This document shows, one piece after another, positions 1-64,000 of a stretch of 64,000 bases of DNA. Location of the stretch: positions 1-64,000 of the forward strand of contig MKGP02000066.1 of assembly GCA_001913845.2 (NCBI GenBank). Direction: 5' to 3'. How positions within the stretch are numbered: position 1 is the first letter of the stretch; the number at the start of each line of letters is the position of its first letter. The stretch comes from Limnothrix sp. CACIAM 69d (GTDB taxonomy: Bacteria > Cyanobacteriota > Cyanobacteriia > CACIAM-69d). The position numbers and the translations under genes are program-made. A model generated the notes under the pieces. The model was not told the DNA's origin. It worked only from the letters and a program-made list of their open reading frames with translations, and did not search any database.

Positions 1-50
1 GGGGTTGGGGGATGAGGGCTGTTCGCTGATTCGTGCAGAAGGTCTAATCA

Positions 51-90
51 GTACTGACCAATACTGACCAGTACTGACCAGTACTGACTA
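51..90. repeat. Tandem decamer repeat, four copies
   Basis: Four consecutive 10-base units read GTACTGACCA, ATACTGACCA, GTACTGACCA and GTACTGACTA, so the array differs from a perfect repeat at only two bases. It lies just downstream of the stop codon of the minus-strand VWA gene. Such short tandem repeats are common between cyanobacterial genes. No function can be assigned. Confidence 0.85.
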
Positions 91-117
91 ATGTTGAATC
101 TGCCCAATTGACGATCG

Positions 118-795
118 CTAAACTTCGCTCCAACCTGTGGGAGAAGGGAGGGGAACCTGTTCGCCGGGGCGCGATCGAGACACTTGCTGCATACTGGCCG
201 AAAGCCAGAGAAACAGTTCTTGGAAACTGAGACCTTTGAGCTTCAGGGGCGATCGCACCGTGAGGGATCCCAGCCGCTCCATGTCTGCACCTTCGACACC
301 CACGGCAAAAAAGGCGAGTGCTTTACGGGCTTCTTCGTCGCGAATTCGGGTGGCGGCGGCTCCGAGCACTTCCGCATCATCACTGGGCGCACCGTCAGTA
401 ATTAAGAAAATCCAAGGACGGTAGTAAGCCACGCCATTGCTGCGATACTGGGCTTTACGATCGCGCAGCAAGTCTAAGGCCGCGTGGATTGCAGCTCCCA
501 TGTAGGTCATGCCGCCGGCTCGGAGCCGAGGCGCTTCAAAACTATCGGCCGTCACAAAGTCTTGAAGCACTTCCACCCGATCGGCAAAGGTTGCGATCGC
601 CACTTCCACCCGTTTGGCTGCTAGGGAGTCGCCGTTGAGATCAGCCTGGAAAGCTTGCAAGCCAGCTTCCAGAGCGGTTAAAGGCGCGCCCTGCATGGAG
701 GTTGAGACATCCAGCAGCAGCACGCAAGGGCAGCGCGGCTCTGGGTTTTCTGCGAAGGCGATCGCCTCTTCAAAGTCAAAATTTCCAGACACCAT
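118..795 (-). CDS. VWA (von Willebrand factor A) domain protein, TerY-like
   Basis: A 225-residue single-domain VWA protein. Near the N-terminus the MIDAS metal-binding motif DxSxS is visible in LLLDVSTSMQG. A later TDGAPSDD supplies the conserved Asp of the domain, and the central AGGMTYMGAAI supplies the conserved Thr. No signal peptide is obvious, so it is probably cytoplasmic. Families of this type (TerY-like) bind partner proteins through Mg-dependent contacts; the partner here is unknown. The ATG at 795 is preferred over the longer frame (to 867) because an AGAAG Shine-Dalgarno-like sequence lies about 9 bases upstream and the extra N-terminal residues do not look like VWA sequence. The gene stands alone on its strand. 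Confidence 0.85.
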   Translation of the reverse strand: MVSGNFDFEEAIAFAENPEPRCPCVLLLDVSTSMQGAPLTALEAGLQAFQADLNGDSLAAKRVEVAIATFADRVEVLQDFVTADSFEAPRLRAGGMTYMGAAIHAALDLLRDRKAQYRSNGVAYYRPWIFLITDGAPSDDAEVLGAAATRIRDEEARKALAFFAVGVEGADMERLGSLTVRSPLKLKGLSFQELFLWLSASMQQVSRSRPGEQVPLPSPTGWSEV

Positions 796-1504
796 TAAAA
801 CTTCTAGACACGACGGAAGCGACGAAAATGACTCGGCTAGACTAGGACTCAACCTGAGGATGATCAACCGCTGACTCCCTGTGGACTGCCAGAGCTGACC
901 ACAGCTCTAGTTTTCCAAGCAAGACGAGGTTAGAGTGCATCCCAAGGCCTGATCCGCATCATTGTGTTTGAGGAGTGGGGTCATCACCCAAGCCAATAAC
1001 TTCAGTTATCAACTGTTCCCCACGCACCATTGAGTTTCCCAGACCCGGCTTTTGGGTGTTACTTTCCCCTAGACCCGGTTTGGGGTGATCGGTTCCACTG
1101 GCCACAATCAACTAACTCAATTAGACAACATCAATCCAGTTAGAAAACAGTCAGCCAGCGCCAGTGACTCCTCCAACCCGATCGCCCTGTTCGATCGCCC
1201 TGGTTAATCCAGGCCTTGATCGGGAACCCCGATCGCCACACCCGATCACCACGATTGAGATTTCCTAAGCTTGAGATTTCCGAAGGTTGATACCCCAAAG
1301 GTTTGATTCACTGCACTGGTTGATTGAGTTGATAGGCAGTTTGGATATCCGGTGGGGATCGCTACGATCGGGATCAAGTGTATTTTCCCTTGAACCTTGG
1401 GCAGTGCCAGGGCCGGTTCCGGCTCCCTGTCCATGCCCGATCGTCCCCTTGGCCCCCACGGCCGTTCGGCCTCTCACCTGATTTCTTTACCCACCGCCGC
1501 CCCT
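796..1504. other. Intergenic region between divergent genes; no gene seen
   Basis: About 700 bases between the divergently oriented VWA and glgP genes. It must hold both promoters, but none is convincing by eye. It contains two imperfect 22-base copies around 1036-1058 and 1066-1087 sharing an AGACCCGG core, and several ACTAACTCAATTAGA-like AT-rich stretches near 1110-1150. Short open frames at 1246-1481 on both strands have no recognisable protein character. Confidence 0.6.
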
Positions 1505-4093
1505 ATGACCTCTACCGGACAACCGCTCTCGAATTACACAGAATCATTTGACATTCAGGGAAACTACTGCCCGATTACCGTTCACGTGGAGGACGATCGC
1601 ACCGGGATGGCCCCCGACACGTTGCGGCGTGCCTTTGCCGACAACCTGTACTACATCCAAGGCAAAAACGAACTCACTGCCACGCCCTTTGACTACTACA
1701 TGGCGCTGGCCTACACGGTGCGCGATCGCCTGTTACACCGCTGGATCGCCAGCAACACCACCTACATGCAACAGGACGTGAAAACGGTCTGTTACCTGTC
1801 AGCGGAATTTTTGCTGGGGCGACAGTTGGGCAAGACCATGCTCAACCTGGGGATGTACGAAAAAGCCAAACAGGTGGTGACGGAAGCTGGCTTAGACTTC
1901 AATCACCTGTTGGAATTGGAGCCAGAACCGGGGCTTGGCAACGGCGGTTTGGGTCGGCTGGCGGCTTGCTTTTTGGACTCGCTAGCCACCTTAGAGATTC
2001 CGGCGATCGGCTACGGTATCCGCTACGAATTTGGCATCTTTGATCAGCGAATCGAAGATGGGGCCCAGGTGGAGCGGCCCGATAAATGGCTGCGGTTCGG
2101 CAATCCCTGGGAAATTCGCCACCCGGAATTGACCGTGGAAGTGGGCTTTGGGGGGCACACGGAACAGTACGTGGACGAGCATGGCCATGGCCGTTGTCGC
2201 TGGGTTCCGGCCCGACGCATTTTGGGCACGCCCCATGATGTGCCGATCGCGGGGTACAACAACAACACCGTCAGCACCCTGCGCCTGTGGAAGGCCAGCG
2301 CCAGTGAAGAGTTTAATTTCCAGGTGTTCGATCGGGGTGACTACACCGGAGCCGTGGCCGACCAAATCTTGTCGGAAAACATCTCCAAGGTGCTTTACCC
2401 CAACGACAACACGGCCCAAGGGAAGCAACTGCGCTTTGAGCAGCAATACTTCTTCGTGAGCTGTTCCCTGCAAGACGCAATCAACCGCTACCGGCGCGAT
2501 CGGCGGCGGGGGTTGGAATACCTGCACGAAAGCATCGCCATTCAGCTCAACGACACCCACCCCGCGATCGCCGTGGCCGAACTGATGCGGTTACTGATCG
2601 ATCGCTACGATTTGGGCTGGAACCGCGCTTGGCACGTCACCCGCCAATGTTTGGCCTACACCAATCACACCCTGTTGATGGAAGCCCTGGAACGTTGGCC
2701 CGTCAACCTGTTTGAGCGGCTCCTGCCCCGCCACTTGGAAATCATCTACGAAATCAACCAGCGCTTCTTGGACGAAGTGCGGCTGCAATATCCCCACGAC
2801 GAAGCCCGCGCCGGTCGGATGTCTTTGATTCAAGAAAATCCAGAGCGGATGGTGCGGATGGCCCATCTGGCCTGCGTTGGCAGCCATGCGATCAATGGGG
2901 TTGCGGCCTTGCACACAGACTTGTTGCAAAAGCATGTCCTCAACGACTTCTACACCTTCTGGCCCGAAAAGTTCCAGAACAAAACCAATGGCGTAACGCC
3001 CCGCCGTTGGCTGCTGTTGGCCAATCCTCGGCTGTCCAAGCTGTTTACGGAAAAAATTGGGGACGATCGCTGGGTCAAGGATCTGGAGTTGTTGCAATCT
3101 CTGGAGCCGTTGGCGAATGATCCCGAATTCCGACACCGCTGGGCCGAAATCAAACAGGCCAACAAGCGGGAACTAGCGGACTATCTGTTGCTGTACAACG
3201 ATTTGGAAGTGGATCCCCGAGCCATTTTCGATATCCAGGTGAAGCGGATTCACGAATACAAGCGGCAACTGCTGGACATTTTGTACGTGATCTCGCTCTA
3301 CCAACAGCTCAAGCAAAATCCCAGCATGGATTTGCATCCTCGGGTGTTTATCTTTGCGGGCAAGGCGGCCCCTGGCTATTACCTGGCCAAACTGATCATC
3401 CGATTGATCAACGGTGTGGCGGAGGTGGTGAACAATGACACCTCGATCGCCCGGCGGTTGCAGGTGGCCTTTGTGGCCAACTATTCCGTATCCTTGGGCC
3501 AGCGCATCTATCCGGCGGCGGATCTGTCGGAGCAAATTTCCACGGCGGGCAAGGAAGCCTCCGGTACGGGAAATATGAAGTTTGCGCTCAACGGGGCCCT
3601 GACGATCGGGACGTTGGATGGGGCAAACATCGAAATTCGCGAAGCCGTGGGGCCCGATAACTTCTTCCTGTTTGGGCTAACGGAAGCGGAAGTGGTGGCC
3701 CTCAAGGTCGAAGGCTACGATCCCATGGGCTACTACTACGGTGATCCGGAAATTCAAGGGGTCTTGAATGCGATCGCTGAGGGACAATTCAGCCGGGGCG
3801 ATCGGGAGTTGTTCCGCCCCCTGCTTGATGCCCTGCTCTATCGGGATGAGTACATGGTCTTGGCGGACTACCGTGCTTATGCTGAAGCCCAAAGCAAGGT
3901 CGATCGGGCCTATCGCGATCGGGAATGGTGGACAAAATCCTCAATTCTCAATTCCGTGCGGATGGGTCGCTTCTCCAGCGATCGCACCATTCGGGAATAT
4001 TGCCGCGATATTTGGCATGTGTCGCCCGTGCCCGTGTCCCTGGAGACCTATTCCCAATCTAATGCCGGGCTGAAAGTCAGCAACAATACCTAG
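1505..4093 (+). CDS. glgP: Glycogen/starch/alpha-glucan phosphorylase
   Basis: An 862-residue GT35 phosphorylase that releases glucose-1-phosphate from glycogen using pyridoxal phosphate. The signature EASGTGNMKFALN ends in the PLP-binding lysine (about K692), followed by NGALTIGTLDGANIEI. Other family blocks are YLSAEFLLGRQL, EPGLGNGGLGRLAACFLDS, QLNDTHPAIAVAELMR and FQNKTNGVTPRRWL. Length matches bacterial homologues. The frame is open back to 1397, but the ATG at 1505 (MTSTGQPLSNYTESF) is chosen because upstream residues are low-complexity and the usual family start lies here. A hairpin terminator follows about 40 bases after the stop. The biosynthetic counterpart glgC lies at 32.4 kb. Confidence 0.97.
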   Translation: MTSTGQPLSNYTESFDIQGNYCPITVHVEDDRTGMAPDTLRRAFADNLYYIQGKNELTATPFDYYMALAYTVRDRLLHRWIASNTTYMQQDVKTVCYLSAEFLLGRQLGKTMLNLGMYEKAKQVVTEAGLDFNHLLELEPEPGLGNGGLGRLAACFLDSLATLEIPAIGYGIRYEFGIFDQRIEDGAQVERPDKWLRFGNPWEIRHPELTVEVGFGGHTEQYVDEHGHGRCRWVPARRILGTPHDVPIAGYNNNTVSTLRLWKASASEEFNFQVFDRGDYTGAVADQILSENISKVLYPNDNTAQGKQLRFEQQYFFVSCSLQDAINRYRRDRRRGLEYLHESIAIQLNDTHPAIAVAELMRLLIDRYDLGWNRAWHVTRQCLAYTNHTLLMEALERWPVNLFERLLPRHLEIIYEINQRFLDEVRLQYPHDEARAGRMSLIQENPERMVRMAHLACVGSHAINGVAALHTDLLQKHVLNDFYTFWPEKFQNKTNGVTPRRWLLLANPRLSKLFTEKIGDDRWVKDLELLQSLEPLANDPEFRHRWAEIKQANKRELADYLLLYNDLEVDPRAIFDIQVKRIHEYKRQLLDILYVISLYQQLKQNPSMDLHPRVFIFAGKAAPGYYLAKLIIRLINGVAEVVNNDTSIARRLQVAFVANYSVSLGQRIYPAADLSEQISTAGKEASGTGNMKFALNGALTIGTLDGANIEIREAVGPDNFFLFGLTEAEVVALKVEGYDPMGYYYGDPEIQGVLNAIAEGQFSRGDRELFRPLLDALLYRDEYMVLADYRAYAEAQSKVDRAYRDREWWTKSSILNSVRMGRFSSDRTIREYCRDIWHVSPVPVSLETYSQSNAGLKVSNNT

Positions 4094-4130
4094 CGAATCC
4101 CGCTGATCTCTTCTAGGTATCCCCTATCTC

Positions 4131-4164
4131 AACACCGCCCGATCGCAAGATTTGGCGGTGTTTT
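4131..4164 (+). terminator. Rho-independent terminator of glgP
   Basis: Perfect 9-bp stem AACACCGCC / GGCGGTGTT with a 14-base loop, followed directly by TTGT, about 40 bases after the glgP stop codon. Confidence 0.8.
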
Positions 4165-4369
4165 GTCGGTTTATATCTATGGGAATAGAATCCCAATTTG
4201 AAACCCAAGGTTTAAGCAAAGTTCAAATAGAACAAGAAATACTCATGGAGAAAGTCAGTATAATTTTCTATTAATTGTTCATTAAAATAATCGGCATTCA
4301 TCGTTTTCATCAAATACAGTCAGTTCAAGACCTTTCAGCACATCTATCCAAACTCTATCAACATTTGCT

Positions 4370-4429
4370 TTGTAGCATTAATTACATCGCCCAGACAATA
4401 TTAAGACCTGCCTTGTAGCATTAATTACA
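4370..4429 (+). promoter_or_regulatory. Two tandem NtcA-like binding sites upstream of the histidine kinase
   Basis: The 17-base sequence TTGTAGCATTAATTACA occurs twice, at 4370-4386 and 4413-4429, exactly 43 bases apart (about four helical turns). Each contains TGTA-N8-TACA, the consensus of the cyanobacterial global nitrogen regulator NtcA. A TATTCT (TAN3T) box lies at 4442-4447, 13 bases after the second site, closer than the roughly 22 bases typical of NtcA-activated promoters. Activation at the classical position is therefore not certain. The rest of the gap between glgP and the kinase (4165-4515) is AT-rich, with a weak GGGA-N6-TCCC hairpin near 4190 and no gene. Confidence 0.55.
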
Positions 4430-4515
4430 CTGCTCATCACCTATTCTGCGCTCTCTTTCCTAAAAACGAGGCTCGGTCATTGGACATTAATTCTCCCTGT
4501 TCTCAGGAACCAGTC

Positions 4516-5943
4516 ATGGTTACCAATAATAATGCTGCTGCGTTTAATATCAACGCAAATGCATTTCATGACCTCCAAAATGCCAACAGCCTGGGTGGAA
4601 AAGCAGAAGGGAATGACAAAACCTTTGACGCTTGGTTGGGCGACTGGGAATATGCGATCGATCGAACGGCAATTGTGGCCATTACCGATCACAAGGGTCA
4701 AATCATCTATGCCAATGACTATTTCTGTAAGCTTTCAAAATACGAACTCTCAGAATTGATGGGGCAGAATCATCGAATTCTGAACTCTGGTCATCACTCT
4801 GCGGAATTTTTCACGGAACTATGGCAAACCATTTCGCGGGGAAAAATCTGGCGCGGCGAAATTAAAAATCGCGCCAAGGATGGCTCGGAATATTGGGTCC
4901 ACACCACGATTGTGCCAATTGTGAATCAGCGAGGAAAACCCGTGCGCTATTTGTCAGTGCGCACGGATATTACCGATCGCAAGCGCATTGAAGAGGCCCT
5001 GCAAGCATCAGAACTGGCCCTGCGGCAACGGAACGAAGAATTGCAAAAAGCCCTGGCGGATTTGAAGGCAGCCCAAGCGCAAATCGTGCAACAGGAAAAA
5101 ATGTCGAGCCTGGGGCAAATGGTGGCCGGCGTTGCCCACGAAATTAATAACCCCTTGAATTTCATTGCGGCGAATATCAGTCCTGCCCAAACCTACACGA
5201 AAGAACTGGTGCAGTTGGTGGAGCTATATCGCAGAAGCTATCCCCAGCCAACGCCAGAAATTACTGCCAAAATTGAAGAAATTGACTTGGATTTCATGGA
5301 ATCCGATCTCTTGGATATTTTGAATTCCATGAAGTTGGGCACTCACCGAATTTGTGGAATCGTGAAGTCATTGCGCACGTTTTCACGCTTGGATGAAGCA
5401 GAGTTGAAATTAGCAAATCTGCATGATGGATTAGACAGTGCGCTGACCATTTTGGGTCATCGTTTAAAAGCCCATGATGATCGCCCTGAAATTCAGGTCT
5501 TGCGGCAATATGGTTCGCTGCCCAGCGTGATGTGCTATTCGGGCAATATGAACCAGGTGTTTATGAATATTTTGGTGAATGCGGTTGATGCGATCGAGGA
5601 CTATCACCAGCAGCTCAAGCAGGGATCGATGCATCCTCGTTCTAGCGATGTAATTCCCTACAGTATTCAGATCAGCACATGCCTAAGTGATCAAGATTGG
5701 GTCGAAGTGCAAATTACGGACAGTGGTTTGGGCATGAATTCCAAAACGATGGAGCATATTTTTGACCCCTTTTTCACCACCAAGCCGATCGGGAAAGGCA
5801 CGGGTTTAGGCCTTTCCGTCAGCTATCAAATCATTGTCGATCGCCATCAGGGCGAGCTGATTTGCACCTCTGAACCCGGTGATGGCACTACTTTTCTGAT
5901 TCGTATTCCCGTGACACCACCCCAAGGCTCATTCACGTCCTAA
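4516..5943 (+). CDS. PAS-domain sensor histidine kinase
   Basis: A 475-residue soluble sensor kinase. An N-terminal PAS/PAC module (about residues 45-160; NDYFCKLSKYELSELMGQNH and the PAC-type VRYLSVRTDITDRKR) is followed by a coiled coil (about 165-195). A HisKA-like region has the phosphoacceptor in GVAHEINNPLNF (H208). The HATPase_c domain has an N-box NILVNAVDAIE, G1 DSGLGM, F-box FDPFFTTK and G2 GKGTGLGLS. No transmembrane segment is seen. The ATG at 4516 has AGGA seven bases upstream; a TTG at 4480 would add 12 residues. No response regulator is adjacent, so the partner is unknown. The tandem NtcA-like sites upstream hint at nitrogen control. The stop codon TAA directly abuts a MITE-like element. 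Confidence 0.92.
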   Translation: MVTNNNAAAFNINANAFHDLQNANSLGGKAEGNDKTFDAWLGDWEYAIDRTAIVAITDHKGQIIYANDYFCKLSKYELSELMGQNHRILNSGHHSAEFFTELWQTISRGKIWRGEIKNRAKDGSEYWVHTTIVPIVNQRGKPVRYLSVRTDITDRKRIEEALQASELALRQRNEELQKALADLKAAQAQIVQQEKMSSLGQMVAGVAHEINNPLNFIAANISPAQTYTKELVQLVELYRRSYPQPTPEITAKIEEIDLDFMESDLLDILNSMKLGTHRICGIVKSLRTFSRLDEAELKLANLHDGLDSALTILGHRLKAHDDRPEIQVLRQYGSLPSVMCYSGNMNQVFMNILVNAVDAIEDYHQQLKQGSMHPRSSDVIPYSIQISTCLSDQDWVEVQITDSGLGMNSKTMEHIFDPFFTTKPIGKGTGLGLSVSYQIIVDRHQGELICTSEPGDGTTFLIRIPVTPPQGSFTS

Positions 5944-6070
5944 GAGGATGTCTGAGAAGTATCTTGCAGTACGGGCTAAAGGTTAATGGTCGTGGAAGGG
6001 GCTTAAGCCCCTTGTCTACATCGATCCCTGGGGCGTACAGAGTAGTAATTTGGGCTTTTCAGACATCCTC
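5944..6070. mobile_element. MITE-like palindromic element (family A, copy 1)
   Basis: A 127-bp non-coding element with inverted ends GAGGATGTCTGA / TCAGACATCCTC and a central 18-bp palindrome AAGGGGCTTAAGCCCCTT at 5996-6013. It is flanked by TAA on both sides (5941-5943 and 6071-6073). The left TAA is the stop codon of the histidine kinase, so the element begins immediately after it. Its reverse complement aligns closely to the element at 46744-47013, and a diverged relative sits after aspS at 20173-20303. The central hairpin could terminate transcription of the convergent genes on both sides. Confidence 0.8.
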
Positions 6071-6088
6071 TAAGGCGCTGTTTTGTGC

Positions 6089-8053
6089 TTACCACCACCA
6101 GCGCAATCCTTGGGCTTTCATGTGTTCACGCACCAAGGAAAACCGATTTTGGGGCACAATTTCGGCCGCAATTAAACTCTTGGGTTGCCGGTGCAACCAA
6201 CCGGCGATCGAGCCAGCAGCGGCCCCCGAACTCCATTCGCTGTAGTGAATGCGGGTGACCCCGTTCACGATGTGGGAAACGGCGATCGCCTTGCCACCAA
6301 TCAACAAATTATCCACACCCCGAGGAATGAGCGCCTCGATCGGGACAGCCACCGGGCGCACATGGGCAATATCCGCACTGGCGTTGGTGGCCTCGCCGGG
6401 GTCTTCCCAGTTGCGATAGGCACAGCCCTGAATATCAATGTCGTAATGCACCATGGAGATTGAGGTGGCGGAAAAGTCGCGCATATTCTCAATGCCCCGA
6501 TGCACGTCGTTTTCCCGAATCATGAAGGCATTTTGGCGATAGGCACTGCGGCCCAAAATGCGTCGCCCTTCGCGGATATAGGGCATTAGGCTCAAGCCCG
6601 ATCGCGTCCCCATGGGCGTATTCGGCCCCGCCAAATGCATCAGGGGAAATTCTTTTGTGGCCAGGGTTTTCAGCACCCATTCTGAAAAAATGAGCGCCCG
6701 CTCCTCGCCGTGATGTAAGGCTTCCGTGGAAACGCCGCCCATCCAGTTGCGGTACTGATCCGTATCCATTAGCCGATCGCCCGTCAGGATCAAAGGCGGG
6801 TTCATCAGGTTCCAGTTGTTGCCATAGCCCCAATTGATCATGGCCATGTCCCCGGGGCTGGGCTTGCCGGTAATTCGGTTATCCAGCCGCATACTCACGA
6901 TCCGCCGATACTTGAAAAAGCTGCGATCGAGAAAGGGTGGAAAGCCCCAGAGGGAAAAGGTGCGCTGGTGTTCGTGCTTGGGGAAAGTGGGTTGCAGTTG
7001 GCCCAGTTGCTTGAGGCTGCGGCCCTCATCATTGGCGATCGCCACCACAAAGGGAAACGTAAAGGCCTGGGTGCATTGGGGGTTGTCCCAATTGGCCGCA
7101 TTCGGTTCACCCAAGGTGCGGCGCGATTCCGATCCCAATCGGTGTGGCACACGGGCCCAGGCCACCAGCTCACCGGTATCCGTGGCATCAATCACCGTGA
7201 ATCGCTTGCCCGGCAATGGTTCTAGGCGAATGGGTGTTTTCCGAAACGTGTCATCACTGTTCCAGGAATACCAGGCCGGCAATTCCTGAGACAAGCGACC
7301 CGAGGGCACATAGTCCGCCCGAGGTGTGCGCCGCACTGCGTAAATCGCCGTAATATTGCGGCCCGTTGCATCAAAAGCCGCGCCCTTGAAGGCCGTGGCA
7401 CTGCTCCAGCGGCTGCCGGGAGCCAATTGGGCAGCCGCCGCCAACGCCTCTCGCGCAGCCACATCGCCGGCCGAAGCGGGAAAGCATAGGGAACCAACCC
7501 AGCAGCTATCCACCTCGCGCACAGTTTTGATCGGTTGGTTGCGATCGGCCCAGCGTGGAATCTTCACCGGTTGGCGATAGATGCGCGATTTAAAGGCTTT
7601 CCAGCTTTCCGAGAGGTTCCCGGCCAAAATCATGTCCGCCGACTCATCGATCGCGGACACGCCTTGGGTGCTAATTTGCCCTCCAATCCAGGGGGACACC
7701 TCAATCACGCAGGTTCGCGCGCCCGATTGCATGGCGTGAACGGCGGCCCCCACACCCCCCAAGGATCCACCCACCACCACCACTTCACATTGCCAAACCT
7801 CTTGGGCTTGGGGCAGGGGCGACAACACGGGCCGGCCATTGCTGCCAAAGGAAGCCGTGATCCGTAGCTCGTTGGCCAAATCCTTGGCGGGGCCCGGGGT
7901 GACGCTGAGGGGTTGCAGATCGTTCGGCGGTGGCAACTGTGAGTTGATGGCATCGGGGCGATCGAACGCGGCCAGGGTTGCGCCCGCCACAACAACCCCC
8001 AGCCCCAGAGTCACTTGTCCAAACCGTTGCCACAACCCAATCAGTCGCTGCAT
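6089..8053 (-). CDS. FAD-dependent oxidoreductase, membrane-anchored or exported
   Basis: A 654-residue FAD_oxidored-type protein. Residues 14-30 form a hydrophobic segment (VTLGLGVVVAGATLAAF), a signal peptide or anchor. A linker and a Rossmann dinucleotide-binding unit follow at 91-118 (VVVVGGSLGGVGAAVHA, closing with CVIE for the ribose-binding acid). The C-terminal part has the second FAD-contacting block (LLIGGKAIAVSHIVNGVTRIHYSEWSSGAAAG cut into conserved GG and G-A-AG segments). Such proteins resemble the FAD-dependent oxidoreductases grouped with xanthan lyase-type domains; the substrate is unknown. It is convergent with the histidine kinase, separated only by the MITE-like element. 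A DUF2079 gene lies upstream on the same strand with a gap of about 110 bases, so they may or may not be cotranscribed. Confidence 0.82.
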   Translation of the reverse strand: MQRLIGLWQRFGQVTLGLGVVVAGATLAAFDRPDAINSQLPPPNDLQPLSVTPGPAKDLANELRITASFGSNGRPVLSPLPQAQEVWQCEVVVVGGSLGGVGAAVHAMQSGARTCVIEVSPWIGGQISTQGVSAIDESADMILAGNLSESWKAFKSRIYRQPVKIPRWADRNQPIKTVREVDSCWVGSLCFPASAGDVAAREALAAAAQLAPGSRWSSATAFKGAAFDATGRNITAIYAVRRTPRADYVPSGRLSQELPAWYSWNSDDTFRKTPIRLEPLPGKRFTVIDATDTGELVAWARVPHRLGSESRRTLGEPNAANWDNPQCTQAFTFPFVVAIANDEGRSLKQLGQLQPTFPKHEHQRTFSLWGFPPFLDRSFFKYRRIVSMRLDNRITGKPSPGDMAMINWGYGNNWNLMNPPLILTGDRLMDTDQYRNWMGGVSTEALHHGEERALIFSEWVLKTLATKEFPLMHLAGPNTPMGTRSGLSLMPYIREGRRILGRSAYRQNAFMIRENDVHRGIENMRDFSATSISMVHYDIDIQGCAYRNWEDPGEATNASADIAHVRPVAVPIEALIPRGVDNLLIGGKAIAVSHIVNGVTRIHYSEWSSGAAAGSIAGWLHRQPKSLIAAEIVPQNRFSLVREHMKAQGLRWWW

Positions 8054-8161
8054 GTTGCCGTCTTATCCTTGGTTGCCAAAAGGCGAGGGGGATGGAAAAG
8101 GGTGCGATCGCCCGCGAAAATCACAGAAATTAATGCTGACTTGCGATGCGCTCGTACTAGG

Positions 8162-9661
8162 CTAGCGCTGAAAGAGGACGATCCCACCGCGATCGAAAGC
8201 GATTTTGTAGTCCGGATTCGATCGCAATTCTTGATCGAGTAATTGAGCAAACTCATGGGTGCTGCCCCAACCCGGATGTTTCAGGTTCAGCAACACCCAA
8301 TCGTATTCGGCCCAGTTGGGCGGTGGTGCGGTGGCGATCGTTTGGCGCAGCATGGTGCGGTGGCTGAGGTGGGGCCCCAAATCAGCAGTGGTGAGGATGC
8401 CGCCCCGTTGGTTGGCGGGGATCGATCGCTCCTGAGTTTGAATCAAGGCGATCGCGGCGCGACTGTCGGCCCAAGTATCCAGTTCCGCCAAATAAATCGA
8501 GCCAAAATAGCCAAATTTCGCCAAGGCCAAAAAGCCAATCAGCGACCAGACCCAAATGGCTCGGCCGCTGGCGATCCAACTGCGTAGCCGATCGCCTAGG
8601 GTTCCCAGGCGATCGAGCCAGTCCCAGTGACCCCGCGCCAAACTATCAATCGCCGCCACCAGCAAAAACGGCAAAATCGGCAGGGAATATTGATGCACCA
8701 AATCCCGCTGCTCGGCCACCGTGGACAGGGCATTTAACCCGATCGCCGGAGCCGCCGCCGCCCAGGCCCGCAGCCGGCCGCCCCCAAACCAAGGCAACAG
8801 TGGCCCCAAGATCAACAACAAATAAATCAGCGTTTCCCCTGAGAACAGTTTCCCCAGAACCAATTGCGGCTTCAGGAACAGATTCAACGCCGCCTCGGAC
8901 ACACTGGAACCCAAGTAGGCATAGCGCCCGATCGCGTCGTGGCTCAGGCCATGGTTAAAGGCGGGGATCACCGCCTGGTTCACCACCACAAACCAACCGA
9001 TCCCCATCCCCAGCGCCACCAGTCCGGGCCAGCGTTTGCGATCGAGCAGCAACAACCAAGCGCCCATGGCCGCCACCGTAATCGACAGCACCGCCTTGCA
9101 GCCCATCACCCAGACCAGCACCAGCGCCAGGGCGATCGGCCGGTTGGCTCGCCCCAGCCAAATCGCCCCCAGCAGCCCTGCGATCCCCATCACCTCCGGG
9201 TGGAAGTCAAACAAATTGACGTTGAACACCACGGGATAGAGCAAATAGGCCCAGGCGATCGCTAAGGATTGACCCGAATTCAGCCCCGCCTGTTTTGCCA
9301 GTGCCCAGGCCGGGATCGCCCCCGCCGCCAGCCCGATCGCCTGCACCCAAAACAGCCAGTAAATGCTGGGAAAAATCGCGTAGAGCAGCCCCACCGCAAA
9401 AAAGCTGTAGGCCGCATGGTTGCCCATGTGGTGCATATCCGACACGGTGGAAAACGGCGTTTCGCCGCGCCCCATCAGGTAGGCCACTTGGTCATAGATC
9501 GCCAAATCAAAGGCCGTTGATTGCAGCAGTTCATGACGCACCACACTGCAAATCAACAGCACGATCGCCCAAAGTCCCACCGACCACCAAAGCGATCGGG
9601 GGATCGATCGAAACCAGCTTGCAACCGAACTTGCAATAGATGTCCAGCGGGGCGATCGCAT
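8162..9661 (-). CDS. DUF2079 family integral membrane protein
   Basis: A 499-residue polytopic membrane protein with roughly ten hydrophobic segments. The DUF2079-type N-terminal block is visible: FDLAIYDQVAYL, a GETPFSTVSDMHHMGNHA segment and the FDFHPEVMGIAGLLGAI loop. The family resembles GT-C glycosyltransferase-like membrane proteins, but no reaction has been established for it here. The C-terminus is soluble. The ATG at 9661 is chosen because AGGA lies eight bases upstream; a start at 9742 would add 27 poorly conserved residues. No obvious partner gene is adjacent. Confidence 0.85.
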   Translation of the reverse strand: MRSPRWTSIASSVASWFRSIPRSLWWSVGLWAIVLLICSVVRHELLQSTAFDLAIYDQVAYLMGRGETPFSTVSDMHHMGNHAAYSFFAVGLLYAIFPSIYWLFWVQAIGLAAGAIPAWALAKQAGLNSGQSLAIAWAYLLYPVVFNVNLFDFHPEVMGIAGLLGAIWLGRANRPIALALVLVWVMGCKAVLSITVAAMGAWLLLLDRKRWPGLVALGMGIGWFVVVNQAVIPAFNHGLSHDAIGRYAYLGSSVSEAALNLFLKPQLVLGKLFSGETLIYLLLILGPLLPWFGGGRLRAWAAAAPAIGLNALSTVAEQRDLVHQYSLPILPFLLVAAIDSLARGHWDWLDRLGTLGDRLRSWIASGRAIWVWSLIGFLALAKFGYFGSIYLAELDTWADSRAAIALIQTQERSIPANQRGGILTTADLGPHLSHRTMLRQTIATAPPPNWAEYDWVLLNLKHPGWGSTHEFAQLLDQELRSNPDYKIAFDRGGIVLFQR

Positions 9662-9776
9662 CTCGGGTTCCTGCGGCACAAATCGCCAACAGCCTACCAC
9701 CGCCCGGCCCGTCCGCAGGGGGCAATGGCTAGAATCGATCAAGCCGCCACCCCATCGCTCAAGACCAATTCAGCCC

Positions 9777-10418
9777 ATGAACTATCAACAATGGCGCGAT
9801 CAACTCTTTGGACAACCCGCAAGGGCTAATCCAATTTTTACAGAGCTGAGTCCTGAAATATATACGATGCCGCGCCATCAAGCCTTTGATTTCATTGACC
9901 GATTGCTAGTCGATTCGGAAATTCACCAAAAAGCTTCCCCGGCTCAAATTGGCTTTGGCCTGAACTACATTTTTTCAAATAGTTGTAGTGACTTTCCCCT
10001 CTGCTACTTGGAATCACCGGAGCCGAGAATTGTTCAAGGGGTTAAAAATCTCAAGTATCTTTATCGCCATTACTTCGATCGATACTGCTTTGTTTCAGAT
10101 AAATCAATCCAGGTGATTGGTTCTACCCCCAAGGGCGATCGGCTATCTTATTTGTGCTACATGTTCTGGGATCTTTTTGTGCTGCATCCTGGTTATACTG
10201 CCCCATCTGTCATCCAAGCAGGGTTAGAAGTCATGAGCGAAGCCCTATATAGCAAAAACGGCAATGCGATCGTTTCTGCTATTCACGGATTAGGGCATTG
10301 GTCACTGAATAATAAACAAGCAGTGGCTATTTTGGAAAAGTGGCTGAAGCATCCCAGCACGCAAAATTCGGTGATTCGCAGTTATGCCCTCCAAGCCAAA
10401 ACAGGCTACATTCAGTAA
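9777..10418 (+). CDS. Unrecognised protein, 213 residues
   Basis: I do not recognise this family. The product is soluble-looking, aromatic-rich and predicted mostly helical, with no signal peptide. An internal feature is a DRLSYLCYMFWDLFVL stretch flanked by short charged helices. The C-terminal third (AIHGLGHWSLNNKQAVAILEKWLKH) looks like a repeat-type helical scaffold, suggesting a HEAT-like protein. Codon use is similar to neighbours although somewhat more AT-rich. The next gene (Uma2-like) starts 96 bases downstream on the same strand. Coding status is supported by the clean 642-base frame and the continuous amphipathic pattern. Confidence 0.65.
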   Translation: MNYQQWRDQLFGQPARANPIFTELSPEIYTMPRHQAFDFIDRLLVDSEIHQKASPAQIGFGLNYIFSNSCSDFPLCYLESPEPRIVQGVKNLKYLYRHYFDRYCFVSDKSIQVIGSTPKGDRLSYLCYMFWDLFVLHPGYTAPSVIQAGLEVMSEALYSKNGNAIVSAIHGLGHWSLNNKQAVAILEKWLKHPSTQNSVIRSYALQAKTGYIQ

Positions 10419-10514
10419 TTGAAAGTTGTCTATGATGGCTCATCAACCAATCTTAATTACTTTCCCAAGATAGTTGCGATATGCTGGGAAAAATTGCGCG
10501 ATTGTTCCACAATC

Positions 10515-11105
10515 ATGATTGCTGCTCCCCAATTCCTTAGCCCTGACGAGTATTTGGCTCTTGAAGCCCAAAGCGATATTCGGCATGAATACCTCGATGG
10601 GCAAGCCTATGCCATGGCAGGTAGCACAGATGCACACAACACTATCGCAGGAAATCTATTTGCCGAACTGCGATCGCACCTGAGAGGAACTGGTTGCCGT
10701 GTCTTTATGTCGGATATGAAGGTGCAGATTAATCAGGGCACGAAGTTTTTTTATCCCGATGTGATGGTGACTTGCGATCCGGGCGATCGCGATCGACAAC
10801 TTTATAAATCAGCACCCGGTTTGATTGTGGAAGTGTTATCGAATTCCACAGAAGCCTTCGATCGGGGACGCAAATTTGCTGCCTATCGTCATCTCAACAG
10901 CTTGCGAGAATACGTTTTAATTTCTGCTCAACAGCCCCAAGTGGATATTTTTCGGCGCTCTGAGGCGGGCCAGTGGGTATTAGAAAGCTACGAAGGGATC
11001 AATGCGGAATTGATTTTGGAAACCGTAAATTACCGAGTCGGGTTTGATCGTCTTTATGAAGATGTAATTTTTGATCAGATTCCTTCGGAACTAATTGAAA
11101 ATTAA
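10515..11105 (+). CDS. Uma2 family endonuclease-like protein (DUF820)
   Basis: A 196-residue Uma2/DUF820 protein, a PD-(D/E)xK-fold family greatly expanded in cyanobacteria with largely unknown biological roles. Visible features are the N-terminal SPDEYLALEAQSD and HEYLDGQAYAMAG blocks, the conserved H in STDAHNTIAGNL, the catalytic-type FYPDVMVTC Asp and the APGLIVEVLSNSTEAFDRGRK strand-helix (split here only for reading) supplying the acidic E. The ATG at 10515 gives the usual family length of about 190 residues; the frame is open upstream to 10419. The gene sits in an AT-richer stretch, typical of mobile accessory genes. Confidence 0.85.
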   Translation: MIAAPQFLSPDEYLALEAQSDIRHEYLDGQAYAMAGSTDAHNTIAGNLFAELRSHLRGTGCRVFMSDMKVQINQGTKFFYPDVMVTCDPGDRDRQLYKSAPGLIVEVLSNSTEAFDRGRKFAAYRHLNSLREYVLISAQQPQVDIFRRSEAGQWVLESYEGINAELILETVNYRVGFDRLYEDVIFDQIPSELIEN

Positions 11106-11828
11106 GACGTTTAAGCTCCTCATTTTGGCGGCTGGTTCCAGAATCAAAAGTTTTGAGAGACTAGTGAATGACTAAGCCAGCATCTTCAGTCAAACAGAAT
11201 TTAAGTTAAGGAAACTTGAAAAATCAGTTCCAACTTGAACTAAATAATTAATCTTAAAGCAATCAAAATGTTGCTCAGTATACAAAATCTTTGACCTCTA
11301 GTATGAGGACACTATTGAATCAGTGTTCAATCAATCTAACATTGGGACTTGGTTGCATAGATTGATAGAAGGAAGATTTGTAGAAAAATGAGCGCGCTGA
11401 ATTTCAACTCTCAAAAGAATTTCTGAAAAATGTGAAGTAACTGGTAATAATTTTGATAAAAATCTTAAAAAAACCAGTATAACTTACTGACGTTCCCGAT
11501 GTATCCACTAAACTGATGGGCGAAATAGTTAACATCCATTTCAATTAGACAGTAGCCTAGCTTACAAAAATTTCCCCACGCTGAAATCTTTAGCCAACGT
11601 TTGGCGACTGGTTTTTGATGAATTCATAATCACTGGCCGATGGATTGTGTCTTGTCAAGCAATAAAATTGGTCAAGCAATAGGATTTTGAAAAATTGACT
11701 CATGAACGGTTTCATAAAATAAAACTGCCATTGACCGTCATTAATAATGACTGCCAAGTTGCGAAATTTATGATAATTATTGGCCGACAAATCGGTATCT
11801 TCAATCAATTGACAGACTTTTGACCAAT
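11106..11828. other. AT-rich 720-base intergenic region upstream of the oxidase operon
   Basis: No convincing gene. The region is much more AT-rich than its surroundings and probably carries the promoter of the DUF2231-ctaCDE operon. One GTA-N8-TAC match (NtcA core) lies at 11552-11565, but a six-base match is weak evidence alone. A short direct repeat GTCAAGCAATA occurs twice near 11655-11685. A 72-codon minus-strand open frame at 11590-11808 has no protein-like character. Confidence 0.5.
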
Positions 11829-12326
11829 ATGTTGGAGTATCTCCCCCCGCTGAATGATCACAACCTACCCTATCCAGACACGATGCACCCGATCGTGGTG
11901 CATTTTGTCATTGCGATGGTTTTGTTTTCAGTTTTATGCGATGGCATTGCCTATTTCACGCGCAATTCACGGCTCTATGAAGTGAGCTGGTGGAATTTGT
12001 TTTTTGCAACCATTTCTATCTTCGTTGCCATTATTTTCGGGCAGATTGAAGCAGGACTAGCTGAACCCTACAATGCTGCTGAAGCCACTTTGAATCTGCA
12101 CACGCTTCTGGGCTGGTCTCTGTCGGGAATTATTGCAGCAATGACGGCTTGGCGCTATGTGTTGCGATCGCGCAATCCTAAAACATTGCCCAATGCCTTT
12201 TTAGGTGTGGGAATTTTGATGACCGTGATTGTCTGTTTCCAAATTTATCTCGGTGATGTTTTAGTTTGGGTATATGGACTCCATACAGTACCGGTGGTTG
12301 AGGCAGTGCGGGAGGGATTGTTGTAA
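11829..12326 (+). CDS. DUF2231 membrane protein, first gene of the oxidase operon
   Basis: A 165-residue membrane protein with four predicted transmembrane segments and the DUF2231 hallmark HPIVVHFVIAMVLFS near the N-terminus; a second conserved histidine lies in LNLHTLLGWSLS. The ATG at 11829 is preferred to the TTG at 11820. Its stop codon overlaps the start of the next DUF2231 gene (TAATG), implying translational coupling. DUF2231 pairs upstream of a cytochrome oxidase locus recur in cyanobacteria. A role in assembly or quinol/heme handling of the oxidase is an inference from position, not shown. Confidence 0.85.
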   Translation: MLEYLPPLNDHNLPYPDTMHPIVVHFVIAMVLFSVLCDGIAYFTRNSRLYEVSWWNLFFATISIFVAIIFGQIEAGLAEPYNAAEATLNLHTLLGWSLSGIIAAMTAWRYVLRSRNPKTLPNAFLGVGILMTVIVCFQIYLGDVLVWVYGLHTVPVVEAVREGLL

Positions 12327-12943
12327 TGAATCCAGATCTGATTGAGCAAGTACAAAGCCAGCTGGGGATCAATGGATTGCCCTACATAATTCCGATTCAT
12401 CCCAATTTGGTGCATTTAACCTTGGGCTTGTTTATTGTGGCGATCGCCTTTGATATTGTCGGCGTGTTGTTTCCCCTAGAAAAGCCAGTCTTTAAGTTTT
12501 TGGCCATTCCCGCCACGCGCTCCAATTTCTTTGATGTGGGTTGGTACAACATGCTGGCCGGGGCGATCGTCACCTTTTTGACGGTGGCTGCGGGCTTTTA
12601 TGAAATGTTGTTGGCTCGGCCACCGGCAGATGTGAAAAGCGCCTGGGGCTTGCAGGCTATGGAAACCATGTTGTGGCATGGTGTGGGTGGCGTTGTCCTA
12701 CTGTTATTAATCGTAGGCATGACCGTTTGGCGGGGATTTCAGCGCTTTGTTTGGCTGAAAGATCGATCGCGCCAAGTGCAGTGGAGCTATCTCCTAGTGG
12801 GGCTAATCATCTTTGGTTTGATGTTTGTCCATGGAACCTTGGGCGCGCAGCTAGCCGCTGAATTTGGCGTGCATATCACCGCCGATCGCCTGTTGGATTT
12901 GGGTGAAAATCCTAACCTCGTTTTGAAATCATTCAATCCATGA
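12326..12943 (+). CDS. DUF2231 membrane protein, second gene of the oxidase operon
   Basis: A 205-residue homologue of the preceding gene with the equivalent motif IPIHPNLVHLTLGLFIVA and about four transmembrane segments. A conserved histidine in ETMLWHGVGGVVLLLL corresponds to the second conserved position. Start and stop are tightly coupled: it begins inside the stop of the upstream gene and its TGA overlaps the ATG of ctaC (ATGA). It is almost certainly cotranscribed with ctaC, ctaD and ctaE. Confidence 0.87.
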   Translation: MNPDLIEQVQSQLGINGLPYIIPIHPNLVHLTLGLFIVAIAFDIVGVLFPLEKPVFKFLAIPATRSNFFDVGWYNMLAGAIVTFLTVAAGFYEMLLARPPADVKSAWGLQAMETMLWHGVGGVVLLLLIVGMTVWRGFQRFVWLKDRSRQVQWSYLLVGLIIFGLMFVHGTLGAQLAAEFGVHITADRLLDLGENPNLVLKSFNP

Positions 12944-13878
12944 AGATTCGCACCATCCTCACCTTAGGAACCCTAGTGATCGCACTGGCCCTCATCAGTT
13001 GGTGGATGGGGGAGCAGTCCTATACCTGGTTTCCTCCCCAAGCCTCAGCAGAATCCCAACTGATCGATCGGCTCTTTAGCTTTTTAGTGGCGATCGGGAC
13101 GTTTATTTTCCTAGGCGTGGTCGGGACGATTGTCTATGTGGCACTGTTTCAACAAGCCGGTAAATACGATACCAGCGACGGCCCGCACATTGAAGGAAAC
13201 GTCACGTTGGAAGTGGTTTGGACGGCGATTCCTTTCATCCTCGTCGTTGGAATTGCCGCTTACAGCTACCACATTTATGATCGCATTTCTATTTTGGGCC
13301 CAATGGAGCATGTGCATGGATCAATGGCACATAATATGGCATCGGAGACTCCAGCGATCGCCCCGGTTTCTACTGAGGCAAACGATAGCAATGCGATCGT
13401 AAAATCAGAGGTTGTGATTGCCGTGAAGTCTCGACAATGGGCTTGGGAATTCTATTACCCCGATCGACAAGTCACCACGGCTGAATTACATCTGCCAGCC
13501 GATCAACGGATCAGTCTGCAACTAACTTCTGAAGATGTCATCCACGGGTTTTATGTTCCAGCCTTTCGTGTGAAGCAAGATATCATTCCAGGGCGTGCAA
13601 TTACCCTGAAGTTTACGCCCATCCGCGAAGGCCGATACCGTTTGCGCGACTCTCAGTACAGCGGCACTTACTTTGCAGCCATGCAAGCCGATGTGGTGGT
13701 GGAATCAGATGATTCCTATCAGCAATGGCTGACGGATGCGGCGAACCAAAAGCCCACCGCTGCCTATAACCAAGCCTTTGATGAATTCCAGCGTTCCCCC
13801 GGCGGACGAATTGGCTGGCAAACAGTTCAACCAGCGCCCCCACCCCTCGTGAACTATCCCGGTAAAGGAACTAGTTAG
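12940..13878 (+). CDS. ctaC: Cytochrome oxidase subunit II lacking the CuA site (ARTO-type)
   Basis: A 312-residue subunit II with two N-terminal membrane helices (about 5-23 and 45-70; FLVAIGTFIFLGVVGTIVYV), a segment TLEVVWTAIPFILVVGI, and a periplasmic/lumenal cupredoxin domain. The usual CuA motif CxxxCxxxHxxM is replaced: at 237-248 the sequence is DSQYSGTYFAAM, so both cysteines and the histidine are lost (D237, S241, F245). The upstream histidine in VIHGFY (H202) and the methionine remain. Cyanobacterial alternative respiratory terminal oxidases (ARTO) lack CuA in this way and are thought to take electrons from quinol rather than cytochrome c. The gene overlaps the upstream DUF2231 gene by four bases. 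Confidence 0.93.
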   Translation: MKIRTILTLGTLVIALALISWWMGEQSYTWFPPQASAESQLIDRLFSFLVAIGTFIFLGVVGTIVYVALFQQAGKYDTSDGPHIEGNVTLEVVWTAIPFILVVGIAAYSYHIYDRISILGPMEHVHGSMAHNMASETPAIAPVSTEANDSNAIVKSEVVIAVKSRQWAWEFYYPDRQVTTAELHLPADQRISLQLTSEDVIHGFYVPAFRVKQDIIPGRAITLKFTPIREGRYRLRDSQYSGTYFAAMQADVVVESDDSYQQWLTDAANQKPTAAYNQAFDEFQRSPGGRIGWQTVQPAPPPLVNYPGKGTS

Positions 13879-13963
13879 CAATTAGTCATTTTCGCTCAAC
13901 TCAGTTCCATTTGGTTTTGATCAAAGATTTCGGCATTTCAGAATAACTTCCTCCAACCGATTT

Positions 13964-15646
13964 ATGACCAATCTTGCTACTGAATCGATCGCTGCTTCTC
14001 AGCCACCTATGCCTGGTGCGCCCAATGACTGGCAGCGCTTTTTTAGCTTCAGCACCGATCACAAGGTCATTGGAATTCAGTACTTAGTAACATCCTTCTT
14101 TTTCTTCTTGGTGGGTGGCATTTTTGCCATGATTATTCGGGGTGAATTGATCACACCGGAATCGGATCTGGTCGATCGCACTGTCTACAATGCCATGTTC
14201 ACTATGCATGGCACGGTGATGTTGTTTTTGTGGACATTTCCTTGTCTGTTGGGTCTAGGAAACTATCTCGTGCCGCTGATGATTGGCGCAAGGGATATGG
14301 CATTTCCTAGGCTGAATGCTATTGCCTTTTGGATGGTGCCCGTCTTCGGCACGATTTTGATGGCGAGTTTTCTGGTGCCGGGTGGCCCAGCCCAAGCCGG
14401 TTGGTGGGCCTATCCACCCGTGAGCCTGCAAAATCCCACGGGCAACCTGATCAATGGTCAAATGCTGTGGTTGTTGGCAGTGGCTATTTCCGGCGTTTCA
14501 TCAATTATGGGTGCGGTGAATTTTGTCACCACGATCGCCCGAATGCGTGCCCCTGGCATGACTTGGTTTCGGATGCCCGTTTTTGTATGGACGGTGTTGG
14601 CTGCCCAAATTATTCAACTGTTTGGTTTGCCTGCTTTGACGGCTGGCGCGGTGATGCTGTTGCTGGATCTGACCGTGGGCACGACATTTTTTGATCCGGC
14701 TAAAGGTGGCGATCCGGTGCTGTTCCAGCACTTTTTCTGGTTCTATTCTCACCCGGCCGTTTATGTCATTATTTTACCGATTTTTGGCATTTTCTCTGAG
14801 GTTTTGCCGGTCTATGCCCGCAAGCCCCTTTTTGGCTACAAAGTAGTTGCCATTTCATCCCTAATCATTACCGGTCTAAGTGCCATTGTTTGGGTTCACC
14901 ACATGTTCGCCAGTGGCACACCGGGCTGGATGCGGATGGTTTTTATGGCCACAACTATGCTGATCTCAGTGCCCACGGGGATTAAAGTTTTCGCTTGGGT
15001 TGCCACCATCTGGGGTGGCAAGTTGCGCCTCAGCACAGCCATGCTATTTGCCTTGGGCGGGCTGGTGATGTTTGTGTTTTCAGGCATCACTGGAATTATG
15101 TTGGCAGCAGTCCCGGTTGATATCCATGTGAACAATACCTACTTTGTGGTGGGACATTTTCACTATGTAATCTATGGCGCAGTGGTGATGGGCATTTATG
15201 CAGCAATCTATCACTGGTTCCCCAAAATGACCGGGCGCATGTATTCCGAAGGGCTAGGGAAATTGCACTTTGCCCTAACCTTTATTGGCACTAATTTGAA
15301 CTTCTTTCCGATGCATCCTTTGGGCTTGCAGGGAATGCCGCGCCGGGTTGCATCTTACGATCCCGAATTTACGTTTTGGAATGTGGTGGCGAGCCTAGGG
15401 GCTTTTTTGTTGGGGATGTCTACCCTGCCTTTTATTTTGAACATGATTGGTTCTTGGGTGCAGGGTGAAAAAGCGCCCAAAAATCCCTGGCGGGCGATCG
15501 GGTTGGAATGGCTGTTGTCTTCGCCGCCAACGGTTGAGAACTTTGAAGAACTCCCGATCGTGGTTTCTGAGCCTTATGGCTATGGCAAATCTGATCCCTT
15601 GGTGTCTAATCCCGACGAACTAGAGGTGGCCCATGAACCCAACTGA
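13964..15646 (+). CDS. ctaD: Heme-copper oxidase subunit I (cytochrome c oxidase-like)
   Basis: A 560-residue, twelve-helix catalytic subunit. Heme and copper ligands are visible in TMHGTVMLFLW, FYSHPAVYVIILP (CuB histidine and cross-linked tyrosine), VHHMFASG (two CuB histidines) and FVVGHFHYVIYG (heme ligands). The glutamate of the common HPEVY motif is absent. Instead the sequence reads YSHPAV, the YSHPxV form described for A2-type oxidases with an altered proton channel. It reduces O2 to water in the thylakoid or plasma membrane. It follows ctaC by 85 bases and overlaps ctaE by 14 bases. With the CuA-less subunit II this argues for a quinol-oxidising ARTO. Confidence 0.96.
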   Translation: MTNLATESIAASQPPMPGAPNDWQRFFSFSTDHKVIGIQYLVTSFFFFLVGGIFAMIIRGELITPESDLVDRTVYNAMFTMHGTVMLFLWTFPCLLGLGNYLVPLMIGARDMAFPRLNAIAFWMVPVFGTILMASFLVPGGPAQAGWWAYPPVSLQNPTGNLINGQMLWLLAVAISGVSSIMGAVNFVTTIARMRAPGMTWFRMPVFVWTVLAAQIIQLFGLPALTAGAVMLLLDLTVGTTFFDPAKGGDPVLFQHFFWFYSHPAVYVIILPIFGIFSEVLPVYARKPLFGYKVVAISSLIITGLSAIVWVHHMFASGTPGWMRMVFMATTMLISVPTGIKVFAWVATIWGGKLRLSTAMLFALGGLVMFVFSGITGIMLAAVPVDIHVNNTYFVVGHFHYVIYGAVVMGIYAAIYHWFPKMTGRMYSEGLGKLHFALTFIGTNLNFFPMHPLGLQGMPRRVASYDPEFTFWNVVASLGAFLLGMSTLPFILNMIGSWVQGEKAPKNPWRAIGLEWLLSSPPTVENFEELPIVVSEPYGYGKSDPLVSNPDELEVAHEPN

Positions 15647-16268
15647 AACGGACTTGCGAGATGATGCATCGCCGGCCATTACTGAAGCCCATGGTGACGC
15701 GCACCATGCGGCCCATGGGCATGGATCCCCCGGCGACCAAATGTTTGGTTTCGTGATTTTTTTGCTGTCTGAAAGTGTCATTTTTTTCAGCTTCTTTGCG
15801 GGCTACATTGTCTACAAAACTACGGCCCAAACTTGGTTACCGGAAGGTGTTTTGGGTTTGGAGGTGCGCGAGCCGGCCATCAACACGGTCATTTTGGTAT
15901 CTAGCAGCTTCACAATTTATTTGGCTGAGCGCTATTTACATATCAAGCAGCTCTGGGGCTTTCGAGCATTTTGGCTGCTGACGATCGCCATGGGCAGCTA
16001 TTTCCTCTATGGCCAGGCGATCGAGTGGAGCCACTTAGCCTTTGGGTTCACCGACGGGGTGTTTGGTGGCACGTTTTATTTGCTGACGGGGTTCCATGGG
16101 TTGCACGTTTTTGCCGGTGTGTTGCTGCAACTAATTATGTTAGTACGATCGTTTATTCCGGGTAATTACGATCGCGGTGAATTTGGTGTGGCTTCGACCT
16201 CGCTGTTTTGGCACTTTGTGGATGTAATTTGGATTATTTTGTTTCTGTTGATTTACATCTGGCAGTAA
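15633..16268 (+). CDS. ctaE: Heme-copper oxidase subunit III
   Basis: A 211-residue subunit III with five hydrophobic helices. Typical blocks are FVIFLLSESVIFFSFFAGY, the conserved glutamate within that helix, FYLLTGFHGLHVFAGVLLQ and the C-terminal LFWHFVDVIWIILFLLIYIW. A histidine-rich N-terminus (GDAHHAAHGHG) precedes the first helix. It overlaps the end of ctaD by 14 bases and completes the ctaC-ctaD-ctaE set. Subunit III stabilises the core enzyme and is not itself catalytic. Confidence 0.95.
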   Translation: MNPTETDLRDDASPAITEAHGDAHHAAHGHGSPGDQMFGFVIFLLSESVIFFSFFAGYIVYKTTAQTWLPEGVLGLEVREPAINTVILVSSSFTIYLAERYLHIKQLWGFRAFWLLTIAMGSYFLYGQAIEWSHLAFGFTDGVFGGTFYLLTGFHGLHVFAGVLLQLIMLVRSFIPGNYDRGEFGVASTSLFWHFVDVIWIILFLLIYIWQ

Positions 16269-16400
16269 CTAAAAAACCGACCAAGATGAGAGTGATAGGT
16301 AACTTGAAATGAGGCGATTGATCGCCCATTGAACCCTTCGCAATGCCAGTAAATCGGCAAGTAATAGTTTCAATAGTTGAGTAGTCAGGACAATCTAATT

Positions 16401-17912
16401 ATGATTATTGATGATTGCCATTACGACGTGATTATTATTGGTACCGGTGCAGGTGGCGGTACGCTGGCTCATAAATTAGCACCCACCGGCAAGCGTATTT
16501 TGATTCTGGAACGGGGAGATTTTATGCCCCTCGCAGAACAAAATCGCAGCAATGTAGATGTCTTTAAACGTGAGCGATATCACGCGCCGGAACAGTGGTA
16601 CGACAACACGGGTGAACCCTTTTCGCCCCAAATGAACTACGCGATCGGGGGCAATACCAAAATCTATGGAGCCGTGCTGATGCGGCGGCGGGAACAGGAT
16701 TTTGCGGCCGTTACCCATCGCGATGGCATTTCACCGGCTTGGTGTGTGGGCTATGAAGAATTCGAGCCTTATTACACTGCTGCCGAAGCGCTTTATAAAG
16801 TGCATGGCCAGGCTGACCAAGACCCAACCGAGCCATTTCGGAGTGGCAACTATCCCTTTCCAGCGATCGAATCGGATCCGCAAATTGCCGCCATTACCGG
16901 AGCGATCGCCCAGCAAGGATTGCACCCCTCTGCCTTGCCCTTGGGGTTAACTCGCCAGGACGATGATCCCACCAATGATTCCGAAGTGAGCGGCGTTTTG
17001 CCAGCGGTGGACTATCCCAACGTCACCCTCAAAACCAATGCCAAAGTTGTGGGGTTGCATACTAATTCTTCAGGGCGAGTGGTTCGCGCCGTCGAAGCCG
17101 ATATTCATGGCAAACCCTATCTCTTTTTGGGAGATTTGGTGGTGTTAGCTTGCGGGGCAGTGAACTCTGCGGCCCTCCTGTTGCGATCGGCTAATGATTG
17201 CCACCCCCAGGGACTGGCCAATAGTTCCAATTTGGTCGGCCGTAACCTCATGAAAAATCTGATGACCGCGATCGTGCAGGTCAGCAGCAAGGCCAACTCA
17301 GGCGCATTTCAAAAGACCGTTTGTGTGAATGATTTCTATTGGGGCGATGGAGATTTTCCCTACCCCATGGGACATATTTACAATACGGGCGGCTTGCTAA
17401 CGGATGTGATTTTTGCGGAAGCGCCGCCGATGTTTTCGGTGCTGGCTAAATTCATGCCGGGATTTGGCCTGCAACAACTGGCAACTCGCTCGATCGGCTG
17501 GTGGATTCAAACGGAAGATTTGCCCAATCCCAATAACCGAGTTTACCTAGATCAACACAAGCTTTGTATTGACTATCAACCCAACAACACCGAAGCGCAC
17601 GATCGCCTCGCCCACCGCTGGATTGATGTGTTGAAATCCCTAGAAAAGCAACTCGATGGTTTTCCGGTGGGCACAATCCATCCTCGCGGAGAAATTCCGG
17701 TGCAGGTGATGGCCAATCAATGCGGCACTTGTCGGTTTGGGGACGACCCAGCAACTTCGGTACTCGATCGCCACTGCCGCGCCCACGATGTCGATAATTT
17801 ATACGTGGTGGATGGCAGCTTTTTCCCCTCGAATGCCAGTGTTAGCCCCGCCCTAACGATTATTGCGAATGCGCTGCGTGTGGGCGATCACCTGCTCGAT
17901 CGACTGGCTTAA
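16401..17912 (+). CDS. GMC family oxidoreductase
   Basis: A 503-residue glucose-methanol-choline oxidoreductase. The FAD-binding GTGAGGG lies at residues 14-20 with the acidic ribose contact in ILILERGD (E37). A GMC block NYAIGGNTKIYGAVLMRRR follows, and the C-terminal domain ends with DNLYVVDGSFFPSNASVSP and the NALRVGDH tail. The catalytic His/Asn pair could not be placed by eye. The ATG at 16401 is used because AGGA lies about 12 bases upstream. The substrate is unknown. It follows ctaE by 130 bases on the same strand, so it may belong to the oxidase operon and could feed reducing equivalents into it, which is speculative. Confidence 0.88.
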   Translation: MIIDDCHYDVIIIGTGAGGGTLAHKLAPTGKRILILERGDFMPLAEQNRSNVDVFKRERYHAPEQWYDNTGEPFSPQMNYAIGGNTKIYGAVLMRRREQDFAAVTHRDGISPAWCVGYEEFEPYYTAAEALYKVHGQADQDPTEPFRSGNYPFPAIESDPQIAAITGAIAQQGLHPSALPLGLTRQDDDPTNDSEVSGVLPAVDYPNVTLKTNAKVVGLHTNSSGRVVRAVEADIHGKPYLFLGDLVVLACGAVNSAALLLRSANDCHPQGLANSSNLVGRNLMKNLMTAIVQVSSKANSGAFQKTVCVNDFYWGDGDFPYPMGHIYNTGGLLTDVIFAEAPPMFSVLAKFMPGFGLQQLATRSIGWWIQTEDLPNPNNRVYLDQHKLCIDYQPNNTEAHDRLAHRWIDVLKSLEKQLDGFPVGTIHPRGEIPVQVMANQCGTCRFGDDPATSVLDRHCRAHDVDNLYVVDGSFFPSNASVSPALTIIANALRVGDHLLDRLA

Positions 17913-18154
17913 CTGGCTGAACCGACATTTGAGGGCGAATGATTCACCGCGAGACAGGGCGATCGCAACAATCCTTTACAATCGATCTGGGTGATCGGGT
18001 TGGGTTCCGCTCCTTGCTGGTTGTCGGGAAATCGCGGCATTTCCCAGCGGGCCGCGCCGCGCGATCGGGGTAGGATATTGGACTTGCACCCCAGCGCATT
18101 TGCGTTTCGTCAAGATTTTTGCGGACTGGCGCAACCGTTACGAGAGGCTTGGGG

Positions 18155-18287
18155 CAAGGGGCCGTTAATCGCCTAAAACCCTGATCCGCCTGTGCGAAAT
18201 CGTGGGGAGCAAGGGACAGTCGATTACCTGTAACCCTGATCCGCCCGTGCGAAATCGTGGGGAGCAAGGGGCTTAAGCCCCTTGTCT
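18155..18287. repeat. 55-bp tandem duplication plus palindrome (family B-related repeat)
   Basis: Two adjacent 55-bp units (18155-18209 and 18210-18264) each begin CAAGGG and share CCCTGATCCGCC and GTGCGAAATCGTGGGGAG. They are followed by the palindrome CAAGGGGCTTAAGCCCCTTG at 18265-18284. The units resemble one arm of the 142-bp element at 46811-46952. The repeat fills much of the 454-base gap between the GMC gene and aspS (17913-18366), where no gene is seen. Confidence 0.75.
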
Positions 18288-18366
18288 ACGAAGTCACAGC
18301 CCCTTCGCAGCAACCGCGTCAGTCCTAATTTCGTTCAGTTAAGTTCCAGTCCCATTTTGAGTCACC

Positions 18367-20172
18367 ATGCGTACCCACTATTGCGGTCAACTGCGCGCCG
18401 AACAGGTTGGTAAAACCGTCACCCTTTGCGGTTGGGTCGATCGCCGCCGCGACCACGGGGGAGTCGTGTTTGTGGACTTGCGCGATCGCTCGGGGATCGT
18501 TCAGGTGGCCTCAAACCCGGACTTGCCCGAATCGTTTCAAATTGCCGACTCCCTCCGCAATGAATATGTGGTGCGGATTACGGGAACCGTTACCCAGCGG
18601 CCGCCCGAGTCCGTGAACCCCAAGCTGGCTACCGGGGAAGTGGAAGTGCTGGCGGATCAAATCGAAATCCTCAGCGCCGTCAGCAAGCAATTGCCGTTCC
18701 AGGTTTCCACCTCCGAAAACGAAACCGTTCGCGAAGAGTTGCGGCTGAAATATCGCTATCTCGATTTGCGTCGCCCCCGGATGCAGCACAACCTGCAATT
18801 GCGCCATGCGGTGGTGAAGGCCATGCGCCGGTTCCTGGAAGATGCCCAGGGCTTCATGGAAATCGAAACGCCCGTCCTCACCAAATCCACGCCGGAAGGG
18901 GCGCGCGATTACCTGGTTCCTTCGCGGGTGAATCCGGGCGAGTGGTTTGCCCTGCCCCAGTCGCCGCAGTTGTTTAAGCAATTGCTGATGGTGTCCGGGT
19001 TCGATCGCTACTACCAAATCGCTCGCTGCTTCCGCGATGAAGACCTGCGGGCCGATCGCCAGCCCGAGTTCACCCAGCTCGACATGGAAATGAGCTTCAT
19101 GTCCATGGAAGAAATCCTGGATCTGAACGAGCAACTGGTTTGCCACATCTTCAAAACCGTTAAGGACATCGACCTGCCGCGTCCCTTCCCGCGCCTGACC
19201 TACGCGGAAGCGATGGATCGCTACGGCAGCGATCGCCCCGACACCCGCTTTGGTATGGAGCTGGCGGACTGCTCGGATCTGTTCAAGGGCTGTGGGTTCA
19301 AGGTGTTCTCCGGCTCGATCGCTGCTGGTGGGATCGTCAAAACCCTGCCCGTGCCCGGCGGTAACGATGCGGTGTCCAACGTGCGGATCAAGCCCGGTGG
19401 CGATTTGTTCGCGATCGCCTCGGAAGCCGGAGCCAAGGGTCTGGCCTTCATCCGCGTCCGCGACAACGGCGAAGTGGACACGATCGGGGCACTAAAAGAC
19501 AGCCTAACCCCGGAAATCACCGCCGAACTGCTGAAACGCACGGGGGCCCAATCGGGCGATCTGTTGCTGTTTGGCGCTGGCCCGGCGGAAATCGTGAACA
19601 AGACGCTCGATCGCCTGCGTTTGGCCCTGGGCAAAGAGCTGAACCAGATTGATCCCGAAGCGATCAATCTGCTGTGGGTCGTTGATTTCCCGATGTTCGA
19701 GTACAACGCCGACGAACAGCGCCTAGAAGCCCTGCACCACCCCTTCACGGCCCCCAACCCGGAAGATTTGGCAGACCTGAAAACCGCCCGCGCCCTGGCC
19801 TACGACATCGTGCTCAACGGCACGGAAATCGGCGGCGGCAGCTTGCGGATCTATCAACGGGATGTGCAAGAACAGGTGTTCGCGGCGATCGGTCTGACCG
19901 ACGAAGAAGCCCGCGCCAAGTTCGGCTTCCTGCTCGATGCCTTTGAGTACGGCACGCCGCCCCACGGGGGAATTGCCTACGGTCTTGATCGCCTGGTGTC
20001 GATTTTGACCGGCGAAGACTCGATCCGCGACGCGATCGCCTTCCCCAAGACCCAACAGGCTCGCTGCTTGCTGACCGATGCACCGTCGTCGGTGGAAGCC
20101 AAGCAACTGAAGGAATTGCAGGTTGCTTCGACCTACAAACCCAAGAAGCCGGAAGCCGAAGCCTCGGCCTAG
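18367..20172 (+). CDS. aspS: Aspartyl-tRNA synthetase
   Basis: A 601-residue bacterial-type class II synthetase. In order it has an N-terminal OB-fold anticodon-binding domain ([19 protein letters not shown]), class II motif 1 region, motif 2 [20 protein letters not shown], the bacterial GAD insertion domain (about 290-420) and motif 3 [11 protein letters not shown]. Length is normal for the family. It charges tRNA-Asp. Whether it is discriminating or non-discriminating cannot be judged here. The stop codon TAG is directly followed by a MITE-like element, with the presumed native terminator lying beyond it. Confidence 0.98.
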
Positions 20173-20303
20173 GAGGGTGGCTCACAAGCCAAAATTGCGA
20201 CCTCGTGGGCCTGACCAACCGACGAAGACAAGAGGCTTCAGCCCCTTGCCCCGGGGCTATTGATGCTCGGTCCCTGTCGCCAGACAACTGGGCAGCCATC
20301 CTC
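20173..20303. mobile_element. MITE-like palindromic element (family A, diverged copy)
   Basis: A 131-bp element with imperfect inverted ends GAGGGTGGCT / AGCCATCCTC and a degenerate central palindrome (AAGAGGCTTCAGCCCCTT). It is flanked by TAG (the aspS stop codon, 20170-20172) and TAA (20304-20306). Internal segments such as AGCCAAAATTGC and GGGCTATTGATGCT match the copy at 46744-47013, so it belongs to the same family but is older. Confidence 0.7.
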
Positions 20304-20342
20304 TAAGCCTCATCGCCTAAATCTCGTTGCCTAAATTGCAAG

Positions 20343-20381
20343 GGCTGTCATCAGTAACTGGGTGACAGCCTTCTGTCTTTT
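20343..20381 (+). terminator. Rho-independent terminator, probably of aspS
   Basis: Stem GGCTGTCA (20343-20350) / TGACAGCC (20363-20370) followed by TTCTGTCTTTTT. It lies 170 bases after the aspS stop, just beyond the MITE-like element, as if the element had separated the gene from its terminator. Confidence 0.75.
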
Positions 20382-20803
20382 TGAAGTGTTTTTAAAGATA
20401 GCTTGCGTTTGAAATCACTCAGACCTGTGACCTGTGACAACGGATCTGTTTCCCGATTGATGCAAATTAATCAGTACAAATAGACTGATTCGCTGCACTT
20501 TTCTGGAACTACGATAGATTTCAAAGAAAATTCAGTAGAATTAATTCTTGAAAAAGGCTAGAAACCATATAAAAACGTGATCGACCGTCATTTCTTAGGC
20601 TTCAGCCACTGAGTTTGATTTGATACATGATTTGCGTTTTTACTCTTTTTTTACTAATTTTTCGCTAATTTATATCTGTTTACAACTCGCTTGACTGACA
20701 ATTGACGAAAGAGTTGGATGGCTTTGAGAAAATCAATGGGCGAAATGAGCAGCCCGGCGCTTTTTCCTTGGGTAGTAAATAATAGAAGAACTTCCCTTCT
20801 GCA
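20382..20803. other. AT-rich intergenic region upstream of the large hybrid kinase
   Basis: About 420 bases of AT-rich sequence with no gene. It includes a tandem CCTGTGA CCTGTGA at 20424-20437 and long T-rich runs near 20640-20670. It presumably holds the promoter of the hybrid kinase, but I cannot single out a box. Confidence 0.5.
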
Positions 20804-23800
20804 ATGCATATGGCTGCCTTGTCTGTCACCCTGACTCCTCTGGATCCGCAGGCTGCCTTGATTCAGAACCCGCTGATGGTTTCACCGGACACACCCGTGG
20901 TAGCGGCGCTCCATCGGATGAGTCAGGTGCGATCGAGCTGTGGAATTGCGGAATCCACCGATCCTGAAAACAACAACCAGCAGGTGCTGCGAGAGGCTCG
21001 GGGGAGCTGTGTGCTGGTGGTAGATCAAGGCCGCCCGATCGGGATAGTGACCGAGCGAGATGTGGTGCGGCTGTTGGCCCAACAAATCTGCTTGGATCAA
21101 CTCACGGTCGCCCAGATCATGATCCAGCCCTTGGTGACCTTGCAGACCAAAACCTGCGAAGACCTGGACGTGATGGCGGCCATTACGCTGTTGCACAAAC
21201 ATGGCATTCGCCATTTGCCCGTGCTGGATGCGGATCGCCGGTTGGTGGGCTTGATGACCCACGAAAGCCTCTGCCAAACCACCCGCCCGATCGACCTGCT
21301 GCGGATGCGGTTGGCTTCGGAGGTAATGACCCACCAGGTGGTGGCGATCGCGGTCACCAGTTCCATGCTCGATGTGGCTCGGCTGATGGCTGAGTGCCAG
21401 GTGGGATCCGTGGTGATTGTGGAGCCGGGTGCAGCAGATTCAGAACAGCAGCCCGTGGGAATTGTGACGGAGCGGGACTTGGTGCAGTTTCAATCCTTGG
21501 GTTTGGACTTTCAGCAGCTCAAGGTAAGGGAAGTGATGAGCGCACCGGTTTTCACCGTGGCCGCCGATAGTTCCCTGTGGTTAGTTCATGAGTTGATGGC
21601 CAAGCGCAACATCCAGCGCGTTTTGGTCATGGGCGATCGGGGCGAGTTGGTGGGCATTGTCACCCAAACCAGTTTGCTGCGGGTTCTGAATCCCCTGGAG
21701 CTATACAAACTGGCGGAACTGCTCGAGCACAAGGTGAACCAGCTCGAAGCGGAAAAACAGGCCCTGGAAACGCTGCATCACCGGGAACTGGAGCAGCAGG
21801 TGGAAACCCGCACGGCGGCCCTGCGGGCCAAGGCAGAACGGGAACTGCTGTTGGTGGCGTTGGCCACTCAGATTCGATCGTCCCTGAGCTTACAGAGCAT
21901 TTTGGATATCACGGTGCAGGAGGTGCGGCGGGTCTTGCAGTGCGATCGGGTGAACATTTGGCAATTTCAAACCGCCGACAAAACCCGGGCCCGGGTGGTG
22001 GCGGAATCCACGGACTTGCCCATTTCCATGATCGGCACGGAACTGGAGGGTACCTGGTTTCAGCATGACCAAGAACCGGTTTATCGACAGGGCTACATCC
22101 GGGTTGAACCCGACGTGGCCGCCAGCGACATGGGCGGGTGTCACCTCAAGTTACCGATCGAGCTGCGGCCCCGCGCCAAAATTCTGGTTCCCTTGCTTTA
22201 TCAAGAGGAGCTGTGGGGATTGTTGAGTGTTTCCGAAAGCAAAACCACCCGAAACTGGTTGCCCGATGAGGTGAAATTGCTCAAGGGCCTGTCGGTGCAG
22301 TTGGAAGTGGCCCTCAAACAGGCCATCACTCACCAGCAACTGCAACAGGAATTGGAAACCCGCACGCAAGCGGAAGCCTTCCTGCGCGAAAGCGAGCAGC
22401 GCTATGCCAATCTTGCGGCCGTTGTGCCCGTGGGCATCTTCCGCATGGATTTGCAGGGACGGCCCACCTACGTCAACGAACGCTACTGCCAAATTTTGGG
22501 CTGCTCCCTTGAAGAGGGTCTCGATTGGGATTGGGAGCAAACCCTGCACCCGGACGATCGGGATTGGGTATTGGCCCTGCGGGAGCAAAATCTGCGGGAA
22601 CAATCGTCCTGTCAGTTGGAATGCCGGTTCCAATCCCGCGATCGTCGCCACGGCCCCGACCCCGATCGGGCTGTCACTTGGGTGGATATGCGGGTGGTGG
22701 TGGAGTGGGATGCCACGGGTCAACCGATCGGCTATGTGGGAACCCTCACGGATATCAGCGATCGGAAGCGATCGGCCCTCGAACTCCGCGAGAGCCGCCA
22801 GCGATACGCCAGCCTGTTGGCCGTGGCCCCCGTCGGAATTTTTCGCACCGACACTGCCGGCCATTGCCTATACGTCAACGATCATTGGTGTGAAATGACC
22901 GGTCTCGACCATCGGGCCGCCCTTGGCCATGGTTGGCAGCTCACCCTGCACCCGGACGATCGCGCCTTAGTCATCAATGGCTGGATGCAAGCCATCCAGA
23001 GCAATCGCCCCTGGAAGGCCGAATATCGCCTGGCACGTCCCGATGGGGAAGTGCTATGGGTCTATGGCCAATCGGTGGTGGAGCGCAATTTCAACGGCGA
23101 TATCCTGGGCCATGTGGGAGCCATCACCAACATCACCGATCGCAAACAAGCTGACTTTGCCCTCCAAAACCTGATCGAAGGAACCGCCGCCACTGGCCTC
23201 GATTTTTTCCCTGCCCTGGTCAAACATCTGGCCACCGCCCTCAATGTTTCCCACGCCTTTGTGGCCGAGCGCATGGGCAATCGAATCCAAGTGCTGGCCT
23301 TTTGGAATGCGGGAACCGTAGAAACGATCGCCACCTGTGCCCTCAACCACTTCGATCGGGAACTGCCTTACCCCTGGCATGGGGACTGCCACCCACAGTT
23401 GCTTCAGTCCCTGTTTCCCCAAGTCCCCGGCCTGACGCAAATTACCGACAACAACTATCTGAGCGTTCCCCTCCAGGATTCCCACGGTCTGGAAATTGGT
23501 CACCTCTGCATCTTGAACCAAGGGCCCATTCAAGCGCCCCGCCGAGCCGAAACCGTCTTGCGCATCTTTGCGGCCCGGGCTGGAGCCGAACTCGAACGCC
23601 AGCAAGCCACCAACGCCCTTGAGCAGCTCAACCAGGATCTAGAAATTACAATTCAACGGCGAACCCAAGAGCTTTGGCGCGTTCACAATCTGCATAAGGC
23701 CATTTTGAACTGTGCCCCCTATGCGGTGATCGCCACCGACATCCAGGGGCTAATTACCACCTTCAATCCGGCCGCCGAGCGCATGTTGGGATATCGAGCT

Positions 23801-26800
23801 GCCGAAGTGATCCGCCAGCTTACGCCGGAAATTTTCCACGACCTCCAGGAGGTGGCCGCCCGGGCCGCCCAGCGATCGGCAGAGTCGGGCGAGCCGATCG
23901 CCCAAGGGTTTGAAGTGCTCGTGGCCCGGGCCCGCCAAGGCATTGTGGACGAGAACGAGTGGAATTGTATTCGCCAGGATGGTTCTCGGTTTCCCGCCGC
24001 CCTTTCCGTGAGCTGCCTGAGGGATCGCAATGATCAAATCATTGGATTTTTGGGCATTGCCCAAGACATTACCGATCGCAAGCGCACAGAACAGGAAAAT
24101 CGACTGCTCAAGGAACGGTTGGAGTTTCTGTTGGCTTCCAGCCCCGCTGTTATCTACAGTCGCAAGCTCGATCGACGCTACACCACAACCTTTGTTAGCC
24201 CCAATGTAGAATCCATCCTCGGTTACACGCCCCAGGAGTTTATTCAGGATGCAAACTTCTGGATTAGCCGGATTCATCCCCAAGATGTGGACAGGGTGCT
24301 CAGTGATCTAAGTGGTTCATTTGAAGAAGATCGCTACAAGTATGAGTACCGATTACTTCATGCGAATGGCTACTATTTGTGGGTGCGGGATGAAATTTAT
24401 TTAGTGCGCGATGAGTATAATCAGCCCCTAGAAATTGTGGGCTATTTTGCGGATATCAGCGATCTCAAGCAAACGGAAGCGATTGTGGTTCAGCAGGCTA
24501 AGCGCGAAACCCTGCTGTTAGAAATCACCCAACGAATTCGCCAGTCTTTGGATCTTTCGATCGTGTTTGAAACGGCTTGTCAGGAAATTCGGCAACTCAT
24601 GGAGTCCGATCGCGTTGGCATCTTTCAGTTTAATCCCGATTCCCAATGGCAAGATGGCAAATTCGTGGCGGAATCTGTTGATGATAAATATCCATCGGTG
24701 ATTGCAGTTTCGATGGATGATCGCTGTTTTGGCGGAAGCTATTTCCAGCGCTATGCCCAAGGACAATATTGTGCAACTGACGATATCTATGACGGCAGCC
24801 TGAGCACCTGTCATACGGATGTTTTGAAGCGGCTTGCAGTGCGGGCTAATTTGGTCATGCCTCTGCTGTGTAATGGAGCCTTGTGGGGGCTGCTCTGTGT
24901 GCATCAATGCATGAAAATCCGGCATTGGGAGCTTTCAGAAATTGAATTAATTCAGCAAATCGCTAATCAATTAGAAATTGCAATTCAACAAGCCAGCCTG
25001 TATGACCGAATGCAAGCCGAGCTATTGGTGCGCAAGCGAGTAGAAAAGCGAATTGCTCTTCAACTTCATCAACAGGAATTATTAGGCATTATTTCCCAAC
25101 GAATTCGAGAATCATTGGATGTGGCCGAAATTCTGCAAGTGGTCACTGATCAGGTGCGACAGGTCTTTCAGTGCGATCGCGCAATCATACTCCAGGTATT
25201 CCCAAATGGCCACAGCCAAATTTTTGAAGAATCTGTTGCGCCAGGTTTCCCAGTTCTCAAAAACCGCCAGTGGGATGATGAGCATTGGTCCATAGAAATC
25301 CTGGAGCATTATTGGCAGGGAGAACCACGAATTGTGCCGGATGTGATGAACGATCGGTGGACAGATTGCCTGCGGGAATATTCCCAAGCAGGACAAATTC
25401 AGTCCAAAGTGGTGGCTCCTATTTTGCAGGAAGTGCATGTTCACAGCGAAGATCGCTGGGTTTCCGTGGGGCACAATAACCGCCTGTGGGGAGTGTTGGT
25501 AATCCATGCTTGCCAGGAACAGCGGGTGTGGCAGGGGGCAGAGGCCAAGCTTTTGCAACAAATTGCGAACCAGTTGGCCACAGCAATTCAACAGGCTAAC
25601 TTATTTGAACAATTGCAACGGGAACTTCAAGAGCGCCAGCAAGCTCAACAGCAATTGACCGATCGCAATCAAGAGTTGGCTGTTTCCAACCAAGAATTGG
25701 CACGGGCTACTCGGTTAAAAGATGAATTCTTGGCGAACATGAGCCATGAGCTACGAACGCCGTTGAATGCCATTTTGGGAATTACTGAAGGGCTTCAGGA
25801 GTCGATTTTTGGCCCCATCACTGAGCAACAGGAGCGCGTGCTTCAAACCATTGAACGCAGTGGCTCCCATCTTTTATCATTGATTAATGACATTCTTGAT
25901 GTGGCCAAAATTGAAGCCGGACAGCTAGAGTTAGACATTGCAGCGGTTCCTGTTTCGCCCCTGTGCCAATCTAGTTTGGCATTTGTTAAGCAACAGGCTT
26001 TCAAAAAAGGAATTCAACTGGCGATTCAGCTCCCCCCCAAGTTGCCAGACTTGTTGGTGGATGAACGTCGGGTGCGTCAGGTACTGATTAATCTGTTAAA
26101 CAATGCGGTTAAATTTACCCCCGACCACGGATCTGTTGCTTTGGAAGTCTGTTTGGGAACATCACGGCGAGTCCCTAAACTGAACAGTAGTTTGGGGGAA
26201 ACAGAAGTTCACCAGTTTTTGGAAATTTCGGTGGTGGATGACGGGATCGGGATTGCGCCGGAAGATGTCTGCAAACTCTTTCAGCCCTTTATGCAGGTGG
26301 ACAGTGCTTTGAATCGGCAGTACACCGGCACAGGGTTGGGGTTAGCGCTGGTGAAGCGAATTGTTGAATTGCATGGTGGAGAAGTATCCCTCGTGAGTGA
26401 AGTAGGTGTTGGCAGTCGATTTACGGTCGATTTGCCCTGTGCCAGTAGTACGCTGCCTGGGCCGAATCAACCGGCGACGGGGGCGATCGAGATGGTGGAA
26501 CCCAGTCCGGCAGTGCCTTTGGAATCGCCGTTGATTCTGTTGGCGGAGGATAACGAAGCCAATGTCAGCACGATCGTGGCGTATCTGCAAGCGAAGGGCT
26601 ATCGCCTGACGCTGGCCAAAAACGGCGAGGAGGCCGTTGCTTTCGCCAAGGCCGCGCCGCCGGATCTGATCTTGATGGATATTCAGATGCCGGTGATGGA
26701 TGGTTTGGAAGCCACGCGCCAAATTCGCCAAGATCCGACCCTGGCCCATGTGCCGATCATTGCCCTGACGGCGTTGGCGATGGCGGGCGATCGGGAACGA

Positions 26801-26896
26801 TGCTTGGCGGCAGGAGCCAGTGATTATCTAAGCAAGCCGGTGCGACTCAAGCAGTTGGCAGCCATGATTCAAGAATTCCTCGCGGCCATTTCTTGA
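20804..26896 (+). CDS. Very large hybrid histidine kinase (CBS-GAF-PAS-HisKA-HATPase-REC)
   Basis: A 2030-residue soluble hybrid kinase. Approximate order: four CBS motifs (15-300; for example GIVTERDVVRLL, EVMTHQVVAIAV, EVMSAPVFTVAADSS), a coiled coil (300-345), GAF (355-505), PAS/PAC (525-650), PAS/PAC (655-780), a GAF-like segment (790-935), a coiled coil, PAS/PAC (960-1105), PAS/PAC (1110-1235), GAF (1250-1400), GAF (1425-1590), a coiled coil, HisKA with the phosphoacceptor in MSHELRTPLNAI (H1648), HATPase_c (N-box NLLNNAVKFTP, G2 GTGLGLAL), and a C-terminal receiver with phosphoacceptor in LILMDIQMP (D1959). GAF cysteines typical of bilin attachment were not identified, so chromophore binding is open. 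CBS modules usually sense adenine nucleotides. The ATG at 20810 is an equally possible start. No partner gene is adjacent. Confidence 0.93.
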   Translation: MHMAALSVTLTPLDPQAALIQNPLMVSPDTPVVAALHRMSQVRSSCGIAESTDPENNNQQVLREARGSCVLVVDQGRPIGIVTERDVVRLLAQQICLDQLTVAQIMIQPLVTLQTKTCEDLDVMAAITLLHKHGIRHLPVLDADRRLVGLMTHESLCQTTRPIDLLRMRLASEVMTHQVVAIAVTSSMLDVARLMAECQVGSVVIVEPGAADSEQQPVGIVTERDLVQFQSLGLDFQQLKVREVMSAPVFTVAADSSLWLVHELMAKRNIQRVLVMGDRGELVGIVTQTSLLRVLNPLELYKLAELLEHKVNQLEAEKQALETLHHRELEQQVETRTAALRAKAERELLLVALATQIRSSLSLQSILDITVQEVRRVLQCDRVNIWQFQTADKTRARVVAESTDLPISMIGTELEGTWFQHDQEPVYRQGYIRVEPDVAASDMGGCHLKLPIELRPRAKILVPLLYQEELWGLLSVSESKTTRNWLPDEVKLLKGLSVQLEVALKQAITHQQLQQELETRTQAEAFLRESEQRYANLAAVVPVGIFRMDLQGRPTYVNERYCQILGCSLEEGLDWDWEQTLHPDDRDWVLALREQNLREQSSCQLECRFQSRDRRHGPDPDRAVTWVDMRVVVEWDATGQPIGYVGTLTDISDRKRSALELRESRQRYASLLAVAPVGIFRTDTAGHCLYVNDHWCEMTGLDHRAALGHGWQLTLHPDDRALVINGWMQAIQSNRPWKAEYRLARPDGEVLWVYGQSVVERNFNGDILGHVGAITNITDRKQADFALQNLIEGTAATGLDFFPALVKHLATALNVSHAFVAERMGNRIQVLAFWNAGTVETIATCALNHFDRELPYPWHGDCHPQLLQSLFPQVPGLTQITDNNYLSVPLQDSHGLEIGHLCILNQGPIQAPRRAETVLRIFAARAGAELERQQATNALEQLNQDLEITIQRRTQELWRVHNLHKAILNCAPYAVIATDIQGLITTFNPAAERMLGYRAAEVIRQLTPEIFHDLQEVAARAAQRSAESGEPIAQGFEVLVARARQGIVDENEWNCIRQDGSRFPAALSVSCLRDRNDQIIGFLGIAQDITDRKRTEQENRLLKERLEFLLASSPAVIYSRKLDRRYTTTFVSPNVESILGYTPQEFIQDANFWISRIHPQDVDRVLSDLSGSFEEDRYKYEYRLLHANGYYLWVRDEIYLVRDEYNQPLEIVGYFADISDLKQTEAIVVQQAKRETLLLEITQRIRQSLDLSIVFETACQEIRQLMESDRVGIFQFNPDSQWQDGKFVAESVDDKYPSVIAVSMDDRCFGGSYFQRYAQGQYCATDDIYDGSLSTCHTDVLKRLAVRANLVMPLLCNGALWGLLCVHQCMKIRHWELSEIELIQQIANQLEIAIQQASLYDRMQAELLVRKRVEKRIALQLHQQELLGIISQRIRESLDVAEILQVVTDQVRQVFQCDRAIILQVFPNGHSQIFEESVAPGFPVLKNRQWDDEHWSIEILEHYWQGEPRIVPDVMNDRWTDCLREYSQAGQIQSKVVAPILQEVHVHSEDRWVSVGHNNRLWGVLVIHACQEQRVWQGAEAKLLQQIANQLATAIQQANLFEQLQRELQERQQAQQQLTDRNQELAVSNQELARATRLKDEFLANMSHELRTPLNAILGITEGLQESIFGPITEQQERVLQTIERSGSHLLSLINDILDVAKIEAGQLELDIAAVPVSPLCQSSLAFVKQQAFKKGIQLAIQLPPKLPDLLVDERRVRQVLINLLNNAVKFTPDHGSVALEVCLGTSRRVPKLNSSLGETEVHQFLEISVVDDGIGIAPEDVCKLFQPFMQVDSALNRQYTGTGLGLALVKRIVELHGGEVSLVSEVGVGSRFTVDLPCASSTLPGPNQPATGAIEMVEPSPAVPLESPLILLAEDNEANVSTIVAYLQAKGYRLTLAKNGEEAVAFAKAAPPDLILMDIQMPVMDGLEATRQIRQDPTLAHVPIIALTALAMAGDRERCLAAGASDYLSKPVRLKQLAAMIQEFLAAIS

Positions 26897-26951
26897 TCCA
26901 GGAATCTGGCTTCGGGATCTGAGGATCGCGCGAGATTCCAAAAAATCTCTC

Positions 26952-26978
26952 GATCGCGCCGATCGCGCCGATCTCGCC
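26952..26978. repeat. Three tandem 9-bp GATCGCGCC-type units
   Basis: GATCGCGCC, GATCGCGCC, GATCTCGCC in the short gap between the hybrid kinase and valS. Just upstream, a small hairpin GAGATT / AATCTC (about 26931-26949) lies after the kinase stop codon. It has no T-run and is only a weak terminator candidate. Confidence 0.6.
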
Positions 26979-27077
26979 AAGGGAGCCGGTTCCGCGATCG
27001 AGCGCGAACAGGGGTGCGCAACCGGGTAAGATAACAGCCTGAATCATTGACCTTCATTTGCCCCAGCCCTCGTCGCC

Positions 27078-30000
27078 ATGACTGCCCCGGTAGACGCGCT
27101 CTCCACCCAATACGATCCCAAAGCTGCCGAAGCCAAATGGCAGGCATCCTGGGAGAACTCCGCTGCCTTTGCGGCCGATGTGAACGCCGCTGGCGAGCCG
27201 TTTTGCGTGGTGATTCCGCCGCCGAACGTCACCGGTAGTCTGCACATGGGCCATGCCTTTGAGCATTCCTTGATCGATGCCTTTGTGCGCTATCACCGGA
27301 TGACCGGGCGCAACACCCTGTGGCTGCCGGGGACGGATCACGCCAGCATCGCTGTGCAATCGATCCTGGATAAGCAACTGAAGGAGGCAGGAACTGATCG
27401 CTTTGCCCTGGGTCGTGAGGCGTTTCTCGATCGGGCCTGGACTTGGAAAGAAGAGTCCGGCGGCACGATCGTCGGGCAAATGCGCCGCCTGGGCCTGTCC
27501 GTCGATTGGGATCGCGAGCGGTTCACCATGGACGAAGGCCTCTCCAACGCCGTGTTGGAAGCCTTTGTGCGGCTCTACGAAGACGGGCTGATTTATCGCG
27601 GCAAATACATGGTCAACTGGTGCCCCGCCTCCCAGTCGGCCGTGTCCGATTTGGAAGTGGACAACAAAGAGGTGGACGGCAGCCTCTGGCATTTCCGCTA
27701 CCCGCTGACCGATGGCTCTGGTGAAGTGATTGTGGCCACGACTCGCCCGGAAACCATGCTGGGCGATACGGCGGTGGCCGTGAACCCCAAGGACGATCGC
27801 TACAAGGCCCTGATTGGCCAAACCGTCACCCTGCCGCTGGTGGGCCGGGAAATCCCGATCATTGGCGATGAGTTCGTTGATCCAACCTTTGGCACCGGCT
27901 GCGTGAAGGTCACACCGGCCCACGACCCAAACGATTTCGAGATGGGCAAGCGCCACAACCTGCCCCAAATCGAAATCCTAAACAAAGACGGCACGGTCAA
28001 CGAAAACGGCGGCGAATTTTGCGGCCAAGACCGGTTCGTGGCCCGCAAAAACCTCGTGGCCAAGATGGACGAACTGGGCTACCTGGAAAAGGTGGAAGCC
28101 TATCGCCACTCGGTGCCCTACAGCGAGCGCGGCAAAGTGCCCGTGGAGCCGCTGTTGTCGTCCCAGTGGTTCTTGCAGGTGCGCCCGCTGGCTGAGAAAG
28201 CCCTCGAAGCCCTGGAAAACAACCGGGAGCCGCTGTTTGTGCCCGATCGCTGGACGAAGGTTTACCGCGATTGGCTGCTGAACCTGCGCGACTGGTGCAT
28301 TTCCCGCCAGCTCTGGTGGGGCCACCAAATCCCCGCTTGGTACGTGATCAGCGAAACCAACGGCCAAGTAACGGAGCACACGCCCTTCATTGTGGCCCGC
28401 ACGGAAGCCGATGCCCTCAAACAGGCCCAGGCCCGCTACGGCAAAGCGGCGGTGTTGGAACGGGATGAGGACGTGCTGGATACCTGGTTCTCCTCCGGGT
28501 TGTGGCCCTTCTCGACCCTGGGTTGGCCCGACGAAGCCGCGCCCGATTTCCAAGCCTATTACCCGAACACGATGCTGGTGACGGGTTTCGACATCATCTT
28601 CTTCTGGGTGGCCCGGATGACGATGATGGCGGGCTATTTCACCGGTCAAATGCCCTTCAAAACGGTCTACGTGCACGGGCTGGTGCGGGATGAAAACAAT
28701 CAAAAAATGTCGAAGTCCAAGGGCAACGGGATTGATCCTCTGCTGTTAATCGACAAATACGGCACGGATGCGGTGCGCTACACCCTGGTGCGGGAAGTGG
28801 CCGGCGCGGGTCAAGATATCCGCCTGGACTACAACCGCAAAACCGATGAGTCGGTGTCCGTGGAGGCCTCGCGCAACTTTGCCAACAAGCTCTGGAATGC
28901 GTCGCGGTTTGTGTTGATGAATTTGGCGGGGGAAACGCCGACTAGTTTGGGCGCGCCGGAGACCGATCGCCTGGAGTTGGCCGATCGCTGGATTCTGTCG
29001 CGCTTCAACCAAACGGTGCGCCAAACCCGCCACGACATTGACAACTACGGCTTGGGTGAGGCGGCCAAGGGTCTCTACGAGTTCATTTGGGGCGACTTCT
29101 GCGACTGGTATATCGAGTTGGTGAAACCCCGCTTGAACGGCGATGACCCGGCGGCCCGGCGAACGGTGCAGCAGGTGTTGGCGCTGGTGTTGGATGGAAC
29201 GCTGAAGCTGTTGCATCCCTTCATGCCCCACATCACCGAAGAAGTGTGGCACGCCCTGACGGGGGCGGCGGCGGATGAATTTTTGGCGCTGCAAGCCTAC
29301 CCGGTGGCGATCGACCAGGCGATCGACCGGGAGCTAGAAGCCCAATTTGAGGCGATCATCAACGCGATCCGCACGATCCGGAACCTGCGGGCCGAGGCGG
29401 ACATCAAGCCCAGCCAGAAAGTGCCGATCGTCCTGCAACCGGAGACCGATCGGGAGCGAACGGCCTTTGAAATTGGTCGCGCCTACATTTGCAATCTGGC
29501 CAAGGTGTCTGACCTGACAATCCAGGGCGGTGCAGCTTCGGCGGCCCCAACGGCGGAACCGGAACCGACCCTGATGGATGCGGATACGGCAGCCCTGCTA
29601 GAGGTGATCGCCAGCGAAGGGTTGGATCTGGAGCAATGGGCTTGGGATCAAAGCGAAAAACGACGGGTGGCCCTGCTGACTCTGGCCATGCTGGGCACAG
29701 CGACCTTTGCGCTGTACTTGGCCAACGCCACCCTGGGGGCGATCGATGAAATTCCGCTGCTGCCCTCGATCTTCCAGTTGATTGGCTTCTTCTGGACGGT
29801 CTACCACTTGCCCAAGACCTTGCTGTTTGCGCGCGATCGAGCGGTCTTTGCCAACGGTGTGCGCCAGGCCAAGCTGGCCTATATCGGCGAGGGCAATCCC
29901 TTCGCTGTGCGGGCCTATCCTGGGGAGGCTGCGGCTACGGCCCCAGCGACTCCGCAGCCCCGCCAGTTGCCGGCCGCCCAAGCCCCGGAAGTGAAACTGC

Positions 30001-30308
30001 CGATCGACCTGGGGCAGACGGAACCGGAAGCCGTCCCGATCGAGCGGGCCATGGCCGGCGTGGTGGGTACGACCCAAGTGTTGTTACCCCTGGTAGATGG
30101 CGTGGTGGACTTGGCTGCCCTGCGGGCCAAGTTGACCAAGGCCCTGACCAAGGCGGAAGGAGAAATCAAGGGGCTGTCGGGTCGCCTCAGCAATCCGGGC
30201 TTTGTGGACAAGGCTCCCCCGGAAGTGGTGGCCAGCGCCCGGGCCGCCTTGGCCGAAGCGGAAACCCAAGCTCAACTACTGCGCGATCGCCTGGCCCAGT
30301 TGCAATAA
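27078..30308 (+). CDS. valS: Valyl-tRNA synthetase with inserted CAAD membrane domain
   Basis: A 1076-residue class Ia synthetase, longer than the usual 870-950. The HIGH motif is HMGH (H56) in [11 protein letters not shown], and KMSKS lies at 543-547. The editing and anticodon-binding domains are normal. Between the anticodon-binding domain and the C-terminal coiled coil (about 1010-1076) is an extra segment of about 180 residues (roughly 830-1000). It has two hydrophobic stretches at about 864-888 ([19 protein letters not shown]) and 894-912 ([20 protein letters not shown]), followed by a Pro/Ala-rich linker. This matches the CAAD domain known to be appended to Glu-, Ile-, Leu- and Val-tRNA synthetases in cyanobacteria, where it anchors the enzyme to thylakoids. 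The product is therefore probably membrane-bound. Confidence 0.96.
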
Positions 30309-30388
30309 TTGCCCCAGGAATCCTGAATTCAGGCAATTTCCTGAGTTTAAGAAACTTAAAATCAGCGTATGGCCTCGTCGGAGGGGAA

Positions 30389-30844
30389 ATGGTGCTTTAT
30401 TTAGCCCAAGTGCAACAACAGGCAACGGATCACTCCCTGGCCCTGATGCCGCTGGCGGTGCAGTCCGTCGATCGGGGATGGCAAATTACCCGAGAGCGCC
30501 AACGCCAAACCCTGCCCTTGCCGGAACAGGCTCAATGTCATCCCCAGCAGTTGGTATTGATTGAGGTGGACAACGCCCAATTGGTGACCGACTGCCAGGA
30601 TGCAACTGATTGGATTTTGGAGCTGATTAAAACCTACTTGAGCCTGGGAGTCACGCCCGAGGAGTTGGCCCACGAAGCCAATCGCCTAGAGCAGTGGAAA
30701 CAGTCTCTGACCCTGCAAAATCAAGAGCTATCGCGGCGATCGCTGGAGTTAGAAATTCGCCGCGATCAGCTCCAGGCCCTGGAAGCGGCCCTCAAAACGT
30801 CTTCCCCGGAAGATGAGGAAGCCGCCGAAGCCGCTGAGGATTAG
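30389..30844 (+). CDS. Conserved hypothetical protein with C-terminal coiled coil
   Basis: A 151-residue protein that I cannot assign to a named family, though it looks like a conserved cyanobacterial hypothetical. The N-terminal half is a compact alpha/beta region (QLVLIEVDNAQLVTDC). From about residue 90 it becomes a charged heptad-like helix (RLEQWKQSLTLQNQELSRRS) with an acidic tail of E, D and A residues. No signal peptide. A strong GGAGG Shine-Dalgarno lies eight bases before the ATG. It is 80 bases downstream of valS, and the next gene follows after 12 bases. Confidence 0.75.
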   Translation: MVLYLAQVQQQATDHSLALMPLAVQSVDRGWQITRERQRQTLPLPEQAQCHPQQLVLIEVDNAQLVTDCQDATDWILELIKTYLSLGVTPEELAHEANRLEQWKQSLTLQNQELSRRSLELEIRRDQLQALEAALKTSSPEDEEAAEAAED

Positions 30845-30856
30845 TGGGGGAAATCA

Positions 30857-31168
30857 ATGATGTCTTTTTTGTCCAAAGAAACCCTGTTTGGTTTATCTCT
30901 GTTTCCCTATTTGGGGTTTCTGTGGTTTTTGACGCGATCGGGTCAAGCGCCCAAGCTGGGTCTGATTGGGTTTTACCTCACCCTTTTATTTGTGGCGATT
31001 ACCATTCCCGCCGGTATCTACGCCCAAGTGCATTACAACCAAAGTCTCGCCGATGTGGACTGGCTCCATGGCAGCGCGGAGGTTTTTTTGACCTTGGCGA
31101 ATTTGACCTTGGTGCTTGGGTTTCAACGGGCCATCAGCCAACTGAAAGCCACCAAGAAGGCCCCATAG
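30857..31168 (+). CDS. DUF3593-type small membrane protein
   Basis: A 103-residue protein with three hydrophobic segments (LFGLSLFPYLGFLWFLT, LIGFYLTLLFVAITIPAGIY, EVFLTLANLTLVLGF) and a short basic C-terminus. The pattern, including SLFPYLGFLWFL and the HGSAE segment, fits the DUF3593 family shared by cyanobacteria and plant chloroplasts; its function is unknown. The gene starts 12 bases after the preceding coiled-coil gene and is probably cotranscribed with it. A second ATG at 30860 could be used. Confidence 0.8.
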   Translation: MMSFLSKETLFGLSLFPYLGFLWFLTRSGQAPKLGLIGFYLTLLFVAITIPAGIYAQVHYNQSLADVDWLHGSAEVFLTLANLTLVLGFQRAISQLKATKKAP

Positions 31169-31248
31169 GCCCGCTAGCCCGCTGAGTTGGGGTTCCGAAC
31201 TGGGGTTGCCCAGGATTGATGCAGTGGGGATGGCTCAGCGGACGGCGG

Positions 31249-32130
31249 CTAAACCGCTAATTCTGGCAGCGGGAACATTTCACCGCGCAAATAGGCCTCA
31301 AAGTGCTCTTTGAAGTAGCGCCAAGAGGTCATGTTGTTCTGGGTGCTGTGGTGATCAGGTGCGTGGCGATATTTCGGGAGGCGATCGCGAATTTCCGTTT
31401 GCAGCAGAGGCGGTAAGGCCTCGAAGCCCGCAACCCGCTGACCACAGGCGCTGTAGACCAACTGCCCGGAGCGATCGCCCATTTTCATCCAAGGCAACCA
31501 AGGGCCAATCCGATGCCAAGCAACGGTCATGGTTTCAACGGCCGCCAACTCCGGGTTGGTTAGCTCCGAAAGCGGAACGGTCAGCTTGAAAAACTCAGCG
31601 GCACTGTACTGGGGACTGGGGCTGTAGTCCTGAAAGCGCGGATCATTGCCCAAGGGATTGGGATAGGCCGGAAACACATCGCAGGTAAAGATCACTGAAT
31701 CACCTGCCAGGGTTGCTCCGAACGTACCCGCGAGGCGAATCTGCACCGGGTCGTTGGCCACATGCACCACGGGCACGGATTCCCCCGTCCAGGGATTGTC
31801 CCAACTGTGCAGCACGGCCCCGGTGTTGGGATCTAGGTAGTAAGTTAGCTCCCGGGACACCAGGCTCCAACTGCCATCTCCGTTGTTCACACCTCGGGCC
31901 ACGTTCATGCCCACGATGTCAAACAAATGGCATTGGGTTTGGTCGGGCAGCATGGCGTAGATGGAGCCAGTCCATTCCAAATACACGTCCCGATCGTCCG
32001 TGGCGGCTCGGGCCTTGAGGAAAGTGGCCGCATCAAACTGCAATCGCCCGGAGCCAGGCGCGATCGGGTGAGGGCGGGCCGGTGCTGGGGAACTGCGCAA
32101 GGAACTAGGGTTGCCGGTCTGGATACTCAT
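31249..32130 (-). CDS. DUF1838 family protein
   Basis: A 293-residue protein of the DUF1838 family. Recognisable segments are DVYLEWTGSIYAMLP, the HLFDIVGMNVARG block, RELTYYLDPNTGAVLHSW and the C-terminal THMTSWRYFKEHFEAYLRG-like region (here NNMTSWRYFKEHFEAY). It has no clear signal peptide, and the N-terminal 45 residues are low-complexity. The biochemical role of the family is unestablished. A GGAGG lies about seven bases before the ATG. It is divergent from glgC, the two starts being about 270 bases apart (32131-32399). That gap holds AT-rich sequence likely containing both promoters. Confidence 0.85.
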   Translation of the reverse strand: MSIQTGNPSSLRSSPAPARPHPIAPGSGRLQFDAATFLKARAATDDRDVYLEWTGSIYAMLPDQTQCHLFDIVGMNVARGVNNGDGSWSLVSRELTYYLDPNTGAVLHSWDNPWTGESVPVVHVANDPVQIRLAGTFGATLAGDSVIFTCDVFPAYPNPLGNDPRFQDYSPSPQYSAAEFFKLTVPLSELTNPELAAVETMTVAWHRIGPWLPWMKMGDRSGQLVYSACGQRVAGFEALPPLLQTEIRDRLPKYRHAPDHHSTQNNMTSWRYFKEHFEAYLRGEMFPLPELAV

Positions 32131-32399
32131 GGTTCAGCCTCCATCTCGGGGGATTGGCCCAAGAGAACTGTTGCGTGATTAACACGGTTGTCACAATTTC
32201 AATATATCGCAACAAATTTTAACAGTAACCCTCGCTACGGTTTTTCTGGACTTCAGAATCCGCTTGGGATCGCGAATTCCCGTTCGATCGGCCCGGGAGC
32301 GATCGGGCTGAAATGGCTTTACTGTCAACCCCTTGTCAATTGCCACCGAGCAACGGACACTGGACGTGGAAGTGGATTGGCAGCGCTAGAGGTCGTCTT

Positions 32400-33689
32400 G
32401 TGAAAAGAGTTTTAGGCATCATCCTAGGCGGCGGAGCAGGAACCCGCCTGTATCCGCTGACCAAATTACGGGCAAAACCGGCAGTCCCCCTGGCGGGCAA
32501 ATATCGGTTGATCGATATTCCGGTTAGTAACTGCATCAATTCCGAAATTCTTAAAATCTACGTCCTCACCCAGTTCAACTCTGCCTCGTTGAACCGTCAC
32601 TTGTCCCGGGCCTATGCCATGTCTGGGTTCACCGATGGTTTTGTGGAGGTTTTGGCTGCCCAACAAACCCCCGATAGTCCCAATTGGTTCCAAGGCACTG
32701 CCGATGCGGTGCGGAAATATCTGTGGATTTTTGCCGACTGGGACGTGGATGAATACGTCATTTTGTCCGGCGATCATCTCTATCGGATGGACTATCGAAA
32801 ATTCGTGGAGCATCACCGCGCCACCAATGCCGACATCACGTTATCGGTGATCCCCATCGATGAGAAGCGGGCCTCAGATTTTGGCCTGATGAAAATTGAC
32901 GGCAATGGCCGGGTAACAAGCTTTAGCGAAAAACCGAAGGGGGATGCCCTCAAGGCCATGGCGGTGGACACCACCATTTTGGGCTTGTCGGCCGATCGGG
33001 CCCAGGAGATGCCTTATATCGCCTCCATGGGCATTTACGTCTTTAAGAAAGAAGTTTTGATTGACCTGTTGAATGAGTCCGTCGATCGCACGGATTTTGG
33101 AAAAGAAATTATTCCGCAGGCGGCTCCCAATTACAACGTTCAAGCCTATTTATTTGATGGTTATTGGGAAGATATTGGAACAATCGAAGCCTTCTTTGAT
33201 GCAAACTTAGCCCTGACCAAGCAACCGCAACCGCCCTTTAGTTTTTACGATGAATATGCGCCGATCTACACCCGATCGCGCCATTTGCCCCCCACCAAAA
33301 TTTTGAACGCCCAGGTCACCGATTCGATCGTGAGTGAGGGTTGCATCCTCAAAAACTGCACGATCGAGCATTCCGTGTTGGGGGTGCGCTCTCGGGTTGA
33401 ATCTGGCTCTGTGATTGACAACGCCCTGCTGATGGGAGCGGATTACTATCAACCCTTCCCTGAGCGGATGGACTGCCTTGAGCGGGGCTATGTGCCGATC
33501 GGGATTGGGCCAGATTCCACAATCCGCCGCGCCATTATTGACAAGAACGCCCGCATTGGCCAGAAGGTGGCGATCGTCAACAAGGACAATGTGCAAGAGG
33601 CGAACCGCGAAGAGTTGGGCTTTGTCATTCGCAGCGGCATCGTGGTGGTGCTCAAGAACGCCACCATTCCTGACGGTATGGTCATTTAA
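32400..33689 (+). CDS. glgC: Glucose-1-phosphate adenylyltransferase
   Basis: A 429-residue ADP-glucose pyrophosphorylase, the committed step of glycogen synthesis. The N-terminal nucleotidyltransferase signature is [17 protein letters not shown] with [21 protein letters not shown]. The active-site loop [11 protein letters not shown] and the glucose-1-phosphate region FSEKPKG follow, and a C-terminal left-handed beta-helix carries the allosteric lysine regions ([11 protein letters not shown]). The GTG at 32400 has AGAGG about ten bases upstream and gives the standard cyanobacterial length; an in-frame upstream ATG at 32313 would add 29 residues without family similarity. 3-phosphoglycerate activation and phosphate inhibition are known for cyanobacterial GlgC. 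Confidence 0.97.
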
Positions 33690-33822
33690 GCCATGAGCAT
33701 TTGACCCGGCAATCCGGTTTGCTGGAAACCGGGTTATTGAAACGGCTGAATTGAGGTGAGGCATTCGCCCAAGCGGTGATTGATGGAATCAACTTAGTTC
33801 GCCAGATCAATCTGATGGTCTG

Positions 33823-33859
33823 ATCGGGAGTGGGCATTGGCCGGCTCCCGATTTTGTTT
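33823..33859 (+). terminator. Rho-independent terminator downstream of glgC
   Basis: Stem ATCGGGAG / CTCCCGAT (33823-33830 and 33845-33852) followed by TTTGTTT. A second hairpin without a T-run (CCGGTTT-GCTG-GAAACCGG) lies nearer the stop codon at about 33714-33732. Both fall in the 362-base gap between glgC and nadA. Confidence 0.75.
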
Positions 33860-34012
33860 GGGTTGAGGAGTGATCGTTGCTTGCTGGAATGCGGATCGCT
33901 GAAGTGTTGATTGTTGGGGACAGCGACGAATCGAGGCCAGGGTGCAGTTCGAGCGCGATCGAGGCGCGATCTCAGGGCAACGGGTGTGGGTGTTTATTTT
34001 GGTAAAAAGTAC

Positions 34013-34018
34013 TATAAT
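34013..34018 (+). promoter_or_regulatory. Candidate -10 box for nadA
   Basis: A perfect TATAAT lies 33 bases before the nadA start codon. A weak TGTTTA (33991-33996) sits 16 bases upstream as a possible -35. Spacing would leave a short leader. The prediction rests on the -10 match alone. Confidence 0.45.
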
Positions 34019-34051
34019 TGCCATACTTCACCCGCTTATCCTCATACTGCC

Positions 34052-35008
34052 GTGTTTGCAGCCGCGCTCGATCGCCCCACCGCCGTTCCCCACGATCTTT
34101 TTGCTGCCATTCGCGACCTCAAGCGCGAACTCAATGCCGTCATTTTGGCCCACTATTACCAAGAATCGGAAATTCAAGATATTGCCGACTATATTGGCGA
34201 TTCTTTGGGCCTCTCCCAGCAGGCAGCCCAGACCGATGCGGATGTGATCGTGTTTGCGGGAGTTCATTTCATGGCAGAAACGGCCAAAATTCTGAACCCC
34301 CACAAGCAGGTGTTGTTACCGGATTTAGAAGCGGGCTGTTCTTTGGCGGACAGTTGCCCGGCGCGTGAATTTGCCGCTTTCAAGTCTCGCTATCCCGATC
34401 ATTTGGTGATTAGCTACATCAATTGCACCGCTGAAATTAAGGCCCTGAGTGACATTATTTGCACCAGTTCCAATGCGGTCAAAATTGTGCAACAAATTCC
34501 CCCGGAGCAGCCGATTATCTTTGCGCCCGATCGCAACTTAGGGCGCTACGTGATGCAACAAACGGGGCGGGAGATGGTGCTTTGGGATGGTAGTTGCATG
34601 GTTCATGAAACCTTTTCAGAACAGAAATTGGTGCAACTTCAGGTTCAACATCCTGAGGCGGAAGTCATTGCCCATCCCGAATGTGAACCGCCCCTGCTGC
34701 GCCATGCCAGTTTCATTGGTTCCACCACGGCCTTGCTCAACTATGTGCAACGGAGCGATCGGGCGGCGTTTATTGTGGCAACGGAGCCGGGAATTTTGCA
34801 CCAAATGCAAAAGGCAGAACCCCAAAAGCAATTCATCCCCGCGCCCCCCGAGGGCAATTGTGCTTGTAATGAATGCCCACACATGCGACTGAATACTTTA
34901 GAAAAGCTCTATTTCTGCATGAAGACGCGATCGCCTGAAATCACGATGGATGAGTCAGTGCGATCGGCCGCCCTCAAACCCATTCAGCGGATGTTGGCGA
35001 TGAGTTAG
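34052..35008 (+). CDS. nadA: Quinolinate synthase A
   Basis: A 318-residue 4Fe-4S enzyme that condenses iminoaspartate with dihydroxyacetone phosphate to quinolinate in NAD synthesis. Conserved sequences are [46 protein letters not shown] (cluster cysteine C96), [19 protein letters not shown] and the C-terminal [12 protein letters not shown] with further cluster cysteines. The GTG at 34052 gives the usual cyanobacterial length and start (MFAAALDRP). The frame extends to 33911, but those residues are not family-like. A TATAAT box lies 33 bases upstream. Confidence 0.95.
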
Positions 35009-35050
35009 TTGCTGTTGATTTCTACTGATTTCTACCGAAACCAATCATGC

Positions 35051-35082
35051 AAAAAGGGGCTAATCCTTCAAGAACTAGCCCC
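35051..35082 (-). terminator. Terminator of the rlpA-like gene (minus strand)
   Basis: On the minus strand GGGGCTA (from 35082) pairs with TAGCCCC and is followed by TTTTT (complement of 35051-35055). It sits about 70 bases after the rlpA-like stop codon. Between them, at 35113-35146, is a 13-bp tandem repeat TTTACGAGCAAGC (two copies and a partial third). Confidence 0.75.
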
Positions 35083-35152
35083 CCTATGATTCGGAAAACT
35101 GAAAATTAAAGTTTTACGAGCAAGCTTTACGAGCAAGCTTTACGGGAAAGTT

Positions 35153-36208
35153 CTACCGGTTAGGAACCGATGCCACATCACCCGGGAGAGCTTGCAGGAC
35201 TTCCAAACGGACGGAAGCCACCCCGGAGCTGTACATATCGATTTCGCGAGCAGCAGCCACCGACAGGTCAACAATGCGGCCACGGGTGAAGGGCCCGCGA
35301 TCATTAATCCGCACAATCACCGATCGACCGTTGCGCAGGTTCGTGACCCGCACCAACGTGCCAAAAGGTAGAGTTCGGTGAGCAGCGGTGAGGGCGTTCT
35401 GGTTAAAACGCTCGCCGTTAGCTGTGCGGTTACCGTGGAAACCGGGCCCATACCAGGAGGCCTGTCCCGTTTGGCTCGATCGCACCGCATAGAGCACCCC
35501 GTTATGTTGCAGGCTATTGGCGTTGGGATTGCCCAGCGCATCATTGCCCGACTGGTTCGAGGCAGCCCGCATCCGCAACTGGCCGTTGTAGGCCAAGGGT
35601 TGAGCATTGCCCAACTGGCGGCGGAGACGGTTAACAACCTGCACTGTGTCGGCTGAGTAGCTGGCAGTGGGTTGGGGGGCAAGGGTATTTTGGTCGATCG
35701 CAACCAATGGTTGGCCGCCCATTGTCACCCAATAGCGATTTTCGCGGTTGCTCCACTCATAACGAATGGCCTGGGCATCCACACCGTTGGCGTGGCGTTG
35801 GTCAATTTCGCGAGCGGTGGTGGTGGCCCGTTCCAGGGCGTTGGTGGTGCTGGCTTCGTCGTTGGCCAGGAAAGTCACCACGGGGATATTTCGAACATAG
35901 AGCGTCACTGCCGGTCGGTTACCCAGTTGGTGGGCATGAACCTTGGTGATTCCGTACAGTTGCGACCCGATCGCGGTGGGCTGTGGAATCGCGGCAGCGG
36001 CGCTGATGCGCGCGCCAGTCATTTCAGCGGCTGGCTGGAGGGCCAGGGTGGGAGCGGTTAACTCCGCTGCCAAGATGACTGAGGGGGTGGACTGAGCTTG
36101 GGCCGGAATGGGTTGAATTTCTTCCCCAAGGGCGGGAGCTTCAGCACCGAAGGCGACGGCGGCCACCGAAGCAGCCAACAACGTCAGTTTTTGAATGGAA
36201 TAATTCAT
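35153..36208 (-). CDS. rlpA: RlpA-like double-psi beta-barrel protein, secreted
   Basis: A 351-residue exported protein. The N-terminus ([21 protein letters not shown]) is a signal peptide cleaved near residue 28. A middle region of about 200 residues of low similarity follows, with short segments on heme- or ligand-like binding not identifiable. The C-terminal RlpA/DPBB domain covers about 255-345. Diagnostic residues are [20 protein letters not shown], the catalytic-type Asp in INDRGPF, and [11 protein letters not shown]. RlpA homologues are peptidoglycan-active lytic transglycosylases or endolytic enzymes; the cyanobacterial ones are often just annotated as septal ring proteins. No SPOR domain is present. 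It is preceded by a gene-free 1-kb region. Confidence 0.9.
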
Positions 36209-37166
36209 GGCGTGGTGGGGTAAACGTCACGCGCGCCTCAAACTAGGTTCAGTGATCAGGCTCTGGCCGTCCGATGCTCACGAACATGCAATGGTCGAAG
36301 GGAAACGAAGTGGGTAGCTAGTTGGAGTTAACTGACAAAAGACCACCAAGGGGCGATCGGGAAAGTTAAAGACGTTGGTGCAAAATGCACCGGAGCATCA
36401 ACAGGTTTTGGAGTATCAGTTAATCGCCGGGGAACTCAGGGGGAGTTCATGGAGGTTAGTCACGGGCGATCGAACTCGATATTGCAAAACCGGGAACCTA
36501 GGAGGTCTGTCGGTTGGTCATGCACCCTAGCAGAGCATCAACACAGCAGTTCCGGAGCAACCAAGCATCCGTCCAATCTCCAGCGCAACATTCAGCACAG
36601 TCGATAGCGGCTTTGGTGAACTCGGAGGCTGTTCAATGCCGGAACCCAGTTAGCAATAGTTTCAAGGAACCAAAGCTGGGAACCAACGCTGCACAGGGCA
36701 ACAACACAGTGGACAGAAAGCGATTGGCCGTGGCGATCGCAATCAATGGGTGGATAGCTGAATCGGCAAGAGTTCCAACCGCTTCGCACTCTCCGGCAGT
36801 CGCCACCAAGGGTTTTGTGAAGAACCGCAAAGTTTTGACCGCAAGATTGACGTAGGTTACCACAGTCAACCGCAGCAGACTGCCTGATCCCCAGTGGCGG
36901 CGCTCTGGGTCTGGCATCGGTGGGGATCGCTCCCTGCTCGATCGCCATGAAAAACAAAGGATTTCAGCCCCTTGGGCTTGATCACCGTTTTAATAAAAAT
37001 TTAAGATTTCCCGACCCCAAATTAGCTCCTTTGGGAGCGCCCACAGGACAGAATCGCAACTGGCCGAAGGCTGGGCTAAACGCTTGGAAGGCTGAAGGTT
37101 CATAGTGCTTGCGGCAACCTGAATGCTAAAATCCATGCCGTTCAGCGCCCCGCCCCCAACGATTCA
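36209..37166. other. Long gene-free region between the rlpA-like gene and purM
   Basis: Almost 1 kb without a convincing gene. It holds a perfect hairpin GGTGCA-AAA-TGCACC at 36377-36391, a repeated GAGCATCAACA at about 36393 and 36533, and a CAGCCCCTT fragment at 36967 resembling the family A/B palindromes. The minus-strand portion next to rlpA would be a long leader. I looked for a c-di-AMP (ydaO) type motif, since this riboswitch often precedes cell-wall hydrolase genes, and did not find a credible one. Open frames of about 110-120 codons on both strands (36514-36957) overlap each other and do not look coding. Confidence 0.5.
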
Positions 37167-37226
37167 TTTCTCAAGGGACTATTTCTTAAGGGATTACTTC
37201 TCAAGGGATTATTTCTCAAGGAAAGT
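37167..37226 (+). repeat. 15-bp tandem repeat immediately upstream of purM
   Basis: Four adjacent 15-base units: TTTCTCAAGGGACTA, TTTCTTAAGGGATTA, CTTCTCAAGGGATTA and TTTCTCAAGGAAAGT. The array ends 42 bases before the purM start codon and so lies in the presumed leader or promoter. The 15-base period equals five codons, so an overlapping open frame shows an artificial FSRDY repeat; this is not evidence of coding. Confidence 0.9.
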
Positions 37227-37268
37227 CTTCCTCAGGAGCGGCGGGCGACTTCGAGAGGAACAGCAACC

Positions 37269-38297
37269 GTGGACTATCGGGAAGCAGGGGTCGATATTGA
37301 AGCGGGTCGCGCCTTTGTGGATCGCATTCGCGATCGCGTGCAACGCACCTTCCGTCCTGAGGTGCTTGGGGGACTGGGCGGCTTTGGCGGTTGTTTTGCG
37401 CTGCCCACGGGCTATCAGGAGCCGGTGTTGGTTTCTGGAACCGATGGCGTGGGTACAAAGCTGGAAATTGCCCAAAAAACCGGTCAACACAACACCGTGG
37501 GCATTGATTTGGTGGCCATGTGCGTCAACGATGTGCTGACCTCTGGAGCCGAACCCCTCTTTTTCTTGGACTACATCGCCACGGGCAAACTGCGCCCGGA
37601 GGCGATGGCGGACGTAGTGGAAGGCATTGCGATCGGCTGTGAGCAGGCGGGTTGTGCTCTGCTGGGCGGCGAAACGGCCGAAATGCCGGGATTTTATAGC
37701 GAAGGAAAATATGATTTGGCGGGCTTTTGCGTGGGCATTGCCGAGCGCAGCCGCCTCCTGACCGGTGCTCAGGTGCAGGTGGGTGATGTGGCGATCGCCC
37801 TGCCCAGCTCAGGACTGCACAGCAATGGGTTTAGCCTGGTGCGCAAGGTGGTTGAACAGGCGGGCCTGACCTGGGGCGATCGAGTGGCAGAGCTGACGGG
37901 CGATCGCACCTTAGGCGAGCTGGTACTCACGCCCACCCAAATCTATGTTCAGCCCATTCTGAATTTGCTGAAGTCTGACCTGTCGATCCATGGCATGGCC
38001 CACATTACCGGTGGCGGACTACCGGAGAACTTGCCGCGCACCTTGGGGCCGAACCAATCCGTAGCGGTCGATCGCAACAGTTGGCAAATTCCCCCCCTGT
38101 TCCAGTGGTTGGCCCAAACGGGCGATGTGCCAACCGCGGCCATGTTCGATACCTTTAATATGGGCGTGGGCTTCGTGGTGTTGGTGCCTGCTGCTGAAGC
38201 TGCGGCAGCCTTGACGCAGTTCAATCAGTTGGGAATTGCTGCTTGGCAATTAGGCGAAGTGGTGGCAGGTAATGGCGAAATTCTAGGGCTGTTGTAA
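37269..38297 (+). CDS. purM: Phosphoribosylformylglycinamidine cyclo-ligase
   Basis: A 342-residue AIR synthetase that closes the imidazole ring in purine synthesis using ATP. Conserved blocks are the N-terminal [25 protein letters not shown], the [26 protein letters not shown]-binding region, [16 protein letters not shown], and [15 protein letters not shown]. The GTG at 37269 is chosen because GAGAGGAA lies about nine bases upstream and the start matches the family N-terminus. It is a standalone gene; lgt follows on the same strand 124 bases later. Confidence 0.97.
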
Positions 38298-38421
38298 TCA
38301 GGGCTGGTTCGTTAGCTTTTTGGCTGTTTTTTCGCATTCTTCCTTCTGATTGGAAGCCACTGAAAAGCGGTTTGGAAGAAGTTTCAATCCTGTCGTTGCT
38401 GTTGCGTTTGAGAGAGCTATT

Positions 38422-39261
38422 GTGCTGCCACTTGCCTTGCAATTCACTTCGCCAGGGCCCGTTTTTCTGAAATTTGGCCCCCTCATCATCCGCTGGTATG
38501 GACTCTTAATTGCGATCGCCCTGATGACGGGCGTAAGTCTATCTCAATGGCTGGCAACCAAGCGTCGAATTGATCGCGATTTGGTTGCCGATGTCTCCAT
38601 TTGGTTAGTGTTAGCTGCCTTGCCGGCCGCTCGGATCTATTACGTGCTGTTTAATTGGTCAGCCTACGCAGCCCATCCGGAGCGGATCATCGCCATTTGG
38701 GAAGGCGGCATTGCAATTCATGGCGCTATTTTGGGTGGCTTGGCAGCATTGTTGCTGTTTTCCCGACTCAACAAAATTCCCTTTTGGCAGTTGGTGGATG
38801 TCATTACGCCTTCGTTGATTTTGGGCCAGGCGATCGGGCGGTGGGGCAATTTCTTTAACTCCGAAGCCTTTGGGCGACCAACGGATTTGCCTTGGAAGCT
38901 CTATATTCCGCCCGATCGTCGCCCCTTGGGCTATGAAGGATTTGAGTATTTCCATCCCACATTCCTTTACGAATCGCTCTGGAATTTGGGAGTTTTTGGG
39001 TTGCTAATGACTCTCTTTTTGCGGTTGCCCAATTTACGGCCCGGGACGATCGGTTGTGTTTATGCCGTGACCTATAGTTTAGGTCGCGTTTGGATTGAAG
39101 GTTTACGAACCGATAGTTTGATGTTTGGCCCCCTGCGCATGGCTCAGATGGTGAGTTTGACTGGGGTAGTTTTGGGCGGTTTGGGTTTGTTTTGGCTTTA
39201 TAAACTTCGTCGATCGCTGCCTGATGTGGTGAGCGTGGGCCACGAAGCTTCCAACGGTTAA
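38422..39261 (+). CDS. lgt: Prolipoprotein diacylglyceryl transferase
   Basis: A 280-residue, seven-helix membrane enzyme that transfers diacylglyceryl from phosphatidylglycerol to the lipobox cysteine of prolipoproteins. The family signature [13 protein letters not shown] is at about residues 139-151 (catalytic Arg R140). Also present are [10 protein letters not shown], the essential histidine region [10 protein letters not shown] and the late block [27 protein letters not shown] (central [10 protein letters not shown]). The GTG at 38422 ([13 protein letters not shown]) matches the usual cyanobacterial N-terminus; the frame is open to a TTG at 38350. The next gene encodes a predicted lipoprotein. 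Confidence 0.95.
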
Positions 39262-39450
39262 AACCCCATCCCAACGATCATCAAAGGCGACCCAGCACCC
39301 TAGGGATTAGGCTAAAAATTAGAGCAACCAAGCTCCCAAGTTAAGACCCCAAAATAGAGATCCTCAAAGGCCAGAAAGTCAAAACCAAACCAACAAAGTT
39401 ACAGAATTACCAGCCAAGTAAACTCGTTTCCTGGATCGTTGGAGATCGCC

Positions 39451-40815
39451 ATGCACAGCAGCCCACCCGATCGCAACTTCTTGGAACCTTGGTTCCGATC
39501 CCTATCCAAAATAACCAGCCTTGATGGCTTCGGTTGGCATTCTGGGCTGCTAGCGATCAGCAAGGGACGCTTGGCCCATCGCGGTCTGGCCTTGCTGATC
39601 TGTTTTGGCTTGATGGTGGGCGGTTGTGGATTGCCCCAAGTTAGTGCAGAGTCTCGGTTGCTATTGCCATTGTCCGTTGATTTTTTGGGGGTCTATTTGT
39701 TGCCCGCTCAACAGATCATGGACACGCCCGTGGGAGGGCTTTCGGCCTTGGCATATGATCGCCAAACTGATCAATTTCTGGCCCTTTCTGACGATCGCTC
39801 TAACTTAGCTCCCGCAAGGTTTTATACACTCAAAATTTCCTGGCGATCGACCGACAATCCTAATCCTGCTAAGGCCTCTGTTTCGGATCAAAATTCAGCG
39901 CCTTCATCGGTCAAAGTGGGGCAAACTATCGATCGCGTGACCGTTGAAAATGTCACCATTTTACGAGATGAATCGGGTGAGCCTTTTGCCGCAGGAGAAA
40001 TTGATCCTGAAGGGTTAGCCATTACTCCACGGAATACGGTTTTAATTTCCAGCGAAGGTGATGTGAAACAGGGCATTCCGCCCATGATTCGCGAGTTTGA
40101 TCGTAAAACGGGCATGGCCACGCGATCGCCCCTGCCCTTGCCCAGTCGCTATCTACCCGGTAACGCGGCGGACGGTTCGCCCCAAGGAATTCGCGATAAT
40201 TTGGGTTTTGAGGCGCTGGGCATTGTGCCCGTGGGGACGAATCCCTCCCCTGTGGAGCCGTTTCGGGCGTTCACGGCCACCGAAGAAAACCTGGTTCAAG
40301 ATTTGGAGCCGAAACCCGAGAAAGCCGAGGGCGATCGCCCCACGATTCCGCCCCGATCGCGCATTTTACATTTCAGTTTGGGCGATGGGCCGCCATTTCC
40401 CATTTCTGAGCATTTGTATGAAATGGATCCGGCCAGCAGCACCGCCATTAGTAACGGTTTGGTGGATTTGATGCCCCTCGATCAAGGCGGTCATTTTCTC
40501 AGTTTGGAGCGTACCTTTGACCCCCTAGAAGGCTTCGGGGCCAAACTTTTTCAGGTGGAATTAGGAACCGCCACAGATACCTCCAGCTATGCCAGCTTGC
40601 GGGGGGCTTTGCCTGATGTGAAACCCGCTTATAAAAAGCTACTGCTGGACTTTAAAACCCTGGGCATCCCGATCGATAACTTGGAAGGATTGACCCTTGG
40701 CCCCCAATTACCGGACGGTCGCCAAAGCATCATTTTGGTGAGTGACAATAACTTTCGAGAAGCCCAAGTAACTCAGTTTATCTTGTTGGCGCTGGATGGT
40801 TTTAAGGCTCAGTAA
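39451..40815 (+). CDS. Esterase-like/phytase-like beta-propeller lipoprotein
   Basis: A 454-residue protein of the phytase-like (esterase-like activity of phytase) family, a beta-propeller-type fold. Recognisable features are GGLSALAYDRQTDQFLALSDDR, EGLAITPRNTVLISSEGD and the late IDNLEGLTLGPQLPDGRQSIILVSDNNF. A hydrophobic stretch (ALLICFGLMVGGC) with a lipobox-like end puts the lipidated cysteine at C59. The ATG at 39451 has GGAG seven bases upstream, but it gives an unusually long 44-residue n-region. A downstream TTG at 39571 would give a conventional signal peptide. Function is unproven. It sits 190 bases after lgt on the same strand. Confidence 0.83.
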   Translation: MHSSPPDRNFLEPWFRSLSKITSLDGFGWHSGLLAISKGRLAHRGLALLICFGLMVGGCGLPQVSAESRLLLPLSVDFLGVYLLPAQQIMDTPVGGLSALAYDRQTDQFLALSDDRSNLAPARFYTLKISWRSTDNPNPAKASVSDQNSAPSSVKVGQTIDRVTVENVTILRDESGEPFAAGEIDPEGLAITPRNTVLISSEGDVKQGIPPMIREFDRKTGMATRSPLPLPSRYLPGNAADGSPQGIRDNLGFEALGIVPVGTNPSPVEPFRAFTATEENLVQDLEPKPEKAEGDRPTIPPRSRILHFSLGDGPPFPISEHLYEMDPASSTAISNGLVDLMPLDQGGHFLSLERTFDPLEGFGAKLFQVELGTATDTSSYASLRGALPDVKPAYKKLLLDFKTLGIPIDNLEGLTLGPQLPDGRQSIILVSDNNFREAQVTQFILLALDGFKAQ

Positions 40816-40867
40816 GTAGTTAGTTTGATATTGAATTTGTTGAGAAAACCATCGAATCATCCATGAA

Positions 40868-41941
40868 TCATCCATTAGGAAAATTGTTGGCTGCATAGGA
40901 AACCACTTTGGGCTGAAATTGCACTAAGTGCAGATTATTCAGCAGGTCTTGACTGTTGTACTGTCCCCAATGCTCAATTTCCAAAAAGTTAGCCCATGAT
41001 AGCGCCGGTTTATAGACCCGAAAATAGCGCATGAGATGCAAAGAAGCAGCACTTTCCAAGGGGCCAATAAACTGACTGCTGGGTTGCCCAAAGTCTACTG
41101 CCGAAGCCCAAAGGGCCATTTGCGATCGGGTCAGAAAAAAGCAACCCGCATGGGGATTTCCGGCTCGATTGAATTGGATCGGTTGACCGAGAAACTGGCC
41201 GACCAAAACGCGCCGCTCAGTGAAATGGTGGGCAAATCCTGGGTTTTGGCCGGTTTTGCTTTCAAAGTCTGGATCAACATAGACCTTGTGGTAGTTCACT
41301 GAATCATGGCTTTTGGGATGATTGCTGCCTAGTAAGTCAGGATGGGTTGGGCTGACCAAATACGAGTTAGATGAGTCAGAGCACTCGCCGACTTCACCGG
41401 TTGCCAAAGAGCCGGTTGCTAAAGAATTGTTGAGCCATGGATTTGACCATTCAAAGCGATGGGGCTGCAAGATGGCGGCCTCGCCTAGGAGTGACTGAAA
41501 CCATTGTTGTTTCAGAAAAAATAAGGGATCACGAATGGTTAAATCATCTTCCAAATAGCAATAATAGTCATAATTTTCTGAGAGTTGATCGCCCAAAACT
41601 CGCTGGCAATAAAATCCCAACTCCCGATCGGGACAATCCAGGGCAATATGCTGAAAAAGATGACTGCTCACGGGCAACTTTGCCAACAAATGGCGATCAC
41701 CCGTTGTGCAAAGCAGAATATCCAGTTCACAACTCGTCCATTGGTTAACCTGCTGAATGTGTAGTCCCTGTTGAGGTTGATCTTGGAAGGCAACCTGGTG
41801 AGCATTGAAAAGGCTATGCAGTGCCTGAATTGCCTGGCTGAGGGCAGCAATTCGCGGCCGGGGATCGCGCCTGGCGGAACCATATTTCCCATCAGCATCA
41901 GGGCGAAAGAAGTGCGGAATCACCACCAAAATTCGCATCAT
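40868..41941 (-). CDS. Glycosyltransferase-like protein, uncharacterised
   Basis: A 357-residue soluble protein. The N-terminus MRILVVIPHFFRP is a Rossmann-type first strand. A DxD-like acidic motif occurs in YCYLEDDLTIRDP, and the surrounding DPLFFLKQQWF and the YKVYVDPDF-type segment suggest a GT-A-like glycosyltransferase fold. I do not recognise a named family and cannot predict donor or acceptor. It begins 15 bases after the dnaE stop codon with GAGAGG upstream of the ATG, so it is probably cotranscribed with dnaE. Confidence 0.65.
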   Translation of the reverse strand: MMRILVVIPHFFRPDADGKYGSARRDPRPRIAALSQAIQALHSLFNAHQVAFQDQPQQGLHIQQVNQWTSCELDILLCTTGDRHLLAKLPVSSHLFQHIALDCPDRELGFYCQRVLGDQLSENYDYYCYLEDDLTIRDPLFFLKQQWFQSLLGEAAILQPHRFEWSNPWLNNSLATGSLATGEVGECSDSSNSYLVSPTHPDLLGSNHPKSHDSVNYHKVYVDPDFESKTGQNPGFAHHFTERRVLVGQFLGQPIQFNRAGNPHAGCFFLTRSQMALWASAVDFGQPSSQFIGPLESAASLHLMRYFRVYKPALSWANFLEIEHWGQYNSQDLLNNLHLVQFQPKVVSYAANNFPNG

Positions 41942-41956
41942 AGATCCCTCTCAACC

Positions 41957-44900
41957 CTAGGATCCACTAACCAAGGCCATCGATCGGGCAGCAAATCCCG
42001 CGTTGGAAAGCGCGTGGGTGACAGCTCCTGGATCGCGTACCCGGAATTGGGGGCCAAACCGCACCAATTCACGGCGGCCATCCTCTCCGCGCACAATGGC
42101 AATCACGGGCGTTTTGGCATCATCCCCCGCCCAATTCAGCAGCAAGGTTCGTAACTGGTGTTGTTGTTCAATGTTGCCGGCCAAGTCAGCAGCAATCTCG
42201 ATCGTTAACAGTTGAATTTGATCAATGGGTTCCGCATCTTCAATGATGAATTGGGGTTGATCATCACGGCGATCAACTTTGCCCCAAATCATCAACTGTC
42301 GATCGGGCTGAATCAGTGGGTGAATTCGCTCATAGGCTCGGGGAAACACAATTGCCTCTGCCTGTGCCGTCAGATCTTCGATTTGCACAATCGCCATTCG
42401 ATCGCCCTTTTTAGTCACCACCGGTTTCACGGAATTCAACATCACAATGGCGCTCACCGTGGCCTTGTCATCGGGTCGCTCACCCAGTTCTGACAGGTTC
42501 ATGGGAGCCAACAATCGAGAGGGTTTCTGAATATCCTTCAAGGGATGATCGGAAATATAAAATCCGAGTAATTCCTTCTCCAAATTCAACCGTTCCTGTT
42601 TGGGATAATCATCCATCGGTTGCGCTTTGGGAGCCAAATCCAACACATTCTCCGGTGTTTTGGCATGACTTGAAGATTCCAGTCCCATAGCCAAATCAAA
42701 CAGATTACCCTGGCCACTGGCTCGATCCTTCGCTCGACTGTGGGCCCAATCGATAATTAACTCCAAATCAGCCATTGATTGACGGCGATTGGCTTGCAAA
42801 CAGTCCAATGCCCCGCACTGCACCAATGCTTCCAAGGCCCGTCGGTTGACCGATCGCAAGTCAATTCGATCGCACAAATCGGCCAAAGATTGAAAGGGGC
42901 CACCTTCCGATCGCGCCTGCAATAAACACTCGATCGCCCCCAATCCCAAGTTCCGAACTGCGCCTAAGCCAAACAGAATTTTGCCCCGTTTTCCTGACGC
43001 ATCCTTGAGCGGTGTGAAATCCACATCCGATCGATTAATATCCGGCGGCTCTACATCAATGCCCAGGCGCAAACAACTGGCAATATACATTTGCACCTTA
43101 TCCCGATCGTCGCTGTTGGAAGTCAGCAACGCCGCCATATATTCAACGGGATAATTGGCTTTCAAATAAGCCGTTTGGTAAGTCACATAGCCATAGGCTG
43201 CCGAGTGGGATTTGTTAAAACAATATTCCGCAAACTTCACCATCTGGTCAAACAAACTTTCGGCAATTTTGCTCTTGATGCCATTGCGTGCGGCCCCATC
43301 GACAAAAATGCTTTGGTGTTTTTCCATTTCCTCCTTTTTCTTTTTCCCCATGGCCCGCCGCAGCAGATCCGCTTCACCTAAGGTATAGCCCCCCAACTCT
43401 TGGGCGACTTTCATAATTTGTTCTTGGAACACCAAAACCCCGTAGGTTTCGTTCAAAATCGGTTCCAACATTTCGTGGTCATAGGCGATCGCCTCTCGAC
43501 CATGTTTTCGGTTAATAAACTGTGGAATCAGACCGGCATCAAGGGGCCCTGGCCGATAGAGGGCCAAAATTGAAGAAATATCAGCCAAGTTGGACGGCTT
43601 CAAATCTCGCACTACCTGGCGCATTCCGGAAGATTCCAACTGAAAGATCCCTTCCAAATCACCACTAGCAAGCAGTTTGTAAGCATTGGGATCATCTTCC
43701 GGCACACTATCAATATCAATGGTTTTGCCACTGGTGCGCTCAATGAGGTCAATGGTTTTTTGGATCATGGTTAGGTTTTTCAAACCCAAAAAGTCCATCT
43801 TTAGCAGTCCGACGGCCTCAATATCTTCCATGTAATATTGAGTGATTACTGAGCCATCATTGTTGCGTTGTAATGGCACAATTTCATCCAGGGGATCGGC
43901 GGAAATGACCACGCCGGCCGCGTGAACCCCAAAAGTTTTGTTCGTGCCTTCAATCCGCATCGCCATATCGAGCCAGCGGCGATAGGTCACCCCCGGTAGT
44001 GCGCCGGGAACCTGCTCATCTTTGTCATATTTTTCCTTAAATTCGGGGGCAGGCGTTTCATTGGAAACCATCACTTTCAATTTGGCCGGTTTGCCCCGCG
44101 AAACGGGAATCATTTTGGCCATTCGATCGGCTTCCCCGTAGGGAATATCCAGCACCCGCGCCACATCCTTCAACACGGCTTTGGAGGTCATCCGGTTGAA
44201 GGTGATAATTTGCGCCACCCGATCGGTTCCATATTTTTGGGTAACGTAATCAATTACTTGATCCCGTTTTTCGATGCAGAAATCCGTATCCACATCTGGC
44301 ATAGATTTCCGTTCTGGGTTCAAGAATCGCTCAAACAGCAAGCCATGGTGTACTGGGTCAATGTTGGTAATGCCGAGGCTATAGGCAACTAGGGAACCGG
44401 CGGCACTGCCCCGACCGGGGCCCACGGGAATGTTGTGATCACGGGCGAATTTGATGTAATCCCAAACCACGAGGAAATAGGCCGAAAAGCCCATGCGTTG
44501 CAGCATGTTTAGTTCGTAGGTTTGGCGCTCTGTATATTCAGGATGACGATCGATCAATTCCTGCCGAGAACTTAGCCCCAAACGTTCACAGAGACCTTGC
44601 CAGGCCACTTCTTCCACGTAGGTATCAGCGGTGTGACCCGGCGGAACCGGAAAGTCGGGAATCCGGGGTTGGCCCAAAATGTCGTAATCTTCAATTTTTT
44701 CGGCCACCTTCAGGGTGTTGTTAATGGCCTCTTGAATCACATCATCGGTGAGGTGATCACGGAACAATTGGGCCATTTCCTCGGCCGATTTTAGATATTC
44801 CGTGCCGCTGTATCGCAGTCGTTTATCTTCTGTAATTAGTTTGCCGGTTTGGATGCAAAGCAATGCGTCGTGGGCTTCCACATCAAAACAGGAAATGAAG

Positions 44901-45523
44901 TGGGAGTCGTTGGTGGCAATCAGTTGAATATCAAATTGGCGGGCGAGCCGAACCAAGGCCACATTCACCACCCGATCTTCCTGGGAGCCGTGATCTTGCA
45001 GCTCTAAATAAAAATCATCGGCAAAAATTTCCTTGTACCATTGGGCAACCCGTTCCGCCACGTCAAAGCGCCCGGCCAAGATGGCTTGGGGAATTTCGCC
45101 ACCTAAGCAAGCGCTGGTGACAATTAGACCTTCGCGATGGGTTTCTAGCAGTTCTTTATTAATACAAGGCCGGGAAAAAATACCTTTTCCACGCACCCCT
45201 TGCAGGTTGGAAACGGTGGTTAATTTAACGAGATTTTTATAGCCCTGTTTATTTTTTGCCAGGACAACTTGGTGATATTTCGGTAATTTTCGTTTGTCAT
45301 CAAGGCTGCCATTGATGACATACATTTCGTTGCCAATGATCGGGCGAATGGGTTTGCCGCGACAAACTTTCAGCAGTTCGATCGCCCCATACATGACTCC
45401 GTGATCCGTCAGGGCGATCGCGGGCATTCCCAATTCCATGGCCCGATCGATCAAAGCGGGCAGTTGACTCGCCCCATCGAGCAGGCTGTAATCGCTGTGG
45501 ATGTGGAGACCAACAAAGGACAT
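41957..45523 (-). CDS. dnaE: DNA polymerase III alpha subunit, contiguous and intein-free
   Basis: An 1188-residue replicative polymerase. The N-terminal PHP domain starts [12 protein letters not shown] and contains LTDHGVMYG. The polymerase palm has the catalytic pair in [13 protein letters not shown] (D412, D414) and the third acid in [12 protein letters not shown]. Then come fingers, helix-hairpin-helix, and a C-terminal OB fold ([22 protein letters not shown]). In many cyanobacteria DnaE is encoded in two pieces joined by a split intein between Tyr and Cys of the [14 protein letters not shown] segment. Here Y767-C768 are uninterrupted (junction at 43222/43223), so a single full-length polypeptide is made. 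The upstream neighbour is cheB, with an 86-base gap. Confidence 0.98.
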
Positions 45524-45609
45524 GGCAGGAGAACCCGATCGAACCGATGGATGATGCGCTCTCCATTGTGGCCTATCGGGTTCCCGGACGCGAGGGCCTG
45601 TGGGGGGAA

Positions 45610-46683
45610 TCAGCCGGAACGGGCCAGGCTGCCGCTGCGTTCCACCAAATGCAGGGCGATCGAGCTGAGGGGGAGCACCTGTTTGGCCGCGCCCAGCTCG
45701 ATCGCCGCTCGGGGCATTCCAAACACCACGGAACTGGCCTCATCTTGGGCGATCGTCCAGCCGCCCGCTTGGGACAGTTCCAACAGGCCCTTTGCGCCGT
45801 CGTTGCCCATGCCCGTCAGTAAAATCCCGATCGCCCGCTTGCCAAAGACCCGAGCCATGGAGCGAAAGGTGGCCGTCACCGAGGGGCAATGGCCATCCAC
45901 CGGTTCCGTGCGAAAGGTGACGAACCGCCCTTGCAGATCAAACTCCAACTGGTGACCTTCCGGCGGAAAGTAAATCACGCCCGGCTGGGGAGTTTGGCCC
46001 GCTTGGGCAATTTGAATCGACAGCGCGCAATTGAGGCTGAGCCAATCCAGCAACCCCCGCAAGAAGCCCGTGCTGATATGTTGCACGCAAACCAGCGGCA
46101 GGGGAAAACGCGATGGTAATTGGCTCAAAATCTCCCGCAGGGCCTGGGGGCCGCCCGTGGAAGCGCCGATCGCCCCGATCGCCCGTTCGATCGCCGGCCC
46201 CTGCACCAGCGCCGACGGTAGCGCGATCGTCGGTGACGGCGAGGGGGATGACGATCGCCGCAGCTTGAAAACCTTCACCCCCGCCAGCACCCGAATTTTG
46301 GCAATTAACTGGGCCGCCACTTGGGCATATTGTTCCGGCGAACTCATCACCGGTTTGGGAAACACATCCACTGCCCCCGCCTCCAGCAACTCAAACACCG
46401 TGCGCCGATCGTCTTCGCGAACGGAGTTGCTGATCACCAAAATGGGCCGGGGCGATCGCCCCATCACCTCACGGGTAAATTCCAGCCCATTCATGCGCGG
46501 CATGTGCAAATCCGTGCAAATCACATCGGGAGCGGTGGCTTTCAGGAGTTCCAACCCCTCCAGTCCCGTGCGGGCCGTGCCCACCACTTGCAGCGCACCA
46601 GTGCTCTCGATCGCCCGCCGCAGGAGTCGGATGGCAATTTCGGAATCTTCAACCAACAGCACTCGGATGGGGGGTGGAGCCAC
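45610..46683 (-). CDS. cheB: CheB methylesterase (protein-glutamate methylesterase/glutaminase)
   Basis: A 358-residue two-domain protein. An N-terminal receiver has the phosphoacceptor in [13 protein letters not shown] (D58). A linker precedes the C-terminal methylesterase with the triad S175 (GASTGGP), H202 (VQHIS) and D295 (GMGNDGA). It demethylates or deamidates chemoreceptor glutamates after phosphorylation by CheA. The GTG at 46683 is supported by AGGGA about seven bases upstream; an in-frame TTG at 46728 is possible. No other che gene is in the window, so it is an isolated cheB just upstream of dnaE on the same strand. A MITE-like element sits upstream of the TTG start. Confidence 0.93.
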
Positions 46684-46743
46684 TGGTATTCCCTGCTTGA
46701 AATTTTGGTGCTGCAAATCGGGAGGCAATTAATCTTTGTCTTA

Positions 46744-47013
46744 GAGGATGTCTGAAAAGCCAAAATTGCTACTCTGTACGCCCCAGTGATCGACTTAGAC
46801 AAGGGGCTTAGGGCCTGTCGTCAAATCGCCTGAAACCTTGATTCCGCCGTTGGCAGATCGTGGGGGACAAGGGGCTTAAGCCCCTTGTTACAACGACTGG
46901 GACATGGAAAATCAGTCGTTTCCGCCCGATCCTAGGAAATGACGACAGGCCCTAAGCTCCTTCCACGACTATTGATGCTTGCCCGTGCCAAAGAATACTT
47001 TTGAAACATCCTC
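46744..47013. mobile_element. MITE-like palindromic element (family A), split by a second element
   Basis: Inverted ends GAGGATGTCTGAAAAG and CTTTTGAAACATCCTC (the second partly degraded) enclose a sequence closely matching the reverse complement of the element at 5944-6070. The flanks are TTA on both sides (46741-46743 and 47014-47016). Removing the inserted 142 bp plus one TA copy leaves 126 bp, almost the same length as copy 1 (127 bp). The insertion falls within the central palindrome, GGGGCTTA on the left and TAAGCTCC on the right. Confidence 0.82.
46811..46952. mobile_element. MITE-like element (family B), inserted in a family A element
   Basis: A 142-bp non-coding sequence bounded by perfect 13-bp inverted repeats GGGCCTGTCGTCA / TGACGACAGGCCC and flanked by TA direct repeats (46809-46810 and 46953-46954). 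A palindrome CAAGGGGCTTAAGCCCCTTG lies in the middle. TA target duplication is characteristic of IS630/Tc1-mariner-type transposition. No transposase is present in the window. Partial relatives are seen at 18155-18287 and 57523-57576. Confidence 0.82.
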
Positions 47014-47180
47014 TTATTCTTTGTCCTATGCCTATTGTCGCAAATTTCTTGGGATTTGAAGCTAAAATCAGCAAGGATTTAATCAATTAGCCGATTCGTT
47101 GGCCGACCATTTGTCGATTGTTTTTTGAGATTTTGATCCTGCTTGAGCCATTGCTTTTTGGAAGACAATGATTCTGCTGC

Positions 47181-48164
47181 CTAGTTTTTTTGGAACAGCA
47201 AACAGAGTTCAATCGCCTTAGATTGCAGCGTTTCGATCGGGTCGCTGCCCCGCTTCAAGAGGGTTTCTTGCTCCAAGAGAAGCTGGAGGCTTTTTTGAAG
47301 TGCTTTGAGTCCCATGGGTTGCACTTCTTTCTTAATGAAAAATAGTCGCTTGGGGTTCCCCAAATCCGCCGCCTTGGCAATCACCAAATCATCCCGCTCG
47401 CCCCGATCGAGCATCAGCTTCACCCACAGCCACAGCCGAAACTGGGTGACCAAAGAAGCATGAATCCGTAAGGGATTTTCATTCCGGGCAATCAAATCCG
47501 CAATCAGCTTCAAAGCTTGGGAAATTTGCCCCAGGGAAATGGCCTTCGCCAGCTCCAAGCTGCTTTGGGTGGAAACGGAAACTAGGCGATTGATGTCTTC
47601 CGTACCGATCGGGCGATCGCCCACAAATAATTGCAGCTTTTCCAGCTCGCTATGGAGTTGGCGCGTATTGTTGCCCACCGCATTCACCAACAACTCCGCC
47701 GCTTCGGGTTTAATTTTCACTTTCATCGCTTGGGCGGCCCGTTTCACCTGTTGCAACAGCTCCTCGGTTTTCCAGGGAGGAATCGGGGAAAATTCCTGAA
47801 TTTCGGTGTTTTTGGCCTTCTGGAGCAATTTGGTGGACTTGAGGCGGCCATCGGGCTTTGGGCGGGAGGTGAGCAGCAAAATGGCATTGTCGGGAATTTG
47901 GGGCAGGGTGCGTTCCAACTCCCGCAACCAATCGTCGGGACAGCGTTGGGCCAAGGCCGTTTCCGCCAGCCACACCAGCCGATCGCCCGCCCCAAAGGGA
48001 GGAGTCACCGCCTGGGCCAGGGCCGCCAACAGGCCATCCTCGCGATCGGGCGGGATTTTTTCAAAATTAAAACTTTCCCAGGCGGCATCCACGCGCGATC
48101 GCAACGGGTCGATCGCCCGCTGCATCGCAAAATCATCCTCACCCCAAAACCAATAAACCGGCAT
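47181..48164 (-). CDS. holA: DNA polymerase III delta subunit
   Basis: A 327-residue clamp-loader delta subunit. Visible family features are the N-terminal MPVYWFWGEDDFAMQRAI, the AAA-type core with NAILLLTSRPKPDGRLKSTKLLQ, and the lid region ELLVNAVGNNTRQLHSELEKL. The C-terminal collar part contains LIARNENPLRIHASLVTQFR. It opens the beta clamp together with the tau/gamma and delta-prime subunits. The ATG at 48164 is selected over the upstream frame (to 48200) because the family starts with this hydrophobic GE-type block. It lies 66 bases downstream of pyrB on the same strand. The region 47014-47180 after it has no gene. Confidence 0.93.
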   Translation of the reverse strand: MPVYWFWGEDDFAMQRAIDPLRSRVDAAWESFNFEKIPPDREDGLLAALAQAVTPPFGAGDRLVWLAETALAQRCPDDWLRELERTLPQIPDNAILLLTSRPKPDGRLKSTKLLQKAKNTEIQEFSPIPPWKTEELLQQVKRAAQAMKVKIKPEAAELLVNAVGNNTRQLHSELEKLQLFVGDRPIGTEDINRLVSVSTQSSLELAKAISLGQISQALKLIADLIARNENPLRIHASLVTQFRLWLWVKLMLDRGERDDLVIAKAADLGNPKRLFFIKKEVQPMGLKALQKSLQLLLEQETLLKRGSDPIETLQSKAIELCLLFQKN

Positions 48165-48230
48165 TTTGTTAAATGGTGGCGCAGTTAAACGGTGGCGCAC
48201 TTGCCCCCGGATGTGTGACTGGAGAATGGG

Positions 48231-49226
48231 TTAGCCCTTGCCGCCCCCAATCAGGTAAAGCAGCGCCATGCGCACCGCAATGCCGCTGGTCACCTGATCC
48301 GGAACCAAGCTCAGGGCCGGGTCATCCATCACATCGGAAGCCAACTCCACGCCACGATTCGTGGGGCCCGGGTGCAACACCCGCACTTGGGGCTGACAGA
48401 GCCGCAGTCGATCGCGCGTGATGCCATAGCGTTGATGATATTCCCGCAAGCTGGGCAGCAGATGTTGGCTCATCCGTTCCTGTTGCAACCGCAGAGTCAT
48501 TACAAAATCCGCATCGGCCAAGGCCGGCTCCAGTTGCCAATGGATTTGGAGGGGAGATCGATCGGCCGTTGGCGGCAAAAATTGGGCAAATTCCCGAGGC
48601 AGCAGGGTTGGCGGCCCGGCCAAATGGACTTCCGCCCCCGCAGCCGTCAGACTCCACAGGTTCGATCGGGCCACCCGTGAGTGCAAAATATCGCCCACGA
48701 TCGCTACCTTTTTACCCCGCAAGTCCCCGATCGACGGTTTTTGGGGATTCAACACCTGGCAGATGGAGAACAGATCCAACAATCCCTGGGAAGGGTGTTC
48801 GTGTTGACCATCCCCCGCATTCAGCACACTCACCCCGGACTGCAACCGATCCATCTCCGCCGCGATCGACTGGGGCACGCCGGCCTGCTTGTGCCGAATC
48901 ACCATAATGTCCGTCCCCATGGCCAAATAGGTTTTGGCTGTGTCTAGGATCGTTTCCCCCTTAGTCAAGGAAGACGACCCGGGCGCAAAGTTGAGAATAT
49001 CCGCTGACAGGCGCTTGGCCGCCAGCTCAAAACTGCTGCGGGTGCGGGTCGAGGGTTCAAAAAACAGGTTGGTGACCACTTGCCCCTGAAGGGTGGGCAC
49101 TTTTTTAGTGCGACGGGACAACACCTCGCGAAAACTAGCGGCGGTGGTCAACACGGTGTCGTAGTCTTCGCGCGAGAACTCCGCCAACGATAAGACGTGG
49201 CGGTGGGTCCAGCTTGCAGTGGTCAT
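48231..49226 (-). CDS. pyrB: Aspartate carbamoyltransferase catalytic subunit
   Basis: A 331-residue ATCase that makes carbamoyl-aspartate for pyrimidine synthesis. The carbamoyl phosphate site is [13 protein letters not shown], with [10 protein letters not shown] and the [12 protein letters not shown] block of the aspartate domain, and [13 protein letters not shown] near the C-terminus. No regulatory pyrI is seen nearby. The ATG at 49226 ([14 protein letters not shown]) is chosen over an upstream in-frame ATG at 49268 because the family begins here. holA follows on the same strand. Confidence 0.96.
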
Positions 49227-49658
49227 GGGGCGAGGGGAAATGCGGGCCAGCAATCCATTGAAGCGCAAATGCAGCGCAAACGGGTGCGCTGGTGGAGGGG
49301 ATTTGCCCAGGCGATCGAATCAGGGGCCGAATCCATGGTTTACAAGGCGGTTCATACGGATTGGGCGATCGCGCCTTTGAAGAACCGATTAAGCACCGGC
49401 CAATCAACGACCCAGCACCCAATCAAACAGCGACTCAGCACCCAATCAGTACCCAATCAGCACTAGATTTTAAACACCCCATTCAGCCCCCGACCCAGCC
49501 GACCCAACCAATCAGGGATCTGGCCCCCATTCAGACTCCATTTAGACCCAATTCAGAAAGCTTTCCAGTTCGGGGACGCTGGCTGACCCAAACCGACAAG
49601 ATTGAGTCACCTTCTTTTCAGCCCCCCTTCAGCACCACTCCTCGTTGGAATCTTCGCC
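49227..49658. other. Divergent intergenic region with ACCCAATCA repeats
   Basis: About 430 bases between pyrB and the lipoprotein gene. AGCACCCAATCA occurs at 49414-49425 and 49437-49448, with a third partial copy GTACCCAATCAG at 49449-49460 and looser CCCATTCAG/CCCAATTCAG relatives to 49560. The region is pyrimidine-poor and A/C-rich on this strand. No gene is seen; overlapping open frames are unconvincing. Confidence 0.6.
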
Positions 49659-50195
49659 ATGATGCTCGATCGCCCCAGGTTTTCTCAGGCTTCGCGACCC
49701 GCAACCCCTCGCCACGCTCCTTTAGCCTTGGCGCTGCTGGCCCTGGCCATGGTTCCGGGGTTGGCGGGCTGTAATTTGACCGGTGACCCTTCCGCCCAGG
49801 CGGCGGCAATTGATTCGGATCCGCTGCCCGATACGGTTTCGGTGGATCTCTATAAACCGGACGGTGCTTGCAAAGGCTTGGTGGCCCAGTCGGTGAAAGT
49901 CCCACGCGATCGGCCCTTGGAAGCGGCCGTGGGGCGGCTGTTGATTGAAGCAACCGGTGATAAGCCCGATCCGGCCTTTGACCTGCGCCACTATCGCATC
50001 AGCTTGGACACGGCCAAGCGATCGGTCACCATTGACCTGCGCCTGAATCCCGATGGCCGCCGCAAGTTCCAATCCCTGTCCAGTTGCGAACAGCTAACCC
50101 TGTTTGGCAGCTTGCAGGCGACCCTCACGCGCAATCGACTTTGGCCGGTTGATCGAGTCTATTTCACTGACGGCGATCGCCCCTTGAGCCTGTAA
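49659..50195 (+). CDS. GerMN-like domain lipoprotein
   Basis: A 178-residue predicted lipoprotein. A basic n-region and hydrophobic stretch (ALALLALAMVPGLAGC) lead to a lipobox cysteine at C38. The mature part has the SVDLYKPDGACKGLVAQSV start, then RPLEAAVGRLLIEATGDKP and a closing DLRLNPDGRRKFQSLSS block. These resemble the GerMN (sporulation/spore germination) domain found as a periplasmic protein in cyanobacteria. Two adjacent ATGs (49659 and 49662) are possible starts; the frame is open upstream. Role unknown. Confidence 0.78.
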   Translation: MMLDRPRFSQASRPATPRHAPLALALLALAMVPGLAGCNLTGDPSAQAAAIDSDPLPDTVSVDLYKPDGACKGLVAQSVKVPRDRPLEAAVGRLLIEATGDKPDPAFDLRHYRISLDTAKRSVTIDLRLNPDGRRKFQSLSSCEQLTLFGSLQATLTRNRLWPVDRVYFTDGDRPLSL

Positions 50196-50249
50196 GGAAG
50201 TGATCAGGCGAGATCGACCCATGGGCGATTATTTGGGCAATCCTTCAGC

Positions 50250-51179
50250 TCAATCCGCCTCCCCCGCATGGTAGGAACTGCGCACCAGGGGCCCCGATCG
50301 CACCTGGGTAAATCCCAGCTCGCGGGCCAGCGCTCCCAGGCGGTCAAATTCGGCCGGTGTCCAATATTTTTGGACGGGTAGATGGTCTAGGGACGGGCGT
50401 AGGTATTGGCCCAAGGTCAGCCGATCGCAATTCACCGATCGCAAGTCTTGTAGGGCTTGCAAAATTTCCGCCTCCGTTTCCCCATGGCCCAACATCAGCC
50501 CGGACTTGGTGGGAATGGTGGGATCCAGTTCTTTCACCCAGCGCAACACATCCAGCGATCGATGATATTTGGCCCCACGCCGCACGGGCCCTTGCAACCG
50601 CTCCACCGTTTCCAGGTTGTGGTTATAGCAAGCGGGCCGCAGGGCCGCGACCGCTTCCACCCGCGATCGCTGCTTAGCCTGGGGGTTGGGCTGGCCGCCC
50701 CAAAAATCCGGGGTCAACACTTCAATGTCCGTGCCAGGGCATTGCGATCGAATGGCAGCGATCGTCTGTGCAAACACATTCACCCCTCCATCGGGCAAAT
50801 CATCCCGCGCCACCGAAGTCAACACCACATAGCGCAACCCCAACAGCGCCACCGACTCCGCCACCTTGCGGGGTTCTTCCGGGTCGATCGGCATTGGCGC
50901 ATGGCCCTTGTCCACCTGGCAAAAACCGCACGATCGGGTACAAACGGGCCCCATCAACAGAAACGTGGCGGTTCGATTGGCATAGCACTCGCCGCGATTG
51001 GGGCAGCGGCCCTCCTCGCAAATGGTGTGAATTTGCCGCTGCTTGATAATGCGCTGCACTTCGGCTAACTCACTGGCCCGGCCCAATCGGGGCTTCAGCC
51101 AGGTGGGCAACCCGTCGGGCACAGCGGAACTGGGGGCACTAGCGGCACTGGAAGAAGAGGACGGCGACACAGGCGGCAA
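50250..51179 (-). CDS. lipA: Lipoyl synthase
   Basis: A 309-residue radical SAM enzyme inserting two sulfurs into octanoyl-carrier domains. The auxiliary cluster motif CX4CX5C is C54, C59, C65. The radical SAM motif CX3CX2C is C80, C84, C87 (CTRSCGFC). The C-terminal RSSYHA serine of the auxiliary cluster is present. The N-terminal 25 residues are Ser/Ala/Pro-rich and look like a non-conserved extension. Many cyanobacteria have two lipA genes; only one lies here. Confidence 0.96.
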
Positions 51180-51793
51180 ATGGATTTTGCAAATGAATTT
51201 CCCCTATTGTGGCGTAAGAATTGCGGGGCGGTTGTTTGGCCGCTGTTTGGGGAAATTTTGAGGAGAATTTCGGGGGCGCTTGGGGGAAAATGGCAAGGCG
51301 CAGTTTTGGGACGATTGTTGGCTGATTTTGGGGAGCCGTGCCGGGCGATCGCCCATGCGAGCGGCCTCAAAAAAACCACACCCGCGATCGGGAAACTGAT
51401 TGCACCAGTGGCAGGGTTAATCAACGGCTTTTCAAACCTCGGGACGATCGCCATATACTGGAATCGCAGATGCCCAAGGGCCTTGGCTGTCGATCCAGTG
51501 ACCTGGAGACATCGCTGAAAATCCCTGGCGGACTCAACCCCAGGATTTGCACCGGCCTTCGGGAGTTTTCGGAAAGATTTTTCCAGATATTTACCCTGGA
51601 GACTACCGGAGAGTCCCGATCGCTCGTATCTTAAGCAGGGGTACCCATTGCCAGCCTGTTTTCGGCCCCGATGGTGGCTGAATGCAGTCTTGAGCGATCG
51701 CTTCCTAACTTTTCATGCAGCGCACCGCCCCCTTGAAGGGCGATCGCCCCTATCACTCCCGAATCGTCTGCACGCAAGCCTAAGGAGAAAGTC
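51180..51793 (+). promoter_or_regulatory. Long leader/intergenic region upstream of the response regulator, with a candidate promoter
   Basis: A TATACT box at 51454-51459 has TTCAAA at 51431-51436 exactly 17 bases upstream, a fair sigma70-type pair. If used, it would give a leader of about 330 bases before the response regulator. No gene is convincing in the interval. A 112-codon open frame at 51180-51518 is unlikely to be coding, as it overlaps the divergent lipA promoter. Confidence 0.35.
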
Positions 51794-52354
51794 GTGGCAA
51801 CACACAAAATCCTCGTCATCGATGACAGCAAAGTGATTCGGCAGCGCGTCAAAGAAATGTTGCCAGCCGGAAACTTTGAGGTTCTCGAAGCCAAAGACGG
51901 ACTCGAAGGGCTACAGCTCATTCAGCAAGAACATCCCAACCTGATCATGTTGGATTTCCTGTTGCCCAAAAAGAGCGGCTGGGAAGTCTATCAAGAAATT
52001 CAAACCCAACCCCACCTGCAAGCGATTCCGTTGCTGGTGATGTCGGGGCGCAAAGAAGAAGTGACCGAAAAAATTTCGGAACCCTTCGAGCGATTTGCCT
52101 TCATCGAAAAGCCCTTTGAAAAGAAAGAGCTAATCGAATCCATCAAAGAAGCGATGCGGATTGCCTCGCGGATTCCGGCCGTGGCCCCACCGCCAGCCGC
52201 TGCACCGGCCACCGCGCCCGTGGCTGCGCCGGGTGCTTCCGCCGCTGAAATCCAGGCCCTGGAGCAAAAAGTGGCGACCTTGCAAGCGGAAGTGGATCAA
52301 CTGAAGAAGCAGTTGACCCAGCTTGTGACGTTCATTAAGCAAAAGTTGCGCTAG
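51794..52354 (+). CDS. Response regulator with C-terminal coiled coil
   Basis: A 186-residue protein. The receiver domain (about 1-125) has acidic pair D10-D11, phosphoacceptor D54 in IMLDFLLPKKSGW, the conserved Thr/Ser position in LVMSGRKEE and Lys in AFIEKPF. An Ala/Pro-rich linker (about 130-155) leads to a heptad helix (EIQALEQKVATLQAEVDQL). There is no DNA-binding output, so it probably acts through protein contacts. GTG start with AAGGAGA seven bases upstream. The next gene, pilin-like, starts at the base after its stop codon, so the two are cotranscribed. Confidence 0.93.
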   Translation: MATHKILVIDDSKVIRQRVKEMLPAGNFEVLEAKDGLEGLQLIQQEHPNLIMLDFLLPKKSGWEVYQEIQTQPHLQAIPLLVMSGRKEEVTEKISEPFERFAFIEKPFEKKELIESIKEAMRIASRIPAVAPPPAAAPATAPVAAPGASAAEIQALEQKVATLQAEVDQLKKQLTQLVTFIKQKLR

Positions 52355-53002
52355 ATGAAACAGCATCAAAGTTCTGATTTTGAGACGAATTTTGGTGCAA
52401 GCCGTGGCGACCAACCCAACGATGGACAGCCCGCGCCCGATCGCCCCACAACGTCCATCCCCCAGCACCCATTTTTGGCTTGGCGGGTTTCCCCTTGGCT
52501 GACCAGTGCCCTGGTGGTGAGTGCGGCGCTGGCGGGTGGTCTGGTTTGGGTGGCCTCGCCGCCGGCCTGTGCCTGTGGTTCTCCCTTGCAGCCCACGGTG
52601 GGATCGGTGGTGCGGGCCCAGCAGATGTTTTATCAGGAGTATGGGCGGTTTGCCCGCGACGGCGCAGAACTACAAGCCTGGGCGGGTACGCTGGTGTCGC
52701 CCAATCTCAACCAGCAGTACCGCATCTACACCAGCGGTAACGCCGACATGGCCTGGGTGATGGGTGAGCATCGATCGCCCCCGGAGCTAACGCCCCTGCG
52801 CTGGACACAGGTGCTGGTGAACAAACCCTTTGCCCGTAACTTGCCCTCGGATTATCAAATTCAGCTCAAGGCGGATGCTCAGGGGCGATCGAACCAAGCT
52901 ATCCAAGTGAATCATTGCGAGATTCAGCGCCAGTGGGTGGGCAATCCACCGCTACAGCCCTTGACGCTGATGGAAATGCCGCCCCGTTGCCAAGTCCGCT
53001 AG
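52355..53002 (+). CDS. Type IV pilin-like (G/H family) protein
   Basis: A 215-residue protein with a basic N-terminal tail (1-45), one hydrophobic segment at about 48-68 (LTSALVVSAALAGGLVWVA) and an exported C-terminal domain starting VGSVVRAQQMFYQEYGRFA. That block, together with the later RWTQVLVNKPF region, resembles the type IV pilin-like G/H family of cyanobacteria. There is no typical prepilin peptidase Gly-Phe cleavage site, so it is a pilin-like membrane-anchored protein rather than a proven pilin. ATG abuts the stop of the response regulator (TAGATG). Confidence 0.75.
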   Translation: MKQHQSSDFETNFGASRGDQPNDGQPAPDRPTTSIPQHPFLAWRVSPWLTSALVVSAALAGGLVWVASPPACACGSPLQPTVGSVVRAQQMFYQEYGRFARDGAELQAWAGTLVSPNLNQQYRIYTSGNADMAWVMGEHRSPPELTPLRWTQVLVNKPFARNLPSDYQIQLKADAQGRSNQAIQVNHCEIQRQWVGNPPLQPLTLMEMPPRCQVR

Positions 53003-53070
53003 GCAGACGCGCAAGATCAGCCAGGCCCACAAGGGCACAGACCCAACAAGCTGGAGCCTGAGCGATCGAG

Positions 53071-53577
53071 TTAGCGATCGAGTTGGTTCTTCAGGGAAGC
53101 CAGGGCCGACCAGCGAGCATCGATCTCCGGTTGCGGTTCCGCAGTGTCTGCCGGCTCCAAAATTCCTTGGCAGTCTTCGCTACAAAGCTGCTGGGCCGGC
53201 AGTTCAAGGCACAATTGCTGATAGAGCCAATCTTCGGGATAAAAATAACCCGTTGGCGACAAGGATTCTTGCAAATCCTCAGTGCTGATTTCCCGTTCCA
53301 GGGGTAAATCTTTGGACTCCGCCGCCTCATCCAACCAAATTGGCTCTTGGGTATCGACCACCAGCCGCTGATTGTATTGACAAAGGCAGCGATCGCAAGT
53401 GAGAGTCACAATTCCTTCCGCCTGGGCTGACACCTCCAGGAAATTGCCCCGGTGAACCACGCGCAACTTGCCGCGCACGGGGGTGAGGGTTTCCAAGCCT
53501 GGCAGAAAATCCTTGAATTCCCAACCGATCGTCCGATTGGTGGCCTTCAGGATGTGGGGAATATAGACCGAATCCAC
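53071..53577 (-). CDS. YceD family protein (DUF177)
   Basis: A 168-residue YceD/DUF177 protein. The central CDRCLCQY motif and the C-terminal CSEDCQGI cysteines are characteristic, with YFYPEDWLYQQLCLELPAQ upstream of the latter. In many bacteria YceD is encoded next to the L32 gene and has been connected with 23S rRNA metabolism; here it follows jag on the same strand. The GTG at 53577 (VDSVYIPHILKA) is preferred over the longer frame (to 53685). Confidence 0.88.
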   Translation of the reverse strand: MDSVYIPHILKATNRTIGWEFKDFLPGLETLTPVRGKLRVVHRGNFLEVSAQAEGIVTLTCDRCLCQYNQRLVVDTQEPIWLDEAAESKDLPLEREISTEDLQESLSPTGYFYPEDWLYQQLCLELPAQQLCSEDCQGILEPADTAEPQPEIDARWSALASLKNQLDR

Positions 53578-53706
53578 GGTAGGAACCCCGCAGCGGGGAG
53601 GGTAAAGATGGGTGCGATCGGGAATGACAGCAGACCGATAGCCAGTCCCGAATGGCCTGGCTGACCCAAACCGCCGAACCCCCAAGGCCCAGCGGCAAGG
53701 GTCAAG

Positions 53707-54201
53707 CTAGGCTTCGGTTGACTTCAGGACCACCACCAACCGGCGGTGGGGTTCTTGGCCTTCGCTGTGGGTGGCGATGTCTTCGTAGGCCGCGAGCATG
53801 GCGTGGAGCTGTTTGCGCTGGGATGAGGAGAGTGAGTCGATCGCCACCGACTCCCCCGTTTCACGAACCTGCGACACCGCATTGGCCGCCACCGACTCCA
53901 GCTCGGCCCGTTGCTGGGCCCGGTAGCCGTTGAGTTCGATCGTGTAACCGCAATGGTCATCCCGATCGACCCCCACGTTCAGCAGCATATTCGCCAAATA
54001 CTGCATCGCATCCAGGGTCACCCCCGCTTCACCCACCACGCTGGTGATTTGCTCCGGAGACCAGGGCGAAGCGTCGATCGTGAGCCAATAGTTCAGCACA
54101 TGATCGATCGGGTCGTGCTCGGCCTGCACCTGGGTCGGCAAACCCAAGCGCGCCAGCAGCCCCTCCAGCCAAATTCGTCCCCGATCGCCCGGATCACTCA
54201 T
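53707..54201 (-). CDS. jag: Jag/KhpB-like RNA-binding protein (KH-R3H)
   Basis: A 164-residue protein with an N-terminal KH-type region (about 15-95; TLDAMQYLANMLLN) and a C-terminal R3H domain (about 100-164) with ESVAIDSLSSSQRKQLHAML and HRRLVV. The order resembles the Jag (SpoIIIJ-associated) family. It starts inside the stop codon region of yidC (TGATG), which implies translational coupling. KhpB-type proteins bind RNA and affect cell division/elongation in other bacteria. Confidence 0.9.
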   Translation of the reverse strand: MSDPGDRGRIWLEGLLARLGLPTQVQAEHDPIDHVLNYWLTIDASPWSPEQITSVVGEAGVTLDAMQYLANMLLNVGVDRDDHCGYTIELNGYRAQQRAELESVAANAVSQVRETGESVAIDSLSSSQRKQLHAMLAAYEDIATHSEGQEPHRRLVVVLKSTEA

Positions 54202-55427
54202 CACGACTTGCCCTTTTGCTTGTTGTTGTTCGTGCTGGGTTTGTTGCCTGGGCCCTTGCTCGGCTGATTCTTCGCCGGGCTGCTGGCCTTGGTGCTCTTG
54301 GGTTCAAACGGCAGCCGGCCCGTAGCGCCATCCACCGCCACCGCCTTCACGTCCACAATGCCCTGAGCTTCCGCCATCTTTTGGATATTCTCCGGCAGCG
54401 GTTCCCGAGACAAAATGAACGCTTGGGCCGTTTGGAACAGGTTCGCCACCACCATGTACATCAGCACCCCAGCCGGCAGGGGGAAAAACAGAAACATCCC
54501 CGAAAAAATAATTGGCGTTAGCTTATTGGCCGCCGCCTGTTGCGGGTTATCCGTTGCCCCTTGGCTGGAAATCGATTGGCTGACATAAAGACTCAAGCCA
54601 AACAGCAGCACCATCGCCACAATATCCCAGTGGATCCCCTCATCGTCCACTGCGCCCACATGGCCCAGCGCACTGATGAACAGGAAGCCCTTGCTCGCCG
54701 CCAGGCCGGGAATTGTCCCTTGCAGGGTCACATCCCCCGGTTGCAGCGCCGTGATTTCACCGTTGGGGCCCAACTGCACCCGCTCGGCCCCCTTCATCAC
54801 CTGCCACTGGGGCGAGAGATCAATGTCCCCACCGGCCTCTTCGGCCAGGGTGTTCAGGGTTTTGCCTTCGGGCGTTTGGAACTCCAGCTTGGTGGTGTCG
54901 CCCACGGCCAGGCGCGTGCCACCGGGCAGCAAACCCACCACGGGATAGTGGGTGCTGTCGGAAATGTAGATGTTCTTGGGCGGGGTGGCAAACGCTTCCG
55001 GTTGCACCCGCTCAATTTGCTCCTGGGGCAAAATTTGCAGATTCACGGAATAGGGCACATCCGCAAACGGCGAGCCACGCAGGGTGGTGAACAGGGCAAT
55101 CAGCACGGGCATTTGCACCAGAATCGGGAAACAGCCGGCCAGGGGGTTCCCAAATTCCTTGTAAACGGCGCTGAGTTCTTCCTGCTGTTTTGCGGGGTCG
55201 TTTTTGTAGCGCTCTTGAATGTCCTTGATCTTTTTCTGCATGATCGGCTGGGTGATCTTCATCCGCCGCATACTGCGGATGGAGCCAGCGCTGATCGGAT
55301 AGAGGGCAAAGCGCACCACCAGCGTCAGGGCGATGATGGCGAGGCCATAGCTGGGCACGATTCCATAGAAAAAATCCAGGATCGGCAGCATGACGTTGTT
55401 TGAGAGAAATCCAACTCCGAAATCCAT
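54201..55427 (-). CDS. yidC: YidC/Oxa1 membrane protein insertase
   Basis: A 408-residue insertase, probably in plasma and thylakoid membranes. Features are the N-terminal helix ([22 protein letters not shown]), the cytosolic hairpin [23 protein letters not shown], the [22 protein letters not shown] segment, an insert of about 130 residues (130-260) facing the lumen/periplasm, and final helices ([20 protein letters not shown]). The C-terminus is Lys/Asn/Pro-rich, consistent with ribosome contact. jag is coupled immediately downstream; rnpA, rpmH and a PH-domain gene lie upstream. Confidence 0.97.
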
Positions 55428-55782
55428 GCGCGTTGCGTCGGTTGTGCGATCGAGTTGTTAAAAGTTATCAAAAAACCGTCAACGGGCGGTCAACGATTCG
55501 TTAAACGGAGGCAAAACGGCGCGGTTGGTCCAGGGTGACTCGATCGAGCCGAACGCTCACCCCATGAACCAGAGCCGCCCTAGCCCAAAGATGTGACTTC
55601 AGCTTATGCAAAGTGGGGGCCCTTGGGGGGTGGTTATAAAGTGGGGACTACCGCCCTGGCCGCGGGCCGCCAAGGCCGCCCCAATCGTCACAGCCTAATC
55701 AACACGGAACCCTCCGCCGGAAGCCACAAGGCCGTGCAAGCAGGAGGGTTGACCATGAGCAGCGAGGAGGCGATCGGGCGGT
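55428..55782. other. Intergenic region between the PH-domain gene and yidC
   Basis: About 355 bases with no gene seen. A GC-rich stretch (GGGGGCCCTTGGGG, near 55615) could form a weak hairpin. It splits the rpmH-rnpA-PH part from yidC-jag, so an internal promoter for yidC is likely. Confidence 0.5.
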
Positions 55783-56169
55783 TTAGCGCTTGCTGGTGGC
55801 GGTTTCAGCCGCCGCACCGATCCGCTCGTTGATGTAGTCCGCGACGGCTCGGAAGTTGGGAACCGATCGCATTTCCAGGCGGCTACCATCCTTGAGGGTC
55901 AGCACCATATCACCCCAAGCACCCCAACCCCGGGGCACGGCCACAACGGCACGAATTTCGGGATAAATCACATCGGAGCGATCGCGCCCTTGCCAACCGC
56001 TGGTGATTGAAATGCGGCGGCTGGTGATGCGATAGCGCAACCAAAAGGCCCGCACGATCGAGCCGATGGTGAGGGGCAGGCAAATGATCGTTAGACCCAA
56101 CAGCAGGTTGACGATTAAATCGCCACGGTGGGGGCCGCCCTCATAGTAAACATCTTCCTTGATACCCAT
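55783..56169 (-). CDS. PH domain-containing membrane-associated protein
   Basis: A 128-residue protein. A hydrophobic N-terminal part with one or two membrane segments (LIVNLLLGLTIICLPLTIGSIVRAF) is followed by a bacterial PH-like (bPH) barrel with RYRITSRRISITSGW and YPEIRAVVAVP. It lies between rnpA and yidC, a placement seen in several cyanobacteria. The function is unknown. The ATG at 56169 (MGIKEDVYYEGGPHRGDL) is chosen; the frame is open to 56202. Confidence 0.85.
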   Translation of the reverse strand: MGIKEDVYYEGGPHRGDLIVNLLLGLTIICLPLTIGSIVRAFWLRYRITSRRISITSGWQGRDRSDVIYPEIRAVVAVPRGWGAWGDMVLTLKDGSRLEMRSVPNFRAVADYINERIGAAAETATSKR

Positions 56170-56269
56170 AGTCCAGTGCTCGTAAGGTTCAGTGCGGGCC
56201 AAATGGGGCGAATTGGGCGATCGCCGCCCTTGGGGAATGGGGCAAAGTCAACAGCGCAAACACAACGGT

Positions 56270-56692
56270 CTAAACGCTGGCTTGCTCCAAATCCAACTTG
56301 GCGGCGGTCAGCAACTGCTCCAATTCTTGCAGAATTTGGGGGTACTGACACAGGGGCATGGCTGGACGCACACTAATCACCGCCAGCCAACCGAGGGGCA
56401 TGGTCGGCAAGTGCTGACACAAAATACCGTGAATTTGTCGCCGCAGCCGATTGCGCACAACGGCGCGTTTATCAACTTTGCGGCTGATGCTGATGCCAAC
56501 TTTCGGAGCCGGGGCCAGGGTGGGCAGCGTGGGGGCAATGGCCGCCGATGGTTCGCTGGGGGCGATCGCGGGGCTTGCCGATGGCCGGTAGACCCAAAGG
56601 GTTAGGTGCTTGCTGCGATACCGTTTGCCTTGCCGATACACTCGGTCAAAGTCATGGCGATGTCGAAGTCGGTAGGCTTGGGGTAAGGCCAT
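56270..56692 (-). CDS. rnpA: Ribonuclease P protein component
   Basis: A 140-residue RNase P protein. The basic RNR motif is in VDKRAVVRNRLRRQI, and the N-terminus ALPQAYRLRHRHDFDRVYRQGKR matches the family. A short Ala/Pro-rich insertion lies around residues 50-65. It cooperates with the rnpB RNA, which is not in the window, to mature tRNA 5' ends. The ATG at 56692 gives the conserved MALPQAYRL start; longer ATG starts up to 56722 exist. The upstream gene is rpmH. Confidence 0.94.
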   Translation of the reverse strand: MALPQAYRLRHRHDFDRVYRQGKRYRSKHLTLWVYRPSASPAIAPSEPSAAIAPTLPTLAPAPKVGISISRKVDKRAVVRNRLRRQIHGILCQHLPTMPLGWLAVISVRPAMPLCQYPQILQELEQLLTAAKLDLEQASV

Positions 56693-56754
56693 GCACATTT
56701 GGGTGTAGGGGCGATCGCTCAACCACCCTGTGACAGACTGCCGGTGAGCAATCC

Positions 56755-56892
56755 TTAAACCGCCAACCGAGCGCGACCGCGACGGCGACGAGCATTCAGC
56801 ACGCGGCGACCGTTCTTAGTCCGCATCCGGGCACGGAAGCCGGAAACACGCTTGCGCTTGCGATTGGTTCCTTCAAGAGTACGCTTGGTCAT
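56755..56892 (-). CDS. rpmH: Ribosomal protein L34
   Basis: A 45-residue basic protein. The translation begins [19 protein letters not shown], continues with [20 protein letters not shown] and ends RARLAV, which is the L34 pattern (conserved GF-RARM-T and basic C-terminus). It lies 63 bases upstream of the rnpA start, the conserved rpmH-rnpA gene order. The 228-base gap upstream (56893-57120) holds no gene. Confidence 0.97.
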
Positions 56893-57120
56893 GGTTGGGC
56901 TAGCTCCGAGTGGGCGATTGGCGGACTAAGCGTTGACCAAACGGAAGCGGGGGCGATCGCGCGGAAACGGTTCACGGCTCCCTACTGCTGTCTGGCTTGG
57001 CAGTCCTTTAATGAGTTCAACAAATTGAGCGCCTGTCTAGCTGTTAGAAAGCGCGACTTTCGATGATATCACGACCGGGCGCGTTGGCCGGAGATCGGTA
57101 AGTCGCGCTGGGCCGTGATC

Positions 57121-57369
57121 CTATTGATCGGCGTTGTTGTCGGGGTCGCTGGGTGGTTGAGGGGGAAAGTAGCCGGCCATTTTGCCCAGCACCAGGCCGC
57201 CAATGCCCAACACGCCTTTTTCAAACAGGCCTTTGAAGGTTTGGAACAGTTCGGATTGTTGGGGATTGATCTGGGGTTGACTGGCCAGGTAGGTGGCGGC
57301 TCCGCCGGAGAGGGCGGTGAACAAAACGGAGACGATCAGCAGTTGTTGATAAATTTGCGGGCGTTTCAT
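57121..57369 (-). CDS. Small membrane protein, conserved hypothetical
   Basis: An 82-residue protein. One clear N-terminal hydrophobic segment (QLLIVSVLFTALSGGAATYL) resembles a signal anchor; the rest has an amphipathic LFQTFKGLFEKGVLGIGGLVLGKMAG region and a Pro/Asp/Asn-rich tail. I do not recognise the family. It has GGAG about 11 bases upstream of the ATG. It is isolated between rpmH and the accessory cassette. Coding status is supported by the membrane pattern and start signal only. Confidence 0.6.
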   Translation of the reverse strand: MKRPQIYQQLLIVSVLFTALSGGAATYLASQPQINPQQSELFQTFKGLFEKGVLGIGGLVLGKMAGYFPPQPPSDPDNNADQ

Positions 57370-57522
57370 GGGGAGTTGACTCCAGTGATTTCGTGAACAA
57401 TTCGATGATCAGCCGAAATCGCTGAAACGTGTTCTGAGTAAGCTGTCTGGCTTTTGTTTGACTGTCTGAGTTTTGTCAAAGACATCGATCGCCCATGCGA
57501 TCGCGCTGGGCGGCGAGGTCGT

Positions 57523-57576
57523 TGGGGGCAAGGGACTGAAGCCCCTTGTTACGATGGTTGAGACATGGAAAATCAG
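57523..57576. repeat. Remnant of family B palindromic element
   Basis: The stretch around CAAGGGACTGAAGCCCCTTGTTAC and a following GACATGGAAAATCAG match the centre and right half of the 142-bp element at 46811-46952. The 13-bp terminal repeats are missing. It sits in the promoter region of the accessory cassette (57370-57617). Confidence 0.7.
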
Positions 57577-57617
57577 CCAGACCCATGAACCCAGAATCGT
57601 CGGTTGAGGGAAAACCC

Positions 57618-57917
57618 ATGCAGCGCCAAGACGCGATCGCCTGTTTTCAGGCCCATCGTGAGGATTTGGCAGCATTGGGCGTAAAGACGCTGTTTCTGTT
57701 TGGTTCTGTCGCGCGCAATCAAGCCACGATCAACAGCGATGTGGATTTGTTGGTGGAGTTTTCGCGACCTGTGGGGCTATTAACCTTTGCTCGACTCCAT
57801 CGTTTTTTGGAAACGTGGCTGGATCGCCGCGTGGATTTAGGAACGCCAGATTCGCTAAAAGACCACTTGCGATCATCTGTCTCTCAGGATTTAGTTCATG
57901 CTTTCTCGATCGACTGA
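57618..57917 (+). CDS. MNT-type nucleotidyltransferase (MntA-like)
   Basis: A 99-residue minimal nucleotidyltransferase. The GSxARNxAxxxSDxDL motif is complete: G29-S30 in LFLFGSVARN and D41/D43 in NSDVDLLVEF. In many bacteria such genes pair with a HEPN-type partner as a toxin-antitoxin unit, but no HEPN gene is seen here. Its last 20 bases overlap the next gene, which is also a nucleotidyltransferase, implying translational coupling. The ATG at 57618 fits the family start; an earlier ATG at 57546 exists. Confidence 0.85.
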   Translation: MQRQDAIACFQAHREDLAALGVKTLFLFGSVARNQATINSDVDLLVEFSRPVGLLTFARLHRFLETWLDRRVDLGTPDSLKDHLRSSVSQDLVHAFSID

Positions 57918-58737
57918 GGCGTACCAAACCCAAGCGGTTGATGTTCATCCGGCGGCCGATCGCCTGTGGTTTGAGCTGTGGCGATCGCAGTCGATCGAGC
58001 GGCGCTGGCAACGGATTAGTGGCTTGCAGCGTCAGGGGCGTGGTTTGGCGCTGTGGGCGGCTCGGCAACGGTTGCCTGCGACGGCGAGTGAGTTGGCGAT
58101 CGCCCAGGAATTTGCGCGGGCGATGTTGGGCGATCGGGGGGGCGAGGGCCGCCCGGAGCGCTTGAGCTATGGCGGAGATCCCATGAGTTGGCAGCAAGAC
58201 CAATCGGCGATTTTGGCACAGCTTCATGAGCTGTTTGAGCAGCAGTCGATTCCTTACTTGGTGACGGGTGGGCAAGCGGCGATTATTTGGGGTGAGCCAC
58301 GGTTCACGACGGATTTGGATATTTTGCTGGCGATCGAGGGGGCGCAACTGTCGGCGTTGACCGAAACCCTGGAATCGGCGGGATTTTATGTGGCGGAACC
58401 GCTGCACCACACTATCAACATCATCCACCGTGATCGAATTGATAATGCGGATTTGATTGTGTCGCAGCAGACTCCGTTTGAGCGTTCTGCGTTGGAGCGG
58501 CGGTATCGGGTGGAAGCGCCGGGGATTCCGGTTCACTACATTGCGACGGCTGAGGATGTGGTGTTGGCGAAGTTGTTGTGGCGGCGCGGTTCCCGATCGG
58601 AAAAGCAGTGGCGGGATTGTTTGGGGATTGTCAAAATTCAGGGCGATCGCCTCGATCTCGCCTATTTGGCGACTTGGGCAGAGCGGCTGAGTTTGCAGGA
58701 TGATTTGCGCGATCTGTTGTCGGCGGGTGGGCTGTAG
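57898..58737 (+). CDS. AbiEii-like nucleotidyltransferase fused to a small N-terminal module
   Basis: A 279-residue frame. Residues 1-94 (with RLWFELWRSQSIERRWQRI and RQRLPATASELAIAQEFARAM) look like the small helical protein usually encoded separately just upstream of this nucleotidyltransferase type in cyanobacteria. Residues 95-279 are the nucleotidyltransferase, with YLVTGGQAAIIWGEPRFTTD and a catalytic DxD in TTDLDILLA. An internal ATG at 58180 (residue 95) has GGAGA seven bases upstream, so two products may be made. The gene overlaps the MntA-like gene by 20 bases. The domain resembles AbiEii-type toxins and antitoxin partners, but activity is unknown. Confidence 0.82.
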   Translation: MLSRSTEAYQTQAVDVHPAADRLWFELWRSQSIERRWQRISGLQRQGRGLALWAARQRLPATASELAIAQEFARAMLGDRGGEGRPERLSYGGDPMSWQQDQSAILAQLHELFEQQSIPYLVTGGQAAIIWGEPRFTTDLDILLAIEGAQLSALTETLESAGFYVAEPLHHTINIIHRDRIDNADLIVSQQTPFERSALERRYRVEAPGIPVHYIATAEDVVLAKLLWRRGSRSEKQWRDCLGIVKIQGDRLDLAYLATWAERLSLQDDLRDLLSAGGL

Positions 58738-58805
58738 CGGTTGTCCAATAGCCGATCGCGTGGGTTTTCTCGCAAAATAGAGGCGGTTCTCCACTCGATC
58801 GCCCC

Positions 58806-61190
58806 ATGGCCCTCTACGAACGATCGCTGAAAGCTACGGTAGCCGGTTGCGAAAAGCTGGCTGAAGCCCTGAAACAGAGTCGCTACAACAAAAGCTCGAT
58901 CGGGGATTTTGTTCAGTACCGCAAGCGGGATGACAAAGAAGACCAAGGCGTATCGCGAGCGACGATCGCCAAGGCTTTTAAGGGCGAACCGGTCGATCGG
59001 GGAATTTTTATTGGTTTGTGCGATCTGCTGGGGCTGAATTGGCAGGATGCTGCTGAGTTAGAAACTAGCGAGCCGCCTGCTCCGAACGTGGCATCGGATG
59101 CAATCGATGTGGTGTGGGTGCGATCACAGGTGGAGGCAGATTTGCGGCGGCGGTGCGGCACGATGCGGGTGCTGGACATGGAGCAGCCGATCGCCATTGG
59201 TACGATTTACACCCAAGTAAATGTACTAGAAAAGCTGACGGCCAATCAGCGCCTCAGCTCATCGGAACTATTGGGGAATTTGGATGGAATCAAGGACTTT
59301 GATCGGCTTTGCTTAGGCAAAGTTCGCCAAGGGAAAATCTCAGGATTAGAAGCTGTTACTCGGCATAAAGCACTGATGGTTTTGGGGCGGCCGGGTGCGG
59401 GCAAAACTACATTTTTGAAGTATTTGACTATTGCTTGTTTAGATGGAGAATTTCTTGGCGATCTTGTCCCCATTTTTGTGACGCTCAAGGAATGGACAGA
59501 ATTTCCGGGTGAGCCAAGCTTACTGAGCTTTGTATCGCGGCAGTGGTCAGATTGTGGGATTGCGGATGCTGAGTTGGTTCTGAATCAATATCTGAAAAAT
59601 GGTCAGGCGTTGGTCTTGTTGGATGGGCTGGATGAGGTGTTGGCAGCTCACACGGATAGGACAATCCGAGAAATTCGGGATTGGGGCGATCGTTTCCCCA
59701 AAAATCACATTCTCGCTACTTGCCGGATTGCTGCTAAGGAATATACCTTTGAGCGCTTTACCGAAGTAGAAGTAGCAGATTTTTCAAAAGAACAGATTCG
59801 AGAATTTATCACCAATTGGTTTACCCATCACCAAGACCTACCCAAAATTGAACGATTTCTCAATCGCCTGAAAAAGGAGAAGCCAATTTTAGAGCTAGCT
59901 AGCAATCCGCTGTTGCTGACCTTACTTTGCTTGGTGTTTGGCGAAAGTGGTGATTTTCCGACGAATCGCGCCAAGCTCTATGAAGAGGGCGTAGATCTGT
60001 TGCTGAAAAAGTGGGATGGTAAGCGCAATATTCAGCGCGATCAAATCTATAAGAATCTGTCAGTTAACCGCAAAGAAGATTTGCTCTCACAATTGGCGCT
60101 GGCAACTTTTCAAGAGGGAGACTATTTCTTTGATCGGCGAGTGGCTGAAGATCAAATCACGGCTTATATCCATAATTTGCCGGATGTCAAGGACGATCCT
60201 GAAGCTTTGCGGTTAGATAGCGAAGCAATTTTGCGCTCGATTGTGGCTCAACATGGCTTACTCACGGAACGAGCACGCGGAGTCTATTCCTTTTCACATT
60301 TGACCTTTCATGAATACTTTGCAGCACGGGAAATTGCCGCTGGTCAAAATTGGCAAATCTTAGCTCAACACTTACCCGACAAATCTTGGCGCGAAGTCAC
60401 CTTGCTAGCGGCCAATAGTGTTCGACAGGGCGATGAATTGCTGCTGACTTTGAAGCAGGAAACTGACTATCTATTAGCTGATGATCCACAATTGCAGGCT
60501 GTTTTAGTCTGGGCAACTGAAAAAGCAAAATCAGTGCAAATGTCCTACAAACTGCACGCAGTAATTGCCTTCTACTTCGCTCTCGCTCTCGATCGCGCTC
60601 GCGCTCTCGCTCTCGCTCTCGCTCTCGATCGCGCTCTCGCTCTCGATCTCGCTCTCGATCTCGATCTCGATCGCGCTCTCGATCTCGATCGCGCTCTCGC
60701 TCGCGCTCTCGCTCTCGCTCGCGCTTTCGCTCTCGATCACACTCTCGCTCTCGATCGCGCTCTCGCTCTCGATCGCACTCTCGGTCGCGCTCTCGATCGC
60801 GCTCGCACTCTCGGTCGCGCTCGCCAGCTAAAAAAACAAGACTTGGTAGATCAACTAGCTAATCTACAACGCCAATTGAAACCCATCAAAAACTTATTCC
60901 AGGAGCAGAAAATAGAATGGTGGAGAAATGAAGGACAAGAATGGATCAGATCTTTACGAGATGCGATGGTTAAGCATCGAAATATTGGCCACGATTGGCA
61001 ATTTTTTGATCAGCAAAAGGAACTTTTACAGAAATATCATGCTGCCAATTTGCGGTTGGCAGAATGCTTGAATACCGATTGTTATTTGTCCCGAGAAGTG
61101 CGGCAAGACATCGAAGCCACAATGCTGCGCCCGATCGCCCAAATTGAGGCCTACTACGCCGCCAAAGGCAAACCCTATCCACCCGTTTAA
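58806..61190 (+). CDS. NACHT domain NTPase with HTH-like N-terminus
   Basis: A 794-residue STAND-type protein. The N-terminal ~90 residues contain a helix-turn-helix-like region (SRATIAKAFKGEPVDRGIF). The NACHT core has Walker A GRPGAGKT (194-201), Walker B LVLLDGLDEV (D273, D276, E277) and the winged-helix-like region GVYSFSHLTFHEYFAARE. From 592 to 673 runs an A-L/D-R repeat encoded by a hexamer array. The C-terminus has helical WWRNEGQEWIRSLRD-type sequence. Bacterial NACHT proteins include anti-phage effectors and regulators. No obvious effector domain is fused here. It starts 68 bases after the nucleotidyltransferase gene, and the nuclease-like gene follows after 4 bases. Confidence 0.9.
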   Translation: MALYERSLKATVAGCEKLAEALKQSRYNKSSIGDFVQYRKRDDKEDQGVSRATIAKAFKGEPVDRGIFIGLCDLLGLNWQDAAELETSEPPAPNVASDAIDVVWVRSQVEADLRRRCGTMRVLDMEQPIAIGTIYTQVNVLEKLTANQRLSSSELLGNLDGIKDFDRLCLGKVRQGKISGLEAVTRHKALMVLGRPGAGKTTFLKYLTIACLDGEFLGDLVPIFVTLKEWTEFPGEPSLLSFVSRQWSDCGIADAELVLNQYLKNGQALVLLDGLDEVLAAHTDRTIREIRDWGDRFPKNHILATCRIAAKEYTFERFTEVEVADFSKEQIREFITNWFTHHQDLPKIERFLNRLKKEKPILELASNPLLLTLLCLVFGESGDFPTNRAKLYEEGVDLLLKKWDGKRNIQRDQIYKNLSVNRKEDLLSQLALATFQEGDYFFDRRVAEDQITAYIHNLPDVKDDPEALRLDSEAILRSIVAQHGLLTERARGVYSFSHLTFHEYFAAREIAAGQNWQILAQHLPDKSWREVTLLAANSVRQGDELLLTLKQETDYLLADDPQLQAVLVWATEKAKSVQMSYKLHAVIAFYFALALDRARALALALALDRALALDLALDLDLDRALDLDRALARALALARAFALDHTLALDRALALDRTLGRALDRARTLGRARQLKKQDLVDQLANLQRQLKPIKNLFQEQKIEWWRNEGQEWIRSLRDAMVKHRNIGHDWQFFDQQKELLQKYHAANLRLAECLNTDCYLSREVRQDIEATMLRPIAQIEAYYAAKGKPYPPV
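60579..60824 (+). repeat. Hexamer repeat array encoding an A-L/D-R repeat inside the NACHT gene
   Basis: About 41 consecutive hexamers, mainly GCTCTC (Ala-Leu), GATCGC (Asp-Arg), GCTCGC (Ala-Arg) and GATCTC (Asp-Leu), cover 246 bases. Because the unit is 6 bases, gains and losses keep the frame. The opposite strand is also open and would read as an S/E repeat, a by-product of the array. The GATCGC unit matches the HIP1 core common in the genome. Confidence 0.95.
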
Positions 61191-61194
61191 TCCC

Positions 61195-61755
61195 GTGGAA
61201 GATGCCGATTTTTTTCCCGAGTGGCGATCGCCCCAAGCCAGCCTCAGCCCCCTTGAGCAACAACTGCTCGATCGCGTCAAACAAAACTTTCAAACCTTGC
61301 TCGAAGACCCGCCCCTCCTCGAAGACGGCGTAAAAATGGTCGTGCTTGCCCCCCTGCTCGACCTCGCCGGTTTCTATCAAAAACCCTTCCGAATTCAAAC
61401 CGAAAGCCGCATCGAAATCACCGCCGAAGATCAAGGCGCGATCGTCCGTGGCCGCATTGACGTATTGGTGTTGCACGATCGCCTCTGGGTACTGGCGATC
61501 GAATCCAAACGCAGCGACTTTTCCGCCCTGCGAGCCATCCCCCAAGCCCTCGCCTACTTGTTAGCCAATCCCCAGGGCGATCGCCCCAGCTATGGCCTAA
61601 TTACCACCGGCAACGAATTTCTGTTTTTGAAAACCGACGGGATATCCAAGCGCTACGCCAACTCTCGCCTGTTTTCCTTGCTGAATCCCGGCAACGAACT
61701 CTACGACGTGCTGCAAATCCTGCGCAGCTTGGGCGCGACTCTGCAACCAGCGTGA
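61195..61755 (+). CDS. PD-(D/E)xK nuclease-like protein (type I restriction N-terminal-like)
   Basis: A 186-residue protein. A candidate active site reads GRIDVLVLHDRLWVLAIESKR, with Asp at the first strand and ExK at the second, as in type I restriction enzyme R subunit N-terminal domains. A preceding helix region (LDRVKQNFQTLLEDPP, LAPLLDLAGFYQ) fits this fold too. There is no helicase part, so it is a stand-alone nuclease-like module. GTG at 61195 lies 4 bases after the NACHT stop; an upstream TTG (61144) would overlap that gene by 47 bases. Cotranscription with the NACHT gene is likely. Confidence 0.78.
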   Translation: MEDADFFPEWRSPQASLSPLEQQLLDRVKQNFQTLLEDPPLLEDGVKMVVLAPLLDLAGFYQKPFRIQTESRIEITAEDQGAIVRGRIDVLVLHDRLWVLAIESKRSDFSALRAIPQALAYLLANPQGDRPSYGLITTGNEFLFLKTDGISKRYANSRLFSLLNPGNELYDVLQILRSLGATLQPA

Positions 61756-61820
61756 TTATGCGCCGGGGAAATCGGGGCGGGCGCAAACCATTGCGCCCCT
61801 ACAAAATTTTGGGGTTTGAG

Positions 61821-63239
61821 CTATTGCGGGCGCTGGACGATCACCTCGCGGATGCGTTGCTTACGATCGGGGTCGATCGCCACCAACCGTACATAACAAT
61901 CCAGGTTTTCCGCCAGGCAGGTTTCCAACTTCCCGATCGCCTCCGTTTCCTGGTGTGGTTCCGCCGTCCCGTAGCATTGCCAGGAATTGGCGTTGTAGTG
62001 GCGCTTGTCGGCCACCTCGATCCCTAGCCGATAGCCGTTGTTCACGATCGGCACGAGCTGCGATCGAATCGTCGGGCCCAGGGGCTGCACCAACTTCGGT
62101 CGCTGACCGCTGCGATATTCCAACTTCGCTTCCAAATCCGGATTCCCACTCAGGGGCGGCAACTCCAGCTCCAGCTTTGGCCGGGGCACGCCGCCGGATT
62201 GCGATTCTGTGGCGATCGGCTGGGTTTGGGTGTGGGTCGCCACGGCCGGTTCGGAGGCGATCGGCGCGGATTGCGGCTCGGCACTGTAGGGGCGCGATCG
62301 ACCCTGTAGCCCGTTGGTTTCGCCCTGACCGTTTTGGCTCGCTGGGCTGGGGGCCGCTTTGCCGTGGGGATTGTAGGCCGCCACCAAGTGCAACTCCCGA
62401 ATCCGATCTTGCTCCTTCACCAAAGCCGCCCCGATCGTCTTCAGTTGCTCCAGAGTCGGTTGCGGCTCCGCAAACTGGGGCAGCGCTTCCTTGGATTTCA
62501 GCAACCGATTCGACACCTGAGCCAAACCCGTGTCTTGGATAAATTGCCGCACCAAGTCGTCATAAACCCGCGATTTCATCGCCCCAAAGAAGTCCACGGA
62601 CTGGTTCGGGAAGGTTTCAACCAACTCGGCCACGGCGCGATCGGCCAAACCCAGCCCCTCAAACATGCCGCGCACCACTTCCAGCCGTTCCGCCGCTGTC
62701 GGTTCCCAATAGAACTTGTCCATCCGCCCATCGCGGATCAGCGGTGCATAGAGCGTGCCAAAGTCGTTACCCGTGACGATGATCGGAATTCGGCGCACCG
62801 GCTCGCTGTCATAGCTGCCGGGAAGCTGCACGTTGGTCGGGTTGTCCGCGATGTTCATTAGGGTGGCGTTCACCAATTGGGTGTTCACCGTGTATTGGGT
62901 CAGGCGATCGAACCGGCCCGCCCCCGCATCAATATCGTTAATCAGCAGCACGCACATCCGCCCGCGCACCTTCACCATGTCCGAGGCTTCCCGGTAGCGC
63001 AACCGCAGCAGTCGGGCCGGGTCGCCCGCGTCGGGGCTTTCCAGTTCACCGCCGGAAATATGCACCGCGTCGATGCCCATTTGCTCGAACACAAGGTTGC
63101 ACTGAAACGTTTTGCCCTCGCCTTTTTTGCCGTGAATGCCCAAAATCAGCGGCACGGGCACGCGCGGCAAGTTCAAGAAGTTCTTGACCACGTGGACGGC
63201 GACTTTTTCGGTGAAGCGGGGCGAAACGAAGTAGGACAT
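61821..63239 (-). CDS. rca: RuBisCO activase with C-terminal SSUL (RbcS-like) domain
   Basis: A 472-residue protein. The AAA+ core (about 1-300) has Walker A GIHGKKGEGKT (K43), Walker B LLINDIDAGAGRF, sensor GND in PIIVTGNDFG and arginine finger RDGRMDKFYW. A Pro/Gln/Ser-rich linker of about 100 residues leads to a small-subunit-like SSUL domain at about 402-472, starting GYRLGIEVADKRHYNANSW and ending CYVRLVAIDPDRKQRIREV. In other cyanobacteria this fused domain targets the activase to RuBisCO in carboxysomes. Cysteines 422 and 441 might form the redox pair seen in some SSUL domains. The ATG at 63239 is used; the frame is open to 63422. No rbcLS lies nearby. Confidence 0.95.
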   Translation of the reverse strand: MSYFVSPRFTEKVAVHVVKNFLNLPRVPVPLILGIHGKKGEGKTFQCNLVFEQMGIDAVHISGGELESPDAGDPARLLRLRYREASDMVKVRGRMCVLLINDIDAGAGRFDRLTQYTVNTQLVNATLMNIADNPTNVQLPGSYDSEPVRRIPIIVTGNDFGTLYAPLIRDGRMDKFYWEPTAAERLEVVRGMFEGLGLADRAVAELVETFPNQSVDFFGAMKSRVYDDLVRQFIQDTGLAQVSNRLLKSKEALPQFAEPQPTLEQLKTIGAALVKEQDRIRELHLVAAYNPHGKAAPSPASQNGQGETNGLQGRSRPYSAEPQSAPIASEPAVATHTQTQPIATESQSGGVPRPKLELELPPLSGNPDLEAKLEYRSGQRPKLVQPLGPTIRSQLVPIVNNGYRLGIEVADKRHYNANSWQCYGTAEPHQETEAIGKLETCLAENLDCYVRLVAIDPDRKQRIREVIVQRPQ

Positions 63240-63452
63240 GGTGCGCAACGGAGACAACGGGAACGGCGCAACCCAAGCGCCAGGGCAATTATCGCCTATC
63301 CCGTACCCCTCCCCGATCGAACCCTGATTAGCAATTGTTTTGGGTGCGATCGGGATTGCGATCGGGATCCTGTTGGCGGAACCAACCCATCGGCTTCTTG
63401 CATCAATCTCCTGACGAGCCAAGAATTCTTACAGACTCAAGAAGTGGACAGC

Positions 63453-64000
63453 ATGACCGAAATTGCATTTTTGGGATTGGGCGTGATGGGCAGCGCCATG
63501 GCTGCCAACTTGGCCCGGAGTGGCGCAACGGTGCGGGGCTGGAATCGCACGCCCGATCGCCCGACGGTGGCCCAAGCGGCGGCGGCGGGCGTGACGATCG
63601 CTCCCGACTTGGCCGCAGTGGTGGCCGAGGCGGATTTGATTTTTTCCTGTTTGGGCGATGTGCCCGATGTGCGGCAGGTGTTGTTGGGAGCGGGCGGTGC
63701 GGCGACGGCGGCGCGGGCCGGGGCGCTGTTTGTGGATTTCACCACGATCGGGAGTGTGGCGGCGATCGAGCTGGGAACAGCCCTGCGATCGCTGGGGTTT
63801 GGGTTTTTGGATGCGCCGGTTTCCGGGGGAGACGTGGGGGCCCAGCGGGGAACCTTGACGATCATGGTGGGGGGTGAACTGGCGGATTTTGAGCGATCGC
63901 ACCCTTGGTTGGGATTCATGGGCCAAACCATTCGCCACTGTGGCCCGATCGGCAGTGGCCAGGCGGTGAAGCTCTGCAACCAGGTGTTGGCCGCCGGTCA
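63453..64000 (+). CDS. NAD(P)-dependent beta-hydroxyacid dehydrogenase (3-hydroxyisobutyrate dehydrogenase family), truncated by the window end
   Basis: The first 182 codons of a beta-hydroxyacid dehydrogenase. The N-terminal nucleotide-binding motif is FLGLGVMGSAMAANL (GxGxxG), with an arginine in RGWNRTPDR that suggests NADPH use. The substrate motif DAPVSGGDVGAQRGTLTIMVGG is present, and the GSGQAVKLCNQ segment contains the catalytic lysine. The substrate (glyoxylate/succinic semialdehyde-type or hydroxyisobutyrate) cannot be told. The ATG lies 214 bases from the divergent rca start, so the two promoters share that gap. Confidence 0.93.
   Translation, partial: MTEIAFLGLGVMGSAMAANLARSGATVRGWNRTPDRPTVAQAAAAGVTIAPDLAAVVAEADLIFSCLGDVPDVRQVLLGAGGAATAARAGALFVDFTTIGSVAAIELGTALRSLGFGFLDAPVSGGDVGAQRGTLTIMVGGELADFERSHPWLGFMGQTIRHCGPIGSGQAVKLCNQVLAAG

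Follow-up and report, generated by a model that had tools for sequence, protein, structure and literature searches.

Within the 64,000-nt stretch of Limnothrix sp. CACIAM 69d analyzed here (the window), one small inverted-repeat element lies inside another and splits a palindrome at its center. The question that this locus raises is how the inner element came to occupy this exact point, whether by one event or by many, and what kinds of transposase would have moved the two elements.

Anatomy of the nested element

The nested structure is real and far beyond chance. The composite (46744 to 47013, plus strand, 270 bp) is a family A element interrupted by a family B element, and a second composite is found at C20:122-385. 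The window composite is intergenic, outside both neighboring open reading frames (ORFs), which lie on the minus strand and by eye resemble a response regulator/methylesterase of the CheB kind (45610 to 46728) and a DNA polymerase III delta-like protein (47181 to 48200). The A element starts with the left terminal inverted repeat GAGGATGTCTGAAAAG (46744 to 46759, plus strand) and closes with the right one (46998 to 47013, minus strand; CTTTTGAAACATCCTC on the plus strand), the terminal arms reaching 17 nt and 88% complementarity when one flanking base per side is counted. Outside them stand the two TTA copies of a TNA target duplication (46741 to 46743 and 47014 to 47016). Inside, the palindrome is divided into a left half, AAGGGGCTTA (46801 to 46810, with TA at 46809-46810), and a right half, TAAGCTCCTT (46953 to 46962, one mismatch, with TA at 46953-46954), both on the plus strand. 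Between them lies B (46811 to 46952, plus strand), which has perfect 13-bp inverted repeats (GGGCCTGTCGTCA/TGACGACAGGCCC).

The original prediction of a 142-bp element with perfect repeats and TA flanks nested in A is therefore accurate, as is its arithmetic: excision of B with one TA (270-142-2) leaves 126 bp, compared with 127 bp for the second A copy of the window (5944 to 6070, plus strand), whose palindrome is unbroken at 5996 to 6013. The same palindrome that B splits in A is also present, intact, in the middle of B (AAGGGGCTTAAGCCCCTT, 46869 to 46886), as a further potential landing site. The original prediction mentions neither this copy nor the TTA duplication of A, nor that the palindrome is dispersed in the genome. 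Related sequence occurs elsewhere in the window: two 55-bp tandem units similar to B's left arm, with the palindrome after them, at 18151-18285, and a degraded B-like fragment with a mutated palindrome at 57504-57576. A dense tandem repeat with spacings of 18 and 12 bases lies at 60524-60876.

Two families with different target duplications

Both families are short, non-coding and multicopy, with terminal inverted repeats and target duplications, as is typical of MITEs, and the distinction of two families of non-coding inverted-repeat elements is supported. In the genome (4.57 Mb, 100 contigs), substantial matches to B number about 40, and the nested A+B arrangement is matched several times. 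The B end GGGCCTGTCGTCA, allowing one mismatch, is found 139 times versus 5 for a reversed-pattern control, so the further copies with the same 13-bp ends that a mobile family was expected to have are indeed there. TA flanks both sides of B in 46 complete copies (142 bp, 13-bp repeats); this TA target duplication is that of IS630/Tc1-mariner elements, and is shared by other families too. We compared these sites with those of a congeneric sister species (G002), which is 96% identical around the window site. At C53:14648, where the present genome (G000) carries a B, the orthologue is uninterrupted, with a precise single-TA empty site. B has thus been recently mobile, as originally proposed, and the activity of A or of A+B is recent too. 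The B ends also delimit a longer subfamily, of about 188 bp (L052, L053, L058 and L088:9638-9825), several copies of which likewise lie in the palindrome. At G000:C100:15736-15885 (L116) and its G002 orthologue (L180), B occupies the same TA in opposite orientation between the species, which implies either an in-place inversion or a TA that was hit twice.

For family A we collected 45 copies, with 16-bp inverted repeats and, in most uninterrupted ones, a length of 127-131 bp. Identical 3-bp flanks are present in 26 of the 45, and all 26 have the form TNA (TTA 10, TAA 8, TGA 5, TCA 3). The site orthologous to the window locus in the sister species is empty of both A and B and holds a single TNA (...CTTTGTC-TGA-TTTTTTGTCC... 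versus ...CTTTGTC-TTA-(A+B)-TTA-TTCTTTGTCC... in the window). Because of this 3-bp TNA duplication and the single-TNA empty site, A resembles elements of the IS5/IS1031 type and not IS630/Tc1-mariner, which duplicate TA. The IS1031 subgroup of IS5 uses a TNA target with a 3-bp duplication, and one of its members ends in GAACCTGTCTAG (PMC12016507), which the A end GAGGATGTCTGA resembles. With this subgroup (e.g., ISLrh, PMC12016507), A also shares ends of the form GAnnnTGTCT (GAGGATGTCTGAAAAG in A). Unlike it, A has no transposase gene, and a cognate donor was not found.

A resident IS5-family element shows similar behavior, its right end being followed by TNA in six of the six junctions seen. 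Another genus of the family (G004) has a full 925-bp relative, flanked by TTA/TTA, whose two overlapping ORFs match the IS5 transposase model NF033580. As the inner terminal bases of the resident element differ from those of A, we regard it as an analogue and not as a proven donor. One of the six junctions lies within the left repeat of A at C20 (G000:C20:1-121), and the resident element also stands directly beside a copy of A at C49 (L079), both times at TNA.

Candidate transposases were sought with profiles of five Pfam families: PF13358 (IS630), PF13586, PF13359, PF01609 (IS5-type) and PF01797 (Y1). In this 100-contig draft, which tends to break at insertion sequences, the matches to these families revealed no element ending in the repeats of A or B, and a sample of whole stretches of about 0.86 Mb (19% of the genome) showed no autonomous partner with such ends. 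The inverted-repeat pairs of 0.3-2.6 kb with A/B ends were seemingly two separate short elements, except for the one at C69:44276-44981 (L010:1069-1774), a 706-bp stretch bounded by A ends and flanked by TAA/TAA, within which lie a nested composite and further sequence. From the target duplications, the transposase acting on A would be of the IS5/IS1031 type, and that acting on B would be of either the IS5/IS427 or the IS630 kind, since a 2-bp duplication is common to both: it is reported for the IS5/IS427 group (PMC3281130) and, specifically as TA, for IS630/Tc1-mariner (PMC2170065). No member of either with the ends of B was found, hence we file B under neither.

The original prediction attributed both families to IS630/Tc1-mariner-type transposase activity in trans, with B inserted in place into the A of the window, and this combined reading now seems improbable. 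The part concerning B stands insofar as B duplicates TA, as IS630/Tc1-mariner elements do (PMC2170065), although this also fits IS5/IS427, and the genome has three matches to PF13358. None of these three, however, has A or B ends around it; other copies of an IS630-type transposase may lie in assembly gaps. For A, the reading is refuted by the TNA duplication, and an in-place insertion at the window is made unnecessary by the sister composite at C20.

The palindrome as a repeat family and as the target of B

The palindrome was originally described as the center of A, and it does lie there, but it is a separate dispersed repeat family. AAGGGGCTTAAGCCCCTT with at most one mismatch matches the genome 324 times, versus 0 for the control. 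In the 0.86-Mb sample we found 73 palindromes (up to two mismatches), of which 19 are in A, 15 in B, 14 beside one recognizable A or B end and 25 free-standing, and because of these copies in A, in B and on their own we consider it a third family. The free palindromes are mostly conserved between the present genome and the sister species, and those that are absent have diverged surroundings. Three loci (L086:8068, L092:11716 and L113:19360) carry AAGGGGTTTAAACCCCTT, a variant whose two arms have changed in a matched way, as if the pairing of the arms or their symmetry had been kept.

This palindrome is the preferred target of B. A palindrome half-site adjoins 13 of the 33 B copies with at least one recognizable end in the sample, compared with 288 of 21,249 other TA sites (1.4%), a 29-fold enrichment; the binomial p value of about 2e-16 treats copies as independent though they are related by descent and is overstated, but the effect is large. 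Among the hosts of palindrome-inserted B copies are A and, in at least three cases, B itself, along with sites that lack an A or B arm. Outside the palindrome, the sequence around the target TA still tends toward RGCYTARGCY, a weak palindromic pattern, so that the palindrome looks like the optimum of a more general preference.

The exact 18-mer is found in 19 of 386 Cyanobacteriota genomes (control, 0). Among the matches listed for the 22-mer ACAAGGGGCTTAAGCCCCTTGT are Leptolyngbya, Pseudanabaena, Phormidium, Symploca and Nostoc, together with Chloroflexi, Spirochaetes and others, and the flanks of the listed loci (L226-L305) are unrelated, with none obviously common. Brachyspira pilosicoli has three copies within one 8-kb stretch. 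In the plasmid collection, the sole match was a 26-bp palindrome match in Pseudanabaena. A literature text search for the palindrome gave no match and one for the A/B end sequences gave two unrelated matches, while an Rfam scan of 46000-48000 returned no family up to E = 1.

The hallmarks of REP/RAYT systems are a tag (GTAG or CGTC) next to the palindrome and a RAYT gene nearby. Here, a GTAGAC-palindrome reading applies to some copies and is missing in many, and the palindrome is absent within about 1.5 kb of the five Y1 transposase (PF01797) matches in the genome. Two RAYT-like Y1 transposase genes (G000:C9:27857-28201 and C29:11737-12078) are palindrome-free over the same distance. As a speculation that we hold doubtful, the 18-22-bp palindrome could be a mobile unit found across several bacterial phyla that was captured by MITEs and then served as a docking site for their self-seeding spread. 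If so, MITEs that both carry and target the palindrome, such as family B, would spread through each other and through themselves.

Order and recurrence of nesting

The claim that A came first and B later is proven at one locus. At C24:221877, B lies inside A, and in the sister species the orthologous site holds the same A, free of B and with its palindrome (ACAAAGGTCTTAAGCCTCTTG) unbroken. The original order is thus right for the composite, but an insertion of B at the window locus itself does not follow: neither element is present there in the sister species, and a sister composite exists at C20, so the composite may have come in as one unit. The two composites are 97% identical and their B elements 98.6%, whereas the next-best B is at 94%. 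For this pair, the simplest reading has B inserting once and the ends of A then moving the whole composite, in a direction between the window and C20 that we leave unspecified; the ends of A may thus have carried it into the window locus. Divergence between the pair is uneven, with 6 differences in 61 positions in the right half of A versus 2 in about 202 elsewhere, which hints at conversion or mixing.

We collected 12 nested A+B composites from the present genome and one congener (G001). B has the opposite orientation relative to A in 2 of the 12, and in a tree of B copies the nested ones are polyphyletic, with nearest relatives that are mostly not nested; the window/C20 pair is the exception in the present genome. 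Because both relative orientations occur and the nested copies are polyphyletic, B must have reached this point of A in many separate events.

Nesting at other loci had been anticipated as a sign of recombination, which is not borne out, as independent insertions with TA duplications explain it. In that alternative, which we judge very improbable, exchange between shared palindromes (homologous recombination or gene conversion) would have brought B into place, with no transposition. A and B do share the palindrome, and tandem palindromes show deletions or duplications between species (L101:4614). However, a crossover within the palindrome would join half-elements, while the inserted B copies are complete and end exactly at their terminal repeats, with TA/TA flanks and the palindrome halves outside, and the single-TA empty site is found outside palindromes as well. 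These complete, TA/TA-flanked copies are our ground for rejecting recombination. Descent of all nested composites from one spreading A+B composite has next to nothing left to recommend it as a general account and holds for the window/C20 sister pair only, for although composites are themselves flanked by TNA duplications (e.g., TTA/TTA, TAA/TAA and TCA/TCA), the polyphyly and both orientations of the nested B copies and the de novo insertion into an existing A at C24:221877 refute it.

Proposed mechanism

The overall model in which we have good confidence is that of a composite of two MITEs with differing chemistry, with docking at a palindrome, recurrent entry of B and renewed movement of the composite. 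A would be mobilized in trans by a TNA-duplicating transposase of the IS5 type (IS1031-like), and B, also in trans, by a TA-duplicating transposase that prefers palindromes, chiefly the central TA of AAGGGGCTTAAGCCCCTT. The palindrome exists independently as a dispersed repeat, present in A, in B and at many unrelated loci, and both A and B itself thereby offer ready-made docking sites for B. B has repeatedly and independently entered one position of A, and the A+B composites are probably mobile again via the ends of A. The palindrome may be recognized either as sequence or as a cruciform.

One nested pair thereby becomes a repeated natural experiment, in which a single base pair of a short palindrome took up many independent insertions and a 96%-identical genome provides the empty sites. 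It allows one to test which property of a palindromic target is read by a transposase, its sequence or a cruciform, and if a MITE gains in speed of spread by bringing its preferred target along.

Comparison with known systems

Target-selective transposition into palindromic repeats is already known, and we do not describe a new kind of element. Very small palindromic dispersed repeats of cyanobacteria were reportedly described by Elhai et al. in 2008 inside minitransposons and at nested sites. That study is cited in PMC3116915 and PMC3733652. We liken the present palindrome, whose mobility is conjectural, to these repeats by description only. Insertion sequences that target REP palindromes belong to five IS families, including IS5, with IS1397, ISPpu9, ISPpu10, ISRm19, ISRm22 and others as examples (PMC1525189). 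Like B, they strongly prefer a single point within a dispersed palindromic repeat, but here the inserter is a MITE without a transposase gene, the target is exactly the central TA, and the palindrome itself is carried by two MITE families. A close precedent is found in Coxiella burnetii, where IS1111 is inserted in the REP of QMITE2 in two MITE copies (PMC10969869), again an insertion into a palindrome within a MITE; there a single IS is involved, while here MITE-in-MITE and MITE-in-itself nesting occur repeatedly. What is new is that the targeting element is a MITE, that its hosts are MITEs carrying the target, itself included, and that a single base pair has received many separate hits.
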